From an uncultured Bacilli bacterium (GTDB lineage Bacteria; Bacillota_I; Bacilli_A; RF39; UBA660): a DNA stretch of 54,520 nt. The notes under the pieces were generated by a model. That model was given only the letters and a program-made list of their open reading frames with translations. It did no database searches and was not told where the DNA came from. The stretch is taken from positions 1-54,520 of the forward strand of contig CALVRJ010000004.1 in NCBI GenBank assembly GCA_944358545.1, read 5' to 3'. A program made the position numbers and the translations under genes. Within the stretch, counting starts at the first letter, position 1. The number at the start of each line of letters is the position of its first letter. This document shows positions 1 through 54,520 of this stretch, one piece after another.

Positions 1-123
1 CCGGTTGGACCAGTAGCTCCTGTAGCACCTGTTCCAGATGGTCCGGTTGCTCCTGTAGGTCCGGTAGGCCCGGTTGGACCAGTAGCTCCTGTAGCACCTG
101 TTCCAGATGGTCCGGTTGCTCCA
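1..123. repeat. 69-nt direct repeat inside the collagen-like gene
   Basis: Positions 1-54 and 70-123 are practically identical, an offset of 69 nt (23 codons, in frame). The array continues beyond the left edge. Such repeats allow in-frame length variation by recombination or slippage. Confidence 0.8.
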
Positions 124-437
124 GTTGGACCAGTGGCTCCAGTTGGACCAGTAGCTCCGGTAGGTCCAGTTGTTCCAATACCTGTAGGTCCGGTAGGCCC
201 GGTAGGACCAGTTGCTCCGGCAGGGATTGAAAAGTTTAAAACAGCAGCTTGATTGGTTCCAGTGTTTGTAACGGTAGCTGCCGTTCCAGGAGTACTTGTA
301 GAGGTTAAACCAACAGCAATCGTTGCTGGTCCGGTAGGTCCAGTGGGCCCAGTTGGTCCTTGAACTGGAAGTTTAGCTTGACAACGTTTTCCTTCTTCGA
401 GTATTTGCTGAATACGGTCTGGTAAACAATCGTTCAT
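1..437 (-). CDS. Collagen-like (Gly-X-Thr repeat) surface protein, 3' end outside window
   Basis: Reading the minus strand from ATG at 437 gives about 145 codons that run off the left edge, so the C-terminus is missing. The N-terminal ~27 residues ([19 protein letters not shown]...) are non-repetitive, followed by [11 protein letters not shown], a spacer of about 45 residues, then continuous Gly-X-Y triplets rich in GPTGAT and GPSGTG. Such repeats fold as collagen triple helices and are typical of BclA-like exosporium or spore-surface filaments of Firmicutes. A strong AAAGGAGG Shine-Dalgarno precedes the start, and a CATAAAATA element (457-465) resembles a sporulation sigma E/K -10. The repeat encodes near-identical 69-nt units. 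Spore-surface location is inferred; a phage or general surface collagen-like protein is the alternative. Confidence 0.85.
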
Positions 438-456
438 TTTATCCTCCTTTCTTTAT

Positions 457-465
457 TATTTTATG
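457..465 (-). promoter_or_regulatory. Putative sporulation sigma (E/K) -10 element for the collagen-like gene
   Basis: On the minus strand this reads CATAAAATA, matching the CATANNNTA -10 consensus of sigma E/sigma K. An ACC triplet lies 16 nt further upstream, as in sigma K -35 regions. The gap from the element to the start codon is 19 nt. Equivalent elements precede the CotD-like and CotE genes in this window. Confidence 0.45.
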
Positions 466-579
466 TAAATTAGGTATTAATGGTTAGTTATTTTAAAATA
501 AAAAACTTATGTTTTTAAAATATTGATGGATTTTTAAATGATTGTTTGGTAAACTGATTATAGTAAAGGAGGCTTAAAA

Positions 580-1815
580 GTGAAAAAAAAGATATTATTT
601 GGCGTATTGATTGTTATTTTACTTATTATAATTATAATGGTGATTATTTATTTAAATAATAGAATTGTTGATGATAATAGTGGTTTTGTATTAAAAAAAG
701 ATTTAACAGCTGAGGTTTATAGTAAGGTTGATCTCGAAGATTATATTAAGAAAATAGATGGCAAGATTATTTCAAAAGATAAGATTAATACAAAAAAGGT
801 TGGCAAGAAAAATGTTAGTTTTATTTACTTAAATGCAGATGATAAAAAAAGACGAGGAACTTTTGAAGTCTCGGTTGTCGATACGGAAAAGCCGTTAGTT
901 TGGCTTAGTAGTAGTTATAGAACACCACTTGGAGAAAATATTGATTTAGAAAATGATGTGATGTGTGTAGATAATTATGATAATAATCCTTCATGCCGGG
1001 TTAAGGGTGATTATGATATAAATACTGAAGGAAGTTATCCTTTGACTTTTGTAGCAAAAGATAGTAGTGGCAATGTTTATTCACAAAGTTTTAATTTAAC
1101 TGTTTATAATCCTGATAATATATCTAGTGAAAAACAAGAGGTTAGTTCACAGACTGAGGAAGAGATTCCAGTGACTAATTTCAGTGATGTTTTGAATAAT
1201 TATAAAGCAGAAAATACAGAGGTTGGTATCGACGTTTCTAAGTATCAAGGGGATATTGATTTTACAAAGGTTAAAAATGCGGGTGCGACTTTTGTAATGA
1301 TTAGAGTAGGGACGCAAAATGGAGTAGGTGGAGATTATCAAATTGATCCTTATTTTGAAGGTAATATTAAAGGTGCTTTAGAGAATGGATTAAAGGTAGG
1401 GGTTTATTTTTATTCTTATGCCGACAGTAATGAGGAAGCTAGAAAGCAAGCTAGGTGGGTTATTAAGCAAATTAAGGATTATGATGTAAGTTTACCAGTA
1501 GTTTTTGATTTTGAAAGTTTTAAATCTTTTAACGAGATGGAACTTAGTATATTTGGTCTTAATGAGATTGCAGATACTTTTATTAAAACTATAGATGATG
1601 CGGGTTATAACGGAGTTTTATATGGAAGCAAGAGTTATTTGAATTCTATTTGGAAATATCATACAGCTCCGGTTTGGCTTGCACATTATACTGATGAAAC
1701 AGATTATACTGGCGATTATTTTATTTGGCAGATGTGTGATGATGGTGTTATCGATGGGATTGACGGTTATGTTGACATTGATGTACTTTATAAAAATAAA
1801 ATGAAAAAAAGTTGA
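580..1815 (+). CDS. Membrane-anchored GH25 family lysozyme/muramidase with Ig-like domain
   Basis: 411 aa, GTG start 8 nt after AAAGGAGG. Residues ~5-26 form one uncleaved membrane anchor. Residues ~105-200 look like a bacterial Ig-like (DUF5011-type) domain (DTEKP..., DNYDNNPS..., VAKDSSGN). Residues ~215-405 are a GH25 catalytic domain, with GIDVSKYQGDIDF at its start and the acidic pair in VVFDFES. GH25 enzymes hydrolyse the MurNAc-GlcNAc bond of peptidoglycan, here outside the membrane. The 3' end lies at the left border of the glycosyltransferase island: the last residues (KNKMKKS) are lysine-rich and the following fragment overlaps by 4 nt. The enzyme assignment is firm; its role (wall remodelling or defence) is not visible. 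Confidence 0.9.
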   Translation: MKKKILFGVLIVILLIIIIMVIIYLNNRIVDDNSGFVLKKDLTAEVYSKVDLEDYIKKIDGKIISKDKINTKKVGKKNVSFIYLNADDKKRRGTFEVSVVDTEKPLVWLSSSYRTPLGENIDLENDVMCVDNYDNNPSCRVKGDYDINTEGSYPLTFVAKDSSGNVYSQSFNLTVYNPDNISSEKQEVSSQTEEEIPVTNFSDVLNNYKAENTEVGIDVSKYQGDIDFTKVKNAGATFVMIRVGTQNGVGGDYQIDPYFEGNIKGALENGLKVGVYFYSYADSNEEARKQARWVIKQIKDYDVSLPVVFDFESFKSFNEMELSIFGLNEIADTFIKTIDDAGYNGVLYGSKSYLNSIWKYHTAPVWLAHYTDETDYTGDYFIWQMCDDGVIDGIDGYVDIDVLYKNKMKKS

Positions 1816-2132
1816 TTTGGCAATATAGTGATATCGTTTTGATGCCGGGTGAAAATCATTCTGAGTGGTCTGTACGTATAGCAAATAGTATATTGAATAT
1901 CATAAATGATTTGAGTCATAATGTTCAGTCAATAAACGTAACACATCGTGGTGCAATTTTTGAAATTCAAAAAATAATTGAAATGGTTAATGGTTATATA
2001 CAGATAAATCAAGTTGAAAAATACGAAACTTCATGGATGCCTTATTGTAAGGATTATATATTACATATAGATGATTTAAAGTCAGCAAAAATTCTTACAA
2101 AAAAATATATTTATCAAAGGAGTAAGAAATGA
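1812..2132 (+). pseudogene. C-terminal fragment of a histidine phosphatase (phosphoglycerate mutase superfamily)
   Basis: An open frame of 106 codons begins only with TTG, overlapping the end of the GH25 gene. It encodes PGENHSEW..R followed by INVTHRGAI, which aligns by eye with GENKFDIETR...LIVSHGSIT in the phosphatase domain encoded at 3223. That is the second half of the histidine phosphatase fold with the second catalytic His (VTH). The RHG-bearing N-terminal half is absent, so a full enzyme cannot be made. It ends in ATGA, overlapping the next gene. Best explained as a remnant at the border of an inserted surface-glycan island; translation as a small protein cannot be excluded. Confidence 0.55.
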
Positions 2133-3226
2133 AAATAATTATTAATCAACCTCGTTCTTCTTATTTTGTTGGTGGTGCTGAAATGATTTCTTTTAATCAT
2201 GCAATTAATTTTTTAGAACAAGGGCATGAAGTTTACTATTTTACGATATTGCCAAGTAGTATTGGATTAAAGTATTCGTCTCAGTTTAAAGCATTTTATA
2301 AAAAATATCATAATAAAATTAATATTATTGAAATTAAGCAAGATGAGAGCGTTAAATATATTTATAAAATTCAACCTGGAGAAGATAGGTGTAGATGGAA
2401 TATCGAATCTATTTTTTATAATCAGAAAATGTATGAGTATATTTCTGAGCATGGTGTGAGATATGATGTTGTTTTTTCTTATTATATATTGGATGCTGTA
2501 TTTGTTCCGAGAGAATTAGTTCAAAAGAATGTTTTATATTTGTGTGGGACTCCTAAACAACAGAATGATTTTCAAGGAAGCTTTTTGTCAGCATATGATG
2601 TTGTTATTGCAATTTCTCAAAATGTGAAGACTTCTTGGAAAAAATATTATAATAAAAATATGAGTGTAATTTCAACCGGTATTGATTGTGACAAATTTGC
2701 ATTAAAGATATTTCCGATAAAGGAAACTGAGTATATAACGGTTTTATATGTTGGACGCCTCATATCTAGAAAAAATGTAGATAAAATAATTTATGCTTTT
2801 GAAAAATTATATAAGAAGTATAGGTTAAGATTACTTATAGTTGGTGATGGTCCAGACAGAGAACATTTGGAGAGTATTTCTAGGCATGTGGAATTTATTG
2901 GTACTGTGGCAAATACAGAAACTTTTTATAAGCAGTCAGATATTTTTGTTTCTCCCTCTGAATATGGTGAAGGACTTCAGGGTTCTGTTCTTGAAGCAAT
3001 GAGTTGTGGCTTAACAGTAGTTGCGACTAAAACTCAAATAAATATGCAATTATTAACAGACGGACGAGGTTTTGTTGTAGCTCCAACAGTTGAATCTGTT
3101 ATAGCCGGAATTGAAGAAGCTATTAAAGCAGATAGGAAAGAAATAGCAAAAAAATGTCGAAATTATGTTGTTGAAAATTATGATTGGAAAAATAAGGTTA
3201 ATGAAATATGGGAGGTAATAAAATGA
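2129..3226 (+). CDS. GT4-family glycosyltransferase
   Basis: 365 aa with two Rossmann-like halves of GT-B fold. The N-terminal acceptor domain begins MKIIINQPRSSYFVGGAE. The C-terminal half has VLYVGRLISRKNVD, LLIVGDGPDRE and SPSEYGEGLQGSVLEAMSCG, the GT4 nucleotide-sugar binding region with the E(X7)E-like motif. Retaining transferases of this family add hexoses in capsule, teichoic-acid or glycolipid synthesis, at the cytoplasmic side of the membrane. The ATG follows AAAGGAG and overlaps the previous stop as ATGA; its own stop overlaps the next ATG the same way, so 2129-6309 reads as one translationally coupled operon. Donor and acceptor cannot be told from sequence. Confidence 0.9.
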   Translation: MKIIINQPRSSYFVGGAEMISFNHAINFLEQGHEVYYFTILPSSIGLKYSSQFKAFYKKYHNKINIIEIKQDESVKYIYKIQPGEDRCRWNIESIFYNQKMYEYISEHGVRYDVVFSYYILDAVFVPRELVQKNVLYLCGTPKQQNDFQGSFLSAYDVVIAISQNVKTSWKKYYNKNMSVISTGIDCDKFALKIFPIKETEYITVLYVGRLISRKNVDKIIYAFEKLYKKYRLRLLIVGDGPDREHLESISRHVEFIGTVANTETFYKQSDIFVSPSEYGEGLQGSVLEAMSCGLTVVATKTQINMQLLTDGRGFVVAPTVESVIAGIEEAIKADRKEIAKKCRNYVVENYDWKNKVNEIWEVIK

Positions 3227-4800
3227 ATATAATTTTTATGAGACATGGAGAGGCGACAGATAATGTTAAGGAATTAATTTCGGATAAAGAAATATATTGG
3301 TCAGTACTTACGGAAAATGGTAAAAAAACAGTTTTAGAATCGGTGAATGCTTTACCAAAAAATATTGATAAAATTTATGTTTCACCTTTCCCGAGAACTG
3401 TTGAAACTGCTCATTTTGTTTTTGAAAAATATCCTAATATAGAAGTAATTATAGAAAAGAGATTACATGAAATATATTACGGAAAATATTCTGGTCAAAA
3501 AAACAACGAAGAACTTGATCAAACAAGAGTAAAACAAATCGCAGGAGATTATTTTACACGATTTGGTGAATATGGTGAGAATAAATTTGATATAGAAACT
3601 AGGTTATGTGATTTTTTAAGTGATGTATATGCTAATAATTTTAATGATAACACTATTTTAATTGTTTCACATGGTTCTATTACGTCTTATATGAAAAGAA
3701 TTTTAAAAATAAAATCTCCACATATTAAAACTGGTAAAATAGAGGAATTTGTCAATGTTGATTTTTCTCCTTTATTTAAGCATTTACAATTATTAAAAAG
3801 TATAAAGATACAATGCATACGAGAAAGAACCAAAATGGTTAAATCGCTAAATGTTAATGACAAATTAAAAGCAAATATGATGAAAATTGCGAAAGATTTT
3901 AATAATATAGAGTTTTCTGAAAGTTATTTTTCAAATTTTATAAGTGGAATAAAGACAAATAATTTAGTTCAAAGAAAATTTTCTGAATTTGATGACGGAA
4001 TAATTTTAATATGTTTTTATAATAATTTTGAAAATTTTGCTCAAAAATGGATGGACCATTATCTTAGTATAGGAATTAAAAATTTTGTTTTGGTGGATAA
4101 TAATTCTACAGATAATTCAACCAAAATTTTAGAAACATATGATGAAAAGGCAAATATATCCTTTTGGAAAATAAACGAACAATATAATTGTTATAAAATG
4201 TGTGGCATGAAGCAACAGATTTTGGAATATTATGGTTCTGGGAGAAAGTATCTAATTGTAGATTCTGATGAATTATTTATATATGAGAATTATCGAAATG
4301 TTTTATTTGATGAGTATGTGGTAAAAAACAAAATATCATTTATTAAAAGTTTAATGTTAGATGTTTATACTAATAAAAATATTTTTGATGGGAAACTTGA
4401 TGATTTTAAATTTGTTGATAAAGGTACATATAGAATAACTAGTACAGTTCCTTATAGCCAACGTTTTTATGGTGGCCCTAGAACTAGAATTTTTGGAATA
4501 ACTCCTAGCTTACAAAAAATACCATTCATTTCATACTCGGGTAGCGAAATTTTAGCAAATGACCATTATTATTATCCATGGAACATAAATAATAAAGCGA
4601 AATATTGTTCATATTTACTTCATTATAAATTTTTGCCGGGTGATAGGAAAAAATACGAAATGTTTGTGAAAGATGAAAGGCACTGGAATAATTCACGCGA
4701 ATATAAAATTTATCAAGATGTATTATTAAGAAATCCAAAAACTTGCTTTTATGATAATGATATATCAATTTCTATTGATAAGATAGATTTTAAGTTTTAA
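3223..4800 (+). CDS. Histidine phosphatase-glycosyltransferase fusion protein
   Basis: 525 aa. The start at 3223 is preferred over the in-frame ATG at 3208 because GGAGG lies 7 nt upstream and the ATG overlaps the preceding stop (ATGA). Residues 1-~180 are a histidine phosphatase domain: FMRHGEATDN carries the phospho-accepting His, SPFPRTVETA the arginine, LIVSHGS the second His. Residues ~255-510 are a family 2/92-like glycosyltransferase (LICFYNNFENFAQKW, FVLVDNNSTDNS, IVDSDELFIYEN with the DxD-like metal site). Phosphatase and transferase may act in sequence on one glycan, such as removing a phosphate before or after sugar addition; this is inference. Both domain calls rest on motifs. Confidence 0.8.
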   Translation: MNIIFMRHGEATDNVKELISDKEIYWSVLTENGKKTVLESVNALPKNIDKIYVSPFPRTVETAHFVFEKYPNIEVIIEKRLHEIYYGKYSGQKNNEELDQTRVKQIAGDYFTRFGEYGENKFDIETRLCDFLSDVYANNFNDNTILIVSHGSITSYMKRILKIKSPHIKTGKIEEFVNVDFSPLFKHLQLLKSIKIQCIRERTKMVKSLNVNDKLKANMMKIAKDFNNIEFSESYFSNFISGIKTNNLVQRKFSEFDDGIILICFYNNFENFAQKWMDHYLSIGIKNFVLVDNNSTDNSTKILETYDEKANISFWKINEQYNCYKMCGMKQQILEYYGSGRKYLIVDSDELFIYENYRNVLFDEYVVKNKISFIKSLMLDVYTNKNIFDGKLDDFKFVDKGTYRITSTVPYSQRFYGGPRTRIFGITPSLQKIPFISYSGSEILANDHYYYPWNINNKAKYCSYLLHYKFLPGDRKKYEMFVKDERHWNNSREYKIYQDVLLRNPKTCFYDNDISISIDKIDFKF

Positions 4801-4819
4801 TCTTTTTTTGGAGGTAGTT

Positions 4820-5455
4820 ATGAAATATTTAATATTAAAAGACAAGAAAAAAATTAAAAGTATAATTAACTACTTAATTAGTATAGAATCTCTTCCTAAG
4901 ATACAAAGACGATTGAATATTTTTCCAGTAGATGATACATTTCAAATTGAAATTTTAAATAATAGGGTCAGTTATAGACGAGGAAATAGGAAGAAAGCTA
5001 TTTTTATTGAAAATAAAAATCTTAAATATTTTTTTAAAACCTTAGATAATTCGAAAGAATATTATATTAATGATATTTCTTTTTTAAGATTTAATAATTG
5101 TTCTTTATTGTTTGATACTTATCATGGTACTATAATTTCTGTGGAAAGTGAACAATTATGTCAAAATCTTGAGAGAAAATTTAAACTAACACATTATGAT
5201 AATATTAATGACCATAAATTTATTGTTAATCCTAAATCTGAGCATTTATTTGATGAAGTTGGCGTTTTAAATTCGAAAATAAGAAATTATGGAATTAAAA
5301 CGGGATTGGATATTCGTTCGACTAGTACTTCTTTAAAAGTTAGGCTGTCAAATATGTCTAATGATTATTCTTACTTGGAATATTATTATGAGAATATAAT
5401 GAATCATCACTTGTTATCTACTGTTTCTCATCAAAAAAAGAATGTTCAATTGTAA
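4820..5455 (+). CDS. Hypothetical protein of the glycosyltransferase island
   Basis: 211 aa from ATG 4820, chosen because GGAGG at 4810-4814 is well spaced; a longer reading from 4808 would start inside the Shine-Dalgarno. I recognise no family. The protein is basic, soluble, without signal peptide or membrane segment, and has alternating beta-like segments (ISFLRFNNCSLLFDTYHGTIISVES). It lies between the fusion transferase and a GT2 gene that has no visible ribosome site and starts 2 nt after this stop, so it could be the N-terminal part of a once continuous protein or a coupled partner. Function unknown. Confidence 0.65.
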   Translation: MKYLILKDKKKIKSIINYLISIESLPKIQRRLNIFPVDDTFQIEILNNRVSYRRGNRKKAIFIENKNLKYFFKTLDNSKEYYINDISFLRFNNCSLLFDTYHGTIISVESEQLCQNLERKFKLTHYDNINDHKFIVNPKSEHLFDEVGVLNSKIRNYGIKTGLDIRSTSTSLKVRLSNMSNDYSYLEYYYENIMNHHLLSTVSHQKKNVQL

Positions 5456-5457
5456 AT

Positions 5458-6309
5458 ATGAGTATAATAATTCCTGTGTATAATCAAGATGTAACATATA
5501 CTTTATTATCTATACAGGGGCAAAATTTATCAAAAGATGATAAGAAAAAACTTCAAGTTATTGTTGTTGATGATGGTTCGGAAAATGATGTTATAAGTGA
5601 AATTAATAAAATTAAAAGCAAGTTAGATTTTGAATTGCAAATAATTTCGCTTGAAGATAATATGGGATTGTTTAACGCAAGAAATGTTGGATTCGCAATT
5701 TCTAAATATAATCAAGTTCTTTTTATTGATTCAGATATAATTTTAAGTAAAAATTATATATATGATATGAATATAAGAATTCAATTGATACCCAATGCTA
5801 TATTTACTTGTATGAGAAAAAATATTGATAAAAATTCTAGTATTTTAGAGACAGGTAACTTGTTATTAGGTATTGATTCTAGTACTGATTTTGACGATAG
5901 TAGAGTTATTACTAAAGGAAAGGATTATCACATTGGATGTGATAAAGCATATGTAAATGAAGAGCTTTCTATATTAGACGATACAGATTATTTTAAGGAA
6001 TTGAGTTTTGGTTCACAAATAGGTATTTATAATATTGCTACTGTAGTATCCGGGCATAATATTGCTTTAAATAAGTCATTAATAAAATCTTCAACGCCAT
6101 TTAGTTCAAAATTTAAAGGATGGGGTATGGAAGATGCATATTTCTCCGCTAAATTGATATCGGAGGGTTGTTATGTTATTCCGGTTTTATCATCATGCGT
6201 TTATCATATTAACCATTTGCCAAGAAGCGGAAGCATAGAGCAAAAAAATAAAGAAGCCTATAATAATTACAACATTTATAACGAATTATTAAACCAACCA
6301 TGGAAATGA
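5458..6309 (+). CDS. GT2-family glycosyltransferase with galactosyltransferase-like C-terminus
   Basis: 283 aa. MSIIIPVYNQ opens a GT-A fold, VIVVDDGSEND binds the nucleotide, FIDSDIIL carries the DxD metal site, and GWGMEDAYFSAKLI near residue 220 matches the Glyco_transf_7C region of galactosyl/N-acetylgalactosaminyl transferases and chondroitin-type synthases. An inverting transferase for glycan elongation is likely. No Shine-Dalgarno is visible before the ATG, which lies 2 nt after the previous stop, so translation probably depends on coupling. The -1 frame upstream of the ATG stays open for a few codons, compatible with an ancestral fusion broken by an indel. Last gene of the island operon. 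Confidence 0.85.
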   Translation: MSIIIPVYNQDVTYTLLSIQGQNLSKDDKKKLQVIVVDDGSENDVISEINKIKSKLDFELQIISLEDNMGLFNARNVGFAISKYNQVLFIDSDIILSKNYIYDMNIRIQLIPNAIFTCMRKNIDKNSSILETGNLLLGIDSSTDFDDSRVITKGKDYHIGCDKAYVNEELSILDDTDYFKELSFGSQIGIYNIATVVSGHNIALNKSLIKSSTPFSSKFKGWGMEDAYFSAKLISEGCYVIPVLSSCVYHINHLPRSGSIEQKNKEAYNNYNIYNELLNQPWK

Positions 6310-6857
6310 TAAATTCATATATAATAATTTTGCTTTTGGGTTAATTATTATAATGGTAAATTAAATTATATCAATGTGCAGTTTTTCATGCTCTTTTAAA
6401 AAACGCTTTATTTTTAGAGTATTGTAGTTAATATTACTTTTATTACAATTAGAAAAATAAATAGTTTATACAAAAGAATATATAGATAGAAAGGAATTAA
6501 TCAAGGAATTAAATATATTTTATATGCTTGATTATATGAAAAATTATATGGATTTATTTAAGGAGTATTTTAAAGGTTCATTATATAAAGATATATTTAA
6601 TTCTACAAATGATTATTGTTTAGTTGTTTTATATGTTTTTGTTGGATATCCAGAGCATCAAACTATGACTCGATTTATGTATCCCAATATAAAACTAAAA
6701 AAAACTTTAAAGCCAATTGAAACTAAGAAAAAATACGAGAAAGAAATTTTAAAAATATAATGTAAAATATGATTTGTTCGTCTATATGGATTAGATATAT
6801 TAGAAGAAATTGTGATTGAAGATAAGATGAAAAAATAGTTAATTTGCCAATATTTGA
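6310..6857. other. AT-rich gap at the right edge of the island, with a doubtful small ORF
   Basis: About 550 nt without a convincing gene. It holds the inverted repeat at 6320-6352 and a 78-codon frame at 6524-6760 that lacks a good ribosome site and resembles nothing I know. The DNA is extremely AT-rich and looks like degraded island sequence between the glycosyltransferase operon and the rpsB promoter. Confidence 0.5.
6320..6352. repeat. Perfect 10-bp inverted repeat downstream of the glycosyltransferase operon
   Basis: TATAATAATT (6320-6329) and AATTATTATA (6343-6352) are perfect complements around a 13-nt loop. There is no T-run, so it is not a standard terminator, though it may protect the operon's 3' end. 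Confidence 0.5.
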
Positions 6858-6887
6858 TTGTACAAATTCATATAAATATGTTATAAT
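6858..6887 (+). promoter_or_regulatory. rpsB-tsf promoter
   Basis: TTGTAC (6858-6863), an 18-nt spacer and TATAAT (6882-6887). It is followed by an unusually long leader of about 105 nt, in contrast to the very short leaders elsewhere in this window. Confidence 0.7.
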
Positions 6888-6892
6888 AGCCT

Positions 6893-6985
6893 TGGCTTTT
6901 TTAAAAACACATGAATACGGATTTTCGAGCCTAGTGCCTATTTCATAGGTGGTGCGATTTTGAAGTGTTCAGAGGATAATAACAA
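6893..6985 (+). ncRNA. Candidate ribosomal protein S2 autoregulatory leader
   Basis: The rpsB 5' untranslated region is long and can fold. AACAC (6905-6909) pairs with GTGTT (6965-6969), enclosing a CCTA/TAGG hairpin around 6937-6949, followed by AAAGGAGG at 6985-6992. Many Firmicutes control rpsB-tsf by S2 binding to such a leader. The pairing is seen by eye; the regulatory function is by analogy. Confidence 0.45.
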
Positions 6986-7000
6986 AAGGAGGATGAGAGA

Positions 7001-8059
7001 ATGGCCGTTGTGTCAATGACTAATTTATTAGAGGCTGGTGTTCATTTTGGACATCAAACTAAAAGATGGAATCCAAAAATGAAGGAATACATCTTTACTG
7101 CAAGAGATGATATTTATATTATCGATTTACAAAAAACTGCAAAGAAAATCGAAGAAGCTTATGCAGCTTTAAAAGAAATTGCTGCTAATGGTGGAAAGGT
7201 TTTATTTGTAGGTACAAGAAAACAGGCTCAAGAAGCTGTAAAAGAAGAAGCTTTAAGAACTGATTCATTTTATGTTAATGAAAGATGGCTTGGTGGAACT
7301 TTAACTAACTTTAAGACTATTAGAAGAAGAGTTAAAAGACTTGAACAAATTGAGAAGATGGAAAAAGATGGAGTATTCGATCTTTTACCTAAAAAAGAAG
7401 TTGTTCATATTAAAAAAGAATATGCTAAGTTAAACAAATTACTTGCCGGTATTAGAAATATGTACAAATTACCACAAGCTTTATATATTGTTGATCCTTC
7501 AAAAGAAGAGATTGCAATTAGAGAAGCTAGAAAATTACATATTCCAGTATTTGGTATTGTTGATACTAACTGTGATCCTGATATGGTTGATTATGTAATT
7601 CCTGGTAATGATGATGCAATTAGAGCTGTTAAATTAATTACTGGTGTTATGGGTAATGCGATTGCTGAAGCTAATGGTGGAAAGTTAGTTGATTATGTAA
7701 GTGGCGATGGTCACAGAGAAGAAAAAGGCGAAGATATTATGAAGAGAGCCTTAGAAACTGTTAAGAAAAAAGAAGACAGAAAGCCAAGATTTGACCGTAA
7801 GGATAGAAAACCTTTCAATAAATCATCTGATAATAAATCATCTGAAAAAAGTGAAGCTCAACCTAAAAAAGTTCAAAAGACTGAAGAGAAACCTTCAGTA
7901 AAAGAAGAAGTCAAAGAAGTTCAGGCAGAAGAAACTAAAAAAGCCGATGTAGATTTATCTACAAAAAATGTAGCTGAACTTCGTGAAATGGCAAAAGAAA
8001 AAGGACTTAAAGGTTATTCAACAATGAAAAAAGCTGATCTTATTGAAGCTTTAAAATAG
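7001..8059 (+). CDS. rpsB: 30S ribosomal protein S2 with C-terminal SAP/Rho-N-like extension
   Basis: 352 aa, against the usual ~230-260. Residues 1-~235 are a canonical S2 ([53 protein letters not shown]). After that comes a ~75-residue charged Lys/Glu linker, and then about 35 C-terminal residues ([20 protein letters not shown]...[10 protein letters not shown]) that look like the small helical SAP/HeH/Rho-N nucleic-acid binding fold. S2 binds late to the 30S subunit near the mRNA exit and needs S1 or the Shine-Dalgarno region. The start has AAAGGAGG 8 nt upstream. The extension might add RNA contacts; that is inference. Confidence 0.97.
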
Positions 8060-8064
8060 TTAAC

Positions 8065-8091
8065 AAAAGATGATTTAAAATCATCTTTTTT
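8065..8091 (+). terminator. Intrinsic terminator/attenuator between rpsB and tsf
   Basis: GATGAT (8069-8074) pairs with ATCATC (8080-8085), extended by A-T pairs and followed by a run of Ts. It sits in the rpsB-tsf gap, where a partial terminator would lower tsf expression relative to rpsB. Confidence 0.7.
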
Positions 8092-8114
8092 AAATAAAAA
8101 AGGAGAGTAGAAAA

Positions 8115-8984
8115 ATGGTAAGTGCAAGTTTAGTAAAAGAACTTAGAGAGAAGACAGGAGCAGGAATGCTTGACTGTAAAAAAGCTTTAGAAGCTAACGA
8201 TGGAAATATCGAAGCATCTATCGATTGGCTTAGAGAAAAAGGTATTTCTAAAGCTGCTAAAAAAAGTGATAGAATTGCTGCAGAAGGAATTGCTTCTATT
8301 TTAGTTGACGGTAATGATGCTGTTATTTTGGAAATGAATTCAGAAACTGATTTCGTTGCTCAAAATGAAAAATTTAAAGAACTTGTTGCAAGTGTGTTAA
8401 AAGCTATTATTAAAAGTGATGCAAAAACTGTAGAAGAAGCTTTAGCTTTACCTTGCGAAGATGGAACAGTTAATGATTTAATTATTTCTAAAACTGCAAC
8501 TATTGGTGAAAAACTTTCTTTAAGAAGATTTGCCAAAGTTACTAAAGGTGATAATGAAACATTTGGTTCTTACATTCATATGGGTGGTAAAATTGCCGTA
8601 CTTATTGTAACTGAAAACACTTCAGAAGAAGTAGCTAAAGATGTAGCAATGCACGCTGCTGCAATGAGACCTAAATATGTTAAGACTACTGATGTTCCAG
8701 CAGAAGAGGTTGCTAGAGAGGAAGAAGTTTTAAAAGAACAAGCTGTTAATGAAGGTAAACCTGCCGAGATTGCTGAAAAAATGGTTAAGGGTAGAATTAA
8801 TAAGTTCTATAAAGAAATTTGTCTTGAAGAACAACCATTTGTTAAAGATGGAGACATCAATGTTAAAACTTATGTTAAGAACAATGGTGGCGAGATTAAG
8901 GCAATGTACCGTTATGAAGTAGGCGAAGGTATGGAAAAAAGAGAAGAAAATTTTGCTGAAGAAGTAGCTAAACAAATGAAATAA
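8115..8984 (+). CDS. tsf: Translation elongation factor Ts
   Basis: 289 aa, normal length. The N-terminal UBA-like domain contains [20 protein letters not shown], the next segment has the EF-Tu contact motif [15 protein letters not shown], and the C-terminal dimerisation core ends [39 protein letters not shown]-Ts exchanges GDP for GTP on EF-Tu in the cytoplasm. It follows rpsB after 55 nt, with its own AAAGGAGAG ribosome site after the internal terminator, the classical rpsB-tsf pair. Confidence 0.98.
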
Positions 8985-9008
8985 GTATCTTAAAGGATAC
9001 TTTTTTTG
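8984..9008 (+). terminator. Terminator of rpsB-tsf
   Basis: AGTATC (8984-8989) pairs with GATACT (8996-9001) and is followed by seven Ts. It overlaps the last base of the tsf stop codon. Confidence 0.85.
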
Positions 9009-9115
9009 TAAATTAAAAATTTATAGTAAATATTTAATAATAGTTAAGCATAATATTATAGTTTAATAAAATATTATGATGGTGATATACTTTCTATAAA
9101 GCAAGGTTGTTATAT

Positions 9116-9446
9116 ATGGAAGCAATTAGTATGATAAGTATTCAAGTTGATTCTAGCAATAAAGAAATAGCTAATAAGATTTCGAAAAATCTTGGACTTA
9201 ATATGAGTACTTTTGTAAATATGGTAATAAAACAATTGATTTATACTAATGGTTTTCCTTTTTGATGTTAAAATTCCCAGACCTAGTAAGGAACTTTTGG
9301 TTGCTTTAGAGGAAGGTGAAGACATTTTAAATGGTGATGTAGAGGCAAAAGAATATCATAATATTAATGATTTACTTGAGAATTTGAAAAATAAGTTGAA
9401 TACTGTAACAGATACAAAATATGAGATAAAATATACAAGTAAATAA
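9116..9446 (+). pseudogene. RelB/DinJ-family antitoxin interrupted by a 1-nt frameshift
   Basis: From ATG 9116 the frame encodes a ribbon-helix-helix N-terminus (ISIQVDSSNKEIANKISKNL, NMSTFVNMVIKQLIYTNGFPF) and stops at 9265. The next frame (ORF from 9249) continues with FDVKIPRPSKELLVALEEGEDILNGD, exactly what follows GFPF in RelB/DinJ antitoxins. Removing one T from the five-T run at about 9258-9263 would rejoin them into one ~109-residue protein. DinJ antitoxins bind DNA as dimers and neutralise YafQ. The toxin remnant follows directly. The frameshift is either real decay or an error at a homopolymer. Confidence 0.75.
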
Positions 9447-9463
9447 AAAAATAATTTAAGTAA

Positions 9464-9640
9464 ATGTTAAAGCAAGGAAAAAACGAAAAGAATTTTTCAG
9501 AAGTTTTAGAATATTTGGCTAATGAAAAAGAACTACCAGAATAGTATAGAAATTATACTTTGTTTGATAGCAAAAAATATTTAAAATGTTGTGAATGTCA
9601 TATTGAACTAGATTGGTTACTTGTATATAAAATAAAATGA
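9464..9640 (+). pseudogene. Remnant of a YafQ/RelE-family mRNA interferase toxin
   Basis: The frame reads LKQGKNEKNFSEVLEYLANEKELPE, an in-frame TAG (9542-9544), then YRNYTLF...ECHIELDWLLVYKIK. This is the typical second half of YafQ (GKELPE-YRDH..., ECHIEPDWLLIY). The N-terminal third is missing and the TAG takes the place of a residue between PE and YR. YafQ-type toxins cleave mRNA on the ribosome. With the antitoxin frameshifted and the toxin truncated, the module is almost certainly dead. Confidence 0.75.
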
Positions 9641-9727
9641 TGAATTAATATTATTATTTTTGGCTACTTTTTCAGCAGCCTCATTTTTTACTTTGTTTTT
9701 TAGTTAAAAATTTTATTTTATATAGTT

Positions 9728-9813
9728 ATCTATGAAAAACGTGATATTTTCTGTGATTTTATCTATGAAAAACGTGATATTTTTTACAATTTTATCTATG
9801 AAAAATGTGTGAT
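9728..9813. repeat. Three direct repeats with 33-bp period upstream of the DUF4143 ATPase
   Basis: The core ATCTATGAAAAACGTGATAT occurs at 9728 and 9761, and a diverged copy (ATCTATGAAAAATGTG) at 9794, each exactly 33 nt apart, about three helical turns. A shorter match (TTATCTATGGACAG) lies over the start codon at 9865. Same-face spacing suggests a protein binding site, perhaps for autoregulation. Confidence 0.7.
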
Positions 9814-9864
9814 TAATTTTCTTTTTAACTTTTAAAATGTTAATATAAATATAGGTGATTATCT

Positions 9865-11181
9865 ATGGACAGAAAAATATATAATGAATTACTTAAATGG
9901 AAAAACGAAAAGAATAATATAAAACCACTTATGGTTTTAGGGGTTAGGCAGTCAGGAAAAACTTATATTATCGATGAGTTTTGTAAAAGAGAATATAAGA
10001 ATTATATTTATGTTAATTTATTTGAAAATGACGATGTAATTAAGCTTTATAATTCAGACTTAAATTCTGATGAAAAGTTTGCTCAATTTAAGGTTTTGCT
10101 TAACTTTGATTTTGATAAAGAGGATCCAATTTTATTTATCGATGAGATTCAAGAGTCTGAAAAACTTATTTCAGAGCTTAAGTATTTTTGTGAGAGACAC
10201 AATAATGTGAAAATTATATGTGCGGGCTCTTTGCTTGGCGTTAAACTTAAAAGATCTAAGTTTTCATTTCCTGTCGGAAAAGTAAAGATGCTTAATATGT
10301 ATCCAATGGATTTTGAAGAGTTTTTAATGGCAATGGGTGAGAATTTATTAATTAAGATGATTAGAGATAGTTATAAAAATAATAAAGCTTTATCTGAGCC
10401 ATTACATAATAAAGCAATGAGACTTTATTATACTTATTTAATTACTGGTGGAATGCCTGAGAGTGTTAAATCAATGGTGGCAACTAATGGTGATTATATA
10501 AAATATGATATTTCAATTTTACCAGATATAGTTAGTTCATATTTTAAGGATATGGATAAATATGTGACAAGTGAAGCAGAATCTTTAAAAATACAAAGAG
10601 TTTATAATTCGCTTCCTTCACAACTTTCTAATTTATCAAATAAATTTCAATTTTCGAAGGTTGTTAAAGGGGCAAGAGCTAGAGAATACGAAACTTCTTT
10701 AGACTGGCTTTTAGCTAGTAATATGGTTCTTTTATCTAAGATGGTTAGGGTACCTGAGATTCCTTTGGTAGGTTATGCATATAATGATATTTTTAAGATA
10801 TATTTGAGTGATGTTGGGATACTTAATAGTATTTTAAAAATATCAATGAATGATATTTTGTCAAATAATATTTCTTTATATAAAGACGTAATTGCGGAGA
10901 ATTATGTGGCTAATCAACTTGTTTGTAATAATCATGATTTATTTTATTGGCAGAATAATACGTCTAAGGTTGATTTTTTACTTTATTCAAAAGAGGGAAT
11001 TATTCCGGTAGAAGTTAAAGCTTCTGATAATGTTAGATCAAAAAGTTTAAATGTTTATTTTGAAAAGTATCATCCTAAGTACATGGTAAGAATTAGTGCG
11101 AGAAATTTTGGATTTGATTCTAAGAAGAATATTAAGTCAGTTCCACTTTATGCGGTATTTTGTATCGAAAAAGATTTGTAA
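9865..11181 (+). CDS. AAA_14/DUF4143-family ATPase
   Basis: 438 aa. The N-terminal AAA_14 domain has Walker A GVRQSGKTYIID (residues ~26-37) and Walker B PILFIDEIQES (~90-100). The middle (PMDFEEFL, ITGGMPESV) and C-terminal DUF4143 region end with a nuclease-like fold segment (VIAENYVANQLV..., FYWQNNTSKVDFLLY, IIPVEVKAS) resembling PD-(D/E)XK enzymes, with D, E and K in VDF...EVK. These proteins are abundant in gut bacteria, often singleton, of unknown function, and suspected of mobile-element or defence roles. It sits beside a decayed toxin-antitoxin pair and behind a repeat array, and has its own terminator. Confidence 0.85.
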   Translation: MDRKIYNELLKWKNEKNNIKPLMVLGVRQSGKTYIIDEFCKREYKNYIYVNLFENDDVIKLYNSDLNSDEKFAQFKVLLNFDFDKEDPILFIDEIQESEKLISELKYFCERHNNVKIICAGSLLGVKLKRSKFSFPVGKVKMLNMYPMDFEEFLMAMGENLLIKMIRDSYKNNKALSEPLHNKAMRLYYTYLITGGMPESVKSMVATNGDYIKYDISILPDIVSSYFKDMDKYVTSEAESLKIQRVYNSLPSQLSNLSNKFQFSKVVKGARAREYETSLDWLLASNMVLLSKMVRVPEIPLVGYAYNDIFKIYLSDVGILNSILKISMNDILSNNISLYKDVIAENYVANQLVCNNHDLFYWQNNTSKVDFLLYSKEGIIPVEVKASDNVRSKSLNVYFEKYHPKYMVRISARNFGFDSKKNIKSVPLYAVFCIEKDL

Positions 11182-11185
11182 ATTT

Positions 11186-11216
11186 AAACAAAGTAGATGT
11201 TTTACTTTGTTTTTTC
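11186..11216 (+). terminator. Terminator of the DUF4143 ATPase gene
   Basis: AAACAAAGTA (11186-11195) pairs perfectly with TACTTTGTTT (11203-11212), followed by further Ts. Confidence 0.85.
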
Positions 11217-11217
11217 A

Positions 11218-11246
11218 TTGATAGTTTAGTGTTTATTTGCTATAAT
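11218..11246 (+). promoter_or_regulatory. Promoter of the uppS-cdsA-rseP operon
   Basis: TTGATA (11218-11223), a 17-nt spacer and TATAAT (11241-11246). Downstream, AGAACA and TGTTCT can form a small hairpin in the leader before AAAGGAG. Confidence 0.75.
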
Positions 11247-11290
11247 GAGAACAGTGTAGAAGACATGTTCTATATTAAAGGAGTATAAAA

Positions 11291-12019
11291 ATGGATTATA
11301 GTAATTTAAAAGTGCCTAATCACGTGGCAATTATTGTCGATGGAAATGGAAGATGGGCAACAGAAAGAGGTCTTTCTAGAAGTAAAGGACATGAACAAGG
11401 TTTTATTAATGTAAAAAAACTTAGTAGATATATTTTTTCAAAAGGAATTAATTATTTAAGTGCTTATCTATTTTCAACGGAAAATTTTAAAAGAAGTAAG
11501 GCAGAAGTAGATTTTTTAATGAATTTACTTACGGGCAGAATGAAAGATATATTGGATTTTTGTCATGAAGATAAAATAAAGGTTGTTTTTTCTGGTAGAC
11601 GTGAGGGTTTATCAGAAAAAGTAATAAAAACTATTTTAGAAATTGAAGAAGAGACTAAAGATTATGATAAAGTATTTAACTTATGTTTTAATTATGGTGG
11701 ACATGCAGAAATTGTCGATGCAACGAAAAAAATAGTTAAAGATGTAGAAAGTGGAAAACTTAATATAGATGATTTAAACGAGGATATTTATAGTCATTAT
11801 TTATATCAGGATTTGCCACCAGTAGATTTACTTATAAGAACAAGTGGAGAAATGAGACTTAGTAATTTTTTACTTTGGCAAGTTTCTTATGCAGAGTTTT
11901 ATTTTCCAAAGACTTATTTTCCGGATTTTGACGAAAAAGAATTCGATAAAGCTATAGTCGAATATACAAAACGTGATAGAAGGTTTGGAGGGATAAATTA
12001 TGAAGACAAGAGTAATTAG
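11291..12019 (+). CDS. uppS: Isoprenyl transferase (undecaprenyl diphosphate synthase)
   Basis: 242 aa, full length. It contains the catalytic HVAIIVDGNGRWA (Asp of the active site), LSAYLFSTENFKRS, and RTSGEMRLSNFLLWQVSYAEFYF near the C-terminus. The enzyme condenses FPP with eight isopentenyl diphosphates to make the C55 lipid carrier for peptidoglycan and wall polymers. First gene of a wall/membrane lipid operon; its 3' end overlaps cdsA by 20 nt. Its product would feed the glycosyltransferases and wall enzymes encoded nearby. Confidence 0.97.
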   Translation: MDYSNLKVPNHVAIIVDGNGRWATERGLSRSKGHEQGFINVKKLSRYIFSKGINYLSAYLFSTENFKRSKAEVDFLMNLLTGRMKDILDFCHEDKIKVVFSGRREGLSEKVIKTILEIEEETKDYDKVFNLCFNYGGHAEIVDATKKIVKDVESGKLNIDDLNEDIYSHYLYQDLPPVDLLIRTSGEMRLSNFLLWQVSYAEFYFPKTYFPDFDEKEFDKAIVEYTKRDRRFGGINYEDKSN

Positions 12020-12800
12020 TGCGATTGTTGCTTTGATTATTTTAGTTCCACTTATTATAGTAGGAGGAACAGCTTATAATATAGGTGTTTATGTTATTGC
12101 TTTACTTGGGTTAAAAGAGTTTTTAGACATTAAAGCAACTAAGAAACCATTTCCAATATTTATTCAATTTATGGCTTATGTATTTATGACGTTAGTAATT
12201 TTGAGTAATGAAAAGTTACTGTCTATGGATTTTGAACTTGATTTTCGACTTTTAGCTGCTTTGTTTATTACATTTTTATTACCGGTCGTTCTATATCATG
12301 ATCAAAAAAAATATAGTATTAATGACGCATTTTATATGATGGGGGGCCTTTTATTCTTAAGTATTTCGATGACTCTATTAATGATTGTTCGAAATATTGG
12401 TCTTGAAATGCTTATTTATTTACTTTTAATTACAACAATGACAGATATTTTCGCTTATGTAACAGGAATGCTTATTGGCAAGCATAAATTATTAGAGGTT
12501 ATTTCACCAAATAAGACTTGGGAAGGTACAATAGGTGGAACTATTATGGGGGTTTTTGTAAGTGCGATGTTTTATCATACGGTTATTGACCCTGAATTTT
12601 CTAAAGTTTACTTACTTTTGATTTCTCTTTTCTTATCAATTTTAGGACAATATGGTGATTTAGTATTTTCAGCTATTAAAAGATATTTTGGAAAGAAAGA
12701 TTTTTCAAATATTATGCCAGGACATGGTGGAGTTTTAGATAGACTTGATAGTTTAATTTTTGTTCTTCTTGGTTTTGTGTTTTTTGTAAATATTTTATAG
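12000..12800 (+). CDS. cdsA: Phosphatidate cytidylyltransferase
   Basis: 266 aa integral membrane protein with about seven hydrophobic segments. The family signature appears as SPNKTWEGTIGGTIMG, and SAIKRYFGKKDFSNIMPGHGGVLDRLDS near the C-terminus with the catalytic acidic residues. It makes CDP-diacylglycerol from phosphatidic acid and CTP, the precursor of all phospholipids. The start inside the uppS 3' end is supported by GGAGGG 7 nt upstream. rseP follows after 14 nt, the usual Bacilli order. Confidence 0.97.
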   Translation: MKTRVISAIVALIILVPLIIVGGTAYNIGVYVIALLGLKEFLDIKATKKPFPIFIQFMAYVFMTLVILSNEKLLSMDFELDFRLLAALFITFLLPVVLYHDQKKYSINDAFYMMGGLLFLSISMTLLMIVRNIGLEMLIYLLLITTMTDIFAYVTGMLIGKHKLLEVISPNKTWEGTIGGTIMGVFVSAMFYHTVIDPEFSKVYLLLISLFLSILGQYGDLVFSAIKRYFGKKDFSNIMPGHGGVLDRLDSLIFVLLGFVFFVNIL

Positions 12801-12814
12801 AAAAGGGGTAATTT

Positions 12815-13849
12815 ATGACTTTAATATATTTTATCTTGATTTTAGGTATTGTGGTTTTGGTTCACGAGTTTGGCCACTTTATTTTTGCAAAAAAAGCCGG
12901 GGTATATGTTTATGAATTTTCGATTGGTATGGGTCCAAGACTTTTTAAATGGATGAGAAAAGGTGATGAAACTGAGTATTCGCTCAGACTTTTACCAATA
13001 GGTGGTTATTGTCAGCTAGCTGGTGAAGAAATAGATGACGATGAAAATGTTCCGAAGGATAAAAAGTTTGCCAGAAAGACATTTGGTCAAAAGATGATTA
13101 TTGCTTTTGCAGGAATTATGAACAACTTTATTTTGGCTATTATTTTACTTTTTATAATTGCACTTTTTAATGGTGCTCCGCAAAATAAAGCTTTAGTTGG
13201 AGAGATAAGTAAGGGTTTTCCAGCTTATACTTCTGGTCTTCAAGAAGGCGATGAAATTTTAACAATTAATGGTAGGAATGCTAGTAGTAATGATTTATTA
13301 GCTTTAGAGCTGCAGGTAAACGTTGGTAAAACTATCGATATGGAAGTTGAACGTAATGGTCAAGTTTTAGAGTTTACGATTAAACCAAAGAAAGTAAAAA
13401 TTGATGGTGAGGAAACTTATAAATATGGTTTTGTAATTAATGATGAAGTGAAACATGGCTTATGGGCTTCAATTGTGTATGCATTTACGAAAACACTTAG
13501 TATGCTTTGGCAAATGGTGTTGATGATTGTTTATTTATTTACGGGACAGCTTGGTCTTTCTTCTTTAGCTGGACCAGTAGGTATTTTTAGTGCGGTTGGG
13601 ACAGCAGCACAAAGTGGATTATGGTCTTTAGTTAGTTTTACAGCTTTGATTAGTGCGAATGTTGGGTTTATCAATTTACTTCCAATTCCGGCTTTTGATG
13701 GTGGAAGGATTTTCTTCTTAATTGCCGAAAAGATTAAGGGTAAACCAGTTGATCCAAGATTTGAAAATACGGTTCATGCGATTGGCTTTTTCTTATTAAT
13801 GCTTTTGATGATTTTGATAACTTACAACGATATATTAAGACTTTTCTAA
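12815..13849 (+). CDS. rseP: Site-2 protease, RIP metalloprotease RseP/RasP
   Basis: 344 aa membrane zinc protease. HEFGHF near residue 18 provides two zinc ligands and the catalytic Glu in TM1. A PDZ domain spans ~130-205 (AYTSGLQEGDEILTINGR). NLLPIPAFDGGR in the third core TM supplies the Asp ligand. It cleaves membrane-embedded substrates such as anti-sigma factors and signal-peptide remnants. In Bacillus this is rasP, and proS and polC usually follow; here an ABC exporter follows at 10 nt instead. Confidence 0.96.
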   Translation: MTLIYFILILGIVVLVHEFGHFIFAKKAGVYVYEFSIGMGPRLFKWMRKGDETEYSLRLLPIGGYCQLAGEEIDDDENVPKDKKFARKTFGQKMIIAFAGIMNNFILAIILLFIIALFNGAPQNKALVGEISKGFPAYTSGLQEGDEILTINGRNASSNDLLALELQVNVGKTIDMEVERNGQVLEFTIKPKKVKIDGEETYKYGFVINDEVKHGLWASIVYAFTKTLSMLWQMVLMIVYLFTGQLGLSSLAGPVGIFSAVGTAAQSGLWSLVSFTALISANVGFINLLPIPAFDGGRIFFLIAEKIKGKPVDPRFENTVHAIGFFLLMLLMILITYNDILRLF

Positions 13850-13859
13850 TGGAGGAATT

Positions 13860-14759
13860 ATGTTAAAGGTTTCACATATTAAGAAATATTATGACGATTT
13901 TTTGGCAGTTGATGATTTATCTTTTGAGGTTAAACCTGGTGAGATTTTTGGCTTGCTGGGAGTTAATGGAGCCGGAAAGACAACAACTTTTAGAATGATA
14001 ATTGGACTTTTGGAGCCTTCTAGTGGGAAAATTACGTTAGATGGAAAGCCTATTGATTATAGTGTGACTGATAAGATTGGCTTTTTAACGGAAGAAAGAA
14101 GTTTACTTACAAAGTTAACTGTTTTAGAGCAAGCTATTTATTATGGTGTTTTAAAAGGAATGAAGGAAGAAGACATCGAGAGACGATTAGATGAGCTTTT
14201 AGAAAAATTTAAGATTGCTGATTATAAGAATAAAAAGATAAAGGAACTTTCAAAAGGTAATCAGCAGAAAGTTCAATTTATAATGGCTATTATAAATAAT
14301 CCTAAGCTTTTAATTTTAGATGAGCCTTTTTCAGGACTTGATCCTTTTAATGTCGAACTTTTTAAGGATGAAATAAAAGAGATGGCAAGTAATGGCAGTA
14401 TGATCATTTTTTCTTCGCACCGAATGGAACATGTTGAACTTTTTTGTAAAAAGTTAATTGTCTTAAAAAATGGGAAGTCTGTTTTAGAGGGCGATTTAAA
14501 GGAAATAAAGCACAAGTTTAGGAAGAAGAATATTATTATATCAGGAGAAGTTGATACGGAAGAGATAAAAAAGATAAAAGGTGTGATATCTGTTAATAAA
14601 AACAATTTGGATTATGAGGTCAAGATTGCCGATGAGAGTGTTGTTGATTTAGTTTTTAAAGTTGTAAGTAAAGGTAAAAATATAACTAAATTTTTAGTGG
14701 AAGAACCAAGTTTAAATGAAATATTTATCGAAAAAGTAGGTGAGACTTATGAAAAATAA
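13860..14759 (+). CDS. ABC exporter ATP-binding protein (NatA/YhaQ-like)
   Basis: 299 aa. Walker A GVNGAGKTTTF, Q-loop region TEERSLL, signature LSKGNQQKVQF, Walker B LLILDEPFSGLDP and the H-loop SSHRMEHVE are all present. A C-terminal DUF4162-like extension follows. The D-loop and signature variant (LSKGNQQK) are typical of NatA/YhaQ exporters. The gene ends overlapping the permease start, so the two form one exporter. Substrate is unknown (Na+, antibiotics or lipids in related systems). Confidence 0.93.
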   Translation: MLKVSHIKKYYDDFLAVDDLSFEVKPGEIFGLLGVNGAGKTTTFRMIIGLLEPSSGKITLDGKPIDYSVTDKIGFLTEERSLLTKLTVLEQAIYYGVLKGMKEEDIERRLDELLEKFKIADYKNKKIKELSKGNQQKVQFIMAIINNPKLLILDEPFSGLDPFNVELFKDEIKEMASNGSMIIFSSHRMEHVELFCKKLIVLKNGKSVLEGDLKEIKHKFRKKNIIISGEVDTEEIKKIKGVISVNKNNLDYEVKIADESVVDLVFKVVSKGKNITKFLVEEPSLNEIFIEKVGETYEK

Positions 14760-16065
14760 ACTGAAGTTTTTAGTTAAAATAAGTCTAAATCGAAAAATAA
14801 AGACTAAATGGTTTGTTTTAGCTAATGTGATATTTGCTGTATTAATAGTTGGACTTTTTAATGCGGATACGATTATAAATGCTTTTGGTGGTGATTTTGA
14901 CGAGGTTCAAAAGGTTTATGTCAAGGATAATAGTAATTCAGAGTATAAGACTTATAATCTTTTGAAGGAGCAAAATGAGTCTTATAAAAAGCTTACAAGT
15001 AATTCGGATAATGCGTTTAAATTTAAGAAGACTAAGGATAATGCTAAGGATATAATAAAAAAAGATAAGGATGCATGGGTTTTAGTAATCGATAATGATA
15101 AGGACAATGTTATTCGGGTAAAGCTTGTTTCAGAAGGCTATGCTAGTGCGAGTGAGTATGCACAAATTACGACGATTTTAAACGATGTTAAATCTTCTTT
15201 AGCTTTATCTTTGAGTAATATTAGTTCTGCTGAACTTAAGAAAATTTCATCACCGATTCAGCTTGAGAGAAAGATTTTAGATGAAAGCAAAAAGAGTGAA
15301 GCTGAAGGTACACAGATGATTATGAGTACGGTATTTCCTTTAATTATTTTACCATTTTTTGCTTTAACGATATTTTTAGTTCAGATGGTTGGAGCAGAAG
15401 TTAACGACGAGAAAACAACCCGAGGAATGGAAATTATTATTTCTAATGTTTCACCAAAAGTTCATTTCTTTTCGAAAGTAATTGCAAGTAATTTATTTGT
15501 TTTGGTGCAAGGAGTATTATTAGTTGGATATGCTTTACTCGGAATTGGAATTAGGTCTTATTTTGGAAGTAAAAGTATACTTGGGGCAAGTAGTTTTGAT
15601 ATAAAAGGTTTACTTAATAGTATAATTGGTAGTGATGTAATGTCTCAGCTTGGGTATGTTATTCCACTGGCTTTAATACTTATGATTTTGACTTTTATTG
15701 GATATGCTTTACTAGCCGGAATACTTGCTTCAATGACAACTAATACAGAAGATTTTCAACAGTTACAGATGCCAATTGTTATTTTATCTTTGGTGGGATA
15801 TTATTTAGCAATGATGGCAGGTGTATTTGAAGGGTCAATTTTTATTAAAATATTTGCTTTTGTACCGTTTATTTCAGCAATACTTGCTCCGTCGCTTTTA
15901 ATTTTAGGACAGATTGGGGTTGTAGAGTTTGTTATTGCAATTATACTTATGATAGTTACTAATTATGTCTTAATAAAATATGGCCTCAGAATTTATAAGG
16001 TAGGTATTTTAAATTATTCTTCGAAGAATTTATGGAAGAAAATGTTTAAAGCTTTAAGGAGATAG
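14749..16065 (+). CDS. ABC exporter permease (NatB-like, ABC2_membrane_3)
   Basis: 438 aa from ATG 14749, which has AGGTGAG upstream; GTG 14740 is an in-frame alternative. One N-terminal membrane segment (WFVLANVIFAVLIVGLF), a large extracytoplasmic domain to about residue 185, then five or six C-terminal membrane segments. This is the NatB/YhaP layout, and the protein pairs with the ATPase it overlaps by 11 nt. A rhodanese gene begins 6 nt after its stop. Confidence 0.9.
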   Translation: MKNKLKFLVKISLNRKIKTKWFVLANVIFAVLIVGLFNADTIINAFGGDFDEVQKVYVKDNSNSEYKTYNLLKEQNESYKKLTSNSDNAFKFKKTKDNAKDIIKKDKDAWVLVIDNDKDNVIRVKLVSEGYASASEYAQITTILNDVKSSLALSLSNISSAELKKISSPIQLERKILDESKKSEAEGTQMIMSTVFPLIILPFFALTIFLVQMVGAEVNDEKTTRGMEIIISNVSPKVHFFSKVIASNLFVLVQGVLLVGYALLGIGIRSYFGSKSILGASSFDIKGLLNSIIGSDVMSQLGYVIPLALILMILTFIGYALLAGILASMTTNTEDFQQLQMPIVILSLVGYYLAMMAGVFEGSIFIKIFAFVPFISAILAPSLLILGQIGVVEFVIAIILMIVTNYVLIKYGLRIYKVGILNYSSKNLWKKMFKALRR

Positions 16066-16071
16066 GTAACA

Positions 16072-16461
16072 ATGGAATTTATCGAGAAACATAAACTTTT
16101 GATTTCAATAATTATTTTAGTTATTTTAGTTATTATGGTTGCCGGACAAAATAAAAAGGCAGTTATTGTAAATGCGACTGACCCAGAGAGTGTTAGTGAG
16201 CTTACTGCAGATAAAGATGTCGTAATTATTGACGTACGCAGTAAATCGGAGTATAATGATGGACATATTCCGCATGCTAAAAATATCGAATATACACAAA
16301 TTAGAGATAAAGTTAAATATGATTTAAATACAAAGATTGCGGTTTATTGTCAAACAGGCGCTCGTAGTCATGTGGCTGCGGTTCAACTCAATGAAATGGG
16401 TTATAAGTATGTTTATGATATGGGTGGCATCGATAATTATAGAGGTAAACTTGTTAAATAG
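16072..16461 (+). CDS. Membrane-anchored rhodanese-like protein
   Basis: 129 aa. One N-terminal membrane helix (LLISIIILVILVIMV), then a single rhodanese domain with VIIDVRSKSEYNDGHIPHAKNIE and the active-site loop YCQTGARS, whose Cys would carry persulfide sulfur. Membrane anchoring with the domain probably outside suggests a role in thiol or sulfur chemistry in the cell envelope. It lies 6 nt after the ABC permease, apparently the last gene of the uppS transcript, with tRNA-Leu close behind. Confidence 0.9.
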   Translation: MEFIEKHKLLISIIILVILVIMVAGQNKKAVIVNATDPESVSELTADKDVVIIDVRSKSEYNDGHIPHAKNIEYTQIRDKVKYDLNTKIAVYCQTGARSHVAAVQLNEMGYKYVYDMGGIDNYRGKLVK

Positions 16462-16472
16462 TTTACTTTTAT

Positions 16473-16558
16473 GCATGGGTGGCGGAATGGTAGACGCGCT
16501 ACTTTGAGGGGGTAGTGAGGGAGACCTTGTGCGAGTTCAAATCTCGTCTCATGCACCA
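16473..16558 (+). tRNA. tRNA-Leu (GAG)
   Basis: 86 nt with the CCA encoded. Acceptor GCATGGG pairs with CTCATGC; the anticodon loop TTGAGGG gives GAG; a long variable arm (GTGAGGGAGACCTTGTGC region) marks a class II tRNA; the T arm carries GTTCAAATC. Confidence 0.93.
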
Positions 16559-16573
16559 TTTTTTGAATTTAAT

Positions 16574-16602
16574 GGGACTTTTTAAAGTCTCTTTTAATTT
16601 TT
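16574..16602 (+). terminator. Terminator after tRNA-Leu
   Basis: GGGACT (16574-16579) pairs with AGTCTC (16586-16591, one G-T pair), followed by a T-rich tract. Confidence 0.65.
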
Positions 16603-16623
16603 TGAAGAAAGAAGTGAATATAG

Positions 16624-17418
16624 ATGAATGAGGTACCAAAGTTTTTATATAGAGGAATTAAGGTTAAGTTACAAGATATTGCTGGTTTTGATTTTAAAGG
16701 TGATATAACACCATATTACGAATCGAAAACAGATGATTTTGGCCGAGAAATTGTTAGAGATGGCAATGAGTATGGTATTTATATGAGTGATAATAAAAGG
16801 GTGGCAATGGGTGTATATGGAAAACCAGATATTACAGATGGAACAATTATAATAAAGATAGGTTTAGATGATTATTTGAGATATCCTTGTATAGGAATTG
16901 TTTATGAAATAGATACAGATAATATTTTGGTTCGGAGACCTTGGATAACAGGTTATTTAAAAGAAGTTTATAATAATGGTTTTCAAGGTAATGAATATAT
17001 TACGGATTTTATTCCAAGAGAAAGTTATAAGATAATTAGAATTACGATAGGAGAAGATTATTTACATAAATCTTTAAAGATAGATGTAGATGATTTAGAT
17101 AAATGCATTTTAAAATTACAGGATGAAATAAAGAAAAGAATTACAGATATTAATAATTTTGCAAGTTATGTTAAAAATATGCCAAAAGGTAAGCAGATGA
17201 GTTTAAGTATGTATAAAGATTTAATGGTAGATTTATTTGGAAGTAATGGAATAGCAAATAGGGATGATTTTGCTTTAAATGATGATAAAGATGGTTTAGA
17301 TTTTTTGTTAAAAAAAGAATTGTATACGTATGATTTTCAGCATATGAAAGATATTTTGAGTTTAAAGAGAGATTTAAAAGATAATTTTGATGATGTTTTA
17401 AGTAATAGAAGATATTAG
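16624..17418 (+). CDS. Unknown protein with ADP-ribosyltransferase-like N-terminal features
   Basis: 264 aa, no signal peptide or membrane segment. I do not recognise the family with certainty. The first ~140 residues resemble small ADP-ribosyltransferase folds: FLYRG (residues 7-11), GIYMSDNKRVAMGVYG (51-66) in the place of the Ser/Tyr motif, and NEYITDF (123-129), where ARTs place the catalytic Glu. The C-terminal half is helical and charged. Monocistronic, with a weak ribosome site, directly after a tRNA gene, a frequent insertion spot for accessory genes. The ART idea is inference from motif order only. Confidence 0.7.
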   Translation: MNEVPKFLYRGIKVKLQDIAGFDFKGDITPYYESKTDDFGREIVRDGNEYGIYMSDNKRVAMGVYGKPDITDGTIIIKIGLDDYLRYPCIGIVYEIDTDNILVRRPWITGYLKEVYNNGFQGNEYITDFIPRESYKIIRITIGEDYLHKSLKIDVDDLDKCILKLQDEIKKRITDINNFASYVKNMPKGKQMSLSMYKDLMVDLFGSNGIANRDDFALNDDKDGLDFLLKKELYTYDFQHMKDILSLKRDLKDNFDDVLSNRRY

Positions 17419-17542
17419 ATTTTATTAAATGGGTTGTTTTTTAAAGAAATTTTGGCTTTTAAAATTATTTTGACATATGATTATAAAAAGATTGCTTAAA
17501 AGCGATAGTAAATGTTATAATTACAAAAGGAGATGATTGGTC

Positions 17543-18682
17543 ATGAAGGATATAGGATTTAAGATGATGACTTTTTTGATGATTTTTTTAGTTCCAATAT
17601 CTGTTTTGGCTGATCCAATAACAACAGATCCAACTAATCCTAGTACAGGAGATACAACTATACCTTCGACGCCAGAGGTTCCTAGTACAGGTGATAATAC
17701 GAATCCGACACCTGATATATCTGATAATAATAATCAGTCTAATTCGCAAAATAATAGTGATAATGCTGGTGATGTTATTTATCAGCAGAACCAGAATACT
17801 AGCCGAAGTACAAATGCTAATTTAGGTTCTTTGAAAGTTGATGGAGTAGATATTGCGATTAATAATGAAATGTATGCGACAACGGGTAATGAAAATCCGT
17901 CGATTGTAGCTATTCCTAGTAGTGACAAAGCTTCAATTAAAATCGATAAGCCAGAGAAATTTGTATATGGTGATAATATAGTGACGATTACTATTACGGC
18001 AGAAAATTTTTATGTTGTTAAAACCTATACTTTGCATTTGAAATTAGTAAGTACAGATGCAACACTGAAAAATTTAAAAATAGATGGTAAAAAGGTAAAA
18101 ATATCTGATAAAACCGAGTATAGAACGGATAAGAAAAAAATTAGTATCGAAGCAGTTACAAATAATAAAAATGCAACGGTTAGTTTTGAAAATGCGGATA
18201 ATTTAAAACTTGGTAAGAACAAAGTTATTGTTAGAGTTACAGCTGAAGATGGGGTAACTGTAAAAGAATATATAATTAATGTTACTAGAGTTAAACATTT
18301 AATTGGCGATGTTGGAGTTACGGTTACAGTTAATGGTGAGAAAGCAGATTTTAAAGATTATAAGAGTAAAATAATTTATATTGATAATGAGGTTAATAAA
18401 TTAAATATAAAATATAAACTTTCAGATAAGTATGCGGAAATCGACTTAAAATACGATAAAAAAATAGAAGTTGGCGATAAGGAAATTACTTTTACAGTAA
18501 CTGCAGAAAATGGTAAAAAACAAGAATATGTTTTAAATATACATCGGTTTAGTATATTTGAAGAGATACTGGCTTCAGGAATCGGTGTTTGTATTATGGG
18601 AGCAGTGGCGGTTTTAATTTTCTTTATTGCTAAAAAGATTATAAAAGAGAAAAAACATAGAATTTACAAGGTTAAATTATAA
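17543..18682 (+). CDS. Cell-surface protein with three cadherin-like beta-sandwich domains
   Basis: 379 aa from ATG 17543 (AAAGGAGAT upstream; the longer TTG reading lies in the ribosome site). A signal peptide (MMTFLMIFLVPISVLA) is followed by a Pro/Thr/Ser/Asn-rich linker. Three repeats of about 80 residues follow, each beginning LKVDG/LKIDG/VTVNG and ending in VTAEDG..KEYIINV-type strands, characteristic of PF12733-like cadherin-like domains. A C-terminal membrane helix (ASGIGVCIMGAVAVLIFFIA) and basic tail anchor it. Probably an exported adhesive or scaffolding protein; ligand unknown. Confidence 0.85.
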   Translation: MKDIGFKMMTFLMIFLVPISVLADPITTDPTNPSTGDTTIPSTPEVPSTGDNTNPTPDISDNNNQSNSQNNSDNAGDVIYQQNQNTSRSTNANLGSLKVDGVDIAINNEMYATTGNENPSIVAIPSSDKASIKIDKPEKFVYGDNIVTITITAENFYVVKTYTLHLKLVSTDATLKNLKIDGKKVKISDKTEYRTDKKKISIEAVTNNKNATVSFENADNLKLGKNKVIVRVTAEDGVTVKEYIINVTRVKHLIGDVGVTVTVNGEKADFKDYKSKIIYIDNEVNKLNIKYKLSDKYAEIDLKYDKKIEVGDKEITFTVTAENGKKQEYVLNIHRFSIFEEILASGIGVCIMGAVAVLIFFIAKKIIKEKKHRIYKVKL

Positions 18683-18714
18683 AATCACAAATAATTATTT
18701 TTTGTGATTTTTTT
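18682..18714 (+). terminator. Terminator of the cadherin-like surface protein gene
   Basis: AAATCACAAA (18682-18691) pairs perfectly with TTTGTGATTT (18701-18710), then a run of Ts. Confidence 0.85.
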
Positions 18715-18752
18715 GTGAAATATATGATATAATTTTTATAAGGAGGAAGTTT

Positions 18753-19271
18753 ATGAAGAGAGTTTTATTATGTGGTTTACTTACTACAATTATTTTGTTT
18801 ACTGGAGGCTGTGGCGACGAGGACGTTACGAATAATAAGAAAGCCGACGATAATAAAAAAGAAAATGTAGTAAAAGAAGAAAGTTCTAAAAATATTCATT
18901 GTACACTTTCTACAGAAAACAATGGAGTGTCACTTAATTCAGAATATACTATTCATGTTAATGGTAAATATGCGGATAAAGTAGAAACACTTGAAACGGT
19001 AAATGTTTCTTCTGATGAGTTAGCAAATTTTTATAAGAGTTATTTTGAAAACACTTATAATGCAATGAATGATTCATATGGTGGATATGATATTAATGTG
19101 TCGATTGATGGAACAAAGGTTACATCTGATACGACTATCGATTATACCAAGATGAATATTGAGCAACTTGCTAAAGATGATTCTTCAATAAATTCTATTG
19201 TTGAAAATGGTAAAATAAAAGCAGATGGACTTAGAAGTGTTTATGAAACTATGGGCGCAACTTGTAAATAA
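18753..19271 (+). CDS. Small lipoprotein of unknown function
   Basis: 172 aa. The N-terminus MKRVLLCGLLTTIILFTGGC is a lipoprotein signal with the acylated Cys at residue 20, although the -3 residue (Thr) is not the ideal Leu. A charged linker (residues ~21-48) precedes a ~120-residue domain (HCTLSTENNGVSLNSEYTIH... ending ETMGATCK) with two Cys that may form a disulfide. This resembles small YehR/DUF1307-like lipoproteins in layout, but I cannot assign a function. TATAAT at 18728-18733 gives a leader of only about a dozen nucleotides. Confidence 0.85.
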   Translation: MKRVLLCGLLTTIILFTGGCGDEDVTNNKKADDNKKENVVKEESSKNIHCTLSTENNGVSLNSEYTIHVNGKYADKVETLETVNVSSDELANFYKSYFENTYNAMNDSYGGYDINVSIDGTKVTSDTTIDYTKMNIEQLAKDDSSINSIVENGKIKADGLRSVYETMGATCK

Positions 19272-19273
19272 AA

Positions 19274-19312
19274 AAGTACTTAATCTATTTGATTTAGATT
19301 AAGTATTTTATT
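19274..19312 (+). terminator. Terminator of the lipoprotein gene
   Basis: A 14-bp stem (19274-19287 with 19295-19308, one G-T pair) followed by T-rich DNA. Its arm AGTACTTAATCTAT is identical to 14 nt of the antisense-RNA terminator at 31162. Confidence 0.85.
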
Positions 19313-19366
19313 ATAAATTAAGTAAAAAAAACGCTGAAACTGAATTTCAACGGATAATTACATAAC

Positions 19367-19442
19367 TGGTGCTGGAAACAGGACTTGAACCTGCGACCTG
19401 CTGATTACGAAACAGCTGCTCTACCAACTGAGCTAATCCAGC
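19367..19442 (-). tRNA. tRNA-Thr (CGT)
   Basis: 76 nt on the minus strand with encoded CCA. Anticodon loop TTCGTAA gives CGT; D arm TAGCTCAGTTGGTAGAGC and T arm GGTTCAAGTCC are canonical. Two U-U mismatches appear, at the base of the acceptor stem (7-66) and next to the anticodon loop (31-39). Confidence 0.9.
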
Positions 19443-19549
19443 GTATTGATATGTGAATTCAGGTACATAAACATTATATACTTTTTTTTACGTTTTGAAT
19501 AGATGTTTTTGTTTAAATTTTAGTGTATAATGGTTTTTAGGGTGATTTT

Positions 19550-21331
19550 ATGTCAGTAATTAAAGTTATGGATGAACTTCTTGCTAATAAGATTGCAGCT
19601 GGAGAAGTTGTTGAAAGATGTGCTTCTGTAGTTAAGGAACTTGTTGAAAATAGTATTGATGCGGGTTCAACAGAGATTAAGGTAGAACTTGAAGATGCCG
19701 GGACAAGGGAAATTAGGGTAACTGATAATGGCAAGGGTATGGATGAAACTGATGCAATTTTAGCTTTTTCAAGACACGCAACCAGTAAGATAAAAGATGA
19801 GGATGATTTATTTAGATTACAAACTTTAGGTTTTAGAGGTGAGGCTTTGGCGTCTATTGCAGCTGTTAGTAAGGTTGATTTAAAGACTAGTATGGGAGAA
19901 ATTGGAACTCATGTGGTTATAAATGGTGGTAAGATTTTGGTGGTTGAAAAAGGCGATGCGAGACGAGGAACAATTATGACAGTTAGTGAACTTTTTTATA
20001 ATACTCCCGCAAGACTTAAACACATGAAGAGTTTATATACGGAACTTGCTAGTATTACGGATTATCTGAATAAGCTTGCTTTATCAAGACCAGACATTAG
20101 ATTTGTTTTAAAAAATAACGATAATTTAATTTTAAGAACTGATGGGTCTGGAAATTTACTTAAAGTAATTCAAAGTATTTATGGAAATGATGTAGCGAGA
20201 AGAATGATTCCAATTAAAAACGAAAATGCTGATTATATTATAACTGGTTATATTTCACTACCGGAAATTCATAGGTCAAGTAGAAATAATATGGTTACCA
20301 TTGTTAATGGAAGAGTTGTGCGAAATCAAGAGATAAATAGGGATATAAACGATGCTTATCATTCATATAAGCCCGATAATCGATATCCAATTACGGTTAT
20401 TAATATTTTGGTTGATCCTAGTGTGATAGATGTAAATATTCATCCGACAAAGATGGATATTAAGTTTAGTAAGATGGATAGTTTACTTTCTTTAATTCGG
20501 GATACGGTTGTTTCGGCAATAACTGGTAGGACTTTAATACCAGAGGTTCGAAAAGAGGATCCGATTAAACCAAGGTATGAAAATATGATGTTTAATTTGG
20601 AACGTCATGGGTCAAAGGTTGTACAGCCAGAACATATAGATTTACCTGATGAAAAAATTTTAACTAATAGTTTTGAAGAGGTAAAAAGTGAGATTAGAGA
20701 GCGTGAAGAGTACGAAGCAACTAAGAGTGAACTTATGCCAGAAATGTGGCCAGTTGGTTTAGTACATGGAACGTATATTGTCGCACAAAATGAAAAAGGA
20801 ATGTATTTAATCGATGAACATGCGGCTAAGGAAAGGTGTAATTACGAAAGGTTTAAAAAGATGATGGGTAATCCAAAACTTGCTAGTACGCCACTTTTAT
20901 TTCCAATTACGATTGAGCTTTCTAACGAAGAGTTTATGGTTTTGAAGGAAAATATGGATATTTTGCGAGAACTTAAATTCGATATCGAAGAGTTTGGAGT
21001 TAATTCAGTTATTATTAAAGAACATCCGGCTTGGATTCCTAATGATATGGTAGAGGAAGATATAAGAAGAATAATTGAAATTGTAATTCATACACAAAAA
21101 AAATTTGATATTGAAAAGTTTAACGAAAGTGTGGCAATTATGATGAGTTGTAAACATGCGATTAGAGCTAATACAAATATTACTTTAGATGATATGGAAG
21201 CTTTAATTGAAGATTTAAGAAAATGTAAAAATCCATTTAATTGTCCACACGGAAGACCTTCAACGATATTTTATTCTAATTACGATTTGGAGAAGTTATT
21301 TAAAAGAAGTGGATTTGACACTAAAAAATAA
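19550..21331 (+). CDS. mutL: DNA mismatch repair protein MutL
   Basis: 593 aa. The N-terminal GHKL ATPase has ELVENSIDAGS, RVTDNGKGM and TLGFRGEALASI; the transducer domain follows (NGRVVRNQEINRDI, HPTKMDIKFS). The C-terminal endonuclease/dimerisation domain has DEHAAKERCNYER, matching the metal-binding DQHA(X)2E(X)4E motif, and CPHGRP, so it should be a nicking MutL. It works with MutS and the beta clamp. In Bacillus, mutSL follow cotE; here mutL is alone with its own TATAAT (19526-19531) and a terminator, and mutS is not in the window. Confidence 0.97.
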   Translation: MSVIKVMDELLANKIAAGEVVERCASVVKELVENSIDAGSTEIKVELEDAGTREIRVTDNGKGMDETDAILAFSRHATSKIKDEDDLFRLQTLGFRGEALASIAAVSKVDLKTSMGEIGTHVVINGGKILVVEKGDARRGTIMTVSELFYNTPARLKHMKSLYTELASITDYLNKLALSRPDIRFVLKNNDNLILRTDGSGNLLKVIQSIYGNDVARRMIPIKNENADYIITGYISLPEIHRSSRNNMVTIVNGRVVRNQEINRDINDAYHSYKPDNRYPITVINILVDPSVIDVNIHPTKMDIKFSKMDSLLSLIRDTVVSAITGRTLIPEVRKEDPIKPRYENMMFNLERHGSKVVQPEHIDLPDEKILTNSFEEVKSEIREREEYEATKSELMPEMWPVGLVHGTYIVAQNEKGMYLIDEHAAKERCNYERFKKMMGNPKLASTPLLFPITIELSNEEFMVLKENMDILRELKFDIEEFGVNSVIIKEHPAWIPNDMVEEDIRRIIEIVIHTQKKFDIEKFNESVAIMMSCKHAIRANTNITLDDMEALIEDLRKCKNPFNCPHGRPSTIFYSNYDLEKLFKRSGFDTKK

Positions 21332-21358
21332 GACTTTTAGCTTAAGTCTTTTATTTTT
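21330..21358 (+). terminator. Terminator of mutL
   Basis: AAGACTT (21330-21336) pairs with AAGTCTT (21344-21350), T-rich downstream. It overlaps the stop codon. Confidence 0.75.
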
Positions 21359-21401
21359 AATTTATAGATGTTATAATTTTTTTAGAAAGAACGTGAAGAG
21401 A

Positions 21402-22514
21402 ATGACTTATTTAGATTATAGTGCGACAACACCAGTATTAGATGAGGTTATGGATAGTTTTGTCAAGGCTTCAAAGTATATTGGAAATCCTAATTCACTT
21501 CATAAACTTGGAAGAGAAGCTAATGCTTTAATCGAGGCAGCTACTAGGCAGATTGCTTCGTTACTTAAGGTGGATAAGGATGAGATTATATATACTTCAG
21601 GAGCGAGTGAGGCTAATAATACGGTTATTAAAGCGATGGGGGATTATAAAAATAGGGGGTGCGAAATTATTACGACAGAACTTGAACATTCTTCTATTTA
21701 TGCACCACTAAAGTATATGGAAGCTAAAGGGTTTATCATTAAATATGTTCCTTTAGTAGATGGGATTGTTTCTCTTTCGAAACTTGAAGAGATGATAAGC
21801 GAGAATACGGTTTTGGTAACGATTAGTATGGTTAACAGTGAAACTGGGGTTAGGCAACCAATTGAGGAGATTGGTAAAATGCTTAGGAAGTATCCAAAGG
21901 TAATGTTTCACAGTGATATTACTCAGGCTTTGGGAAAAATCCCTTTTTCTTTAGAAAATGTCGATTTTGCTTCTTTTTCAGCGCATAAGTTTTTTGGAAT
22001 TAAAGGTATAGGCGGGCTTATAAAAAAGAAGAACATAAAAATCGAGCCACTTATTGGCGGAGGTAAAAGCACGACGATTTACCGAAGTGGAACACCACCT
22101 ACAGCTTTGATTGTTTCAATGGCTAAGGCTCTTAGGCTTAGTTATGAGAATATGGATGAGGATATTTTAAGAATAAGGAAATTAAATAATAAGGTTAAAG
22201 ATGAATTCAGTAAGTATGAGGGTGTTTATATAAATAGTAATAATAACTCGATTCCACATATTTTGAATATAAGTATTTTGAAATCGAAACCAGAGACATT
22301 TATGCATAGTTTAGAGGAAGATGAAGTGTATGTTTCAACAAAGAGTGCTTGTTCAAGTAACGATATTTCAAGAGCGGTTAAAGCAGTTACTTTAGATGAT
22401 AAAAAGGCTTATCACAGTATTAGAATAAGCATTTCAAGGATTACAACGGAAGAGGATATCGATAATTTTTTAAAGGCGTTTGATAAAAGTTATAGAAAGT
22501 TGGGAAGTTTATGA
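21402..22514 (+). CDS. Cysteine desulfurase, NifS/IscS type
   Basis: 370 aa from ATG 21402 (MTYLDYSATTPVLDEVM); the open frame extends upstream, but that part overlaps the mutL end and a TATAAT at 21372-21377. SAHKFFGIKGIGG holds the PLP-binding Lys, and STKSACSS the active-site Cys in the flexible loop of group I (IscS/NifS) enzymes. It transfers cysteine sulfur as persulfide, probably for tRNA thiolation or Fe-S clusters. It differs from the SufS-type enzyme at 28634, so the cell has two desulfurases. The stop overlaps the next start by 4 nt. Confidence 0.93.
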   Translation: MTYLDYSATTPVLDEVMDSFVKASKYIGNPNSLHKLGREANALIEAATRQIASLLKVDKDEIIYTSGASEANNTVIKAMGDYKNRGCEIITTELEHSSIYAPLKYMEAKGFIIKYVPLVDGIVSLSKLEEMISENTVLVTISMVNSETGVRQPIEEIGKMLRKYPKVMFHSDITQALGKIPFSLENVDFASFSAHKFFGIKGIGGLIKKKNIKIEPLIGGGKSTTIYRSGTPPTALIVSMAKALRLSYENMDEDILRIRKLNNKVKDEFSKYEGVYINSNNNSIPHILNISILKSKPETFMHSLEEDEVYVSTKSACSSNDISRAVKAVTLDDKKAYHSIRISISRITTEEDIDNFLKAFDKSYRKLGSL

Positions 22515-23650
22515 AAAAAATATTTTTAAGTTTGTTTTTGTTCTTACTTATTCCTTTGGGAGCAAAAGCAGAGGTTGTAGTTAATTTATTTTACGGTGAT
22601 ACTTGTGCGTTTTGTCATCAAGAGAGAATATATTTAGATTCGCTCGAGAGACAATTTGGAGATAATATTATAGTTAGAGAATATGAGGTTTGGAACAACA
22701 AGGAAAATAATGATTTGATGATGGATGTTAAGGATAACTTTGATGATAAAGGTGATGGAGTTCCTTATACGGTAATTGGAAATAAGACATATACTGGTAT
22801 TAGTGAAGAAATTAAAGATAGTATAAGAACAGATATTCTAGATGGCATAAAGTATCCAAAGTTAGATGCAGTTGAATATATAAAAAGTGGTAAAGAGGTT
22901 CCTACAAATTTATTAATCGATGGTGATAGAATGCTTTCTTTGCCAGTTATGGGGGAAGTTAATTTAGATAAAGATAGTTCGACAATACTTTCGTTTGTAA
23001 TGGGTGTTTTAGATGCGTTTAATCCTTGTTCGATTTGGATTTTTGTGGTTTTAACCGGACTACTTTTAGCTATTTATGATAAGAAGAAGAGAACAAAACT
23101 AGGTCTTACTTTTGTAACGGTGGCTTCTTTAGTTTACTTTATATTTATGCTGACGAATGTAAATATGGTAATTAGTGAAGTTCCTTTAATGGTTTTAAGA
23201 CTTGGGGTTAGTATTGCGTTGATTGTCGTGGGTGCTTTATTTATCGATTCTTTTATAAAATTTGAAAAGAAAGATAAAAGTTATTTAGGAAAGTTACAAG
23301 CTTTGATGGATAAAAGAGAGATGCCAATATTTATCGTGATTATGGCGGCTCTTTCAATGGTTGTAAGTACAGTACAGATTGCTGGTTCTGGGGGAATGCC
23401 AGTTTTATTCGAGATAGCTATGGATGTAAATGAGATTAGCGGTTTTACTTATGGTCTTAGAATATTTAATTATATTTTAAGTTTCTTCCTTGTTAATTTG
23501 GCTATGCTATTTATTATTACAAAGCTTATAGATAGGCTTGTAATGAATACGACGTTAAGATCTTATTCAAGGCTTATTGGGGGAATTTTAATTCTTTTAG
23601 CGGTCGCATTTTTGATATTTTTCCCAGAAGTTCTTAGATTTGTTTCATAA
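22511..23650 (+). CDS. Thioredoxin-fold/DsbD(CcdA)-like membrane redox protein
   Basis: 379 aa. A signal peptide (LFLFLLIPLGAKA) leads to a thioredoxin-like domain with GDTCAFCHQE (CxxC), placed outside the membrane and ending near residue 120. The C-terminal ~220 residues have about six membrane helices beginning LDAFNPCSIWIFVVL, the NPC motif of CcdA/DsbD-type electron carriers. Only three Cys are present in all; the second membrane Cys of CcdA is missing (STVQIAGSGG in the matching half). It probably moves thiol electrons across the membrane. It overlaps the cysteine desulfurase by 4 nt (ATGA). Confidence 0.8.
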   Translation: MKKIFLSLFLFLLIPLGAKAEVVVNLFYGDTCAFCHQERIYLDSLERQFGDNIIVREYEVWNNKENNDLMMDVKDNFDDKGDGVPYTVIGNKTYTGISEEIKDSIRTDILDGIKYPKLDAVEYIKSGKEVPTNLLIDGDRMLSLPVMGEVNLDKDSSTILSFVMGVLDAFNPCSIWIFVVLTGLLLAIYDKKKRTKLGLTFVTVASLVYFIFMLTNVNMVISEVPLMVLRLGVSIALIVVGALFIDSFIKFEKKDKSYLGKLQALMDKREMPIFIVIMAALSMVVSTVQIAGSGGMPVLFEIAMDVNEISGFTYGLRIFNYILSFFLVNLAMLFIITKLIDRLVMNTTLRSYSRLIGGILILLAVAFLIFFPEVLRFVS

Positions 23651-23675
23651 AGGTGGGTTATTCCATCTTTTTATT
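23649..23675 (+). terminator. Terminator before ffh
   Basis: AAAGGTGG (23649-23656) pairs with CCATCTTT (23663-23670, one G-T pair), then Ts. Confidence 0.7.
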
Positions 23676-23721
23676 TGTTTTTTTATGTTTTTAAGGTATA
23701 ATATTTATTGGTGATAGAAAT

Positions 23722-25029
23722 ATGTTTGAAAATTTAGGAGATAGATTACAAAGTGCGCTTAATAAAATAAAAGGTTATGGAAAGATAACTGAGGATAATA
23801 TAAGCGATGTCACGAGAGAAATTAGACTTGCTTTACTTGAAGCGGATGTTAATTATAAGGTTGTTAAGGAATTTATAAATAATGTCAAAGAGAAGGCTTT
23901 AGGTGAAGAGGTTAAGAAGAGTTTAAAACCGGGAGAGGTTTTTGTTAAGATTGTTAAGGATGAGCTTGTAGATTTACTTGGTAAGGAAGATGAGCCACTT
24001 ATTGTGGTTAAGCCAATGACGATTTTAATGATGGCAGGTCTTCAAGGTAGTGGTAAAACGACAACAACTGGAAAATTAGCTTTGCTTTTAAGAAAAAAAT
24101 ATGGTCTTAAGCCTTTAATGGTTGCTTGTGATGTTTATCGTCCAGCGGCTATTAATCAACTTGAACAATTAGGAAAAGAGCTTAATATACCAGTTTATAG
24201 TGAAGGTCAGGGAAATCCGGTGGAGATTGCCAAAAACGGTGTAGAGTACGCGAAGGAAAATGGATACAATTATGTTTTAATCGATACGGCTGGTAGACTT
24301 CATATAGATGATGATTTGATGGAAGAACTTCAAAAGATTAATGAAGAGGTTAAACCTAATGAAATTTTGCTTGTTATCGATAGTATGATGGGTCAAGATG
24401 CGATTAATGTCATTGAAGGTTTTAATGAAAGGTTACCTCTTACTGGGGCAGTTTTGACAAAACTCGATGGTGATACGAAAGGTGGTGCAGCTTTATCAAT
24501 TAGGCATTTGACAAATATTCCAATTAAGTTTGTCGGTGTTTCTGAAAAGATGGACGGTTTAGAAGCTTTTCATCCGGAACGCATGGCCAATAGAATTCTC
24601 GATATGGGTGATTTAATGGGAATGATTGAAAAGGCCGAGGATGTGTTTGATGAGGAAGAGACTTTAAAAGCAGCTAAGAAGCTACAAAAAGGTAAGTTTG
24701 ATTTGGAGGATTTTTTGACGCAACTTAACCAAATTAAAAAGCTTGGACCACTGGAGAATTTAATTAAGTTATTGCCAGGGGCCAAAAAGATGGGGCTTAA
24801 CAATGTGAGTATCGATCCAAAGCAAATGGCACATATTGAAGCAATTATTTTATCGATGACACCAGCCGAGAGAAGAAATCCAGATATTTTAAAAGCTAGT
24901 AGGAAAAGAAGGATTGCGGCTGGATGTGGCAGAAGTGTCGAAGAAGTAAATAGATTACTTAAGCAATTTGAACAAATGAAGTTGATGATTAAGCAGATGA
25001 AAAACGGTAATTTGAAGATGCCTTTTTAG
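23722..25029 (+). CDS. ffh: Signal recognition particle protein Ffh (SRP54)
   Basis: 435 aa. The N domain is at 1-~85; the G domain has GLQGSGKTTTTGKLA (G1), VACDVYRPAA, DTAGR and TKLDGDTKGGAAL. The M domain (from ~295) has SMTPAERRNPDIL and SRKRRIAAGCGRSVEEVN for 4.5S RNA binding, and a short C-terminus rich in Met. It binds signal sequences on nascent chains and docks with FtsY. ylxM, usually before ffh in Firmicutes, is absent, and rpsP is about 20 kb away. Its promoter is TTGTTT (16 nt) TATAAT at 23675-23702. Confidence 0.98.
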   Translation: MFENLGDRLQSALNKIKGYGKITEDNISDVTREIRLALLEADVNYKVVKEFINNVKEKALGEEVKKSLKPGEVFVKIVKDELVDLLGKEDEPLIVVKPMTILMMAGLQGSGKTTTTGKLALLLRKKYGLKPLMVACDVYRPAAINQLEQLGKELNIPVYSEGQGNPVEIAKNGVEYAKENGYNYVLIDTAGRLHIDDDLMEELQKINEEVKPNEILLVIDSMMGQDAINVIEGFNERLPLTGAVLTKLDGDTKGGAALSIRHLTNIPIKFVGVSEKMDGLEAFHPERMANRILDMGDLMGMIEKAEDVFDEEETLKAAKKLQKGKFDLEDFLTQLNQIKKLGPLENLIKLLPGAKKMGLNNVSIDPKQMAHIEAIILSMTPAERRNPDILKASRKRRIAAGCGRSVEEVNRLLKQFEQMKLMIKQMKNGNLKMPF

Positions 25030-25042
25030 GAGATGATAATGG

Positions 25043-25813
25043 ATGAATATAGATGAGATGTTAAAGGATAATGTGGCAAATGGCCGAAGGTTTTGTTTTT
25101 TGTCAGAAGTAACTGGAACAGATGGAAATGATTTACTTTTTAATGGATTTGTTCATGGGAAAGTTAAGGTTAATGATGCTATTTATATAATGAAGCAAGA
25201 TGAGCCAATTATGGTGGCAACTATTGGTGACTTAAAGGTAGATGACAAATCTTTAGAAGAGGTTTGTGATAAAAGATGTGAAATTAGAATTAAGGATATT
25301 AAAGATAAGGTTAAAACTGATGGTTTTATCGTGATTACTAGTATTAGACCACAAAGAGAGGTGAAACTCGATGTAACTGTGGAAAATCCTTTTTTACTTG
25401 GGCTTTCTTACGGTTTTCAAAGGTTTGGAAATGATATGAATTATTTAGTAGCTTTAATAAAGGAACTTACTAAGGCTAATTATTTAGTACCAGTTATTTT
25501 GGCTTCAGTGCCAGAGGGAATAAAAGATGGAAAGATGCCAGAGGGAACGGTATTTTCTGTGCCATCATTTTTAAATCCAAGTGATAAGAGTAAAAGTTTG
25601 CTTCCGGTTTTTACCGATTTTGAAGAGGTTCGGTCTTGGAAGAATGATGTTTGGCAAAAGCAAAAGACAACTATTGTAACAAACTTTAAGGATACGGCAG
25701 ATTTATCTAAGAAAAACGACAATGGAATGGTTATTAATCCATTTGGAGAAAATCCAATTATTTTAACAACTGAAATGATAGATGGTATTTTAAATAATGG
25801 AAAGAAAGATTAA
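25043..25813 (+). CDS. SseB-domain protein with N-terminal beta-barrel-like region
   Basis: 256 aa. Residues 1-~105 look like a small beta-barrel of the translation-factor domain 2 kind (FNGFVHGKVKVNDAIYIM...VATIGDLKV). Residues ~130-250 match SseB-like proteins: NYLVALIKELTKANYLVPVI, LLPVFTDFEEVRSWK, and VINPFGENPIILTTEMID. SseB domains occur in enhanced-serine-sensitivity and secretion-associated proteins, with no clear biochemical role. The gene is 13 nt after ffh and likely cotranscribed, with a terminator behind it. The fold of the N-terminal half is inferred. Confidence 0.75.
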   Translation: MNIDEMLKDNVANGRRFCFLSEVTGTDGNDLLFNGFVHGKVKVNDAIYIMKQDEPIMVATIGDLKVDDKSLEEVCDKRCEIRIKDIKDKVKTDGFIVITSIRPQREVKLDVTVENPFLLGLSYGFQRFGNDMNYLVALIKELTKANYLVPVILASVPEGIKDGKMPEGTVFSVPSFLNPSDKSKSLLPVFTDFEEVRSWKNDVWQKQKTTIVTNFKDTADLSKKNDNGMVINPFGENPIILTTEMIDGILNNGKKD

Positions 25814-25834
25814 ACTAAGGTTTAATTTTTTTTT
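25809..25834 (+). terminator. Terminator of ffh-SseB operon
   Basis: ATTAAAC (25809-25815) pairs with GTTTAAT (25820-25826), followed by a long T-run. Confidence 0.85.
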
Positions 25835-25851
25835 ATGAAAAATAATGACTT

Positions 25852-26127
25852 TTAGAAGCCATTATTCATGAATTTACAACAACTGCCTGGGTCATTATTG
25901 ATTATTTGATTTTCTTCAGTAGTGGTGTATGCAGGAGTGTATGTATGATTGTAGATATGTTTGTTAATTACGTGAGTATTAATTGGACAGATATGTTTTA
26001 CTTCGTGACAAAATTCTCTTTCGACACATTTATTGATTACTGGTTCGATTATTGGGCAATTTGGTTCTTCATTACAGCCACACCCCATGTTTGGATTTAC
26101 TGGCATTCCAAAATTTCTTTTAAACAT
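25852..26127 (-). CDS. Cys-rich CotD-like spore coat protein
   Basis: 91 aa on the minus strand with AAGGGGGA 6-8 nt before the ATG. It has eight Cys (GCGCNEEPNC, NKCVEREFC, KHICP, SCCKF) and a His/Thr/Tyr-rich centre (VINKHIYNHTYTPAYTTT) that resembles CotD, an inner spore-coat protein of Bacillus that is rich in His and Cys. Such proteins are crosslinked in the coat. A CATATCATA element, matching the sigma E/K -10, lies 22 nt before the start. The plus-strand frame over it is a shadow. The CotD resemblance is by eye. Confidence 0.72.
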   Translation of the reverse strand: MFKRNFGMPVNPNMGCGCNEEPNCPIIEPVINKCVEREFCHEVKHICPINTHVINKHIYNHTYTPAYTTTEENQIINNDPGSCCKFMNNGF

Positions 26128-26149
26128 TATTTTTCCCCCTTGTCTAATT

Positions 26150-26158
26150 TATGATATG
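26150..26158 (-). promoter_or_regulatory. Putative sporulation sigma (E/K) -10 element for the CotD-like gene
   Basis: Reads CATATCATA on the minus strand, fitting CATANNNTA, 22 nt before the start codon. No convincing -35 is seen. A small palindrome (AGGTTTTAAACCT) lies just upstream. Confidence 0.45.
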
Positions 26159-26261
26159 TAGGTTTTAAACCTTTGATTATGTCAAATGTTTATAAGACGC
26201 TTTATTTATAATATTAGGTGTGATAAAATATAAATAAAAATTAGAAGGGATTTGGTTAAAT

Positions 26262-26543
26262 ATGAAGTATAAAGTGATACCTAAAAGTGGTATGGCTATT
26301 TTGAAAAAAAATAGTAGAATACATGCGATTATTGGAGAGAATGTATTATTTAAACAAGCTAATGAATATATCGATAGCCATTATAAGTTTGAATTTCTTG
26401 AAATTTCAAAGCCTCGGGATAAGCATTTAGAAACAGATGTTCTTGGGAATCGGATTTTTTTGGACAAAGATGATTCAGGAGAGTATAAAATAAGTGGAGA
26501 TATAGTAAATAAAATTAAAGTTATTAGATTTAATGACATGTAA
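26262..26543 (+). CDS. Small hypothetical protein
   Basis: 93 aa, basic, no signal or membrane segment, with a modest AGAAGGGA ribosome site about 12 nt upstream. The N-terminus MKYKVIPKSGMAILKKNSR and the centre (KFEFLEISKPRDKHLETDVLGNRIFL) match no family I know. It converges on the HIT gene and shares a bidirectional terminator with it. Codon use is like its neighbours, so I regard it as a real gene of unknown function. Confidence 0.65.
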   Translation: MKYKVIPKSGMAILKKNSRIHAIIGENVLFKQANEYIDSHYKFEFLEISKPRDKHLETDVLGNRIFLDKDDSGEYKISGDIVNKIKVIRFNDM

Positions 26544-26569
26544 AAAAGATAACGCTTTGGTTATCTTTT
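26544..26569. terminator. Bidirectional terminator between the hypothetical and HIT genes
   Basis: AAAAGATAAC (26544-26553) pairs perfectly with GTTATCTTTT (26560-26569). The A/T-rich flanks serve both strands. Confidence 0.85.
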
Positions 26570-26926
26570 AATTTTATTAAATATTTCTTCTGGCTTAAGT
26601 TTAGTTTGTTTTTCTTTATATTGTGGTTTTAAATGAAGATGAAAATGTTTTACTTCTTGATATAAACCATTATTTTGAACTAAGGTTAAACCATCAGTAT
26701 TTAATTTTTCTCTTAATGTTTGGTCTAGCTTTCTGGCAACATCCATGATGTGGATTAATGTTTCATTATCAATATCAAATAAATCTTTATAATGTTTTTT
26801 TGGAACGATTAAGGTATGTCCATTAACATCTGGGTTTGTGTCTAAGAAAGCTTTAACAACATCGTCTTCATAAACTGTATATGAAGGAATTTCTCCTTTT
26901 ACTATTTTACAAAATATGCAATCCAT
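26561..26926 (-). CDS. HIT-family nucleotide hydrolase
   Basis: 121 aa. It begins DCIFCKIVKGEIPSYTVYEDD, the Zn/HIT family start, has LIVPKKHYKDLFD in the middle and ends with the histidine triad VKHFHLHLKP. HIT proteins hydrolyse AMP- or ADP-linked substrates such as adenosine phosphoramidates; Bacillus Hit is the close relative. Full length, monocistronic, divergent from sufC. Confidence 0.95.
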   Translation of the reverse strand: MDCIFCKIVKGEIPSYTVYEDDVVKAFLDTNPDVNGHTLIVPKKHYKDLFDIDNETLIHIMDVARKLDQTLREKLNTDGLTLVQNNGLYQEVKHFHLHLKPQYKEKQTKLKPEEIFNKIKR

Positions 26927-26982
26927 AATTTCACCTCATTTTCAGTATACCACAAAAAGAAAAGAAATTATTCTTTTCACGT

Positions 26983-27000
26983 GAATATCTGCGAATATTC
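26983..27000. promoter_or_regulatory. Inverted repeat between the HIT gene and sufC
   Basis: GAATAT (26983-26988) and ATATTC (26995-27000) are complementary around 6 nt, in the divergent gap. A regulator site for the SUF operon is possible but unproven. Confidence 0.35.
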
Positions 27001-27094
27001 TATTTTTATATTGGTAAAATAGGTTATTTTTTATACAAAAAGGTAGGAAAAATATATAAAAAATGTTAAAATATAGCTGGAAGGTGAAATTTAT

Positions 27095-27847
27095 ATGCAA
27101 AATATTTTAAAGATAGAAAATCTAACAGTTAAAGTTGGATATAAAGAAATTTTGAAGGATTTTAATTTAGAGATTAAGTCTGGAGAAATTCATGCGATTA
27201 TGGGGCCTAATGGGACTGGTAAGAGTACCCTTACTAAGGTTATTATGGGAGACCCTAATTATAAAATTATTAAAGGAAGTATTTATTATAATGATAAACT
27301 TCTTAATGATATGCCGGTTAACGAAAGAGCTAATTTAGGTATTTTCTTAGGTATGCAGATGCCAATGGCTATTGAGGGTGTTAGTAATGCGGATTTCTTA
27401 AGAAGTGCTTTAAGAAGCAGGGAAGGTAATGATTTTAAACTTTTACCTTTTATTAAAGAACTTGATAAAACGGTTGACAAGTTACATATGGATCCGGAAA
27501 TGATACATAGAGGAGTTAACGATGGATTTTCTGGTGGTGAAAGAAAGAAAAATGAAATTTTACAGATGAATATTTTGAAACCAGATGTCGTTATGTTAGA
27601 TGAAATTGATTCAGGACTTGATGTCGACAGTTTAAAATTAGTTGGTGAGAGTGTCATGGATTATTATAAAGAGAAGAAACCAGCAATTTTACTTGTTACT
27701 CATTATCATAGACTTCTCGATTATATTAAGCCAGATTTTGTTCATATTATGCGAGATGGAAAAATCGTTAAGAGTGGAGATGCTAATCTTGCTTACCGAA
27801 TTGAAAAGGAAGGCTATGATAAAGTAGTTGGTGAGGCAGATGAATAA
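27095..27847 (+). CDS. sufC: Fe-S cluster assembly ATPase SufC
   Basis: 250 aa. Walker A GPNGTGKSTLTK, signature FSGGERKKNEILQM (the SufC-specific FSGGE(R/K)K form), Walker B PDVVMLDEIDSGLDVDSL, and LLVTHYHRLLDYIKPDFVHIM at the H-loop. SufC powers the SufB/SufD scaffold. First gene of a three-gene operon; TAAAAT (27067-27072) is the likely -10. The following sufD-like start overlaps the stop codon. Confidence 0.97.
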   Translation: MQNILKIENLTVKVGYKEILKDFNLEIKSGEIHAIMGPNGTGKSTLTKVIMGDPNYKIIKGSIYYNDKLLNDMPVNERANLGIFLGMQMPMAIEGVSNADFLRSALRSREGNDFKLLPFIKELDKTVDKLHMDPEMIHRGVNDGFSGGERKKNEILQMNILKPDVVMLDEIDSGLDVDSLKLVGESVMDYYKEKKPAILLVTHYHRLLDYIKPDFVHIMRDGKIVKSGDANLAYRIEKEGYDKVVGEADE

Positions 27848-28628
27848 AATAATTTTCGATGGTGATAAAACTCGGTTAGTAGAAACTGACGGAAATATTA
27901 GTTTTGAATTAGTTAAACGCGATAATGCTTTAGATGTATACGATATTAAAATTGTAATCGAAGATGATACGGATATTTTAGTCGAATGTCATAGTGATTT
28001 TAAGGCTTCAGTGGAAATTGATGTTTTGAAAGAGGTGAAGGCTAATTTATACGAGTTTAAAACGGATGGTGATTATAAGTTTCAATATAAGTATAATTTA
28101 GAAAAAAAGGCTGATTTGCGGGTTGAGAAAGTTTACGATGTAAAAACAGCTAATGAGATGACGATTATCGATTTAAATGGTGATGAGGCAAAGTTAAATT
28201 ATTTCTTTAAAACTGTAAGTACAGATAAAGAAAAATACAGTTTTTTAGTTCATCATAATGGTAAAAAATCAATAAGTAACATAATAAATAATGGAGTCAA
28301 TATTTTAAACGGGTCTTTGGAGTTTAATGTTTCTGGTTTTGTCAATAGAGGAGTTATCGGATGTGACGTTAATCAAAATAATAGAATAATAAATTTAACG
28401 AGAAATAAATGTGTTATAGAGCCTAATTTGTTTATTGATGAATATGATGTTGTGGCTAATCATGCGGCACATATTGGAACGTTTTCATTCGATGAAATTT
28501 TCTATTTGATGAGTAGAGGTATTCCAGAGGAAGATGCGGAGAATTTACTGACTAAAGGTTTTTTACTTAAAGATATTACAAAATATAAAGAGGAACTTAG
28601 TGAGGTTATAAATAAGTATTGGAGGTGA
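27840..28628 (+). CDS. Short SufB/SufD-family Fe-S scaffold protein
   Basis: 262 aa from ATG 27840, which overlaps the sufC stop and has GGTGAGG upstream. SufB and SufD are normally ~420-470 aa. The C-terminal third is clearly of this family: NKCVIEPNLFIDEYDVVANHAAHIG, FDEIFYLMSRGIPEEDAENLLTKGFL. The conserved His of SufD/SufB is kept in VANHAAHIG. The N-terminal helical domain is essentially missing, leaving the beta-helix core. It may form a homodimeric scaffold with SufC. I cannot decide between SufB and SufD by eye; no second copy follows. Confidence 0.85.
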   Translation: MNKIIFDGDKTRLVETDGNISFELVKRDNALDVYDIKIVIEDDTDILVECHSDFKASVEIDVLKEVKANLYEFKTDGDYKFQYKYNLEKKADLRVEKVYDVKTANEMTIIDLNGDEAKLNYFFKTVSTDKEKYSFLVHHNGKKSISNIINNGVNILNGSLEFNVSGFVNRGVIGCDVNQNNRIINLTRNKCVIEPNLFIDEYDVVANHAAHIGTFSFDEIFYLMSRGIPEEDAENLLTKGFLLKDITKYKEELSEVINKYWR

Positions 28629-28633
28629 TGATT

Positions 28634-29827
28634 ATGCACCGCGAGGATTTTAATGTTTTAGGAACAGGAGTTATTTATTTTGATAATGGAGCGACGACAT
28701 TAAAACCGAAGATTTTAGCCGAAGCAATCAGCGATTATTATAATAATTACAGTAGTAATGCTCATAGAGGCGATTACCAAATGAGTATTAAGGCAAGTTC
28801 GATGTATGAAAGGACTCGTGAACTTACGAGAAGACTTTTAAACGCGGATAATGCTAGTGAAATTGCGTTTACTAGTGGTTCAACTGATTCAATTAACAAG
28901 ATTGTTTTTGGCTATTTCAGGTATCATTTGAAAAAAGGTGATGAGGTTTTACTTACTAAGAGTGAACATGCATCAACTTTACTTCCGTGGTTTGAACTGG
29001 CTGATGAGTTAGGGCTTTCTATTAAATATATAGATCTTGATGATAATCATGAAGTAACTATAGATAATGTTAAAAGAGCGATTACTTCTAAGACTCGGGT
29101 TATTTCTATTGCTCACGTCAGTAATGTAATGGGGGATATTAGACCTATTAAGGAGATAAATAAAATAGCCCATGAAAAGGGAATTTTAGTTCTAGTTGAT
29201 GGGGCTCAAAGTGTGCCACATATGAAGATAGATGTTAAGGATTTAGATATTGATTTCTTAGCTTTTTCCGCTCATAAGATGTGTGGTCCAACTGGAGTTG
29301 GAGTTTTGTATGGTAAAAGTGAGCTTTTAAAAGAATTTCGGCCAATTATTTTTGGCGGAGGCATGAATGCGGATTTTAGTACAGATGGGACGAGAATCTA
29401 TAAAGAGATGCCAGATAAGCTTGAGGCTGGTACACCAAATGTTGCCGGGGTAATAGGCTTTGGCTTTGTGATTAAATATTTAATGAATATCGGTTTTGAT
29501 AAGATTCATGAATATGAAAAAGAGCTAAAAAAATATGCGGTTTCAAAATTAAAAGAAAATCCTAATATTACCATTTATAATGAAAACAGCGAATCGGCAG
29601 TTATTGCTTTTAACTATGAGGGTATTTTCCCACAGGATGTAGCAATTTATCTCGATAAATACAATATATGTATTAGGGCTGGTAATCACTGTGCGAAGAT
29701 ATTAAAGGATGAGATTCATAAAAAGAATACGTGTAGAGCTAGTTTATATTTTTATAATACTAAAGAGGAGATTGATAAGCTTGTAGATGCACTTGCCAAT
29801 CCTAATATAAAAAACGAGATTATTTAA
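28634..29827 (+). CDS. sufS: Cysteine desulfurase SufS
   Basis: 397 aa from ATG 28634, 8 nt after GGAGG (28621-28625); ATG 28628 is in frame but too close. VIYFDNGATTLKP opens the family, SAHKMCGPTGVGVLYG holds the PLP Lys, and RAGNHCAKIL the active-site Cys of group II (SufS) enzymes. It delivers persulfide sulfur to the scaffold, usually through SufU or SufE, neither of which is encoded nearby. Overlaps or abuts the SufB/D-like gene. Confidence 0.95.
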   Translation: MHREDFNVLGTGVIYFDNGATTLKPKILAEAISDYYNNYSSNAHRGDYQMSIKASSMYERTRELTRRLLNADNASEIAFTSGSTDSINKIVFGYFRYHLKKGDEVLLTKSEHASTLLPWFELADELGLSIKYIDLDDNHEVTIDNVKRAITSKTRVISIAHVSNVMGDIRPIKEINKIAHEKGILVLVDGAQSVPHMKIDVKDLDIDFLAFSAHKMCGPTGVGVLYGKSELLKEFRPIIFGGGMNADFSTDGTRIYKEMPDKLEAGTPNVAGVIGFGFVIKYLMNIGFDKIHEYEKELKKYAVSKLKENPNITIYNENSESAVIAFNYEGIFPQDVAIYLDKYNICIRAGNHCAKILKDEIHKKNTCRASLYFYNTKEEIDKLVDALANPNIKNEII

Positions 29828-29840
29828 ATTTCGTTTTTTA
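29809..29840 (+). terminator. Terminator of the suf operon
   Basis: AAAAAACGA (29809-29817) pairs with TCGTTTTTT (29831-29839). The stem includes the end of sufS. Confidence 0.65.
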
Positions 29841-29919
29841 TAATTATGGATAATTTTTATATTGTATGTTATTATTTATGTAATATTAATTAAAATATTT
29901 TATGATGGGAGAGTTATAT

Positions 29920-30960
29920 ATGGTAAAACCAAAAAAGTTACAAAAAGGCGATACTGTTGCGATTGTGAGTCTTTCAAGCGGAATGGCAGGTGATGATTTA
30001 TTTAGGCATAGATATGAACAGGGCAAAAGAAGACTTGAAGAAGTGTTTGGTTTAAAGGCTATTACTATGCCAAATGCTTTAAGAGGAAGTGATTATCTTG
30101 CAAAACATCCAGAGGCCCGGGCTGAAGATTTTATGAATGCTATAAAAGATAAAAACATAAAAGGAATTATATGCAATATAGGTGGGGCTGATACGGTTAG
30201 ATTACTACCTTACATTGATTATGACCTTATAAAAGAAAATCCAAAAGTTTTTATGGGGTATTCTGATACAACGGTTAATCATTTTATGATGTATAAAGCG
30301 GGAGTTACTTCGTATTATGGTCCAGCGGTGATGGGTGAGTTTGCCGAAAATTATGAAATGCATGATTATACGAAAAAGTATGTTAAAGAAGTGTTATTTC
30401 AAAATAAAGAAAATATTAAAATTATTTCTAGTCCAGAGTGGACAAGTGAATATTTAGATTGGGCAAATGCTGAATATGATAACGTAAAAAGAAAAATGAA
30501 TAAGGAAAAACACGGATATGAAATTTTACAAGGTAAAGGTATTTTTGAAGGTGAATTATTAGGTGGATGTTTTGATGTTTTTCCAATGTTTATTGGAACA
30601 GATATATGGCCAAAGAAAGATGAATGGAAAGGTAAGATATTATTTTTAGAAACTAGTGAAGATGAACCAGAACCTGACTATATTGAATATTATTTGTGTA
30701 ATTTAATTGCTCAAGGAATAATTGATGAGATTAATGGAATTATTGTAGGTAAACCTCAAAATGAAAAATATTATGAAGAATATAAAGAGGTATATAAAAG
30801 ACTTATTTCTGAAGAAGCAAATAGGCCTGATTTACCAATTTTATACAATGTTAATATTGGTCACACTGCACCTATGTGTATATTTCCTATGGGACAAAAA
30901 GTGAGAGTTGATTTAGAAAAAAAAGAAATTGTTTTTCTAGAAAAGCCAATGAGTGACTAA
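29920..30960 (+). CDS. LD-carboxypeptidase-family (S66, MccF-like) serine peptidase
   Basis: 346 aa from ATG 29920, 6 nt after GGGAGAG. VAIVSLSSG near the start, GIICNIGGADTVRLLPYIDY, VFMGYSDTT with the nucleophilic Ser, then ETSEDEPEPDYIEYYL and NIGHTAPMCIFPMGQ with the Glu and His. The family includes LD-carboxypeptidases that trim murein tetrapeptides and MccF, which cleaves microcin C7-type aminoacyl nucleotides. Length and the YSDTT motif fit the MccF-like branch better. No signal peptide, so cytosolic. Single gene. Confidence 0.9.
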   Translation: MVKPKKLQKGDTVAIVSLSSGMAGDDLFRHRYEQGKRRLEEVFGLKAITMPNALRGSDYLAKHPEARAEDFMNAIKDKNIKGIICNIGGADTVRLLPYIDYDLIKENPKVFMGYSDTTVNHFMMYKAGVTSYYGPAVMGEFAENYEMHDYTKKYVKEVLFQNKENIKIISSPEWTSEYLDWANAEYDNVKRKMNKEKHGYEILQGKGIFEGELLGGCFDVFPMFIGTDIWPKKDEWKGKILFLETSEDEPEPDYIEYYLCNLIAQGIIDEINGIIVGKPQNEKYYEEYKEVYKRLISEEANRPDLPILYNVNIGHTAPMCIFPMGQKVRVDLEKKEIVFLEKPMSD

Positions 30961-31046
30961 TTATTGAATTTAAAATAAATGATTTGCTAAAAAAAACTTG
31001 TTACAATATGATATGAACCGTTTTTTGTTTATAAAGAAAAATTCTA

Positions 31047-31075
31047 TTGTAGAACTAGGAAGAATGTGTTACAAT
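31047..31075 (+). promoter_or_regulatory. Promoter of the antisense RNA (antitoxin) of the type I TA locus
   Basis: TTGTAG (31047-31052), a 17-nt spacer and TACAAT (31070-31075). The expected start is near 31082. Confidence 0.65.
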
Positions 31076-31100
31076 GTATATAGATGAAGGAAACTTCATA

Positions 31101-31138
31101 TAATAAAAAGGGAGTACTTAAGCATTGCCTAAAGTACT
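31101..31138 (-). terminator. Terminator of the small hydrophobic toxin mRNA
   Basis: Read on the minus strand, AGTACTT...AAGTACT forms a 7-bp hairpin followed by CCC and TTTTTATT. It would end the toxin transcript beyond the antisense RNA start, making the antisense RNA almost wholly complementary to the mRNA tail. Confidence 0.5.
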
Positions 31139-31161
31139 TGCTCAAAAAGTTTTTTTGTTTA

Positions 31162-31198
31162 AGTACTTAATCTATAAAAGATTGAGTACTATTTTTTT
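31162..31198 (+). terminator. Terminator of the antisense RNA
   Basis: AGTACTTAATCT (31162-31173) pairs with AGATTGAGTACT (31179-31190) with one G-T pair, then seven Ts. It overlaps the last codon of the toxin frame. Confidence 0.8.
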
Positions 31199-31278
31199 AT
31201 ACATAGAATCATTAATGAAACTATTAATAAAATGATGATTATTACTTGAAAAGTAATTAAAAAATCCTTTTTGTTCAT
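31189..31278 (-). CDS. Small hydrophobic peptide, candidate type I toxin (TxpA/BsrG/Fst-like)
   Basis: 29 aa on the minus strand. It starts MNKKDF, has an uninterrupted hydrophobic stretch of about 20 residues (LITFQVIIIILLIVSLMIL), and ends CIKK: one membrane helix with basic ends, the form of type I toxins that damage membranes. GGAGG (31290-31294) lies 11 nt upstream. A consensus promoter (31348-31376) gives a 5' leader of about 60 nt, and a convergent antisense RNA covers its 3' part. An alternative ATG closer to the ribosome site (31286) reads a non-hydrophobic peptide and is less likely. Too short for usual annotation. Confidence 0.7.
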   Translation of the reverse strand: MNKKDFLITFQVIIIILLIVSLMILCIKK

Positions 31279-31347
31279 AAAACATCAAGCCTCCTTCTAT
31301 TTGAAGTTGGCAAGTACTCAAGACAGTTAAAGTATTCCCTAAAGAAA

Positions 31348-31376
31348 ATTATACCAAACATTTGTTTTGTGTGCAA
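31348..31376 (-). promoter_or_regulatory. Promoter of the small hydrophobic toxin gene
   Basis: On the minus strand: TTGCAC (31376-31371), exactly 17 nt, TATAAT (31353-31348). Start expected near 31341. The leader contains AGTACTTGC, complementary to GCAAGTACT in the same mRNA's 3' part (near 31140-31132). Confidence 0.8.
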
Positions 31377-31474
31377 GCACTTTGGACTTTGAAACCAACA
31401 TGTTTTAAAGTATAAATTTATAGCAGTGTCATATAGGTAAGAAAAAAATATTTTAAATTTTTCATTTTTTTATA

Positions 31475-31504
31475 TTGACAAGTGTATGAAAATACGCTTA
31501 TAAT
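31475..31504 (+). promoter_or_regulatory. Promoter and embedded operator of the Nudix regulator gene
   Basis: TTGACA (31475-31480), an 18-nt spacer and TATAAT (31499-31504). The spacer is itself an inverted repeat, AGTGTAT-GAAA-ATACGCT (31481-31498, one mismatch), so a bound regulator would block RNA polymerase. The start codon is only 15 nt beyond the -10. Confidence 0.75.
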
Positions 31505-31519
31505 GTAGACGGTGGTTAT

Positions 31520-32194
31520 ATGGAAGTTAATAATCCAAAATATAGGAATCAAGGTATTCACGTTGTATGTAGTATTTTTACTGTTGACAAAGGAGTGACA
31601 AAAGTTTTACTTATTAGAAGAAAGAATGAACCTTTTAAAGGAATGTGGGCTTTAGTTGGCGGGGCTTTATACAATGATGAAGAGTTAATCGATGGCTTAA
31701 AGAGAGAACTTAAAGAAAAGACTGGAATCGAAAATATTCATTTGGAAATGGCAAATGTTTATAGCAGGATTGATAGATCACCAGTTATGAGAATGGTTGC
31801 CATTTCTTATATTGGAATAGTTGATAAGAATAAGCTTTCAATTTTAAAAGAGACTTTAAAGACTGTTGATTGTGATTGGTTTCCTTTAGATAGAATTCCG
31901 AAACTTGCTTATGATCACAATGAAATATTAGAGGATGCGGCAAAGTTACTAAAAGAGAGAATAAAAAAGACAGATATGCTTAGGTATTTATATCCATCTG
32001 GATTTACAATGCCGGAGATTCAAAAGGTTTATGAAAGTATTTTAGGTGTTAGCTTTGATAGAAGAAATTTTAGAAAAAAATTACTTAGTTTAGGTTTTAT
32101 AAAAGAGACTAATAAAACAGAAAGGTTTGAGGGAAAGAAACCCGCTAAGATATATGAGTTTAAAAAACAAAATGAGATAAAAAGTATTTTTTAA
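31520..32194 (+). CDS. NrtR-like regulator: Nudix domain plus winged helix
   Basis: 224 aa. Residues ~10-145 are a Nudix domain; the box reads GGALYNDEELIDGLKREL followed by KEKTGI, where the usual REUXEE has its last Glu replaced by Lys, suggesting weak or no hydrolase activity. Residues ~155-224 (MLRYLYPSGFTMPEIQKVYES, RRNFRKKLLSLGFIKETN) form the winged helix typical of NrtR proteins, which sense ADP-ribose or related NAD metabolites and repress NAD genes. The palindrome inside its own promoter implies autoregulation. Targets outside this window cannot be seen. Confidence 0.85.
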   Translation: MEVNNPKYRNQGIHVVCSIFTVDKGVTKVLLIRRKNEPFKGMWALVGGALYNDEELIDGLKRELKEKTGIENIHLEMANVYSRIDRSPVMRMVAISYIGIVDKNKLSILKETLKTVDCDWFPLDRIPKLAYDHNEILEDAAKLLKERIKKTDMLRYLYPSGFTMPEIQKVYESILGVSFDRRNFRKKLLSLGFIKETNKTERFEGKKPAKIYEFKKQNEIKSIF

Positions 32195-32249
32195 CTTTTT
32201 TATTCCAGTGTGAAGTGTAACTTTGTACATATGTATTAAGGAGGATAAA

Positions 32250-32768
32250 ATGTTTGTAGTGATTAGACGAAATGATTATAGTAAGGAAATTGTAAGAAAA
32301 AGATTGCGTTATGGTGGATTTGAAGATGAGTTTAAATTTTATGACGATATATATCTGAGGGGATGGGATTACGATATTTATGAAATTGATAAGACATTAG
32401 TAGTGATTAGTTATGATAAAGATTTATTTTATCTAAAATTTGGTGATGCTTCTCGTAGGATTATTAAAGAAATTCTTTCAAAAGATAGTGAACTTGGTTT
32501 TTTAAAACTTAGTAAATATATGAATTTTTCGGCGGCCATTTTAAAAGATAATTTACTTTGGGGATGTTCATACGGACCTGCCAGAACTGCTTTTTGGCCA
32601 AATCTTTGTTATTGTAATTTAGGTGGTAAGGCGGAGATGTATGCCGATAATGGTGCGGAGATATTATTTTCGGAATTTTTAAGTAAAGATGATAAACTCG
32701 TTTATTTATATAATAAAGAGGGTTTGAATATATATGAAGAGGGTAAACTTAAAGTTTTGAAGAAATAA
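32250..32768 (+). CDS. Hypothetical protein, first of an unknown pair
   Basis: 172 aa from ATG 32250, with AAGGAGG 7 nt upstream. No signal peptide or membrane helix. Rich in aromatic residues (FYDDIYLRGWDYDIYEID, SYGPARTAFWPNLCYCNLGG). I do not recognise a family. It is 20 nt upstream of the next gene and probably cotranscribed. Being downstream of the NrtR-like gene, it might be linked to NAD metabolism or be a simple accessory gene; nothing in the sequence decides this. Confidence 0.7.
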   Translation: MFVVIRRNDYSKEIVRKRLRYGGFEDEFKFYDDIYLRGWDYDIYEIDKTLVVISYDKDLFYLKFGDASRRIIKEILSKDSELGFLKLSKYMNFSAAILKDNLLWGCSYGPARTAFWPNLCYCNLGGKAEMYADNGAEILFSEFLSKDDKLVYLYNKEGLNIYEEGKLKVLKK

Positions 32769-32787
32769 TTGGAAAGGAAAATGATAT

Positions 32788-33783
32788 ATGTTAAAATTTA
32801 GATTGTTAACAGAAAATGAAATGAAAGAAATGTCAAAGTATGGGTTTGGAAAGATACCAAAGGTTACTGATTTTGCTATTTTATCTGGTATTTCAGGCAA
32901 TTATTTGACAAAAGAAGAATATTATGATTTGGATAGAAGAAGAGAGAAAGATAGGTATCGTTGGCTACTTTCTTCTGATATTTGTGTTTATCATAGCTAT
33001 GTTAATGATAAAGGTGAAGTTTTGGACTGGGGCCTTAGTCATTCTTTTCCAGCAGCGGTTGATAGAAAGGGCAATATTACTTATGCTATATGTAATGAAC
33101 CTGGTTACGGAATACGTCCGGTTACTGTTTTGAATGAGGATATTGCGATAGGTGCTAATATTATTGACGAAAATATTATGGAAAATGAGAAATTTTTGGT
33201 TTTACAATATGGAGAATATATTAGAGATGTAGTAGATGAAGATTTAAACTATTATTTAGATAAGGAGTTAGAGGAAGGAAATATTTTTAAAACTTCTAAA
33301 GAATATTATCCATATTGGCGTTATTATGATGTAAAGGAATCCTACTGTCGTCATATGCCAATTTTTAGAAAAAGCACAAATGAAAATTTTCAAGAGTATT
33401 TATTTAATGGAAAAAAATTTGTAGTTGTTAGAACAAATAAGAACAGTTTGAATATCGGTAATAAATTACATGATGATAGAAGAATAGAACCTGATAAATC
33501 TTATTGGTTAATGGTTGAGCCTATTCAATGGACACTTTATATGGATAATAATTTGATGGTTGCTGATGAGGTTTTGCTTTGTGGTGAAGATAGTAGACAT
33601 TGCCTTGTTCATTCTCCATATAGGCCTAGATATAATTTTGATAATACCGATAATATGAAGATGGATAATTATTTAAATAAAGTGTTTGCAAAAGATATTA
33701 TTCCTAGTAATTCTTTATATAAAAAAGAATTTCCTAGGGATAGAGATAGTTATAAAAAATTAGTTAAGCTTTTAAATAATTAG
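32788..33783 (+). CDS. Hypothetical protein with DUF6273-like segments
   Basis: 331 aa, cytosolic by sequence. Segments such as AICNEPGYGIRPVTVL in the first half and WLMVEPIQWTLYMDNNLMVADEVLL in the second resemble the conserved parts of DUF6273 proteins (GIRPVLVL and VEPIRWRVL...), which are frequent in gut Firmicutes and often occur in surface or phage-like proteins. The N-terminal 40 residues are charged. It has GGAAAGGAAAATG before the start. Function unknown; family resemblance by eye. Confidence 0.7.
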   Translation: MLKFRLLTENEMKEMSKYGFGKIPKVTDFAILSGISGNYLTKEEYYDLDRRREKDRYRWLLSSDICVYHSYVNDKGEVLDWGLSHSFPAAVDRKGNITYAICNEPGYGIRPVTVLNEDIAIGANIIDENIMENEKFLVLQYGEYIRDVVDEDLNYYLDKELEEGNIFKTSKEYYPYWRYYDVKESYCRHMPIFRKSTNENFQEYLFNGKKFVVVRTNKNSLNIGNKLHDDRRIEPDKSYWLMVEPIQWTLYMDNNLMVADEVLLCGEDSRHCLVHSPYRPRYNFDNTDNMKMDNYLNKVFAKDIIPSNSLYKKEFPRDRDSYKKLVKLLNN

Positions 33784-33808
33784 ATATAAAAATTTTAAAA
33801 AAAATATG

Positions 33809-33838
33809 AAGATGGATTTTTAGAAGATTCATCTTTTT
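33809..33838 (+). terminator. Terminator after the DUF6273-like gene
   Basis: AAGATGGAT (33809-33817) pairs with ATTCATCTT (33827-33835, one G-T pair), then Ts. Confidence 0.75.
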
Positions 33839-33886
33839 ATAATGCTTTAATAGAACAAAAAATAATTTTCTTTTTTTAATTTTATA

Positions 33887-33939
33887 TTGACACGGTGTCA
33901 GAAGAGATATATAATGAGAATGTAATTGACATAATGTCA
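33887..33939 (+). promoter_or_regulatory. TetR operon promoter with two operators
   Basis: TTGACA (33887-33892), 17-nt spacer, TATAAT (33910-33915). Two 13-bp palindromes, TGACACGGTGTCA (33888-33900) over the -35 and TGACATAATGTCA (33927-33939) just after the transcription start, share TGACAY-N-RTGTCA. They are almost certainly the operators of the TetR protein encoded immediately downstream. Confidence 0.85.
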
Positions 33940-33951
33940 GGAGATGATTAA

Positions 33952-34554
33952 ATGCACAATGACTTAAGAAAAAATGAAATAGTAAATGCTTGTATGAAAT
34001 TATATGACAAGTATCAGTTTAAAGATATTACGATGAAATTAATCAGTGAGGAAACATCTTTTTCAAGGCCTTCAATTTACAATTATTTTGAAACAAAGGA
34101 AGAGATATTTTTAGCTTTATTTGCCAAGGAATATGATGAATGGAGTGATGAGGTTAAAAGTATTTATGATGAAAATGATGCTCTTTCAAAAGATGAATTT
34201 GCGAGAAAGCTTGCTTATTCAATGAAAGATAGAGAAAGGCTTTTAAAATTACTTTCCATGAATATGTATGATTTAGAAGAAAATAGTAGAATGGAAAGGC
34301 TTATTGAGTTTAAAAAATCATATAAGGAAGCTGTTCATTCAGTGAAGATGTGTTTAGAAAAGTTTTTCCCAGAAATGAGTGAGGAGAATATTACTGAATT
34401 TTTATATTCGTTTTTCCCATTTATGTTTGGCATATATCCTTATACAGTAGTTACAGATAAGCAAAGAGCGGCAATGGAAAAGGCAGAAGTTAATTATAAA
34501 TATTATTCTATTTATGATATGGCTTATATGGGAATTAGAAAGTTACTCGGGTGA
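33952..34554 (+). CDS. TetR-family transcriptional repressor
   Basis: 200 aa. The N-terminal helix-turn-helix reads KNEIVNACMKLYDKYQFKDITMKLISEETSFSRPSIYNYFETKEE (residues ~6-50), typical of TetR. The C-terminal ligand domain is helical and diverse (RLLKLLSMNMYDLEEN), of the type found in TetR_C proteins of Firmicutes. It heads a five-gene redox operon and should repress its own promoter through the two palindromes. The ligand is unknown; the downstream oxidoreductase genes suggest a quinone or electrophile. Confidence 0.93.
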   Translation: MHNDLRKNEIVNACMKLYDKYQFKDITMKLISEETSFSRPSIYNYFETKEEIFLALFAKEYDEWSDEVKSIYDENDALSKDEFARKLAYSMKDRERLLKLLSMNMYDLEENSRMERLIEFKKSYKEAVHSVKMCLEKFFPEMSEENITEFLYSFFPFMFGIYPYTVVTDKQRAAMEKAEVNYKYYSIYDMAYMGIRKLLG

Positions 34555-34557
34555 TTT

Positions 34558-35004
34558 ATGAAAAAGATAATATTTATAGTTTTAGGAATAATTTTATTAA
34601 TATTTTTAATTTTTGTTTATGCTAGTTTTAAAAATAATAAAGAAGAAGTGGAGGACGAGATGATAATAAGAGTTAGTTCAGGCGATAATGTTATTACATT
34701 TGAACTCAATGATAGCAAGGCGGCTAAAGATTTGTACAGTCAGTTACCACTTGATTTAGAAGTTTCTGACTTTAGTACAAATGAAAAAGTTTTTTATCCA
34801 GAAAAGTTAGATGCTTCAGATGCCCCATTTGCAAAAGGTGGTAAAGGAGTACTTGCTTATTATGAACCTTGGGGTGATGTTGTAATGTTTTATGATGATT
34901 TTAGTTCAAATAATGATTTGTATGAACTCGGAAAAGTAATTGATGGCGTGGATATGATTGAAAATTTAAGTGGTAATATTGTAATAGAAAAGGTAGAAGG
35001 GTAG
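34558..35004 (+). CDS. Membrane-anchored cyclophilin-like fold protein
   Basis: 148 aa. One N-terminal membrane helix (IIFIVLGIILLIFLIFVYA), then a ~110-residue domain (IIRVSSGDNVITFELNDSKAAKDLYSQLPL, APFAKGGKGVLAYYEPWGDVVMFYDDF, ELGKVIDGVDMIENLSG) typical of the cyclophilin-like family PF18050. These proteins often sit with flavin reductases and carboxymuconolactone decarboxylases, as here. No peptidyl-prolyl isomerase motif is kept. It starts 4 nt after the TetR stop. Confidence 0.82.
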   Translation: MKKIIFIVLGIILLIFLIFVYASFKNNKEEVEDEMIIRVSSGDNVITFELNDSKAAKDLYSQLPLDLEVSDFSTNEKVFYPEKLDASDAPFAKGGKGVLAYYEPWGDVVMFYDDFSSNNDLYELGKVIDGVDMIENLSGNIVIEKVEG

Positions 35005-35012
35005 GAGATATT

Positions 35013-35783
35013 ATGATTACAAAGAAAGCTTTAGAAAATCACGATTCAATTTTTGAAGGGGTTAAATATGCCCCAGCTGGAGAGACTAGACCGATGGGGG
35101 AGACTAATCCAGAGTATGTCGAGACGTTTTTGAATTTTGCGTTTGATGAAGTTTATGACCATGGAAGTTATGAAAAGAAACTTAGATGGATGGTTATTTT
35201 GGCAAGTATGATTGCCCAAAATACAAGAGATAGGTATAAGGTATTTTTAGCTGCTGGACTTAATATTGGAATTACACCTGAGGAAGTTATGGAAATAGTT
35301 TATCAAGCTGTTCCTTACTGCGGAATTGCAAGAGTATTTGATATTATTTACGATACTAATGCAGTTTTAGAAGCTAATGGAGTGAAACTTCCAGTAAAAG
35401 GTGGGATAAGAGTAAGTCATGAAGATAGATTTAAAGAAGGTTTAAAGGTTCAAAAATCTATTTTTGGTGATGAGAATATTGAAAATATGCGAAAAACAGC
35501 GCCGGAAGATGAGAAACATATTCAAGATTATTTAAGTGCGAACTGTTTTGGCGATTATTATACGAGAAGTTATTTAGATGTTCGAACAAGAGAAGTTTTA
35601 ACTTTGGCAATGCTTATTTCTCTTGGAGGATGTGAGCCACAGGTTAAAAGTCATATTCAAGGTAATTTAAATGTTGGAAATACAAGAGAATTTTTAATCG
35701 AAACGGTTACACAACTTTTACCATATATCGGTTATCCAAGAGCGCTTAATGCCCTTAGATGTATAGATGAGGTTACAAAGTGA
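35013..35783 (+). CDS. Carboxymuconolactone decarboxylase-family protein (two domains)
   Basis: 256 aa with two tandem CMD/AhpD-like helical domains. The first covers ~30-110 (YEKKLRWMVILASMIAQNTRDRYK..., GITPEEVMEIVYQAVPYCG). The second covers ~165-255 (SYLDVRTREVLTLAMLISLGGCEPQVKSHIQGNLNVGNTREFLIETVTQLLPYIGYPRALNAL). No classical CxxC of AhpD is present; Cys residues occur alone. CMD proteins in such operons act in peroxide or aromatic detoxification. Coupled to the next gene by a GTGA overlap. Confidence 0.9.
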   Translation: MITKKALENHDSIFEGVKYAPAGETRPMGETNPEYVETFLNFAFDEVYDHGSYEKKLRWMVILASMIAQNTRDRYKVFLAAGLNIGITPEEVMEIVYQAVPYCGIARVFDIIYDTNAVLEANGVKLPVKGGIRVSHEDRFKEGLKVQKSIFGDENIENMRKTAPEDEKHIQDYLSANCFGDYYTRSYLDVRTREVLTLAMLISLGGCEPQVKSHIQGNLNVGNTREFLIETVTQLLPYIGYPRALNALRCIDEVTK

Positions 35784-36316
35784 GAATTTTAGTTTTAACA
35801 GGAAGTCCACATAGAAGAGGTACATCTAATACTTTAGCGGATGAGTTTATAAAAGGAGTACAAGCATCTGGACATGAGGTTATCCGGTTTGATACTCCTT
35901 TTTTGAATATTCATCCTTGCATCGGATGTGACCGGTGCGGAATGAATGGTCCCTGCGTGTTTAACGACGATATGCCAAAGATATTAGATACGATTTTAGA
36001 TTCTGATATGATAGTTTTTGCAACACCAATTTATTATTTTGGCTTTTCATCACAGATTAAAGCGGCAATCGACAGGTTTTATTCGAGAAATGGAAGGATA
36101 CAAAGTAAGCATTTAAAGTCGGCTTTTATTGTCACGGCGTGGAATAATGATAATCAGGTTATGCGGTCAATAGATAAACATATAGATATTTTAATAGATT
36201 ATTTGAATTTAGATAATTTAGGAAAAATTTTAGCCAAAGGTTATGGTTATGTCGGAGCTAGATTAGAAGATGAATATAAAAAGGAAGCTTATGAACTTGG
36301 AAGGAGTGTGAGGTAG
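35780..36316 (+). CDS. NADPH-dependent FMN reductase / iron-sulfur flavoprotein family
   Basis: 178 aa starting with GTG in a GTGA overlap. MRILVLTGSPHRRGTSNTLADEF is the flavodoxin-like phosphate-binding loop. HPCIGCDRCGMNGPCVFNDDM has the clustered Cys of the iron-sulfur flavoprotein branch. DMIVFATPIYYFGFSSQIKAAIDRFYS closes the flavin site. It probably passes electrons from NAD(P)H through FMN to quinones, metals or aromatic compounds, in keeping with its TetR operon. Confidence 0.92.
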   Translation: MRILVLTGSPHRRGTSNTLADEFIKGVQASGHEVIRFDTPFLNIHPCIGCDRCGMNGPCVFNDDMPKILDTILDSDMIVFATPIYYFGFSSQIKAAIDRFYSRNGRIQSKHLKSAFIVTAWNNDNQVMRSIDKHIDILIDYLNLDNLGKILAKGYGYVGARLEDEYKKEAYELGRSVR

Positions 36317-36320
36317 TTTT

Positions 36321-37231
36321 ATGATAGATGCTTATGCACATGTGTTACTACCAGAGTTTTATAAAAAATGCTTGAGATTAAGCCTTATTTAAAAGAGGTT
36401 ATGCCTTTTATAAACAACGAGGTTTTAACTGATATAGAAAAGAGAAGAGAGCTTCTTCCGAAAGGAGTTTTACAAATTATTTCACATGTAAACGTGAATC
36501 CTGAGGATTATGTGGATGGAGATGAAGCTTATAAGCTGTGCTTTTCGGCAAATGAAGAACTGATAGATGTGATTAATAAAAATCCGGATATATTTTATGG
36601 CGGTGTGGCAATGGTTCCGATGAATAATATAGACGGAGCAGTTAAAATAATGGAAGAGCAGGTAAAGAATAGTGATAAATTATTTGGAATTCAGCTTTTT
36701 ACAAGAGCTTTAGGTAAAAGTATTGCGGCAGATGAATATAGGAAAGTATTTGAAGTTGCTTATAAAAATAATTTGACTATTTGGATTCATCCAATTTTTG
36801 ATGAGAGAAAACCCGATAATAATTTAGTTTTTAGCTGGGAATATGAGCTTTCACAGGCAATGATGGAAATTGTAAAGGCCGGAATTTTTAAAGATTTTCC
36901 TAATATAAAGATAATTATTCATCATGCAGGAGCGATGGTGCCGTTTTTCTCAGGCCGAATTAAATATATTTTAGGAGATGAGGCACTTGATGATTTTAAG
37001 AAGTTTTATGTCGATACGGCTATTCTTGGAAATCCAAAAGCTTTGGAACTCGCTTTAGATTTTTATGGGCTAGATCATATTCTTTTTGGAACTGACGCAC
37101 CTTTTGGTATTTTGCCAGCTGGCGGAACTAAAGAGATAAAAGAGGCGATAGAAAGGATGAATATAAACAAAGATGAGCGCGATAGTATTTTTTATAAGAA
37201 TATTGTAAATATGATAAACGAGACTAAATAG
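36321..37231 (+). pseudogene. Amidohydrolase-family gene interrupted by a 1-nt frameshift near its start
   Basis: ATG 36321 begins MIDAYAHVLLPEFYKK, the conserved start of amidohydrolase_2 proteins with metal-binding His, then goes out of frame. The rest continues in another frame from 36368 as MLEIKPYLKEVMPF for 287 residues. The break lies in a run of six A (36363-36368): a seventh A would fuse them as EFYKKMLEIKPYL. Metal and catalytic motifs are IWIHPIFDE, IIIHHAGAM and LFGTDAPFG. Intact relatives are metal-dependent hydrolases or decarboxylases. Slippage at the A-run could still make some full protein. Last gene of the TetR operon. Confidence 0.8.
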
Positions 37232-37242
37232 TTTCGTTTTTT
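37216..37242 (+). terminator. Terminator of the TetR redox operon
   Basis: AAACGAGAC (37216-37224) pairs with GTTTCGTTT (37231-37239, one G-T pair), followed by Ts. Confidence 0.8.
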
Positions 37243-37312
37243 ATTTAAAATTTTTTAATTAAAATTTGTATATTTTTGGATTTTACTATATAATTATGGT
37301 GTGGTGATGGGG

Positions 37313-38230
37313 ATGAAAAAATGTGCACTTGTGTGTAATCCTAATAGTGGGCACAATAAAAAGAAGCCGATTATCGAAAAAATGATAGATGTATTAAAAG
37401 ATTATGATTATGAGACAGAAGTTTATTATACGAAGTATTCTGGTCATGCAAAGAAGATTATCATGAGTTTAAAGGACGATATTGATTTAGTTGTATCACT
37501 TGGCGGCGATGGAACTTTCAATGAGGTTGTAACAGGTAATTTTAAGAGACCAAAAAAGCTTCTTTTATCACATATTCCACTTGGAACGACTAATGATTTG
37601 GGGGCAATTTTTGGTCTTGGAAAAAATCCAATTACAAATTTAAAAATGATTTTAGAAGGTACAGTAAAAGGTATTGATATATGTATGATTAACGATCAAC
37701 CTTTTGTGTATGTCGCAGGTCTTGGAAAATTTACGGACGTGGCTTATAATACGCCAAGAAAACTTAAGAAGAATTTCGGTTATATGGCTTATATGTTTAA
37801 TGCTTTAAAGTCATTTAATCAGAAGACTCATTTATTTGAGATGAGTTACGAGATTGATGGAGAAGTTTATACTGGTCTTTATTCTTTTGCTCTTGTTTGT
37901 AATGCGAGAAGAATGGCGGGCATAAATGTTTTTCAAGATGTAAAAATGGATGATGGAAAATTTGAGGTTTTATTTTCAAATATTACGGCAAAGAAGGATA
38001 TTATAAAGAGTTTATATTATTTTAAGGCGAATGGAATTAAAAATGTTCCAGGATTTTATTTCTTTAGAACTGATAATTTAAAAATTAGACTAAAAGATTA
38101 TCCGAAAAACAATTGGTGTATAGATGGGGAGAAGCTAAGAGATAGAAGTTTAACTTTCGACATTAAGATTGTTAAGGGTCTTGAGATGCTTTTACCTAAT
38201 AAAGAGCTTAAGAATATATTTATATCATAA
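37313..38230 (+). CDS. Diacylglycerol kinase-family lipid kinase (DgkB/YegS-like)
   Basis: 305 aa from ATG 37313; upstream in-frame GTG 37301 and ATG 37307 are alternatives. CALVCNPNSGHNKKKP starts the nucleotide-binding domain, VVSLGGDGTFNEVVTG is the catalytic GGDGT motif, and LLSHIPLGTTNDLGAIFGLGKNP follows. The C-terminal domain ends with NNWCIDGEKL. Enzymes of this fold phosphorylate diacylglycerol (recycling from teichoic acid synthesis) or related lipids at the membrane. Single gene with TATAAT at 37289-37294. Confidence 0.93.
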   Translation: MKKCALVCNPNSGHNKKKPIIEKMIDVLKDYDYETEVYYTKYSGHAKKIIMSLKDDIDLVVSLGGDGTFNEVVTGNFKRPKKLLLSHIPLGTTNDLGAIFGLGKNPITNLKMILEGTVKGIDICMINDQPFVYVAGLGKFTDVAYNTPRKLKKNFGYMAYMFNALKSFNQKTHLFEMSYEIDGEVYTGLYSFALVCNARRMAGINVFQDVKMDDGKFEVLFSNITAKKDIIKSLYYFKANGIKNVPGFYFFRTDNLKIRLKDYPKNNWCIDGEKLRDRSLTFDIKIVKGLEMLLPNKELKNIFIS

Positions 38231-38295
38231 TTGCTTTTTGATTATATTTTTGGTATAATTGAAGAGCTTTTTAACGAAAAAGAAAGGAGACGGAA

Positions 38296-39942
38296 ATGAG
38301 TAAAATTAAAATTTTTGCGCTCGGTGGTTTAAACGAGGACGGAAAGAATATGTATGTTGTCGAAGTTGACAGGGATATATTTGTTTTTGATGCTGGTTTA
38401 AAGTATGCCGATGATAAGATGTTAGGCGTCGATTATATTATTCCTAACTATGATTATATTAAAGATAATATTAAAAGAGTAAAAGGAGTTTTTATAACTC
38501 ATGGTCATGACAATTATATGGGAGCTTTGTGTGATATTTTAAAAGAGGTTCCTGAGCTTAAGATTTATGGTACTAAATTTACTTTAGAGATTATCAAAGA
38601 TGAACTTGAAAGTGATGGCATTAAGAGTAATAATTTAATAGAGATTACACCACATAAAAAGATCGATTTTGGTAAAAATAGTATTTTCCCAATAACTGTA
38701 ACTTATATGATTCCAGATGCGGTTGGATATGTTTTATATACTCCAGATGGGGCAATATTCTATACGGGTAATTTTGTATTTGATCCAACAATGCTTGGTC
38801 CTTATAAGATGGATATTGGAAAGCTCGCTTACGTTGGTAAACAAGGAGTTTTATGTTTACTTTCAGAGTCACTTTATGCAGAGAAGAAAGGTTTTACTTC
38901 TCCAAATCATAGGGCGGCTGATGCGATAAGCGAGGTTGTTAATAATCATGATGGCCGAATTTTATTTAATATTGATCAAACACAGATTTATAGAGTTCAA
39001 GAACTTTTTAATGAAATTAAACATACGAAACGAAATGTAGTTATTTTAGGAAAGAGAATGGAACAAAATATTTTAAAGGCAATAAATATGAAATATGTAA
39101 ATTTTGATGCCAAAAGAATTTGTTCAATTAAACATGTAAATGATGAGGGAATTATTGTAATTATTTCTGACGAAAGAGAAAGACCTTTTTCTAATTTGAA
39201 GAGAATTGTTAGAGGTTATGATAAGTTTGTGACAATTACCGATAAAGATACGTTTGTTTTAGTATCACCAATTGACGATGGAATGGAAGGAACTGCTACA
39301 AAGATTTTAGATACATTAGCGCGTATTGGGGTAGATACTGTTGTTTTAGATAAGCGCAATTACTTGTCACATCATGCTTCTTCAGAAGATTTGATGTTGA
39401 TGATTGATTTGATGAAACCAAAATATTATATGCCAGTTATTGGTGAATATCGTCAGCAAGTAGCTAATGCGAATGCGGCTAAACAAATTGGAATGAAATG
39501 TGACCATATTTTACTTAAGTTAAATGGTGATGTAGCTTATTTCGAAAATGGCGAACTTGTCGATAAAGATATGAAAGTACCTGTGGATGACATTTTAATC
39601 GATGGACTTTCAGCAGGGGACGTTGGCGATTTAGTTATTAAAGACCGTGAGCTTTTAAGTGATAATGGTATTGTTATAATTACAGCTACATTAGATAGAA
39701 AATCAAAAGAAATTTTAGCTGGACCAGAGGTTTTGACAAAAGGTTTTGTCTATGTTCGCGACAATATCGATTTGATTAAAGAAGTGGCAAAGATTTCAAC
39801 AGAAGTTATTCAAAAGAATGTTAAGGGAAATTATGTCGACTTTAATAAGGTTAAATCAGGTATTAGAGATAAGGTAGGAAAATATTTATACGATGAAACT
39901 GAGTGTAAACCGATGGTTATAGTTGTCATAGGAGAAGTTTAA
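38296..39942 (+). CDS. RNase J2-like protein with degenerate metal site
   Basis: 548 aa with the whole RNase J layout: beta-lactamase, beta-CASP and C-terminal domains. FALGGLNEDGKNMYVVEVD, THGHDNYMGAL and YHASSED-like segments align along the family. However, HGHEDH reads HGHDNY (N73, Y74), the NHSIPD His is Tyr (Y137 in TYMIPD), HTGDFKFD reads YTGNFVFD (N159), and PVHGEYR reads PVIGEYR. Only two or three of seven zinc ligands remain, so hydrolysis by this chain is unlikely. Bacillus RNase J2 is similarly weakened and supports J1 in a heteromeric complex, which I infer here. Confidence 0.88.
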   Translation: MSKIKIFALGGLNEDGKNMYVVEVDRDIFVFDAGLKYADDKMLGVDYIIPNYDYIKDNIKRVKGVFITHGHDNYMGALCDILKEVPELKIYGTKFTLEIIKDELESDGIKSNNLIEITPHKKIDFGKNSIFPITVTYMIPDAVGYVLYTPDGAIFYTGNFVFDPTMLGPYKMDIGKLAYVGKQGVLCLLSESLYAEKKGFTSPNHRAADAISEVVNNHDGRILFNIDQTQIYRVQELFNEIKHTKRNVVILGKRMEQNILKAINMKYVNFDAKRICSIKHVNDEGIIVIISDERERPFSNLKRIVRGYDKFVTITDKDTFVLVSPIDDGMEGTATKILDTLARIGVDTVVLDKRNYLSHHASSEDLMLMIDLMKPKYYMPVIGEYRQQVANANAAKQIGMKCDHILLKLNGDVAYFENGELVDKDMKVPVDDILIDGLSAGDVGDLVIKDRELLSDNGIVIITATLDRKSKEILAGPEVLTKGFVYVRDNIDLIKEVAKISTEVIQKNVKGNYVDFNKVKSGIRDKVGKYLYDETECKPMVIVVIGEV

Positions 39943-39955
39943 AACTTCTTTTTTT
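39933..39955 (+). terminator. Terminator of the RNase J2-like gene
   Basis: AGAAGT (39933-39938) pairs with ACTTCT (39944-39949), then seven Ts. It overlaps the stop codon. Confidence 0.8.
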
Positions 39956-40014
39956 GACCTATAAGGTTCATCTATTTAATTAGGTGAATATGATAAGATG
40001 AGGGGATGAATTTA

Positions 40015-40434
40015 ATGAAAATTATAAAAAAAATGAAGAAAAAGTTAACTAATACAGTTTCTAACGCTTTAAAAAATAGTAAAAGAGAGGAATATGTTAC
40101 AGAAGGTTTTGGGTTAGTAAAACATGAAGAAATGGATGAATGGATAAAGTTTGTCGATGCAGCATTGATAGGAACGAAATATAGTGATAATTATTATGTG
40201 ATGATGGGAGACTTGCGTTCAGAGGTTATTTTAGAAAATGTTATCGATGGGTTAGTAATGCTTGATAAGGGGTATGATTTTAGTGATGTCGATAAGACAA
40301 TGAGAATGTATAGTCAAGGGGAAGAGCTTAGATTTATTAGAAGAAGTTTGATTAAGTTTAGTGTTTATGGCATGGAGTATTTTAATTATTTAAAAGGTGA
40401 TGAACCAGTTAAAGTTAAGGTTAAAAGACACTGA
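40015..40434 (+). CDS. Hypothetical protein upstream of miaB
   Basis: 139 aa from ATG 40015, with GAGGGG 9 nt upstream; ATG 40006 is in frame but too close to it. The N-terminus is very basic (MKIIKKMKKKLTNTVSNALKNSKREEYV). The rest is a helical, acidic domain (HEEMDEWIKFVDAALIGTKY, DLRSEVILENVIDGLVMLDKGYDFSD, RMYSQGEELRFIRRSLIKFSVYG). No membrane helix. I do not recognise the family. The basic tail could bind nucleic acid or membrane. Confidence 0.65.
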   Translation: MKIIKKMKKKLTNTVSNALKNSKREEYVTEGFGLVKHEEMDEWIKFVDAALIGTKYSDNYYVMMGDLRSEVILENVIDGLVMLDKGYDFSDVDKTMRMYSQGEELRFIRRSLIKFSVYGMEYFNYLKGDEPVKVKVKRH

Positions 40435-40437
40435 TTA

Positions 40438-40466
40438 TTGAAGTATTTAAATAAATGTGCTATTAT
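40438..40466 (+). promoter_or_regulatory. Promoter of miaB
   Basis: TTGAAG (40438-40443), 17-nt spacer, TATTAT (40461-40466). Confidence 0.6.
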
Positions 40467-40489
40467 CTATGAAGAAATGAGTTGATTTT

Positions 40490-41899
40490 ATGTTAGTACC
40501 AAATGCTTTAGAAGAAAAAAAGAGAACAGGGAATGCGGTTAAAATAAGAAAATACGAGATAAAAGATGAATATAAAAATTTAGGTGCCGGTAAAAGTTAT
40601 TTTGTGAAGACTTATGGTTGTCAGATGAATGTCCACGATAGTGAAAATATAAGGGCAATGCTTGAGGAAATGGGCTATAAGGAAAGTGCGAAGATGGAAG
40701 ATGCTGACCTTATTTTACTAAATACTTGTGCGATTAGAGAAAATGCACATAATAAGGTATTTGGAATGCTTGGAAGAATTAAACATTTAAAGTCAGAGCG
40801 TCCTGATATAATGGTTGGACTTTGCGGATGTATGGCACAAGAGGAGTCTGTGGTTCAGGATATTTTAAATCATTATAAATGGATGGATTTTGTGTTTGGA
40901 ACACACAATTTAGATAGATTACCTGATGTTTTATATAATTCTATTTTAAAGAAGAAGTTAGAGGTTGAGGTTTATAGTTGTGAGGGCGATTTAATCGAAG
41001 ATATGCCGGTTAAACGCGATAGTAAATATAAAGCGTGGGTTAATATTATGTATGGTTGTGATAAATTTTGCACTTACTGTATTGTGCCTTTTACAAGGGG
41101 TAAACAAAGAAGTAGAAGACCACATGATATTTTAATGGAAGTAAGGAAACTTAAAGAAGAAGGGTATCAAGAGGTAACTTTACTTGGACAAAATGTCAAT
41201 GCATATGGTAAAGATTTAGGTAATTACGATATGAGTGATTTACTTCGTGATGTAGCGGAAATAGGTATTCCAAGAGTAAGGTTTATTACTTCTCATCCTT
41301 GGGATTTTACTGATGAGATGATTGGGGTTATTGCCAAATATGATAATATTATGCCATATATTCATTTGCCACTGCAATCTGGGTCTAATCGAATTTTAAA
41401 GTTAATGGGAAGACGTTATACAAAGGAAAGTTATTTGAAATTATTTCATAAAATTAAAGATACGGTTCCAAATGCGACGATTACAACAGATATTATAGTT
41501 GGTTTTCCTGGAGAGACAGAAGAGGATTTTGAGGATACTTTAGACGTGGTTAACGAGTGTGAATATGAGTCTGCATTTACGTTTATATTTTCTCCAAGAG
41601 TTGGGACTCCGGCGGCTAAAATGAAAGATAATACTTCTTTGAAGGAGAAAGAAGATAGACTTCACAGACTTAATAAGGTGGTTAATAAGTATTCAAGAAA
41701 GGCAAATGACAAATATTTAAATAAAGAGGTTAAAGTTTTACTTGAAGGTGTTTCACTTAAAGATGAAAATATGCTTATGGGTTATTCTGAAGAGATGAAA
41801 CTTGTAAATGTACGAGCACCTAAAGATAAAATAGGAAAAATTGTACCAGTGAGGATTACTGATGTAAAAACATGGAGTTTAGATGGTGAAATGGTATAG
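40490..41899 (+). CDS. miaB: tRNA-2-methylthio-N6-dimethylallyladenosine synthase MiaB
   Basis: 469 aa. The N-terminal UPF0004 domain holds three Cys of the auxiliary cluster (TYGCQMNVHDSENI, NTCAIRENA, GLCGCMAQ). The radical-SAM core has MYGCDKFCTYCIVPFTRGKQRSR with CxxxCxxC. IHLPLQSGSNRILKLMGRRYT follows, and a TRAM domain sits at the C-terminus. It adds the methylthio group at A37 of tRNAs reading UNN codons. In Bacillus the order is miaB-ymcA-cotE; here one unknown membrane protein separates miaB from cotE. Confidence 0.97.
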   Translation: MLVPNALEEKKRTGNAVKIRKYEIKDEYKNLGAGKSYFVKTYGCQMNVHDSENIRAMLEEMGYKESAKMEDADLILLNTCAIRENAHNKVFGMLGRIKHLKSERPDIMVGLCGCMAQEESVVQDILNHYKWMDFVFGTHNLDRLPDVLYNSILKKKLEVEVYSCEGDLIEDMPVKRDSKYKAWVNIMYGCDKFCTYCIVPFTRGKQRSRRPHDILMEVRKLKEEGYQEVTLLGQNVNAYGKDLGNYDMSDLLRDVAEIGIPRVRFITSHPWDFTDEMIGVIAKYDNIMPYIHLPLQSGSNRILKLMGRRYTKESYLKLFHKIKDTVPNATITTDIIVGFPGETEEDFEDTLDVVNECEYESAFTFIFSPRVGTPAAKMKDNTSLKEKEDRLHRLNKVVNKYSRKANDKYLNKEVKVLLEGVSLKDENMLMGYSEEMKLVNVRAPKDKIGKIVPVRITDVKTWSLDGEMV

Positions 41900-41937
41900 T
41901 CAAGACATATTGGTTTTGGCTTTTTTCTTATATTCTC

Positions 41938-41966
41938 TTGTAATGATGTGTGAAATTTGTTATATT
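41938..41966 (+). promoter_or_regulatory. Promoter of the membrane protein gene at 41993
   Basis: TTGTAA (41938-41943), 17-nt spacer, TATATT (41961-41966). Confidence 0.6.
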
Positions 41967-41992
41967 ATTCTTAAGAGTAGGAGTTAGAACTT

Positions 41993-43333
41993 ATGAAAGA
42001 TAAGAAAAATAAAATTTCAGATTTTGTTTCTAAGGTAGAAGATGGAACAAATGAAGCGTTTGATAGGATAAATGATCCGTTAATGGACGAAGATGCAGCC
42101 GAGGCGGATAGTTCTAATATAAATTATAGTGATATCGTAAAAACATCGCCAGAAGATAAAAGAAAGAAGCTCCCATGGATTGTGGCAATTGTTTTGATTA
42201 TATTAATTGTATTGTCTTTTTGTGCGTTATTTTTTCAAAGTAATCCTAAGACAATTTTTGTGAAAGCTGTAGATGGGCTTTTTAATGGGGTTACGAGTAA
42301 ACTTGGTGATAGTGCGTATGATGTAGTGAATGGCAATTTAGATTTAGAATACAAGGTACATAGTGATATAGATGATAGTAGTTTAGATGATGAGATTAGT
42401 AAGATTAAATGGCAAGCAAAATATAATTTAGATGTTACTAATGACCGAGCTTTTGCTAAAATTACTGGAAATAATGGGAATGATGAGATTAAATTAGATG
42501 TTTATAGTGAAAAAGATGATAAATATATTAAACTCGATAGTTTTGAGAATTATTTAAAAATTGGTCAAGGTCATTTTAGTTTAAATATTTTAAATAGTTT
42601 TGGTGATGTTAGTACACTTTTTGAAGGTGTTAATCAAGCTTTTGATAAGGCAGTTGCTTCTGAAAAGATTATAGGAGGTAATAAAACGATTAATTTAAAT
42701 GGCGAAGAGATGAAGGTGTACGAGTCTAAATTAGTCGTTAATGATAGTAATAAAGAGAGATTTAAAGAAACTTTTATAAATTCAATGGCAGCAAATACAT
42801 CTTTTATCAAAGCTTTACATAATATTCGAAATACGGATATTAAAGATGAGGTTTTAAATGTTCAGACTAGTAAGGATAATTTGAATAAAATGATAGATGA
42901 GGCTGGCAAGATTGAAATTAGTATTTATACAAAAGGAAAAAATCAAGATTTTGTTCAATTGAATATTAAAACTGATAAGGGTGGATTTAATTTAGTTAAA
43001 GGTAGTGATGGTTATAATTATAGTTTAACTAATGACGATGAAGTTATTAGTGGAACAATGGATATTAAAGTAAATAAAAATAATCATAAATTTGATATTT
43101 CTTTAGAAAAAAAAGAAAATGATAAGGTACTATATACGCAGAATATTAAAATCGATTTAAAGACGAAAAATAATGGTAGTTTTAAAAATGTCGATACAGG
43201 AAATTTTGTAGAGTATGCGAATATGAGTGATGTTGATAAATTTAATTTACAGACAAATATTGTTTCTAATCCGGTTATTTCAAAACTAGTTTCGGCTGGG
43301 CTGGAAGTTAATTTAGATGAATGGTTTAAATAG
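41993..43333 (+). CDS. Membrane-anchored exported protein of unknown function
   Basis: 446 aa. A cytoplasmic tail of ~60 acidic residues, one membrane helix (WIVAIVLIILIVLSFCALFF, ~63-82) and a large outside domain of ~360 residues, rich in beta-strand patterns and Asp/Lys/Asn. Repeated phrases such as DNKYIKLDSFENYLKIGQG and VNKNNHKFDISLEKKENDKVLYTQNIKIDLKT suggest a beta-sheet lipoprotein-like or DUF6583-like envelope fold, but I cannot name it. Own promoter and terminator. Its position between miaB and cotE may only reflect rearrangement. Confidence 0.75.
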   Translation: MKDKKNKISDFVSKVEDGTNEAFDRINDPLMDEDAAEADSSNINYSDIVKTSPEDKRKKLPWIVAIVLIILIVLSFCALFFQSNPKTIFVKAVDGLFNGVTSKLGDSAYDVVNGNLDLEYKVHSDIDDSSLDDEISKIKWQAKYNLDVTNDRAFAKITGNNGNDEIKLDVYSEKDDKYIKLDSFENYLKIGQGHFSLNILNSFGDVSTLFEGVNQAFDKAVASEKIIGGNKTINLNGEEMKVYESKLVVNDSNKERFKETFINSMAANTSFIKALHNIRNTDIKDEVLNVQTSKDNLNKMIDEAGKIEISIYTKGKNQDFVQLNIKTDKGGFNLVKGSDGYNYSLTNDDEVISGTMDIKVNKNNHKFDISLEKKENDKVLYTQNIKIDLKTKNNGSFKNVDTGNFVEYANMSDVDKFNLQTNIVSNPVISKLVSAGLEVNLDEWFK

Positions 43334-43336
43334 AAA

Positions 43337-43362
43337 AAGTTATCAATTATGATAATTTTTTT
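43337..43362 (+). terminator. Terminator between the membrane protein gene and cotE
   Basis: AAGTTATCA (43337-43345) pairs with TGATAATTT (43350-43358, one G-T pair), ATTA loop, then Ts. Confidence 0.85.
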
Positions 43363-43383
43363 GTGTTTTTTTCGCTTTAGTTG

Positions 43384-43392
43384 CATATTTTA
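43384..43392 (+). promoter_or_regulatory. Putative sporulation sigma (E/K) -10 element for cotE
   Basis: CATATTTTA fits CATANNNTA and lies 17 nt before the GTG start. B. subtilis cotE is driven by sigma E and sigma K promoters. No clear -35 is seen. Confidence 0.5.
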
Positions 43393-43409
43393 AAGTGAGG
43401 GGTGATAAA

Positions 43410-43952
43410 GTGGCATCTTATAAAGAAATAGTAACTAAGGCGATTATCGGAAAAGGCAAGAAACATTTTAAGGACAAGTATACAATAGATATCCAAGATG
43501 ATAATAAACCGACGACAATACTCGGGTGCTGGATTATAAATAATCGTTTTAAGGGGTATAAGTCTGGAGATAAGGTCGGAGTAGATGGTTCTTTTGATAT
43601 AAATATATGGTATTCTTATGATGATGATAGTAAAACGGCGGTTCTTAATAAGAAAATAGAATATAATGATTTGTTTAATGTAAAAATCCGAGATAATGCT
43701 GATTTGTCTGGAGATACGGATATCATAGTTAGAGCTTTAAAGCAACCTACTTGTTCGTCTGTTAACATTTTAGATGATAATAAAATTTCTTTTGATATCG
43801 AAAAGGAACTTGGAGTGGAAATTGTCGGAGAAACAAAGGTAAAAATAGCGGTAGAAGAAGATGAGGAGCCTTGGGATGAAATTGTCGATGACGTAAGTGA
43901 TGATACACTCAAAGAAATAGATGAAAATGTCGACGAAAATTATATAAAGTAA
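43410..43952 (+). CDS. cotE: Outer spore coat morphogenetic protein CotE
   Basis: 180 aa from GTG 43410 (GAGGGGTGAT 7 nt upstream), almost the length of Bacillus CotE. Shared with it: SYKEIVTKAIIGKGKKH at the start, KPTTILGCWIINNRF, DINIWYSYDDDSKT, QPTC, VGETKVKIAVE, and an acidic tail (EEDEEPWDEIVDD). CotE assembles around the forespore on the mother-cell side and recruits outer-coat proteins. Synteny with miaB supports the call. Its presence is the strongest sign that this organism sporulates or descends from spore formers. Confidence 0.93.
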   Translation: MASYKEIVTKAIIGKGKKHFKDKYTIDIQDDNKPTTILGCWIINNRFKGYKSGDKVGVDGSFDINIWYSYDDDSKTAVLNKKIEYNDLFNVKIRDNADLSGDTDIIVRALKQPTCSSVNILDDNKISFDIEKELGVEIVGETKVKIAVEEDEEPWDEIVDDVSDDTLKEIDENVDENYIK

Positions 43953-43978
43953 GCGTTCATAATTGAATGCTTTTTAAT
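43952..43978 (+). terminator. Terminator of cotE
   Basis: AGCGTTCA (43952-43959) pairs with TGAATGCT (43964-43971, one G-T pair), TAAT loop, then Ts. Confidence 0.8.
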
Positions 43979-44010
43979 TTTGTGATATATTGATTTGGGT
44001 GACGAAGAAA

Positions 44011-44712
44011 TTGAGTAATATTTATTTAATTAGACATGGTTTTACGCCGGCTAATAATGCAAGTTATAATAATCAAAGAGGAATGTCAGAGATTGCAATA
44101 GATAGTTATATGCCCCTTGAAAAACATTATGGAAGAAGGCAAGCAGAAGAGCTTGGTAAGTTTTTAGATACAATTAAAGGTAAGACACTTATTTTGGTAA
44201 GTCCTTATAGCAGAACTTTGGAAACTTTAGAAATTGCGCTTAAATATATGCATGGTGATTATAGAGTTATGATAAAGGATGAGCTTCACGAAATTAATTC
44301 GGGTATTCATTATGCAAGAACAAAAGATGAGGTTTTAGAATTGTTTCCAGAAACCGGTAAGTCTTTTTATCGTTTGAAAAAGTGGTTTCCTAATGCGACG
44401 CATTATATATATGGAGAATCCGAGAGGGATGTAGAGTACAGAGTGTATGATATTAGCGTGTATATTGAGGAAATGGCAACGGAATATGATAATGTTTTTG
44501 TGTTTGGTCATGGGACGGTAAATAAGTGGATTTATTATTGGATAAGTGATGAGAATGTGCTTGATCATAATATGAAAAACTGTGAAGTTATAAAGATTAA
44601 TGGGAAAAAGGCTGAAACTGTATTTGTGCCTGAGACGGTTGTTCCAAAAGGGTATATGGTTGATATTGATGAATATGTTCGGAGAAGAGGAAATAAAATT
44701 AAACAAAAGTAA
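44011..44712 (+). CDS. Histidine phosphatase-family protein
   Basis: 233 aa if started at TTG 44011 (MSNIYLIRHGFTPAN), with GGGTGACGAAG upstream; in-frame GTG 43999 and TTG 43990 are possible. RHG carries the catalytic His, SPYSRTLETL the Arg, ELHEINSG an acidic residue, and FVFGHGTVNKW the second His. Such enzymes dephosphorylate sugars, glycerates or proteins. It is not close to the island phosphatase domain at 3223 beyond motifs. Monocistronic, upstream of the rpsP promoter. Confidence 0.85.
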   Translation: MSNIYLIRHGFTPANNASYNNQRGMSEIAIDSYMPLEKHYGRRQAEELGKFLDTIKGKTLILVSPYSRTLETLEIALKYMHGDYRVMIKDELHEINSGIHYARTKDEVLELFPETGKSFYRLKKWFPNATHYIYGESERDVEYRVYDISVYIEEMATEYDNVFVFGHGTVNKWIYYWISDENVLDHNMKNCEVIKINGKKAETVFVPETVVPKGYMVDIDEYVRRRGNKIKQK

Positions 44713-44729
44713 GTGTTATACAAAAAAGG

Positions 44730-44758
44730 TTGACAGACTTACTTGAATATGGTAAAAT
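44730..44758 (+). promoter_or_regulatory. Promoter of rpsP-khpA
   Basis: TTGACA (44730-44735), 17-nt spacer, TAAAAT (44753-44758), then GGAGGG before the ATG at 44783. Confidence 0.8.
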
Positions 44759-44782
44759 CATTTAAGAAATGGAGGGATTAAG

Positions 44783-45061
44783 ATGGTTAAAATTAGACTT
44801 ATGAGAATGGGTTCAAAGAAAAGACCTTTTTACAGAATTGTTATTGCCGATGCAAGAACTAAAAGAGATGGTAAATATATTGAACTAGTTGGTACTTATA
44901 ATCCAATTACAGATCCTGCAGAAATTAAAATAAACGAAGAAGTTGCTTTAAAATGGCTTAAGGATGGAGCTGTACCAACTGATACTGTTAAGAGTTTATT
45001 TAATAAAGCCGGAATTAACAAAAAATTTCATGAAATGAAAATGAAAAAAGATAGTGAGTAG
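44783..45061 (+). CDS. rpsP: 30S ribosomal protein S16
   Basis: 92 aa, normal length. [33 protein letters not shown] and [37 protein letters not shown] are diagnostic. S16 stabilises the 5' domain of 16S rRNA in early 30S assembly. Followed by khpA after 3 nt, as in Bacillus, but rimM, trmD and rplS, the usual next genes, are absent. Confidence 0.98.
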
Positions 45062-45064
45062 TTT

Positions 45065-45307
45065 ATGAATTTGGAGAAGTTAACGGATTTTATAGTAAAG
45101 AGTTTAGCTAAGAGACCAGATTTAGTAAAAGTAAAACTTTTTGATGATGAGGATTTGATTACAATCGAAGTTTTAGTAAGTAAAGACGATGTTGGTGGTG
45201 TTTTGGGTCACGATGGAGTGAATGCAAAAGCGCTTGGAACAATTGTAAAGTCTTGTGCACTGGCTAAACTTGGAAAAAGAGTAAAGATTAACATAGAGTC
45301 TTTTTAG
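45065..45307 (+). CDS. khpA: KH-domain RNA-binding protein KhpA
   Basis: 80 aa single KH domain (YlqC/KhpA). The GxxG loop reads GHDG in VGGVLGHDGVNAKALGTIVKSCA. KhpA binds RNA with KhpB and affects cell division and ribosomal or sRNA functions in Firmicutes. Tight coupling with rpsP (3 nt). The gene end forms part of a terminator. Confidence 0.93.
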   Translation: MNLEKLTDFIVKSLAKRPDLVKVKLFDDEDLITIEVLVSKDDVGGVLGHDGVNAKALGTIVKSCALAKLGKRVKINIESF

Positions 45308-45321
45308 ACTTTATGTTTTTT
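45290..45321 (+). terminator. Terminator of rpsP-khpA
   Basis: AACATAGAGTC (45290-45300) pairs with GACTTTATGTT (45307-45317, one G-T pair), followed by Ts. The stop codon of khpA is in the loop. Confidence 0.85.
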
Positions 45322-45369
45322 GTTTACTTAGATATTTTATTGTGATATATTTAAATATAGGTGAGGAAC

Positions 45370-45744
45370 ATGCGAAAAGGTTTTACGTTAATTGAACTTA
45401 TGGCTGTAATTATAATTTTAGGAATAATACTAGTTATTATTATTCCTAATGTAACAGGTATTTTAAATAGGTCACAAGAAAGGCTTAATGAGGAACAAAT
45501 AAGAGAAGTTGAAAATGCTGCTTCACAATGGGGAATTAGAAATTTAAGAATTAAAGATGATAAACCTTATAAAGGTAGTAGCGAAGTTAAATTTGTAACA
45601 CTTGATACTTTACAAAAGGAAGGTTTTTTAGAGAATAAAGATATACGTGATTTAACTGACAATAGTGATGTTTCTTTGAATACTAAAGTTTGTATTAGTT
45701 ATGAGAATCATCAATTTGTTTATGAATATGGCGGTGATTGTTAG
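45370..45744 (+). CDS. Type IV pilin-like protein (prepilin)
   Basis: 124 aa from ATG 45370 (AGGTGAGG upstream). MRKGFTLIELMAVIIILGIILVIIIPNV is a type III prepilin signal: cleavage after G with Phe+1 and Glu+5. The C-terminal ~95 residues form a small globular pilin domain ending in C...YEYGGDC, two Cys that may bridge. Similar to ComGC/GspG-like minor pilins. No pilus ATPase, inner-membrane protein or peptidase is seen in the window. Tandem with a second pilin directly after its stop. Confidence 0.9.
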   Translation: MRKGFTLIELMAVIIILGIILVIIIPNVTGILNRSQERLNEEQIREVENAASQWGIRNLRIKDDKPYKGSSEVKFVTLDTLQKEGFLENKDIRDLTDNSDVSLNTKVCISYENHQFVYEYGGDC

Positions 45745-46119
45745 ATGAGGAAAGGTTTTACGTTAATTGAACTTCTGGCGGTTATTGTATTACTTGGGGT
45801 AATTGTGACAATTATTACTTCAACAGTTTTATCGACAGTAAATAAATCGAAAGAATCTTTATCAGATACACAAATTTCAACTATTGAGAAGGCAGCAAGT
45901 AAATGGGTAACAATTAATGCGGATAAGATGCCTTCAGAAAACGGAAAGTATATCGATGTTTCAGTTGATACTTTATCAGCGGATGGATTTTTAGATGCTT
46001 CTGATTTAAAGAATCCGACTAATGGTGGGAAACTATGTGGTTATGTTAGAGTTACTTATATAAATAATGAAACTTATAAAAATCAGTATGAGTATAAGTT
46101 TCATGAAAAAAACTGTTAA
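45745..46119 (+). CDS. Second type IV pilin-like protein
   Basis: 124 aa. MRKGFTLIELLAVIVLLGVIVTIITSTVL again gives the G|FTLIE prepilin site. The globular part has matching features with the first pilin (SDTQISTIEKAASKWVT..., VDTLSADGFLDASDLKNP, and a Cys near the end), so the two arose by duplication. The start codon follows the previous stop with no gap, and the ribosome site (GGCGGTGATTG) lies inside the first pilin. Same lack of assembly genes nearby. Confidence 0.9.
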   Translation: MRKGFTLIELLAVIVLLGVIVTIITSTVLSTVNKSKESLSDTQISTIEKAASKWVTINADKMPSENGKYIDVSVDTLSADGFLDASDLKNPTNGGKLCGYVRVTYINNETYKNQYEYKFHEKNC

Positions 46120-46142
46120 CTATAATTAATATAGTTTTTTTT
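46118..46142 (+). terminator. Terminator of the pilin pair
   Basis: AACTAT (46118-46123) pairs with ATAGTT (46131-46136), then a T-run. Confidence 0.75.
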
Positions 46143-46173
46143 ATGTTATAATATCTATTTGAGTGAGGTATTT

Positions 46174-47211
46174 ATGAAAAGGTTAATTAATTTTTTAAAG
46201 GTGCTTTGGAAATGGTTTATATCTTTGTTTAAAAAGAAGAAAAAGAAAGATTTAGTTTTTAATAGTTATGAGGAACAATCAGATAAAAAACAAATAAGTA
46301 ATGGAAGTTTACCAAATACAAGTCATGATTTTTATTTTGATAAGATGATTTTTTTGGCTATTCCAATGATTATTTTATGGGCATTATTTGATAAAGAAAA
46401 AAAGGTTAAGGTGTATAGAGATATACCAGCTCAAGAGGTAGTTATTCCAAAGAAAAATATAAAAATGTTAAAATTTGATAGCAAGATGATTCAAGAGAAG
46501 AATATGAATGAGATGAGAATTGTTCAAGATATTCAAAAGAAAAAAGATGATTTAACAGAAAAGAAGATAGATGTTAGTAAGAGTTTAAATGTTAAGATAG
46601 TTAATAATTCGAAAGTAAAAAAAGCCGATGAAATTAGTTTAGAGAAAAAAGATAATACATTTAAGGTGTTCAAATCTGCAAAGAAAAATATAATGGTTGG
46701 GCCTAAAGACATGCTTAAGGGAAGAGTAATTAAATTAGATGAAGCAATAGATGTTCAAAAGGCAAATGACGAAGATATTGTTAGACAAAGAAGTATACTT
46801 AAAAATAGTAAAGGTCTTATGGCTATCGATAAATTAATGATAGGTATTTTAGCGATGCCTTTAATTGGAATTTTAGGGATAAATTATATTGGCAGGGCTT
46901 TTAAGCAGGTTAGGATAAACAACAGACTTAGTATGGCTTTGGGTGAGGTTGATGACAACAGTTTAAGTTTAAGAAGAATTAATCCATTTATGTTTTTTAG
47001 CAAAAAGAAGACAGAAAAATTTACAAATAAATTACAGGTAAGTAATTTGATAGGGGCAGAAAGACTTAAATCAGGTATTTTTCGAAAATATGGTGGTCAA
47101 AGAAAAACAAATAGTTTTAAAAAAGTGATTAATAGTGTAAATAATTTAGAAAACAATTTGAATAAGGGACTTTATAAAAGACAAAAAGGCAAGGTAAAAG
47201 TTTTAAAATAG
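46174..47211 (+). CDS. Membrane protein of unknown function
   Basis: 345 aa from ATG 46174 (GAGTGAGGT upstream). A basic amphipathic N-terminus (MKRLINFLKVLWKWFISLFKKKKKK), a membrane helix around MIFLAIPMIILWALF (~60), a long charged Lys-rich stretch to ~215, a second membrane helix (LMIGILAMPLIGILGINYIG, ~220-240) and a basic C-terminal tail. No family recognised. The loop between the helices is probably outside. Beside pilin and DacF genes, a cell-envelope role is likely but unproven. Confidence 0.75.
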   Translation: MKRLINFLKVLWKWFISLFKKKKKKDLVFNSYEEQSDKKQISNGSLPNTSHDFYFDKMIFLAIPMIILWALFDKEKKVKVYRDIPAQEVVIPKKNIKMLKFDSKMIQEKNMNEMRIVQDIQKKKDDLTEKKIDVSKSLNVKIVNNSKVKKADEISLEKKDNTFKVFKSAKKNIMVGPKDMLKGRVIKLDEAIDVQKANDEDIVRQRSILKNSKGLMAIDKLMIGILAMPLIGILGINYIGRAFKQVRINNRLSMALGEVDDNSLSLRRINPFMFFSKKKTEKFTNKLQVSNLIGAERLKSGIFRKYGGQRKTNSFKKVINSVNNLENNLNKGLYKRQKGKVKVLK

Positions 47212-47233
47212 AATGTTATATTCTATTTTTTTT
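47205..47233 (+). terminator. Terminator before dacF-like gene
   Basis: AAAATAGAAT (47205-47214) pairs perfectly with ATTCTATTTT (47220-47229), then Ts. It overlaps the previous stop. Confidence 0.85.
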
Positions 47234-47260
47234 GACATATTTTTAAATAGGGGCGATGTT

Positions 47261-48415
47261 ATGAAAAAAATGTTTATATTTTTGATATTAACGAGTTTTA
47301 TTTTTAGACCTTCTGTTTATGCAGAGGATTTAAAACTTGCAGAAAATGCAAAATCGGCTATTTTAATAGAAGCTAGTACAGGTCAGGTTTTGTTCGAAAA
47401 AAATGCGGATGAAAGATTAGTTCCAGCCAGTATGACAAAAATGATGAGTATGCTTATAATTATCGAGGCGATTGAAAGAGGAGATTTAAAGTGGAATCAG
47501 GAAATACAAGTGAGTGAGAATGCTTCGGGTATGGGTGGTAGTCAAATTCTTTTGGAAACAGGTGAAAAGATGACTGTTCGAGATTTATTTAAAGGGGTAG
47601 CGGTCGCTTCAGGAAATGACGCAGTGGTGGCTCTGTCAGAAGCAGTGGCAGGGACGGAGGATGCTTTTGTTTTAAAAATGAATGAAAGAGCCCGGGAACT
47701 TGGACTTAAGAATACTAATTTTAAGAATCCTCATGGGCTTGATACGGCTAATCATTATTCTAGTGCAAGGGATATGGCACTTATTGCTAAAGAGCTTGTT
47801 AAACATAAAAAAGTTTTAGAATTTACTTCTATTTATGAAGATTATTTAAGGGAAAATACAGATAGAAAGATATGGCTTGTGAATACTAATAAACTTATTA
47901 GGTTTTATGATGGGGTTGATGGTTTAAAAACAGGTTATACTGAAGGTGCTGGATATTGTCTTACGGCAACGGCTTTAAAAAATGGAATGAGAGTTATTGC
48001 AGTTGTAATGGGTGAACCAGATAGTAAAATGCGAAATAAAGAGGTTAGTGAGATGTTAGATTATGCTTTTGCTCAGTACGAGGTAGAAAATTTATTGGAT
48101 AATGGTTATTCTTTGGGGAAATACAAGGTTTATAACGGGACTGATGAATTTGTTTCAGTTGTGCCTAAGGATGGGGCAACGGTACTTCGAAAGAAGGGTG
48201 AGAAGAGGGATAAGGCGACTTATGAAGCTTCAGTTAAGGATTTAAAAGCTCCTTTAAAAAAAGGTGAGGTGGTTGGCGAACTTAAGATTAAAGAGAATGG
48301 TAAGGTTATAAGAAAGGTAAAGTTAACGGTTAATAAAAATATTGGAAAGATTAATTATTTAAATCTTTGGTTTAGAAATGTAAGGGATATGGTTACTGGA
48401 AGAATAGTTTTATAG
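47261..48415 (+). CDS. D-alanyl-D-alanine carboxypeptidase (DacF/PBP5 family)
   Basis: 384 aa from ATG 47261 (GGGGCGATG upstream). Signal peptide (MFIFLILTSFIFRPSVYA). The serine peptidase S11 motifs are PASMTKMMSM (SxxK), VASGNDAVVA (SxN) and DGLKTGYTEGAGYC (KTG). A C-terminal beta domain (YKVYNGTDEFVSVVPKDG) and an amphipathic end (INYLNLWFRNVRDMVTGRI) that tethers it to the membrane follow. It removes the terminal D-Ala from peptidoglycan stem peptides, limiting crosslinking. DacF is the Bacillus forespore form; vegetative DacA is equally possible. Confidence 0.93.
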   Translation: MKKMFIFLILTSFIFRPSVYAEDLKLAENAKSAILIEASTGQVLFEKNADERLVPASMTKMMSMLIIIEAIERGDLKWNQEIQVSENASGMGGSQILLETGEKMTVRDLFKGVAVASGNDAVVALSEAVAGTEDAFVLKMNERARELGLKNTNFKNPHGLDTANHYSSARDMALIAKELVKHKKVLEFTSIYEDYLRENTDRKIWLVNTNKLIRFYDGVDGLKTGYTEGAGYCLTATALKNGMRVIAVVMGEPDSKMRNKEVSEMLDYAFAQYEVENLLDNGYSLGKYKVYNGTDEFVSVVPKDGATVLRKKGEKRDKATYEASVKDLKAPLKKGEVVGELKIKENGKVIRKVKLTVNKNIGKINYLNLWFRNVRDMVTGRIVL

Positions 48416-48501
48416 AAAATTTATTCTTTCTTTTTTGGGTTGTTAAAGATTTAAAAATTTGTTATAATTATTAGTATGTGAAAGGGGTTATGATGTAAAA
48501 T

Positions 48502-48753
48502 TTGTATAAGACTTTAGATGACAAGATAATTTATGAAAATAATAAAAAGGAAATAATGGGGGAAGCTTGTTTTAAAAGAGCCAGTGATACAATTGATGTT
48601 TATCATATCTTTGTAAATGAGAGATACCGGGGCAGAGGAATTGCCAGTGAATTTATGAATATTTTGGTTAATTACTGTAAAGAAAATAATTTGAAGTTAA
48701 TTTGTACATGTCCTTATGCAAAGGCATGGATGGAGAAAAATGGAGGAGAATAG
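48502..48753 (+). CDS. Small GNAT N-acetyltransferase (YjdJ-like)
   Basis: 83 aa starting at TTG 48502. VYHIFVNERYRGRGIASEFMNILVNYCKENNLKLICTCPYAKAWMEKNG matches the single-domain GNAT group PF14542, with the acetyl-CoA loop RGRGIA. The start is odd: AAAGGGG is 14 nt away, while a well-spaced ATG-ATG at 48490-48495 in the same frame is followed at once by TAA (48496-48498). One change (TAA to AAA) would give MMKNLYKTLDDK. So it may be weakly expressed from TTG or be a fresh nonsense mutant. It precedes the PepSY gene by 3 nt. Confidence 0.75.
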   Translation: MYKTLDDKIIYENNKKEIMGEACFKRASDTIDVYHIFVNERYRGRGIASEFMNILVNYCKENNLKLICTCPYAKAWMEKNGGE

Positions 48754-48756
48754 AAT

Positions 48757-49323
48757 ATGAATAAAAATGTAAAAATTATTGCAATAGTAGCTGCAGTTAT
48801 CGTTGTTGTGATTATCGGGATTGTTTTATTTTTAAATTTAAGGTATATTAGTAAAGATGAGGTTCGTGAGGCTGTAGCTAGCAAAATGAATGCTGATGAA
48901 AAGGATTTGAGATTTTCAAGTATTGATTTAGAGACTGATGAAAAAGTTTATGATGTGGATGTTTATTATAATAATATGGAGTATGAGTTTAAGGTAGATG
49001 CTCATGATGGAGAGGTCGTTTATACAAATTATACACCATCAAATGATACAGGTAATACAAATGGTCAAGGAAATGTAAATGGTGATGTTCAAGGACAGCC
49101 AGTTGTTGACGAGGGTATTACAATTGATGAGGCCAAAGCTTTGGTTTTACAAGATAATAATTTAACTGAAAACGATGTTCAGTTTACAAAAGCTGATAGA
49201 GATTATGATAACAATAATCTTGTTTATGATATTGAATTCGTTTATAATAATGTGGAATATAATTACGAGGTTAGAGCTATCGATGGTCAGATAATTAGCT
49301 TTGAACAAGATGATGCTCATTAA
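48757..49323 (+). CDS. Exported protein with two PepSY-like domains
   Basis: 188 aa. An N-terminal membrane anchor (IIAIVAAVIVVVIIGIVLFLNL), then two PepSY-type repeats: ~30-88 (ISKDEVREAVASKMNADEKDLRF...YEFKVDAHDGEVV) and ~118-184 (ITIDEAKALVLQDNNLTENDVQFTK...YNYEVRAIDGQII), joined by a Gly/Asn/Gln linker. PepSY domains often inhibit peptidases or act outside the membrane in wall or protease regulation. It follows DacF and GNAT genes. Confidence 0.9.
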   Translation: MNKNVKIIAIVAAVIVVVIIGIVLFLNLRYISKDEVREAVASKMNADEKDLRFSSIDLETDEKVYDVDVYYNNMEYEFKVDAHDGEVVYTNYTPSNDTGNTNGQGNVNGDVQGQPVVDEGITIDEAKALVLQDNNLTENDVQFTKADRDYDNNNLVYDIEFVYNNVEYNYEVRAIDGQIISFEQDDAH

Positions 49324-49352
49324 GGTATTAGCTTATTGGTTAATACTTTTTT
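49323..49352 (+). terminator. Terminator of the PepSY gene
   Basis: AGGTATTA (49323-49330) pairs with TAATACTT (49341-49348, with a G-T pair), followed by Ts. Confidence 0.7.
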
Positions 49353-49385
49353 AAAACTTAGTAGTAAATAAGAAGGTAGATATAT

Positions 49386-50885
49386 GTGTCAAAAGTATTA
49401 GATAGTATTTTAGGATTAGCTATTGGTGAAGCTATGGGCATTCCTTTAAAATATAATGAGAGAAAAAAACTTTTTAAAAATCCAGTTACAGAAATGATTG
49501 GTAATGGAAGCTATAATATGCCAAGCGGTACATGGGGTGAGGTTACTTCTTTGTCACTTGCTACTATGGATTCGATTATTAAAGCAAGAGGTTTAAATTA
49601 TAAAGATATGGTTACAAAGTTTTGTAATTATATGTCTAAAGCGGAATATACGGCAGCAGGTGAGGTTTTTGATTTAGATAAGACAACGAAAATGGCTTTG
49701 GAAAATTTTTTGAAAAGTGGGAATATTTTTGAAGGTTCAGTAAGTGATAACGGTAATGGTTCATTAATGAGGATGATACCAATAGCTTTCTATACTTATT
49801 ATGAGATGTTTGATGATGAGGAGTTATATGAAGTTGTGAGAAACACTTCGAGACTAACGCATGCTAGTGACATATGTATTATGGGATGTTATATTTATTG
49901 TAAATTTATTCATTTGATTTTAGATGGGGTCGATAAAACTAGTGCTTATAAGTATATTAAAAATTTAACTTATGCAAAATTTACAGCTGATGCAAAGAGG
50001 AGTTATAAAAGATTTTTGATGACTGATTTAGATAAGGTTGATATAGATTATATTAGGTCATCTGAGTATATTGTCGATACGTTAGAGGCCGTGATATGGA
50101 TTGTTTTAAATACAAATTCATTTACTGGGGCAATTGTTGGAGCAATTAATTTAGGTGGTGATACTAGTACAATCGGTGGATTAGTAGGTGCTTTAGCAGG
50201 AATTATTTATGGTTATGACAATATGCCGGCGGAATTCATAAATGGAATAAAGAATAAGGATTTAGTTTTTAATATGACTAAAGATTTTGAAAAAAATGTT
50301 CGGGAACGAGTTATGAAATATGACCAAGAGTTTAAAAATCAATATGGGGTTATTTTAGGTAATAATAAGGTTTTGTTTATTAAGACAGAGCTTGATTCTG
50401 ATATTTATGGGATTGATAACAGGTATTTAAAGATTGCAAGAAAAGCTAATTATTTATATGGGGTAACGGTTGTTGTATCGGCTTGCCGTGATATGGATAA
50501 GAAGCTTCTCGACCGTGATTTTGAACTTATAGATGATTGTTTTGATGAGGATTATGACATTTATTATATGGGAATAGCTAATGGTGCTTTACTTGGAATT
50601 CAATATGAATGTGATAATTTAAATATTCGGAGAATGCTTTTGATTAATACACCACTTACAATTAATTTACATAAGACAAAAGAGGGTATTGAAAAGTTTG
50701 ATGGTGAGCTTTTTATGATATATGGCGATAAAGATTTATCGGTTAACTATATTCCACTTATAAAGGAATACGAAGGGCAGAATGTTAAAATTATAAAATA
50801 TAAAGGTCAGGATCATAATTTTAATAAAGGAAATGAATTTTTGAATTTACCATTTTTATATTTGATAAATGATTTAAAAAAATAA
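49386..50885 (+). CDS. ADP-ribosylglycohydrolase-like domain fused to alpha/beta-hydrolase-like domain
   Basis: 499 aa with GTG start. Residues 1-~310 follow the DraG/ADP-ribosylglycohydrolase fold: GLAIGEAMGIPLKY, then GTWGEVTSL where active enzymes have W-T-D-D-(T/S), HASDICIMGCYIY, and NLGGDTSTIGGLVGALAGIIYG, where GGDTDT is usual. Several magnesium-binding Asp are changed. Residues ~320-499 look like an alpha/beta hydrolase: YMGIANGALLG in place of the GxSxG elbow (Ser to Ala), FMIYGDKDLSV (Asp) and KGQDHNF (His). Both halves appear catalytically impaired, so a binding role for ADP-ribose or another ligand is inferred. Monocistronic. Confidence 0.78.
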   Translation: MSKVLDSILGLAIGEAMGIPLKYNERKKLFKNPVTEMIGNGSYNMPSGTWGEVTSLSLATMDSIIKARGLNYKDMVTKFCNYMSKAEYTAAGEVFDLDKTTKMALENFLKSGNIFEGSVSDNGNGSLMRMIPIAFYTYYEMFDDEELYEVVRNTSRLTHASDICIMGCYIYCKFIHLILDGVDKTSAYKYIKNLTYAKFTADAKRSYKRFLMTDLDKVDIDYIRSSEYIVDTLEAVIWIVLNTNSFTGAIVGAINLGGDTSTIGGLVGALAGIIYGYDNMPAEFINGIKNKDLVFNMTKDFEKNVRERVMKYDQEFKNQYGVILGNNKVLFIKTELDSDIYGIDNRYLKIARKANYLYGVTVVVSACRDMDKKLLDRDFELIDDCFDEDYDIYYMGIANGALLGIQYECDNLNIRRMLLINTPLTINLHKTKEGIEKFDGELFMIYGDKDLSVNYIPLIKEYEGQNVKIIKYKGQDHNFNKGNEFLNLPFLYLINDLKK

Positions 50886-50905
50886 TTTAGGAAGGTTGGA
50901 TGTGA

Positions 50906-51427
50906 ATGGAAGAATATATACCAGATGTTTATGCAAAAAGTATTTATACAGTTGATTATGCTAAGCTTTGGGGTCAGGGAATAAAATGCCTTTTGTTTGA
51001 CCTTGATAATACGATAGTTCCTTCGCATGAAAGTGAACCGCCTAAAAAGGCCAAAGAGTTATTTACTAGTTTGAAGCAAAAAGGCTTTAAGGTGATTATT
51101 TTTACAAATAGTCCAATGATAAGACTTCGCGGGTTTAAAAATAATTTTGGCGTCGATGGAGTAAGTTCTGCGTTTAAGCCGTTCACGTATAAACTGAAAA
51201 AGTTACTTAGAAAATATCATTATACAATTAACGAAGTGGCAATTATCGGTGATCAGATGATGACGGATATAAAAGTCGGTAATAAAATTGGAATTACGAC
51301 GGTTTTAATCGAACCGGTTTCAAAGAAGGATTTTATTTTGACAAAAATAAATAGGCATAAAGAAAAGAAAATTATGAAAAAACTTAGAAATTACGATTTG
51401 TTTTGCAAAGGAAGATATTATGACTAA
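50906..51427 (+). CDS. yqeG: YqeG-family HAD phosphatase
   Basis: 173 aa. LLFDLDNTIVPSHES is the HAD nucleophile motif (DxDxT), VIIFTNSP the second, KPFTYKLKKLL and VAIIGDQMMTDIKVGNKIGITTVLI the third and fourth. The family, HAD-IIIA (YqeG), dephosphorylates phosphatidylglycerophosphate in some lineages and is linked to yqeH in Firmicutes. Its 3' end overlaps yqeH by 8 nt. Confidence 0.95.
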   Translation: MEEYIPDVYAKSIYTVDYAKLWGQGIKCLLFDLDNTIVPSHESEPPKKAKELFTSLKQKGFKVIIFTNSPMIRLRGFKNNFGVDGVSSAFKPFTYKLKKLLRKYHYTINEVAIIGDQMMTDIKVGNKIGITTVLIEPVSKKDFILTKINRHKEKKIMKKLRNYDLFCKGRYYD

Positions 51428-52382
51428 ATGTTTGGGTTGTGGAGCTATTTTACAAGATAAGGATAGTTTCAAAGAAGGTTATACGAGAGATTTAGATAAT
51501 AAATTTTGCGAAAGATGTTTTCAGATAAAACACTATAACAAGTATTCGTTTGTAAATTTGGATAGCAAAAAATATTTAGCTAATATTGAGAAAATCGAGA
51601 AAACTGGTGATTTGGTTTTATTGGTTACGGATTTTTTGAATTTGGATAATATTAAAAAAATAAAGGTTAAAAATCCGACTATATTGGTTATTACAAAGAG
51701 AGATATTATGCCTAAAGGGATGTATGAGGAGAAAATTTTAGCTAATATTAAGGGTAGTTTTGTGTATAAGATTTTTGTTTCGGCAAAAAATAATTATAAT
51801 TTGGATTTACTTTTAAGAAAGATTGAAGAGTTTAAGAAAAGTAAGAATGTTTATGTGATTGGCTTTACTAATGCTGGGAAATCCACTTTGATAAATAAGT
51901 TTTTAAAAAATTATGGTGGGATGGAAGAAGAACTTACAACGAGTATTTTGCCTTCGACAACGATAGATTTTAATTATATAAATATTAATAATGATTTAGT
52001 TTTAGTCGATACGCCAGGCTTAATTGACGAAGGAAGTATTTATAATTTAGTTGGTGGCGAAGAGCTACGTAAGATTATTCCGAGAAAAGAGATTAGACCA
52101 ATTATTTATCAAGTTAAGTCTTTACAGACGATTGTTTTAGATAAGTATGCTAGTTTATTTTTAGATGACAATAATATTACGATTTATATGTCTAATGATT
52201 TAGTTATTTCAAGGTTTTACAAGGAAAAGGTTATCGATGATTTTAATTTTTATGATATAAATGTTTTGGCTAATCATGATTTGGTTATCGAAGGTCTTGG
52301 GTTTATCAAGTTTAAAAAGGGTGGTAAGGTTAAGCTTGGGTTATTAAAAGGTGTTTCTTATTTTATGAGAAAATCTTATTAG
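51420..52382 (+). CDS. yqeH: YqeH, circularly permuted ribosome-assembly GTPase
   Basis: 320 aa. An N-terminal zinc knuckle (CLGCGAILQ...FCERCFQIKHYN, four Cys), then a circularly permuted G domain with the G4 motif TKRD before the P-loop GFTNAGKSTLINKF, G2/G3 (SILPSTTI, LVDTPGLI), then a C-terminal domain. YqeH is needed for 30S assembly and 16S rRNA stability. Coupled with yqeG as in Bacillus; aroE and yqeI do not follow. Ends at a strong terminator. Confidence 0.96.
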   Translation: MTKCLGCGAILQDKDSFKEGYTRDLDNKFCERCFQIKHYNKYSFVNLDSKKYLANIEKIEKTGDLVLLVTDFLNLDNIKKIKVKNPTILVITKRDIMPKGMYEEKILANIKGSFVYKIFVSAKNNYNLDLLLRKIEEFKKSKNVYVIGFTNAGKSTLINKFLKNYGGMEEELTTSILPSTTIDFNYININNDLVLVDTPGLIDEGSIYNLVGGEELRKIIPRKEIRPIIYQVKSLQTIVLDKYASLFLDDNNITIYMSNDLVISRFYKEKVIDDFNFYDINVLANHDLVIEGLGFIKFKKGGKVKLGLLKGVSYFMRKSY

Positions 52383-52420
52383 AAAAATACACGATATTTT
52401 AAATATATCGTGTATTTTTT
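52383..52420 (+). terminator. Terminator of yqeG-yqeH
   Basis: A perfect 14-bp stem (52383-52396 with 52406-52419) followed by Ts, the strongest terminator in the window. The remaining 150 nt before the next gene show no other feature I can support. Confidence 0.9.
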
Positions 52421-52572
52421 GACTTAAATTTTATGAATATTATTTATAAAATTTTACTTGATAGTGTTAGGAGAAATGAGATAGTCTGGAGTTTCAAGAA
52501 ATAAGGAACGAGTTTTTAAATGGTTATTTTAATTATTTTATGTTTGTGATAAAATGATAATAGGAGGTGCGT

Positions 52573-54351
52573 ATGTTAGGGGCTATAATAGGTATCGAAG
52601 AGGATACAGTTTTAGTTAAACTTAATATTGATCTTAATAAATTTCAGAATTTAGTTAATTTACACGTAGTTATGGAAGATGCAAACGATATGTTAGTTGG
52701 TGAGATTGTCGATATTAAAGAGGGCATAGCTTATGTTAATTTAATGGGACAAATTATCAATAATGAGTTTGTGTTTGGAGTTATGAGAAAGCCTTCTTTT
52801 GGGGCATCTGTAAAACTTATTTCAAAGGAAAGAATTCCAATGATTATAAGTGTCGATAATCCAACTGAAAGAAAAGATGTTTTTATTGGTGAGAGTCCAA
52901 TTTACCCTGGGGTTAGAATAGGATTTAATATTAATGAGTTTTTTGCAAATCATTTTGCAATATTTGGGTCAACTGGTAGTGGTAAGTCTTGGGGTGTTGC
53001 AAGACTTATTCAGAGTATTTTTGATAAGAAGTCAACGGTTGCTTATAGAGCTAGTATTTTTATTTTTGATGCGTATGGTGAGTATCATGCAGCCTTTAAA
53101 ACATTAAACGAAAAAGTTCCGGAACTTAGTTTTAAGGCTTATACAACTAATACAAATATTAACGAAGCTGGGACAGAGCTTTTGAAAATTCCTCTTTGGC
53201 TTTTGACTACTGATGATATTGCTTTATTACTTAATGCTGAGTCGCCTAATCAATTACCGATTATTGAGAAAGCATTAAAGCTTGTTGGTGTTTTTGCTCG
53301 TGATGAGGAAGAGGTTATAAAACAAAAGAACGATATTATTGCTAGAGCAACATTAGATATTTTATCATCAGGTAAAAATTCTTCACAAATTAGAGATCAG
53401 ATTTTTTCAATTTTATCGACTTATCATACAAAAGATTTAAATTTAGAGACGACAATTTATCAGCCTGGGTATGCTAGACCACTTAAACAGTGTTTGATTA
53501 TCGATGCTTCAGGTAAGATTAGAGAGATGGAATTACTTACTAATTTTATGCAGTCATTTAAGGATGATACGATTGAACTTGAAATGCCAGATGGTTCATT
53601 TAAGTATGGACTTGAGGATTTAAAAGTTGCTCTAGATTTTGCTTTGATAAGTGAAGGTGCTTTAACAAGTGATAAGGTTTATGATGAAGATAATATTTTA
53701 AAGGTTCGCCTTCATAATTTGTTAAACGGTGATTATGCAAAATATTTCGAATGTGATGAGTATGTTTCAAGAGATGATTATATTAAAGATTTGCTTATGG
53801 CAAGTAATGGGCGTAAAGCTCAAATTATTAACTTTAATATTAATTATGTCGATGACAGGTTTGCTAAAACAATTACAAAGATATATTCTAAATTGTTATT
53901 TGAGTATGCTAAGAATTTAGAAAGAAGAGCTTCACTGCCGTTTCATATTATTTTGGAAGAAGCCCATAGATATGTTCAAAATGATAATGATATTAATCTA
54001 CTTGGATATAATATATTTGATAGAATTACTAAAGAGGGTAGAAAATATGGTGTTTTGCTTGGATTGATTTCGCAAAGACCATCTGATTTATCTGAGACTT
54101 CAATATCGCAGTGTAATAATTTCTTAATATTTAAGATGCTTCACCCACGAGATATTCAATATATTAGAGATATGGTTCCAAATATTACGAATGAGATTGT
54201 TAAGAGATTAAGGGTTTTACAACCAGGTAATTGTATTGCATTCGGAAATGCATTTCATGTTCCTGTTTTGATTAAAATGGATAAACCAAGTCCACCACCA
54301 TCAAGTAGTAGTTGTGATATTTCAGAAAATTGGTTTATCGATAGAAAGTAA
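52573..54351 (+). CDS. HerA-type ATPase (HAS-barrel, DUF87)
   Basis: 592 aa from ATG 52573 (AGGAGGTG upstream; GTG 52567 lies in the ribosome site). The first ~100 residues are a HAS-barrel (GEIVDIKEGIAYVNLMGQI). Walker A is FGSTGSGKSWGVARLIQS near residue ~137, the Walker B Glu is in FHIILEEAHRYVQND (~460), and a sensor Arg region LISQRPSDLSETSISQCNNFLIFKM follows. HerA hexamers move DNA in end resection or in phage-defence pairs (with NurA, Sir2, DUF4297 and others). The partner is not seen; it might be downstream of the window. Confidence 0.92.
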   Translation: MLGAIIGIEEDTVLVKLNIDLNKFQNLVNLHVVMEDANDMLVGEIVDIKEGIAYVNLMGQIINNEFVFGVMRKPSFGASVKLISKERIPMIISVDNPTERKDVFIGESPIYPGVRIGFNINEFFANHFAIFGSTGSGKSWGVARLIQSIFDKKSTVAYRASIFIFDAYGEYHAAFKTLNEKVPELSFKAYTTNTNINEAGTELLKIPLWLLTTDDIALLLNAESPNQLPIIEKALKLVGVFARDEEEVIKQKNDIIARATLDILSSGKNSSQIRDQIFSILSTYHTKDLNLETTIYQPGYARPLKQCLIIDASGKIREMELLTNFMQSFKDDTIELEMPDGSFKYGLEDLKVALDFALISEGALTSDKVYDEDNILKVRLHNLLNGDYAKYFECDEYVSRDDYIKDLLMASNGRKAQIINFNINYVDDRFAKTITKIYSKLLFEYAKNLERRASLPFHIILEEAHRYVQNDNDINLLGYNIFDRITKEGRKYGVLLGLISQRPSDLSETSISQCNNFLIFKMLHPRDIQYIRDMVPNITNEIVKRLRVLQPGNCIAFGNAFHVPVLIKMDKPSPPPSSSSCDISENWFIDRK

Positions 54352-54358
54352 TACTTTA

Positions 54359-54391
54359 AAATCTATGAAATTAATTTTTCATAGGTTTTTT
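54359..54391 (+). terminator. Terminator of the HerA-like gene
   Basis: The arm 54359-54370 pairs with 54377-54388 (core CTATGAAA/TTTCATAG with flanking pairs), followed by Ts. Confidence 0.8.
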
Positions 54392-54453
54392 ATTTACTCG
54401 AAATATAACCCTCCCCCTCATAAAATGACGTATTTTTTTGTAAAAAAATTAAT

Positions 54454-54488
54454 CCCCCTGAAAGCTTGATTTTTCTGGGGGGGGGGGG
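54454..54488. repeat. Hairpin ending in a 12-G homopolymer tract
   Basis: CCCCC (54454-54458) can pair with part of an uninterrupted G12 run (54477-54488), with GAAA/TTTC pairs inside. Such a G-run is extraordinary in DNA this AT-rich. Confidence 0.75.
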
Positions 54489-54507
54489 TGTACAATAAAA
54501 TTGTACA
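54489..54507. promoter_or_regulatory. Perfect palindrome next to the G-tract (likely operator)
   Basis: TGTACAAT (54489-54496), AAA, ATTGTACA (54500-54507): eight perfect base pairs. It lies just upstream of TTATAGGAG, near the start of a gene probably beginning after the window. Confidence 0.65.
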
Positions 54508-54520
54508 TTATAGGAGTAGA

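Follow-up and report, generated by a model that had tools for sequence, protein, structure and literature searches.

A histidine phosphatase fused to a glycosyltransferase in gut Bacilli and Saccharibacteria, and its gene cassette

One gene in the 54,520-nucleotide stretch of uncultured Bacilli DNA that we analyzed (hereafter the window) seems to encode a histidine phosphatase and a glycosyltransferase (GT) in a single chain. Is this pairing a real enzyme, which genes accompany it, and what could be gained by joining the two activities? As judged from sequence comparisons, the domain pairing is real, conserved and apparently undescribed, and a mechanism that uses both halves is plausible. No paper describing a fusion of a histidine phosphatase with a GT was found in the literature searched.

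Two domains in one reading frame

Direct reading of the sequence gives one open frame running from the ATG at 3223 to the stop codon at 4798-4800, with a ribosome-binding site (GGAGGT, 3211-3216, + strand) upstream of the start; an alternative ATG at 3208 overlaps this site. The gene and its parts are as follows.

3223-4800, + strand: histidine phosphatase/GT-A glycosyltransferase fusion, 525 aa (reading frame, Pfam, model, homologues)
3223-3762, + strand: histidine phosphatase domain, residues 1-180, with R7 H8, R58, E83 and H150 (PF00300, structural matches)
3763-3996, + strand: helical linker, residues 181-258 (model helices, fast evolution)
3997-4797, + strand: GT-A domain and C-terminal tail, residues 259-525 (PF13704, Foldseek GT matches)
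4261-4269, + strand: DxD of the GT-A domain, residues 347-349 (D347-S348-D349)

In the AlphaFold model (pLDDT 83.5), helices 182-207, 213-223 and 233-244 form a linker (182-244) between the phosphatase and a well-predicted GT domain; residues 14-25 and 84-115 of the phosphatase are poorly predicted. Both halves score above the Pfam gathering cut-offs: residues 3-165 match His_Phos_1 (PF00300; E 3.6e-21, 76.1 bits against 21.7), which places the domain in branch 1 of the histidine phosphatases, and residues 271-357 match Glyco_tranf_2_4 (PF13704; E 2.8e-12, 47.4 bits against 27.5). The two families were matched in all 16 aligned full-length fusions. The single chain with a histidine phosphatase and a GT-A domain that an earlier note had read from the sequence was thus recovered, as was its complete set of phosphatase motifs, with R7, H8, R58, E83 and H150 invariant in 16/16 fusions. 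The DxD is kept in 14 of them, including that of the window, and is absent only from L059 and L060, which have also lost part of the C-terminal tail. A lack of catalytic residues in the window protein is ruled out by this alignment. The same note had called the transferase "2/92-like", which is roughly right: the domain is GT2-type, with PF13704 as its formal family, but GT92 (PF01697) was not matched by the window protein at E 0.1 and was reached by a single one of 16 relatives (E 6.4e-4).

NCBIfam phosphatase models also match the fusion, every score being far under its cut-off, so that a specific substrate is not readable from them. No HAD family was found among the Pfam matches, and no mannosyl-3-phosphoglycerate phosphatase match was found in Pfam or NCBIfam. 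In structure searches, the phosphatase fold resembled CobC, phosphoserine phosphatase and GpgP Rv2419c; the structural likeness of the GT half comes entirely from Foldseek matches to SunS, LARGE1 and CgT. A PDB sequence search with the GT half, or with the upstream gene c2 described below, gave no useful relative.

Purifying selection acts on both the phosphatase and the GT domain. Estimated pair by pair, dN/dS lay at about 0.07-0.18 in the phosphatase; in the GT it was about 0.09-0.29, most pairs falling at about 0.1-0.2, and in the linker it ranged over about 0.18-0.69. These ratios are rough because dS is near or above 1 in most pairs.

Distribution and relatives of the fusion

About 20 further fusions were identified, 58-80% identical in Bacilli metagenome-assembled genomes from the gut and 38-49% identical in five Saccharibacteria. 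The fusion is present in 2 of 23 sampled congeners of the window genome, in four further genomes of its family (385 sampled), and at 20 loci of the GTDB genome collection, which include two Saccharibacteria and two broken copies (L065 and L066); these three sets overlap in part. Three additional Saccharibacterial fusions were found (L081, L082 and L084), while a sample of 392 Bacillota genomes yielded none beyond the family of the window. L066 is broken by frameshifts after the phosphatase. The Saccharibacterial copy L065 (2041-3606) has an in-frame TAA within the phosphatase and is either a decayed copy or a sequence error. Ribosomal protein genes flank the L064 and L065 fusions (L097, L098), which supports a chromosomal placement.

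An assembly error or chimera is ruled out by the presence of the fusion in many independent genomes. The objection raised in the earlier note, that the two parts might always be separate genes elsewhere and joined here by misassembly, fails, as they are fused in about 20 other genomes of two phyla. We conclude that the two domains genuinely belong to one enzyme. A phage origin was rejected: there was no phage match, and the viral contigs that a pattern picked out encoded no relative. A plasmid origin was rejected as well, plasmids carrying only distant GT2 proteins (25-29% identity). That Bacilli and Saccharibacteria share the fusion points to horizontal transfer between these two small-genome bacterial groups.

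Four close relatives (L067, L068, L069 and L071; 63-71% identical) consist of the phosphatase only. In a phosphatase-domain tree, they are nested among the fusions, and a single clade of all fusions was rejected (p-AU 0.005, with long-branch caveats), which indicates that loss of the GT is tolerated. In our reading, the phosphatase-only genes probably descend from a fused ancestor whose GT was lost; among the relatives, fused genes are the commonest form and, judged from this tree, appear to be the older one.

A conserved cassette, decaying in the window

The cluster comparison that the earlier note had proposed revealed conserved partners. Neighbour clustering gave a recurrent order of c5 (a second histidine phosphatase), c2 (a GT4), the fusion, and c1 (an N-terminal part of no known family followed by a GT2). 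This four-gene cassette is complete in six loci (L053, L055, L056, L061, L063 and L072) and partial in five (L050, L054, L057, L070 and the window). In the window, the genes accompanying the fusion are as follows.

1812-2132, + strand: c5 remnant, C-terminal half of the second histidine phosphatase (BLAST cluster with the 234-239 aa His_Phos proteins of L053, L055, L056, L061, L063 and L072)
2129-3226, + strand: c2, GT4-type glycosyltransferase (Glycos_transf_1, E 2e-29, Pfam), with a 4-nt overlap with the fusion start
4820-5455, + strand: N-terminal part of c1, no family match, ended by a frameshift in the A-run 5433-5439
5458-6309, + strand: C-terminal part of c1, GT2 glycosyltransferase (Glycos_transf_2, E 2.3e-16, Pfam)
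6524-6760, + strand: c14 remnant, clustering with L050 11291-12631 and L061 4939-6126; its 78-aa frame keeps only both ends

The fusion is co-inherited with the second histidine phosphatase, the GT4 and the GT2 enzyme. The 4-nt overlap of c2 and the fusion occurs in eight loci, and, with the distant Saccharibacterium left out, the fusion varies in pairwise identity in step with c1 (r 0.92), c5 (r 0.97) and c2 (r 0.73). The c1 gene was present in 3 of 370 genomes, all three with the fusion. Among 17 genomes examined, c5 adjoins fusions only, save for a c5-like paralogue in the cluster of the Saccharibacterial locus L094, and it was not seen in eight that bear a fusion. Intact copies of c5 have 234-239 aa, and c1 is a single frame of 495-497 aa in other cassettes; the profile relatives of its GT2 part include chondroitin synthase, and its N-terminal part was modelled with a pLDDT of only 48.7. 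The cassette has no recurrent sugar-nucleotide, polymerase or exporter gene.

PADLOC gave no match for the fusion, c5, c2 or c1, and a known anti-phage defence system was therefore rejected; its helicase models matched only a UvrD/HelD-like gene that lies upstream of some of the Bacilli copies. NUDIX, Ham1-like, inorganic-pyrophosphatase-like and APH genes recur in the flanks of L054, L056, L072, L066 and L060. Intact c14 genes, which lie near the cassette in L050 and L061, encode proteins of about 395-446 aa without a Pfam match that, by eye, are perhaps transglutaminase- or papain-like.

The c2 protein of the window is 61-69% identical to those of other cassettes and 40% identical to the Saccharibacterial copy. 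In L094, the fusion is preceded by a homologue of c5 (31-35%), and one of c2 (39-41%) is found on the opposite strand at a distance of 4 kb. In all, the L094 cluster (3136-10917) encodes four histidine phosphatase domains, including that of the fusion, together with a GT4, a GT2, Ham1 and a thymidylate-synthase-like protein. In another Saccharibacterium, L096 (9153-10982) encodes a histidine phosphatase fused to UDP-galactopyranose mutase (GLF), beside cytidylyltransferase-like, APH-like and GT2 genes, which implies that such phosphatases join different sugar enzymes. Conversely, L085 (1429-3417, - strand) joins a fusion-type GT domain to a GT2 domain, without a phosphatase, in a capsule-like locus.

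Three close congeners (L139, L140 and L144) have rpsB immediately downstream of a collagen-like gene. The window has a GH25 lysozyme gene and the cassette (580-6760) between these two genes, which makes this an insertion upstream of rpsB. No convincing direct repeats were found at its ends, and no intrinsic terminator was found between 1700 and 7050. The inserted cassette is decaying, although the fusion itself is intact: c5 is truncated (profile match at 1827-2129, model positions 135-235 of 237), c1 is frameshifted (the c1 profile, A4, matches 4820-5455 and 5410-6306 in two frames) and c14 is mostly deleted. Programmed slippage at the A-run of c1 is possible, but the gene is intact in relatives, so that a mutation or an assembly error is the simpler explanation. 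Elsewhere in the window, a stand-alone branch-1 histidine phosphatase is encoded at 44020-44616 (PF00300, 78 bits).

Possible roles and comparison with known systems

We propose, with confidence that is evenly balanced, that the fusion acts as a bifunctional enzyme, encoded in a small glycosylation cassette that moves horizontally, and combines sugar transfer with phosphate removal. The GT-A domain would transfer a sugar from a nucleotide sugar, the acceptor or the product bearing a phosphate monoester, and the phosphatase domain would strip the phosphate from that acceptor or product. Removal of the phosphate could make the step irreversible and free a hydroxyl for the next glycosyltransferase. 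The end product may be a short glycan, a glycolipid or a glycosylated small molecule, built on precursors that the host already has since no sugar-nucleotide, polymerase or exporter gene is a recurrent part of the cassette. Stepwise handling of a phosphorylated sugar, as the earlier note had suggested, remains the best-supported mechanism, which we infer from the domain anatomy and from experimentally shown analogues. The strongest counter-evidence to a coupled mechanism is the existence of phosphatase-only and GT-dead copies, which argue against an obligatory coupling. Together with the frameshifted L066 and the genomes without c5, they indicate that the two activities are not strictly interdependent.

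These copies speak for a phosphatase that acts first or separately, releasing a soluble acceptor or precursor (a sugar, polyol or nucleoside) from its phosphate, the fusion serving only for channelling or co-expression. The phosphatase-GLF fusion of L096 favours this as well, but purifying selection also acts on the GT half, and genes in the fused form are the commonest and apparently older than the phosphatase-only ones; we consider this explanation unlikely. Less probable still is a phosphatase that degrades the nucleotide by-product or other nucleotides, either to relieve product inhibition of the GT or to serve a nucleoside-glycoside pathway. TunG belongs to the phosphoglycerate-mutase family. 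In favour of this explanation, TunG and TunN act in the supply of precursors for tunicamycin (PMC6105854). The thymidylate-synthase-like protein, Ham1 and two more histidine phosphatases of L094 point in this direction, as do the Ham1, NUDIX and pyrophosphatase-like genes near several Bacilli fusions; these neighbours, however, lie outside the tight cassette and vary by locus, and near the Bacilli fusions we noticed no ThyA-like gene. Finally, that neighbouring genes simply became joined, with only the phosphatase selected and the GT carried along, is very improbable despite several GT losses or inactivations and the partly broken cassette of the window, given the low dN/dS of the GT in most pairs, the DxD kept in 14/16 and the retention of the fused state across two phyla.

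Returning to the bifunctional enzyme, we suggest only tentatively that it and its partner genes form an undescribed mobile cassette, which has moved between gut Bacilli and Saccharibacteria with small genomes and whose product is a new glycoside or glycolipid freed of its phosphate. The conserved partners of the fusion would define a small, testable pathway. More generally, GT-phosphatase fusions can mark steps in which a phosphate is retained during a transfer and only afterwards removed; such steps are hard to see in separate genes.

The GT half finds its sequence relatives among capsule-type GT2_4 glycosyltransferases (L004, L014-L017 and L085; 32-35% identical), of which L004 and L085 adjoin UDP-sugar dehydrogenase-like genes. 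Unlike the fusion, these proteins carry no phosphatase, the one of L085 being joined to a GT2 instead. As for systems of known function, the mycobacterial GpgS/GpgP pair is encoded by two separate genes, in contrast to the one fused gene here. GpgS is a GT81 synthase. GpgP Rv2419c, a histidine phosphatase whose substrate is a glycosylated phosphate, dephosphorylates glucosyl-3-phosphoglycerate (PMC3866925), and its structure is among the matches to the N-terminal domain of the fusion (fold only).

The domains of MgsD of Dehalococcoides belong to other families than those of the fusion. They are a GT55 synthase and a HAD phosphatase. As a mannosylglycerate synthase/phosphatase in one chain, MgsD makes a phosphate-free glycoside (PMC6240254). 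Cj1432 of the Campylobacter jejuni HS:2 capsule and Bcs3 of Haemophilus influenzae type b also combine glycosyl transfer and dephosphorylation in one polypeptide, the phosphatase removing a phosphate before the next transfer (PMC12096443). Their donor is PRPP and the Cj1432 phosphatase is of the HAD type, whereas the fusion described here pairs a branch-1 histidine phosphatase with a GT2_4 GT-A domain. As the fusion has no HAD phosphatase, we claim that it works like Cj1432, Bcs3 and MgsD and not that it is one of them: it is most likely analogous to, and not a member of, MgsD, GpgS/GpgP, Cj1432 or the type b Bcs3.
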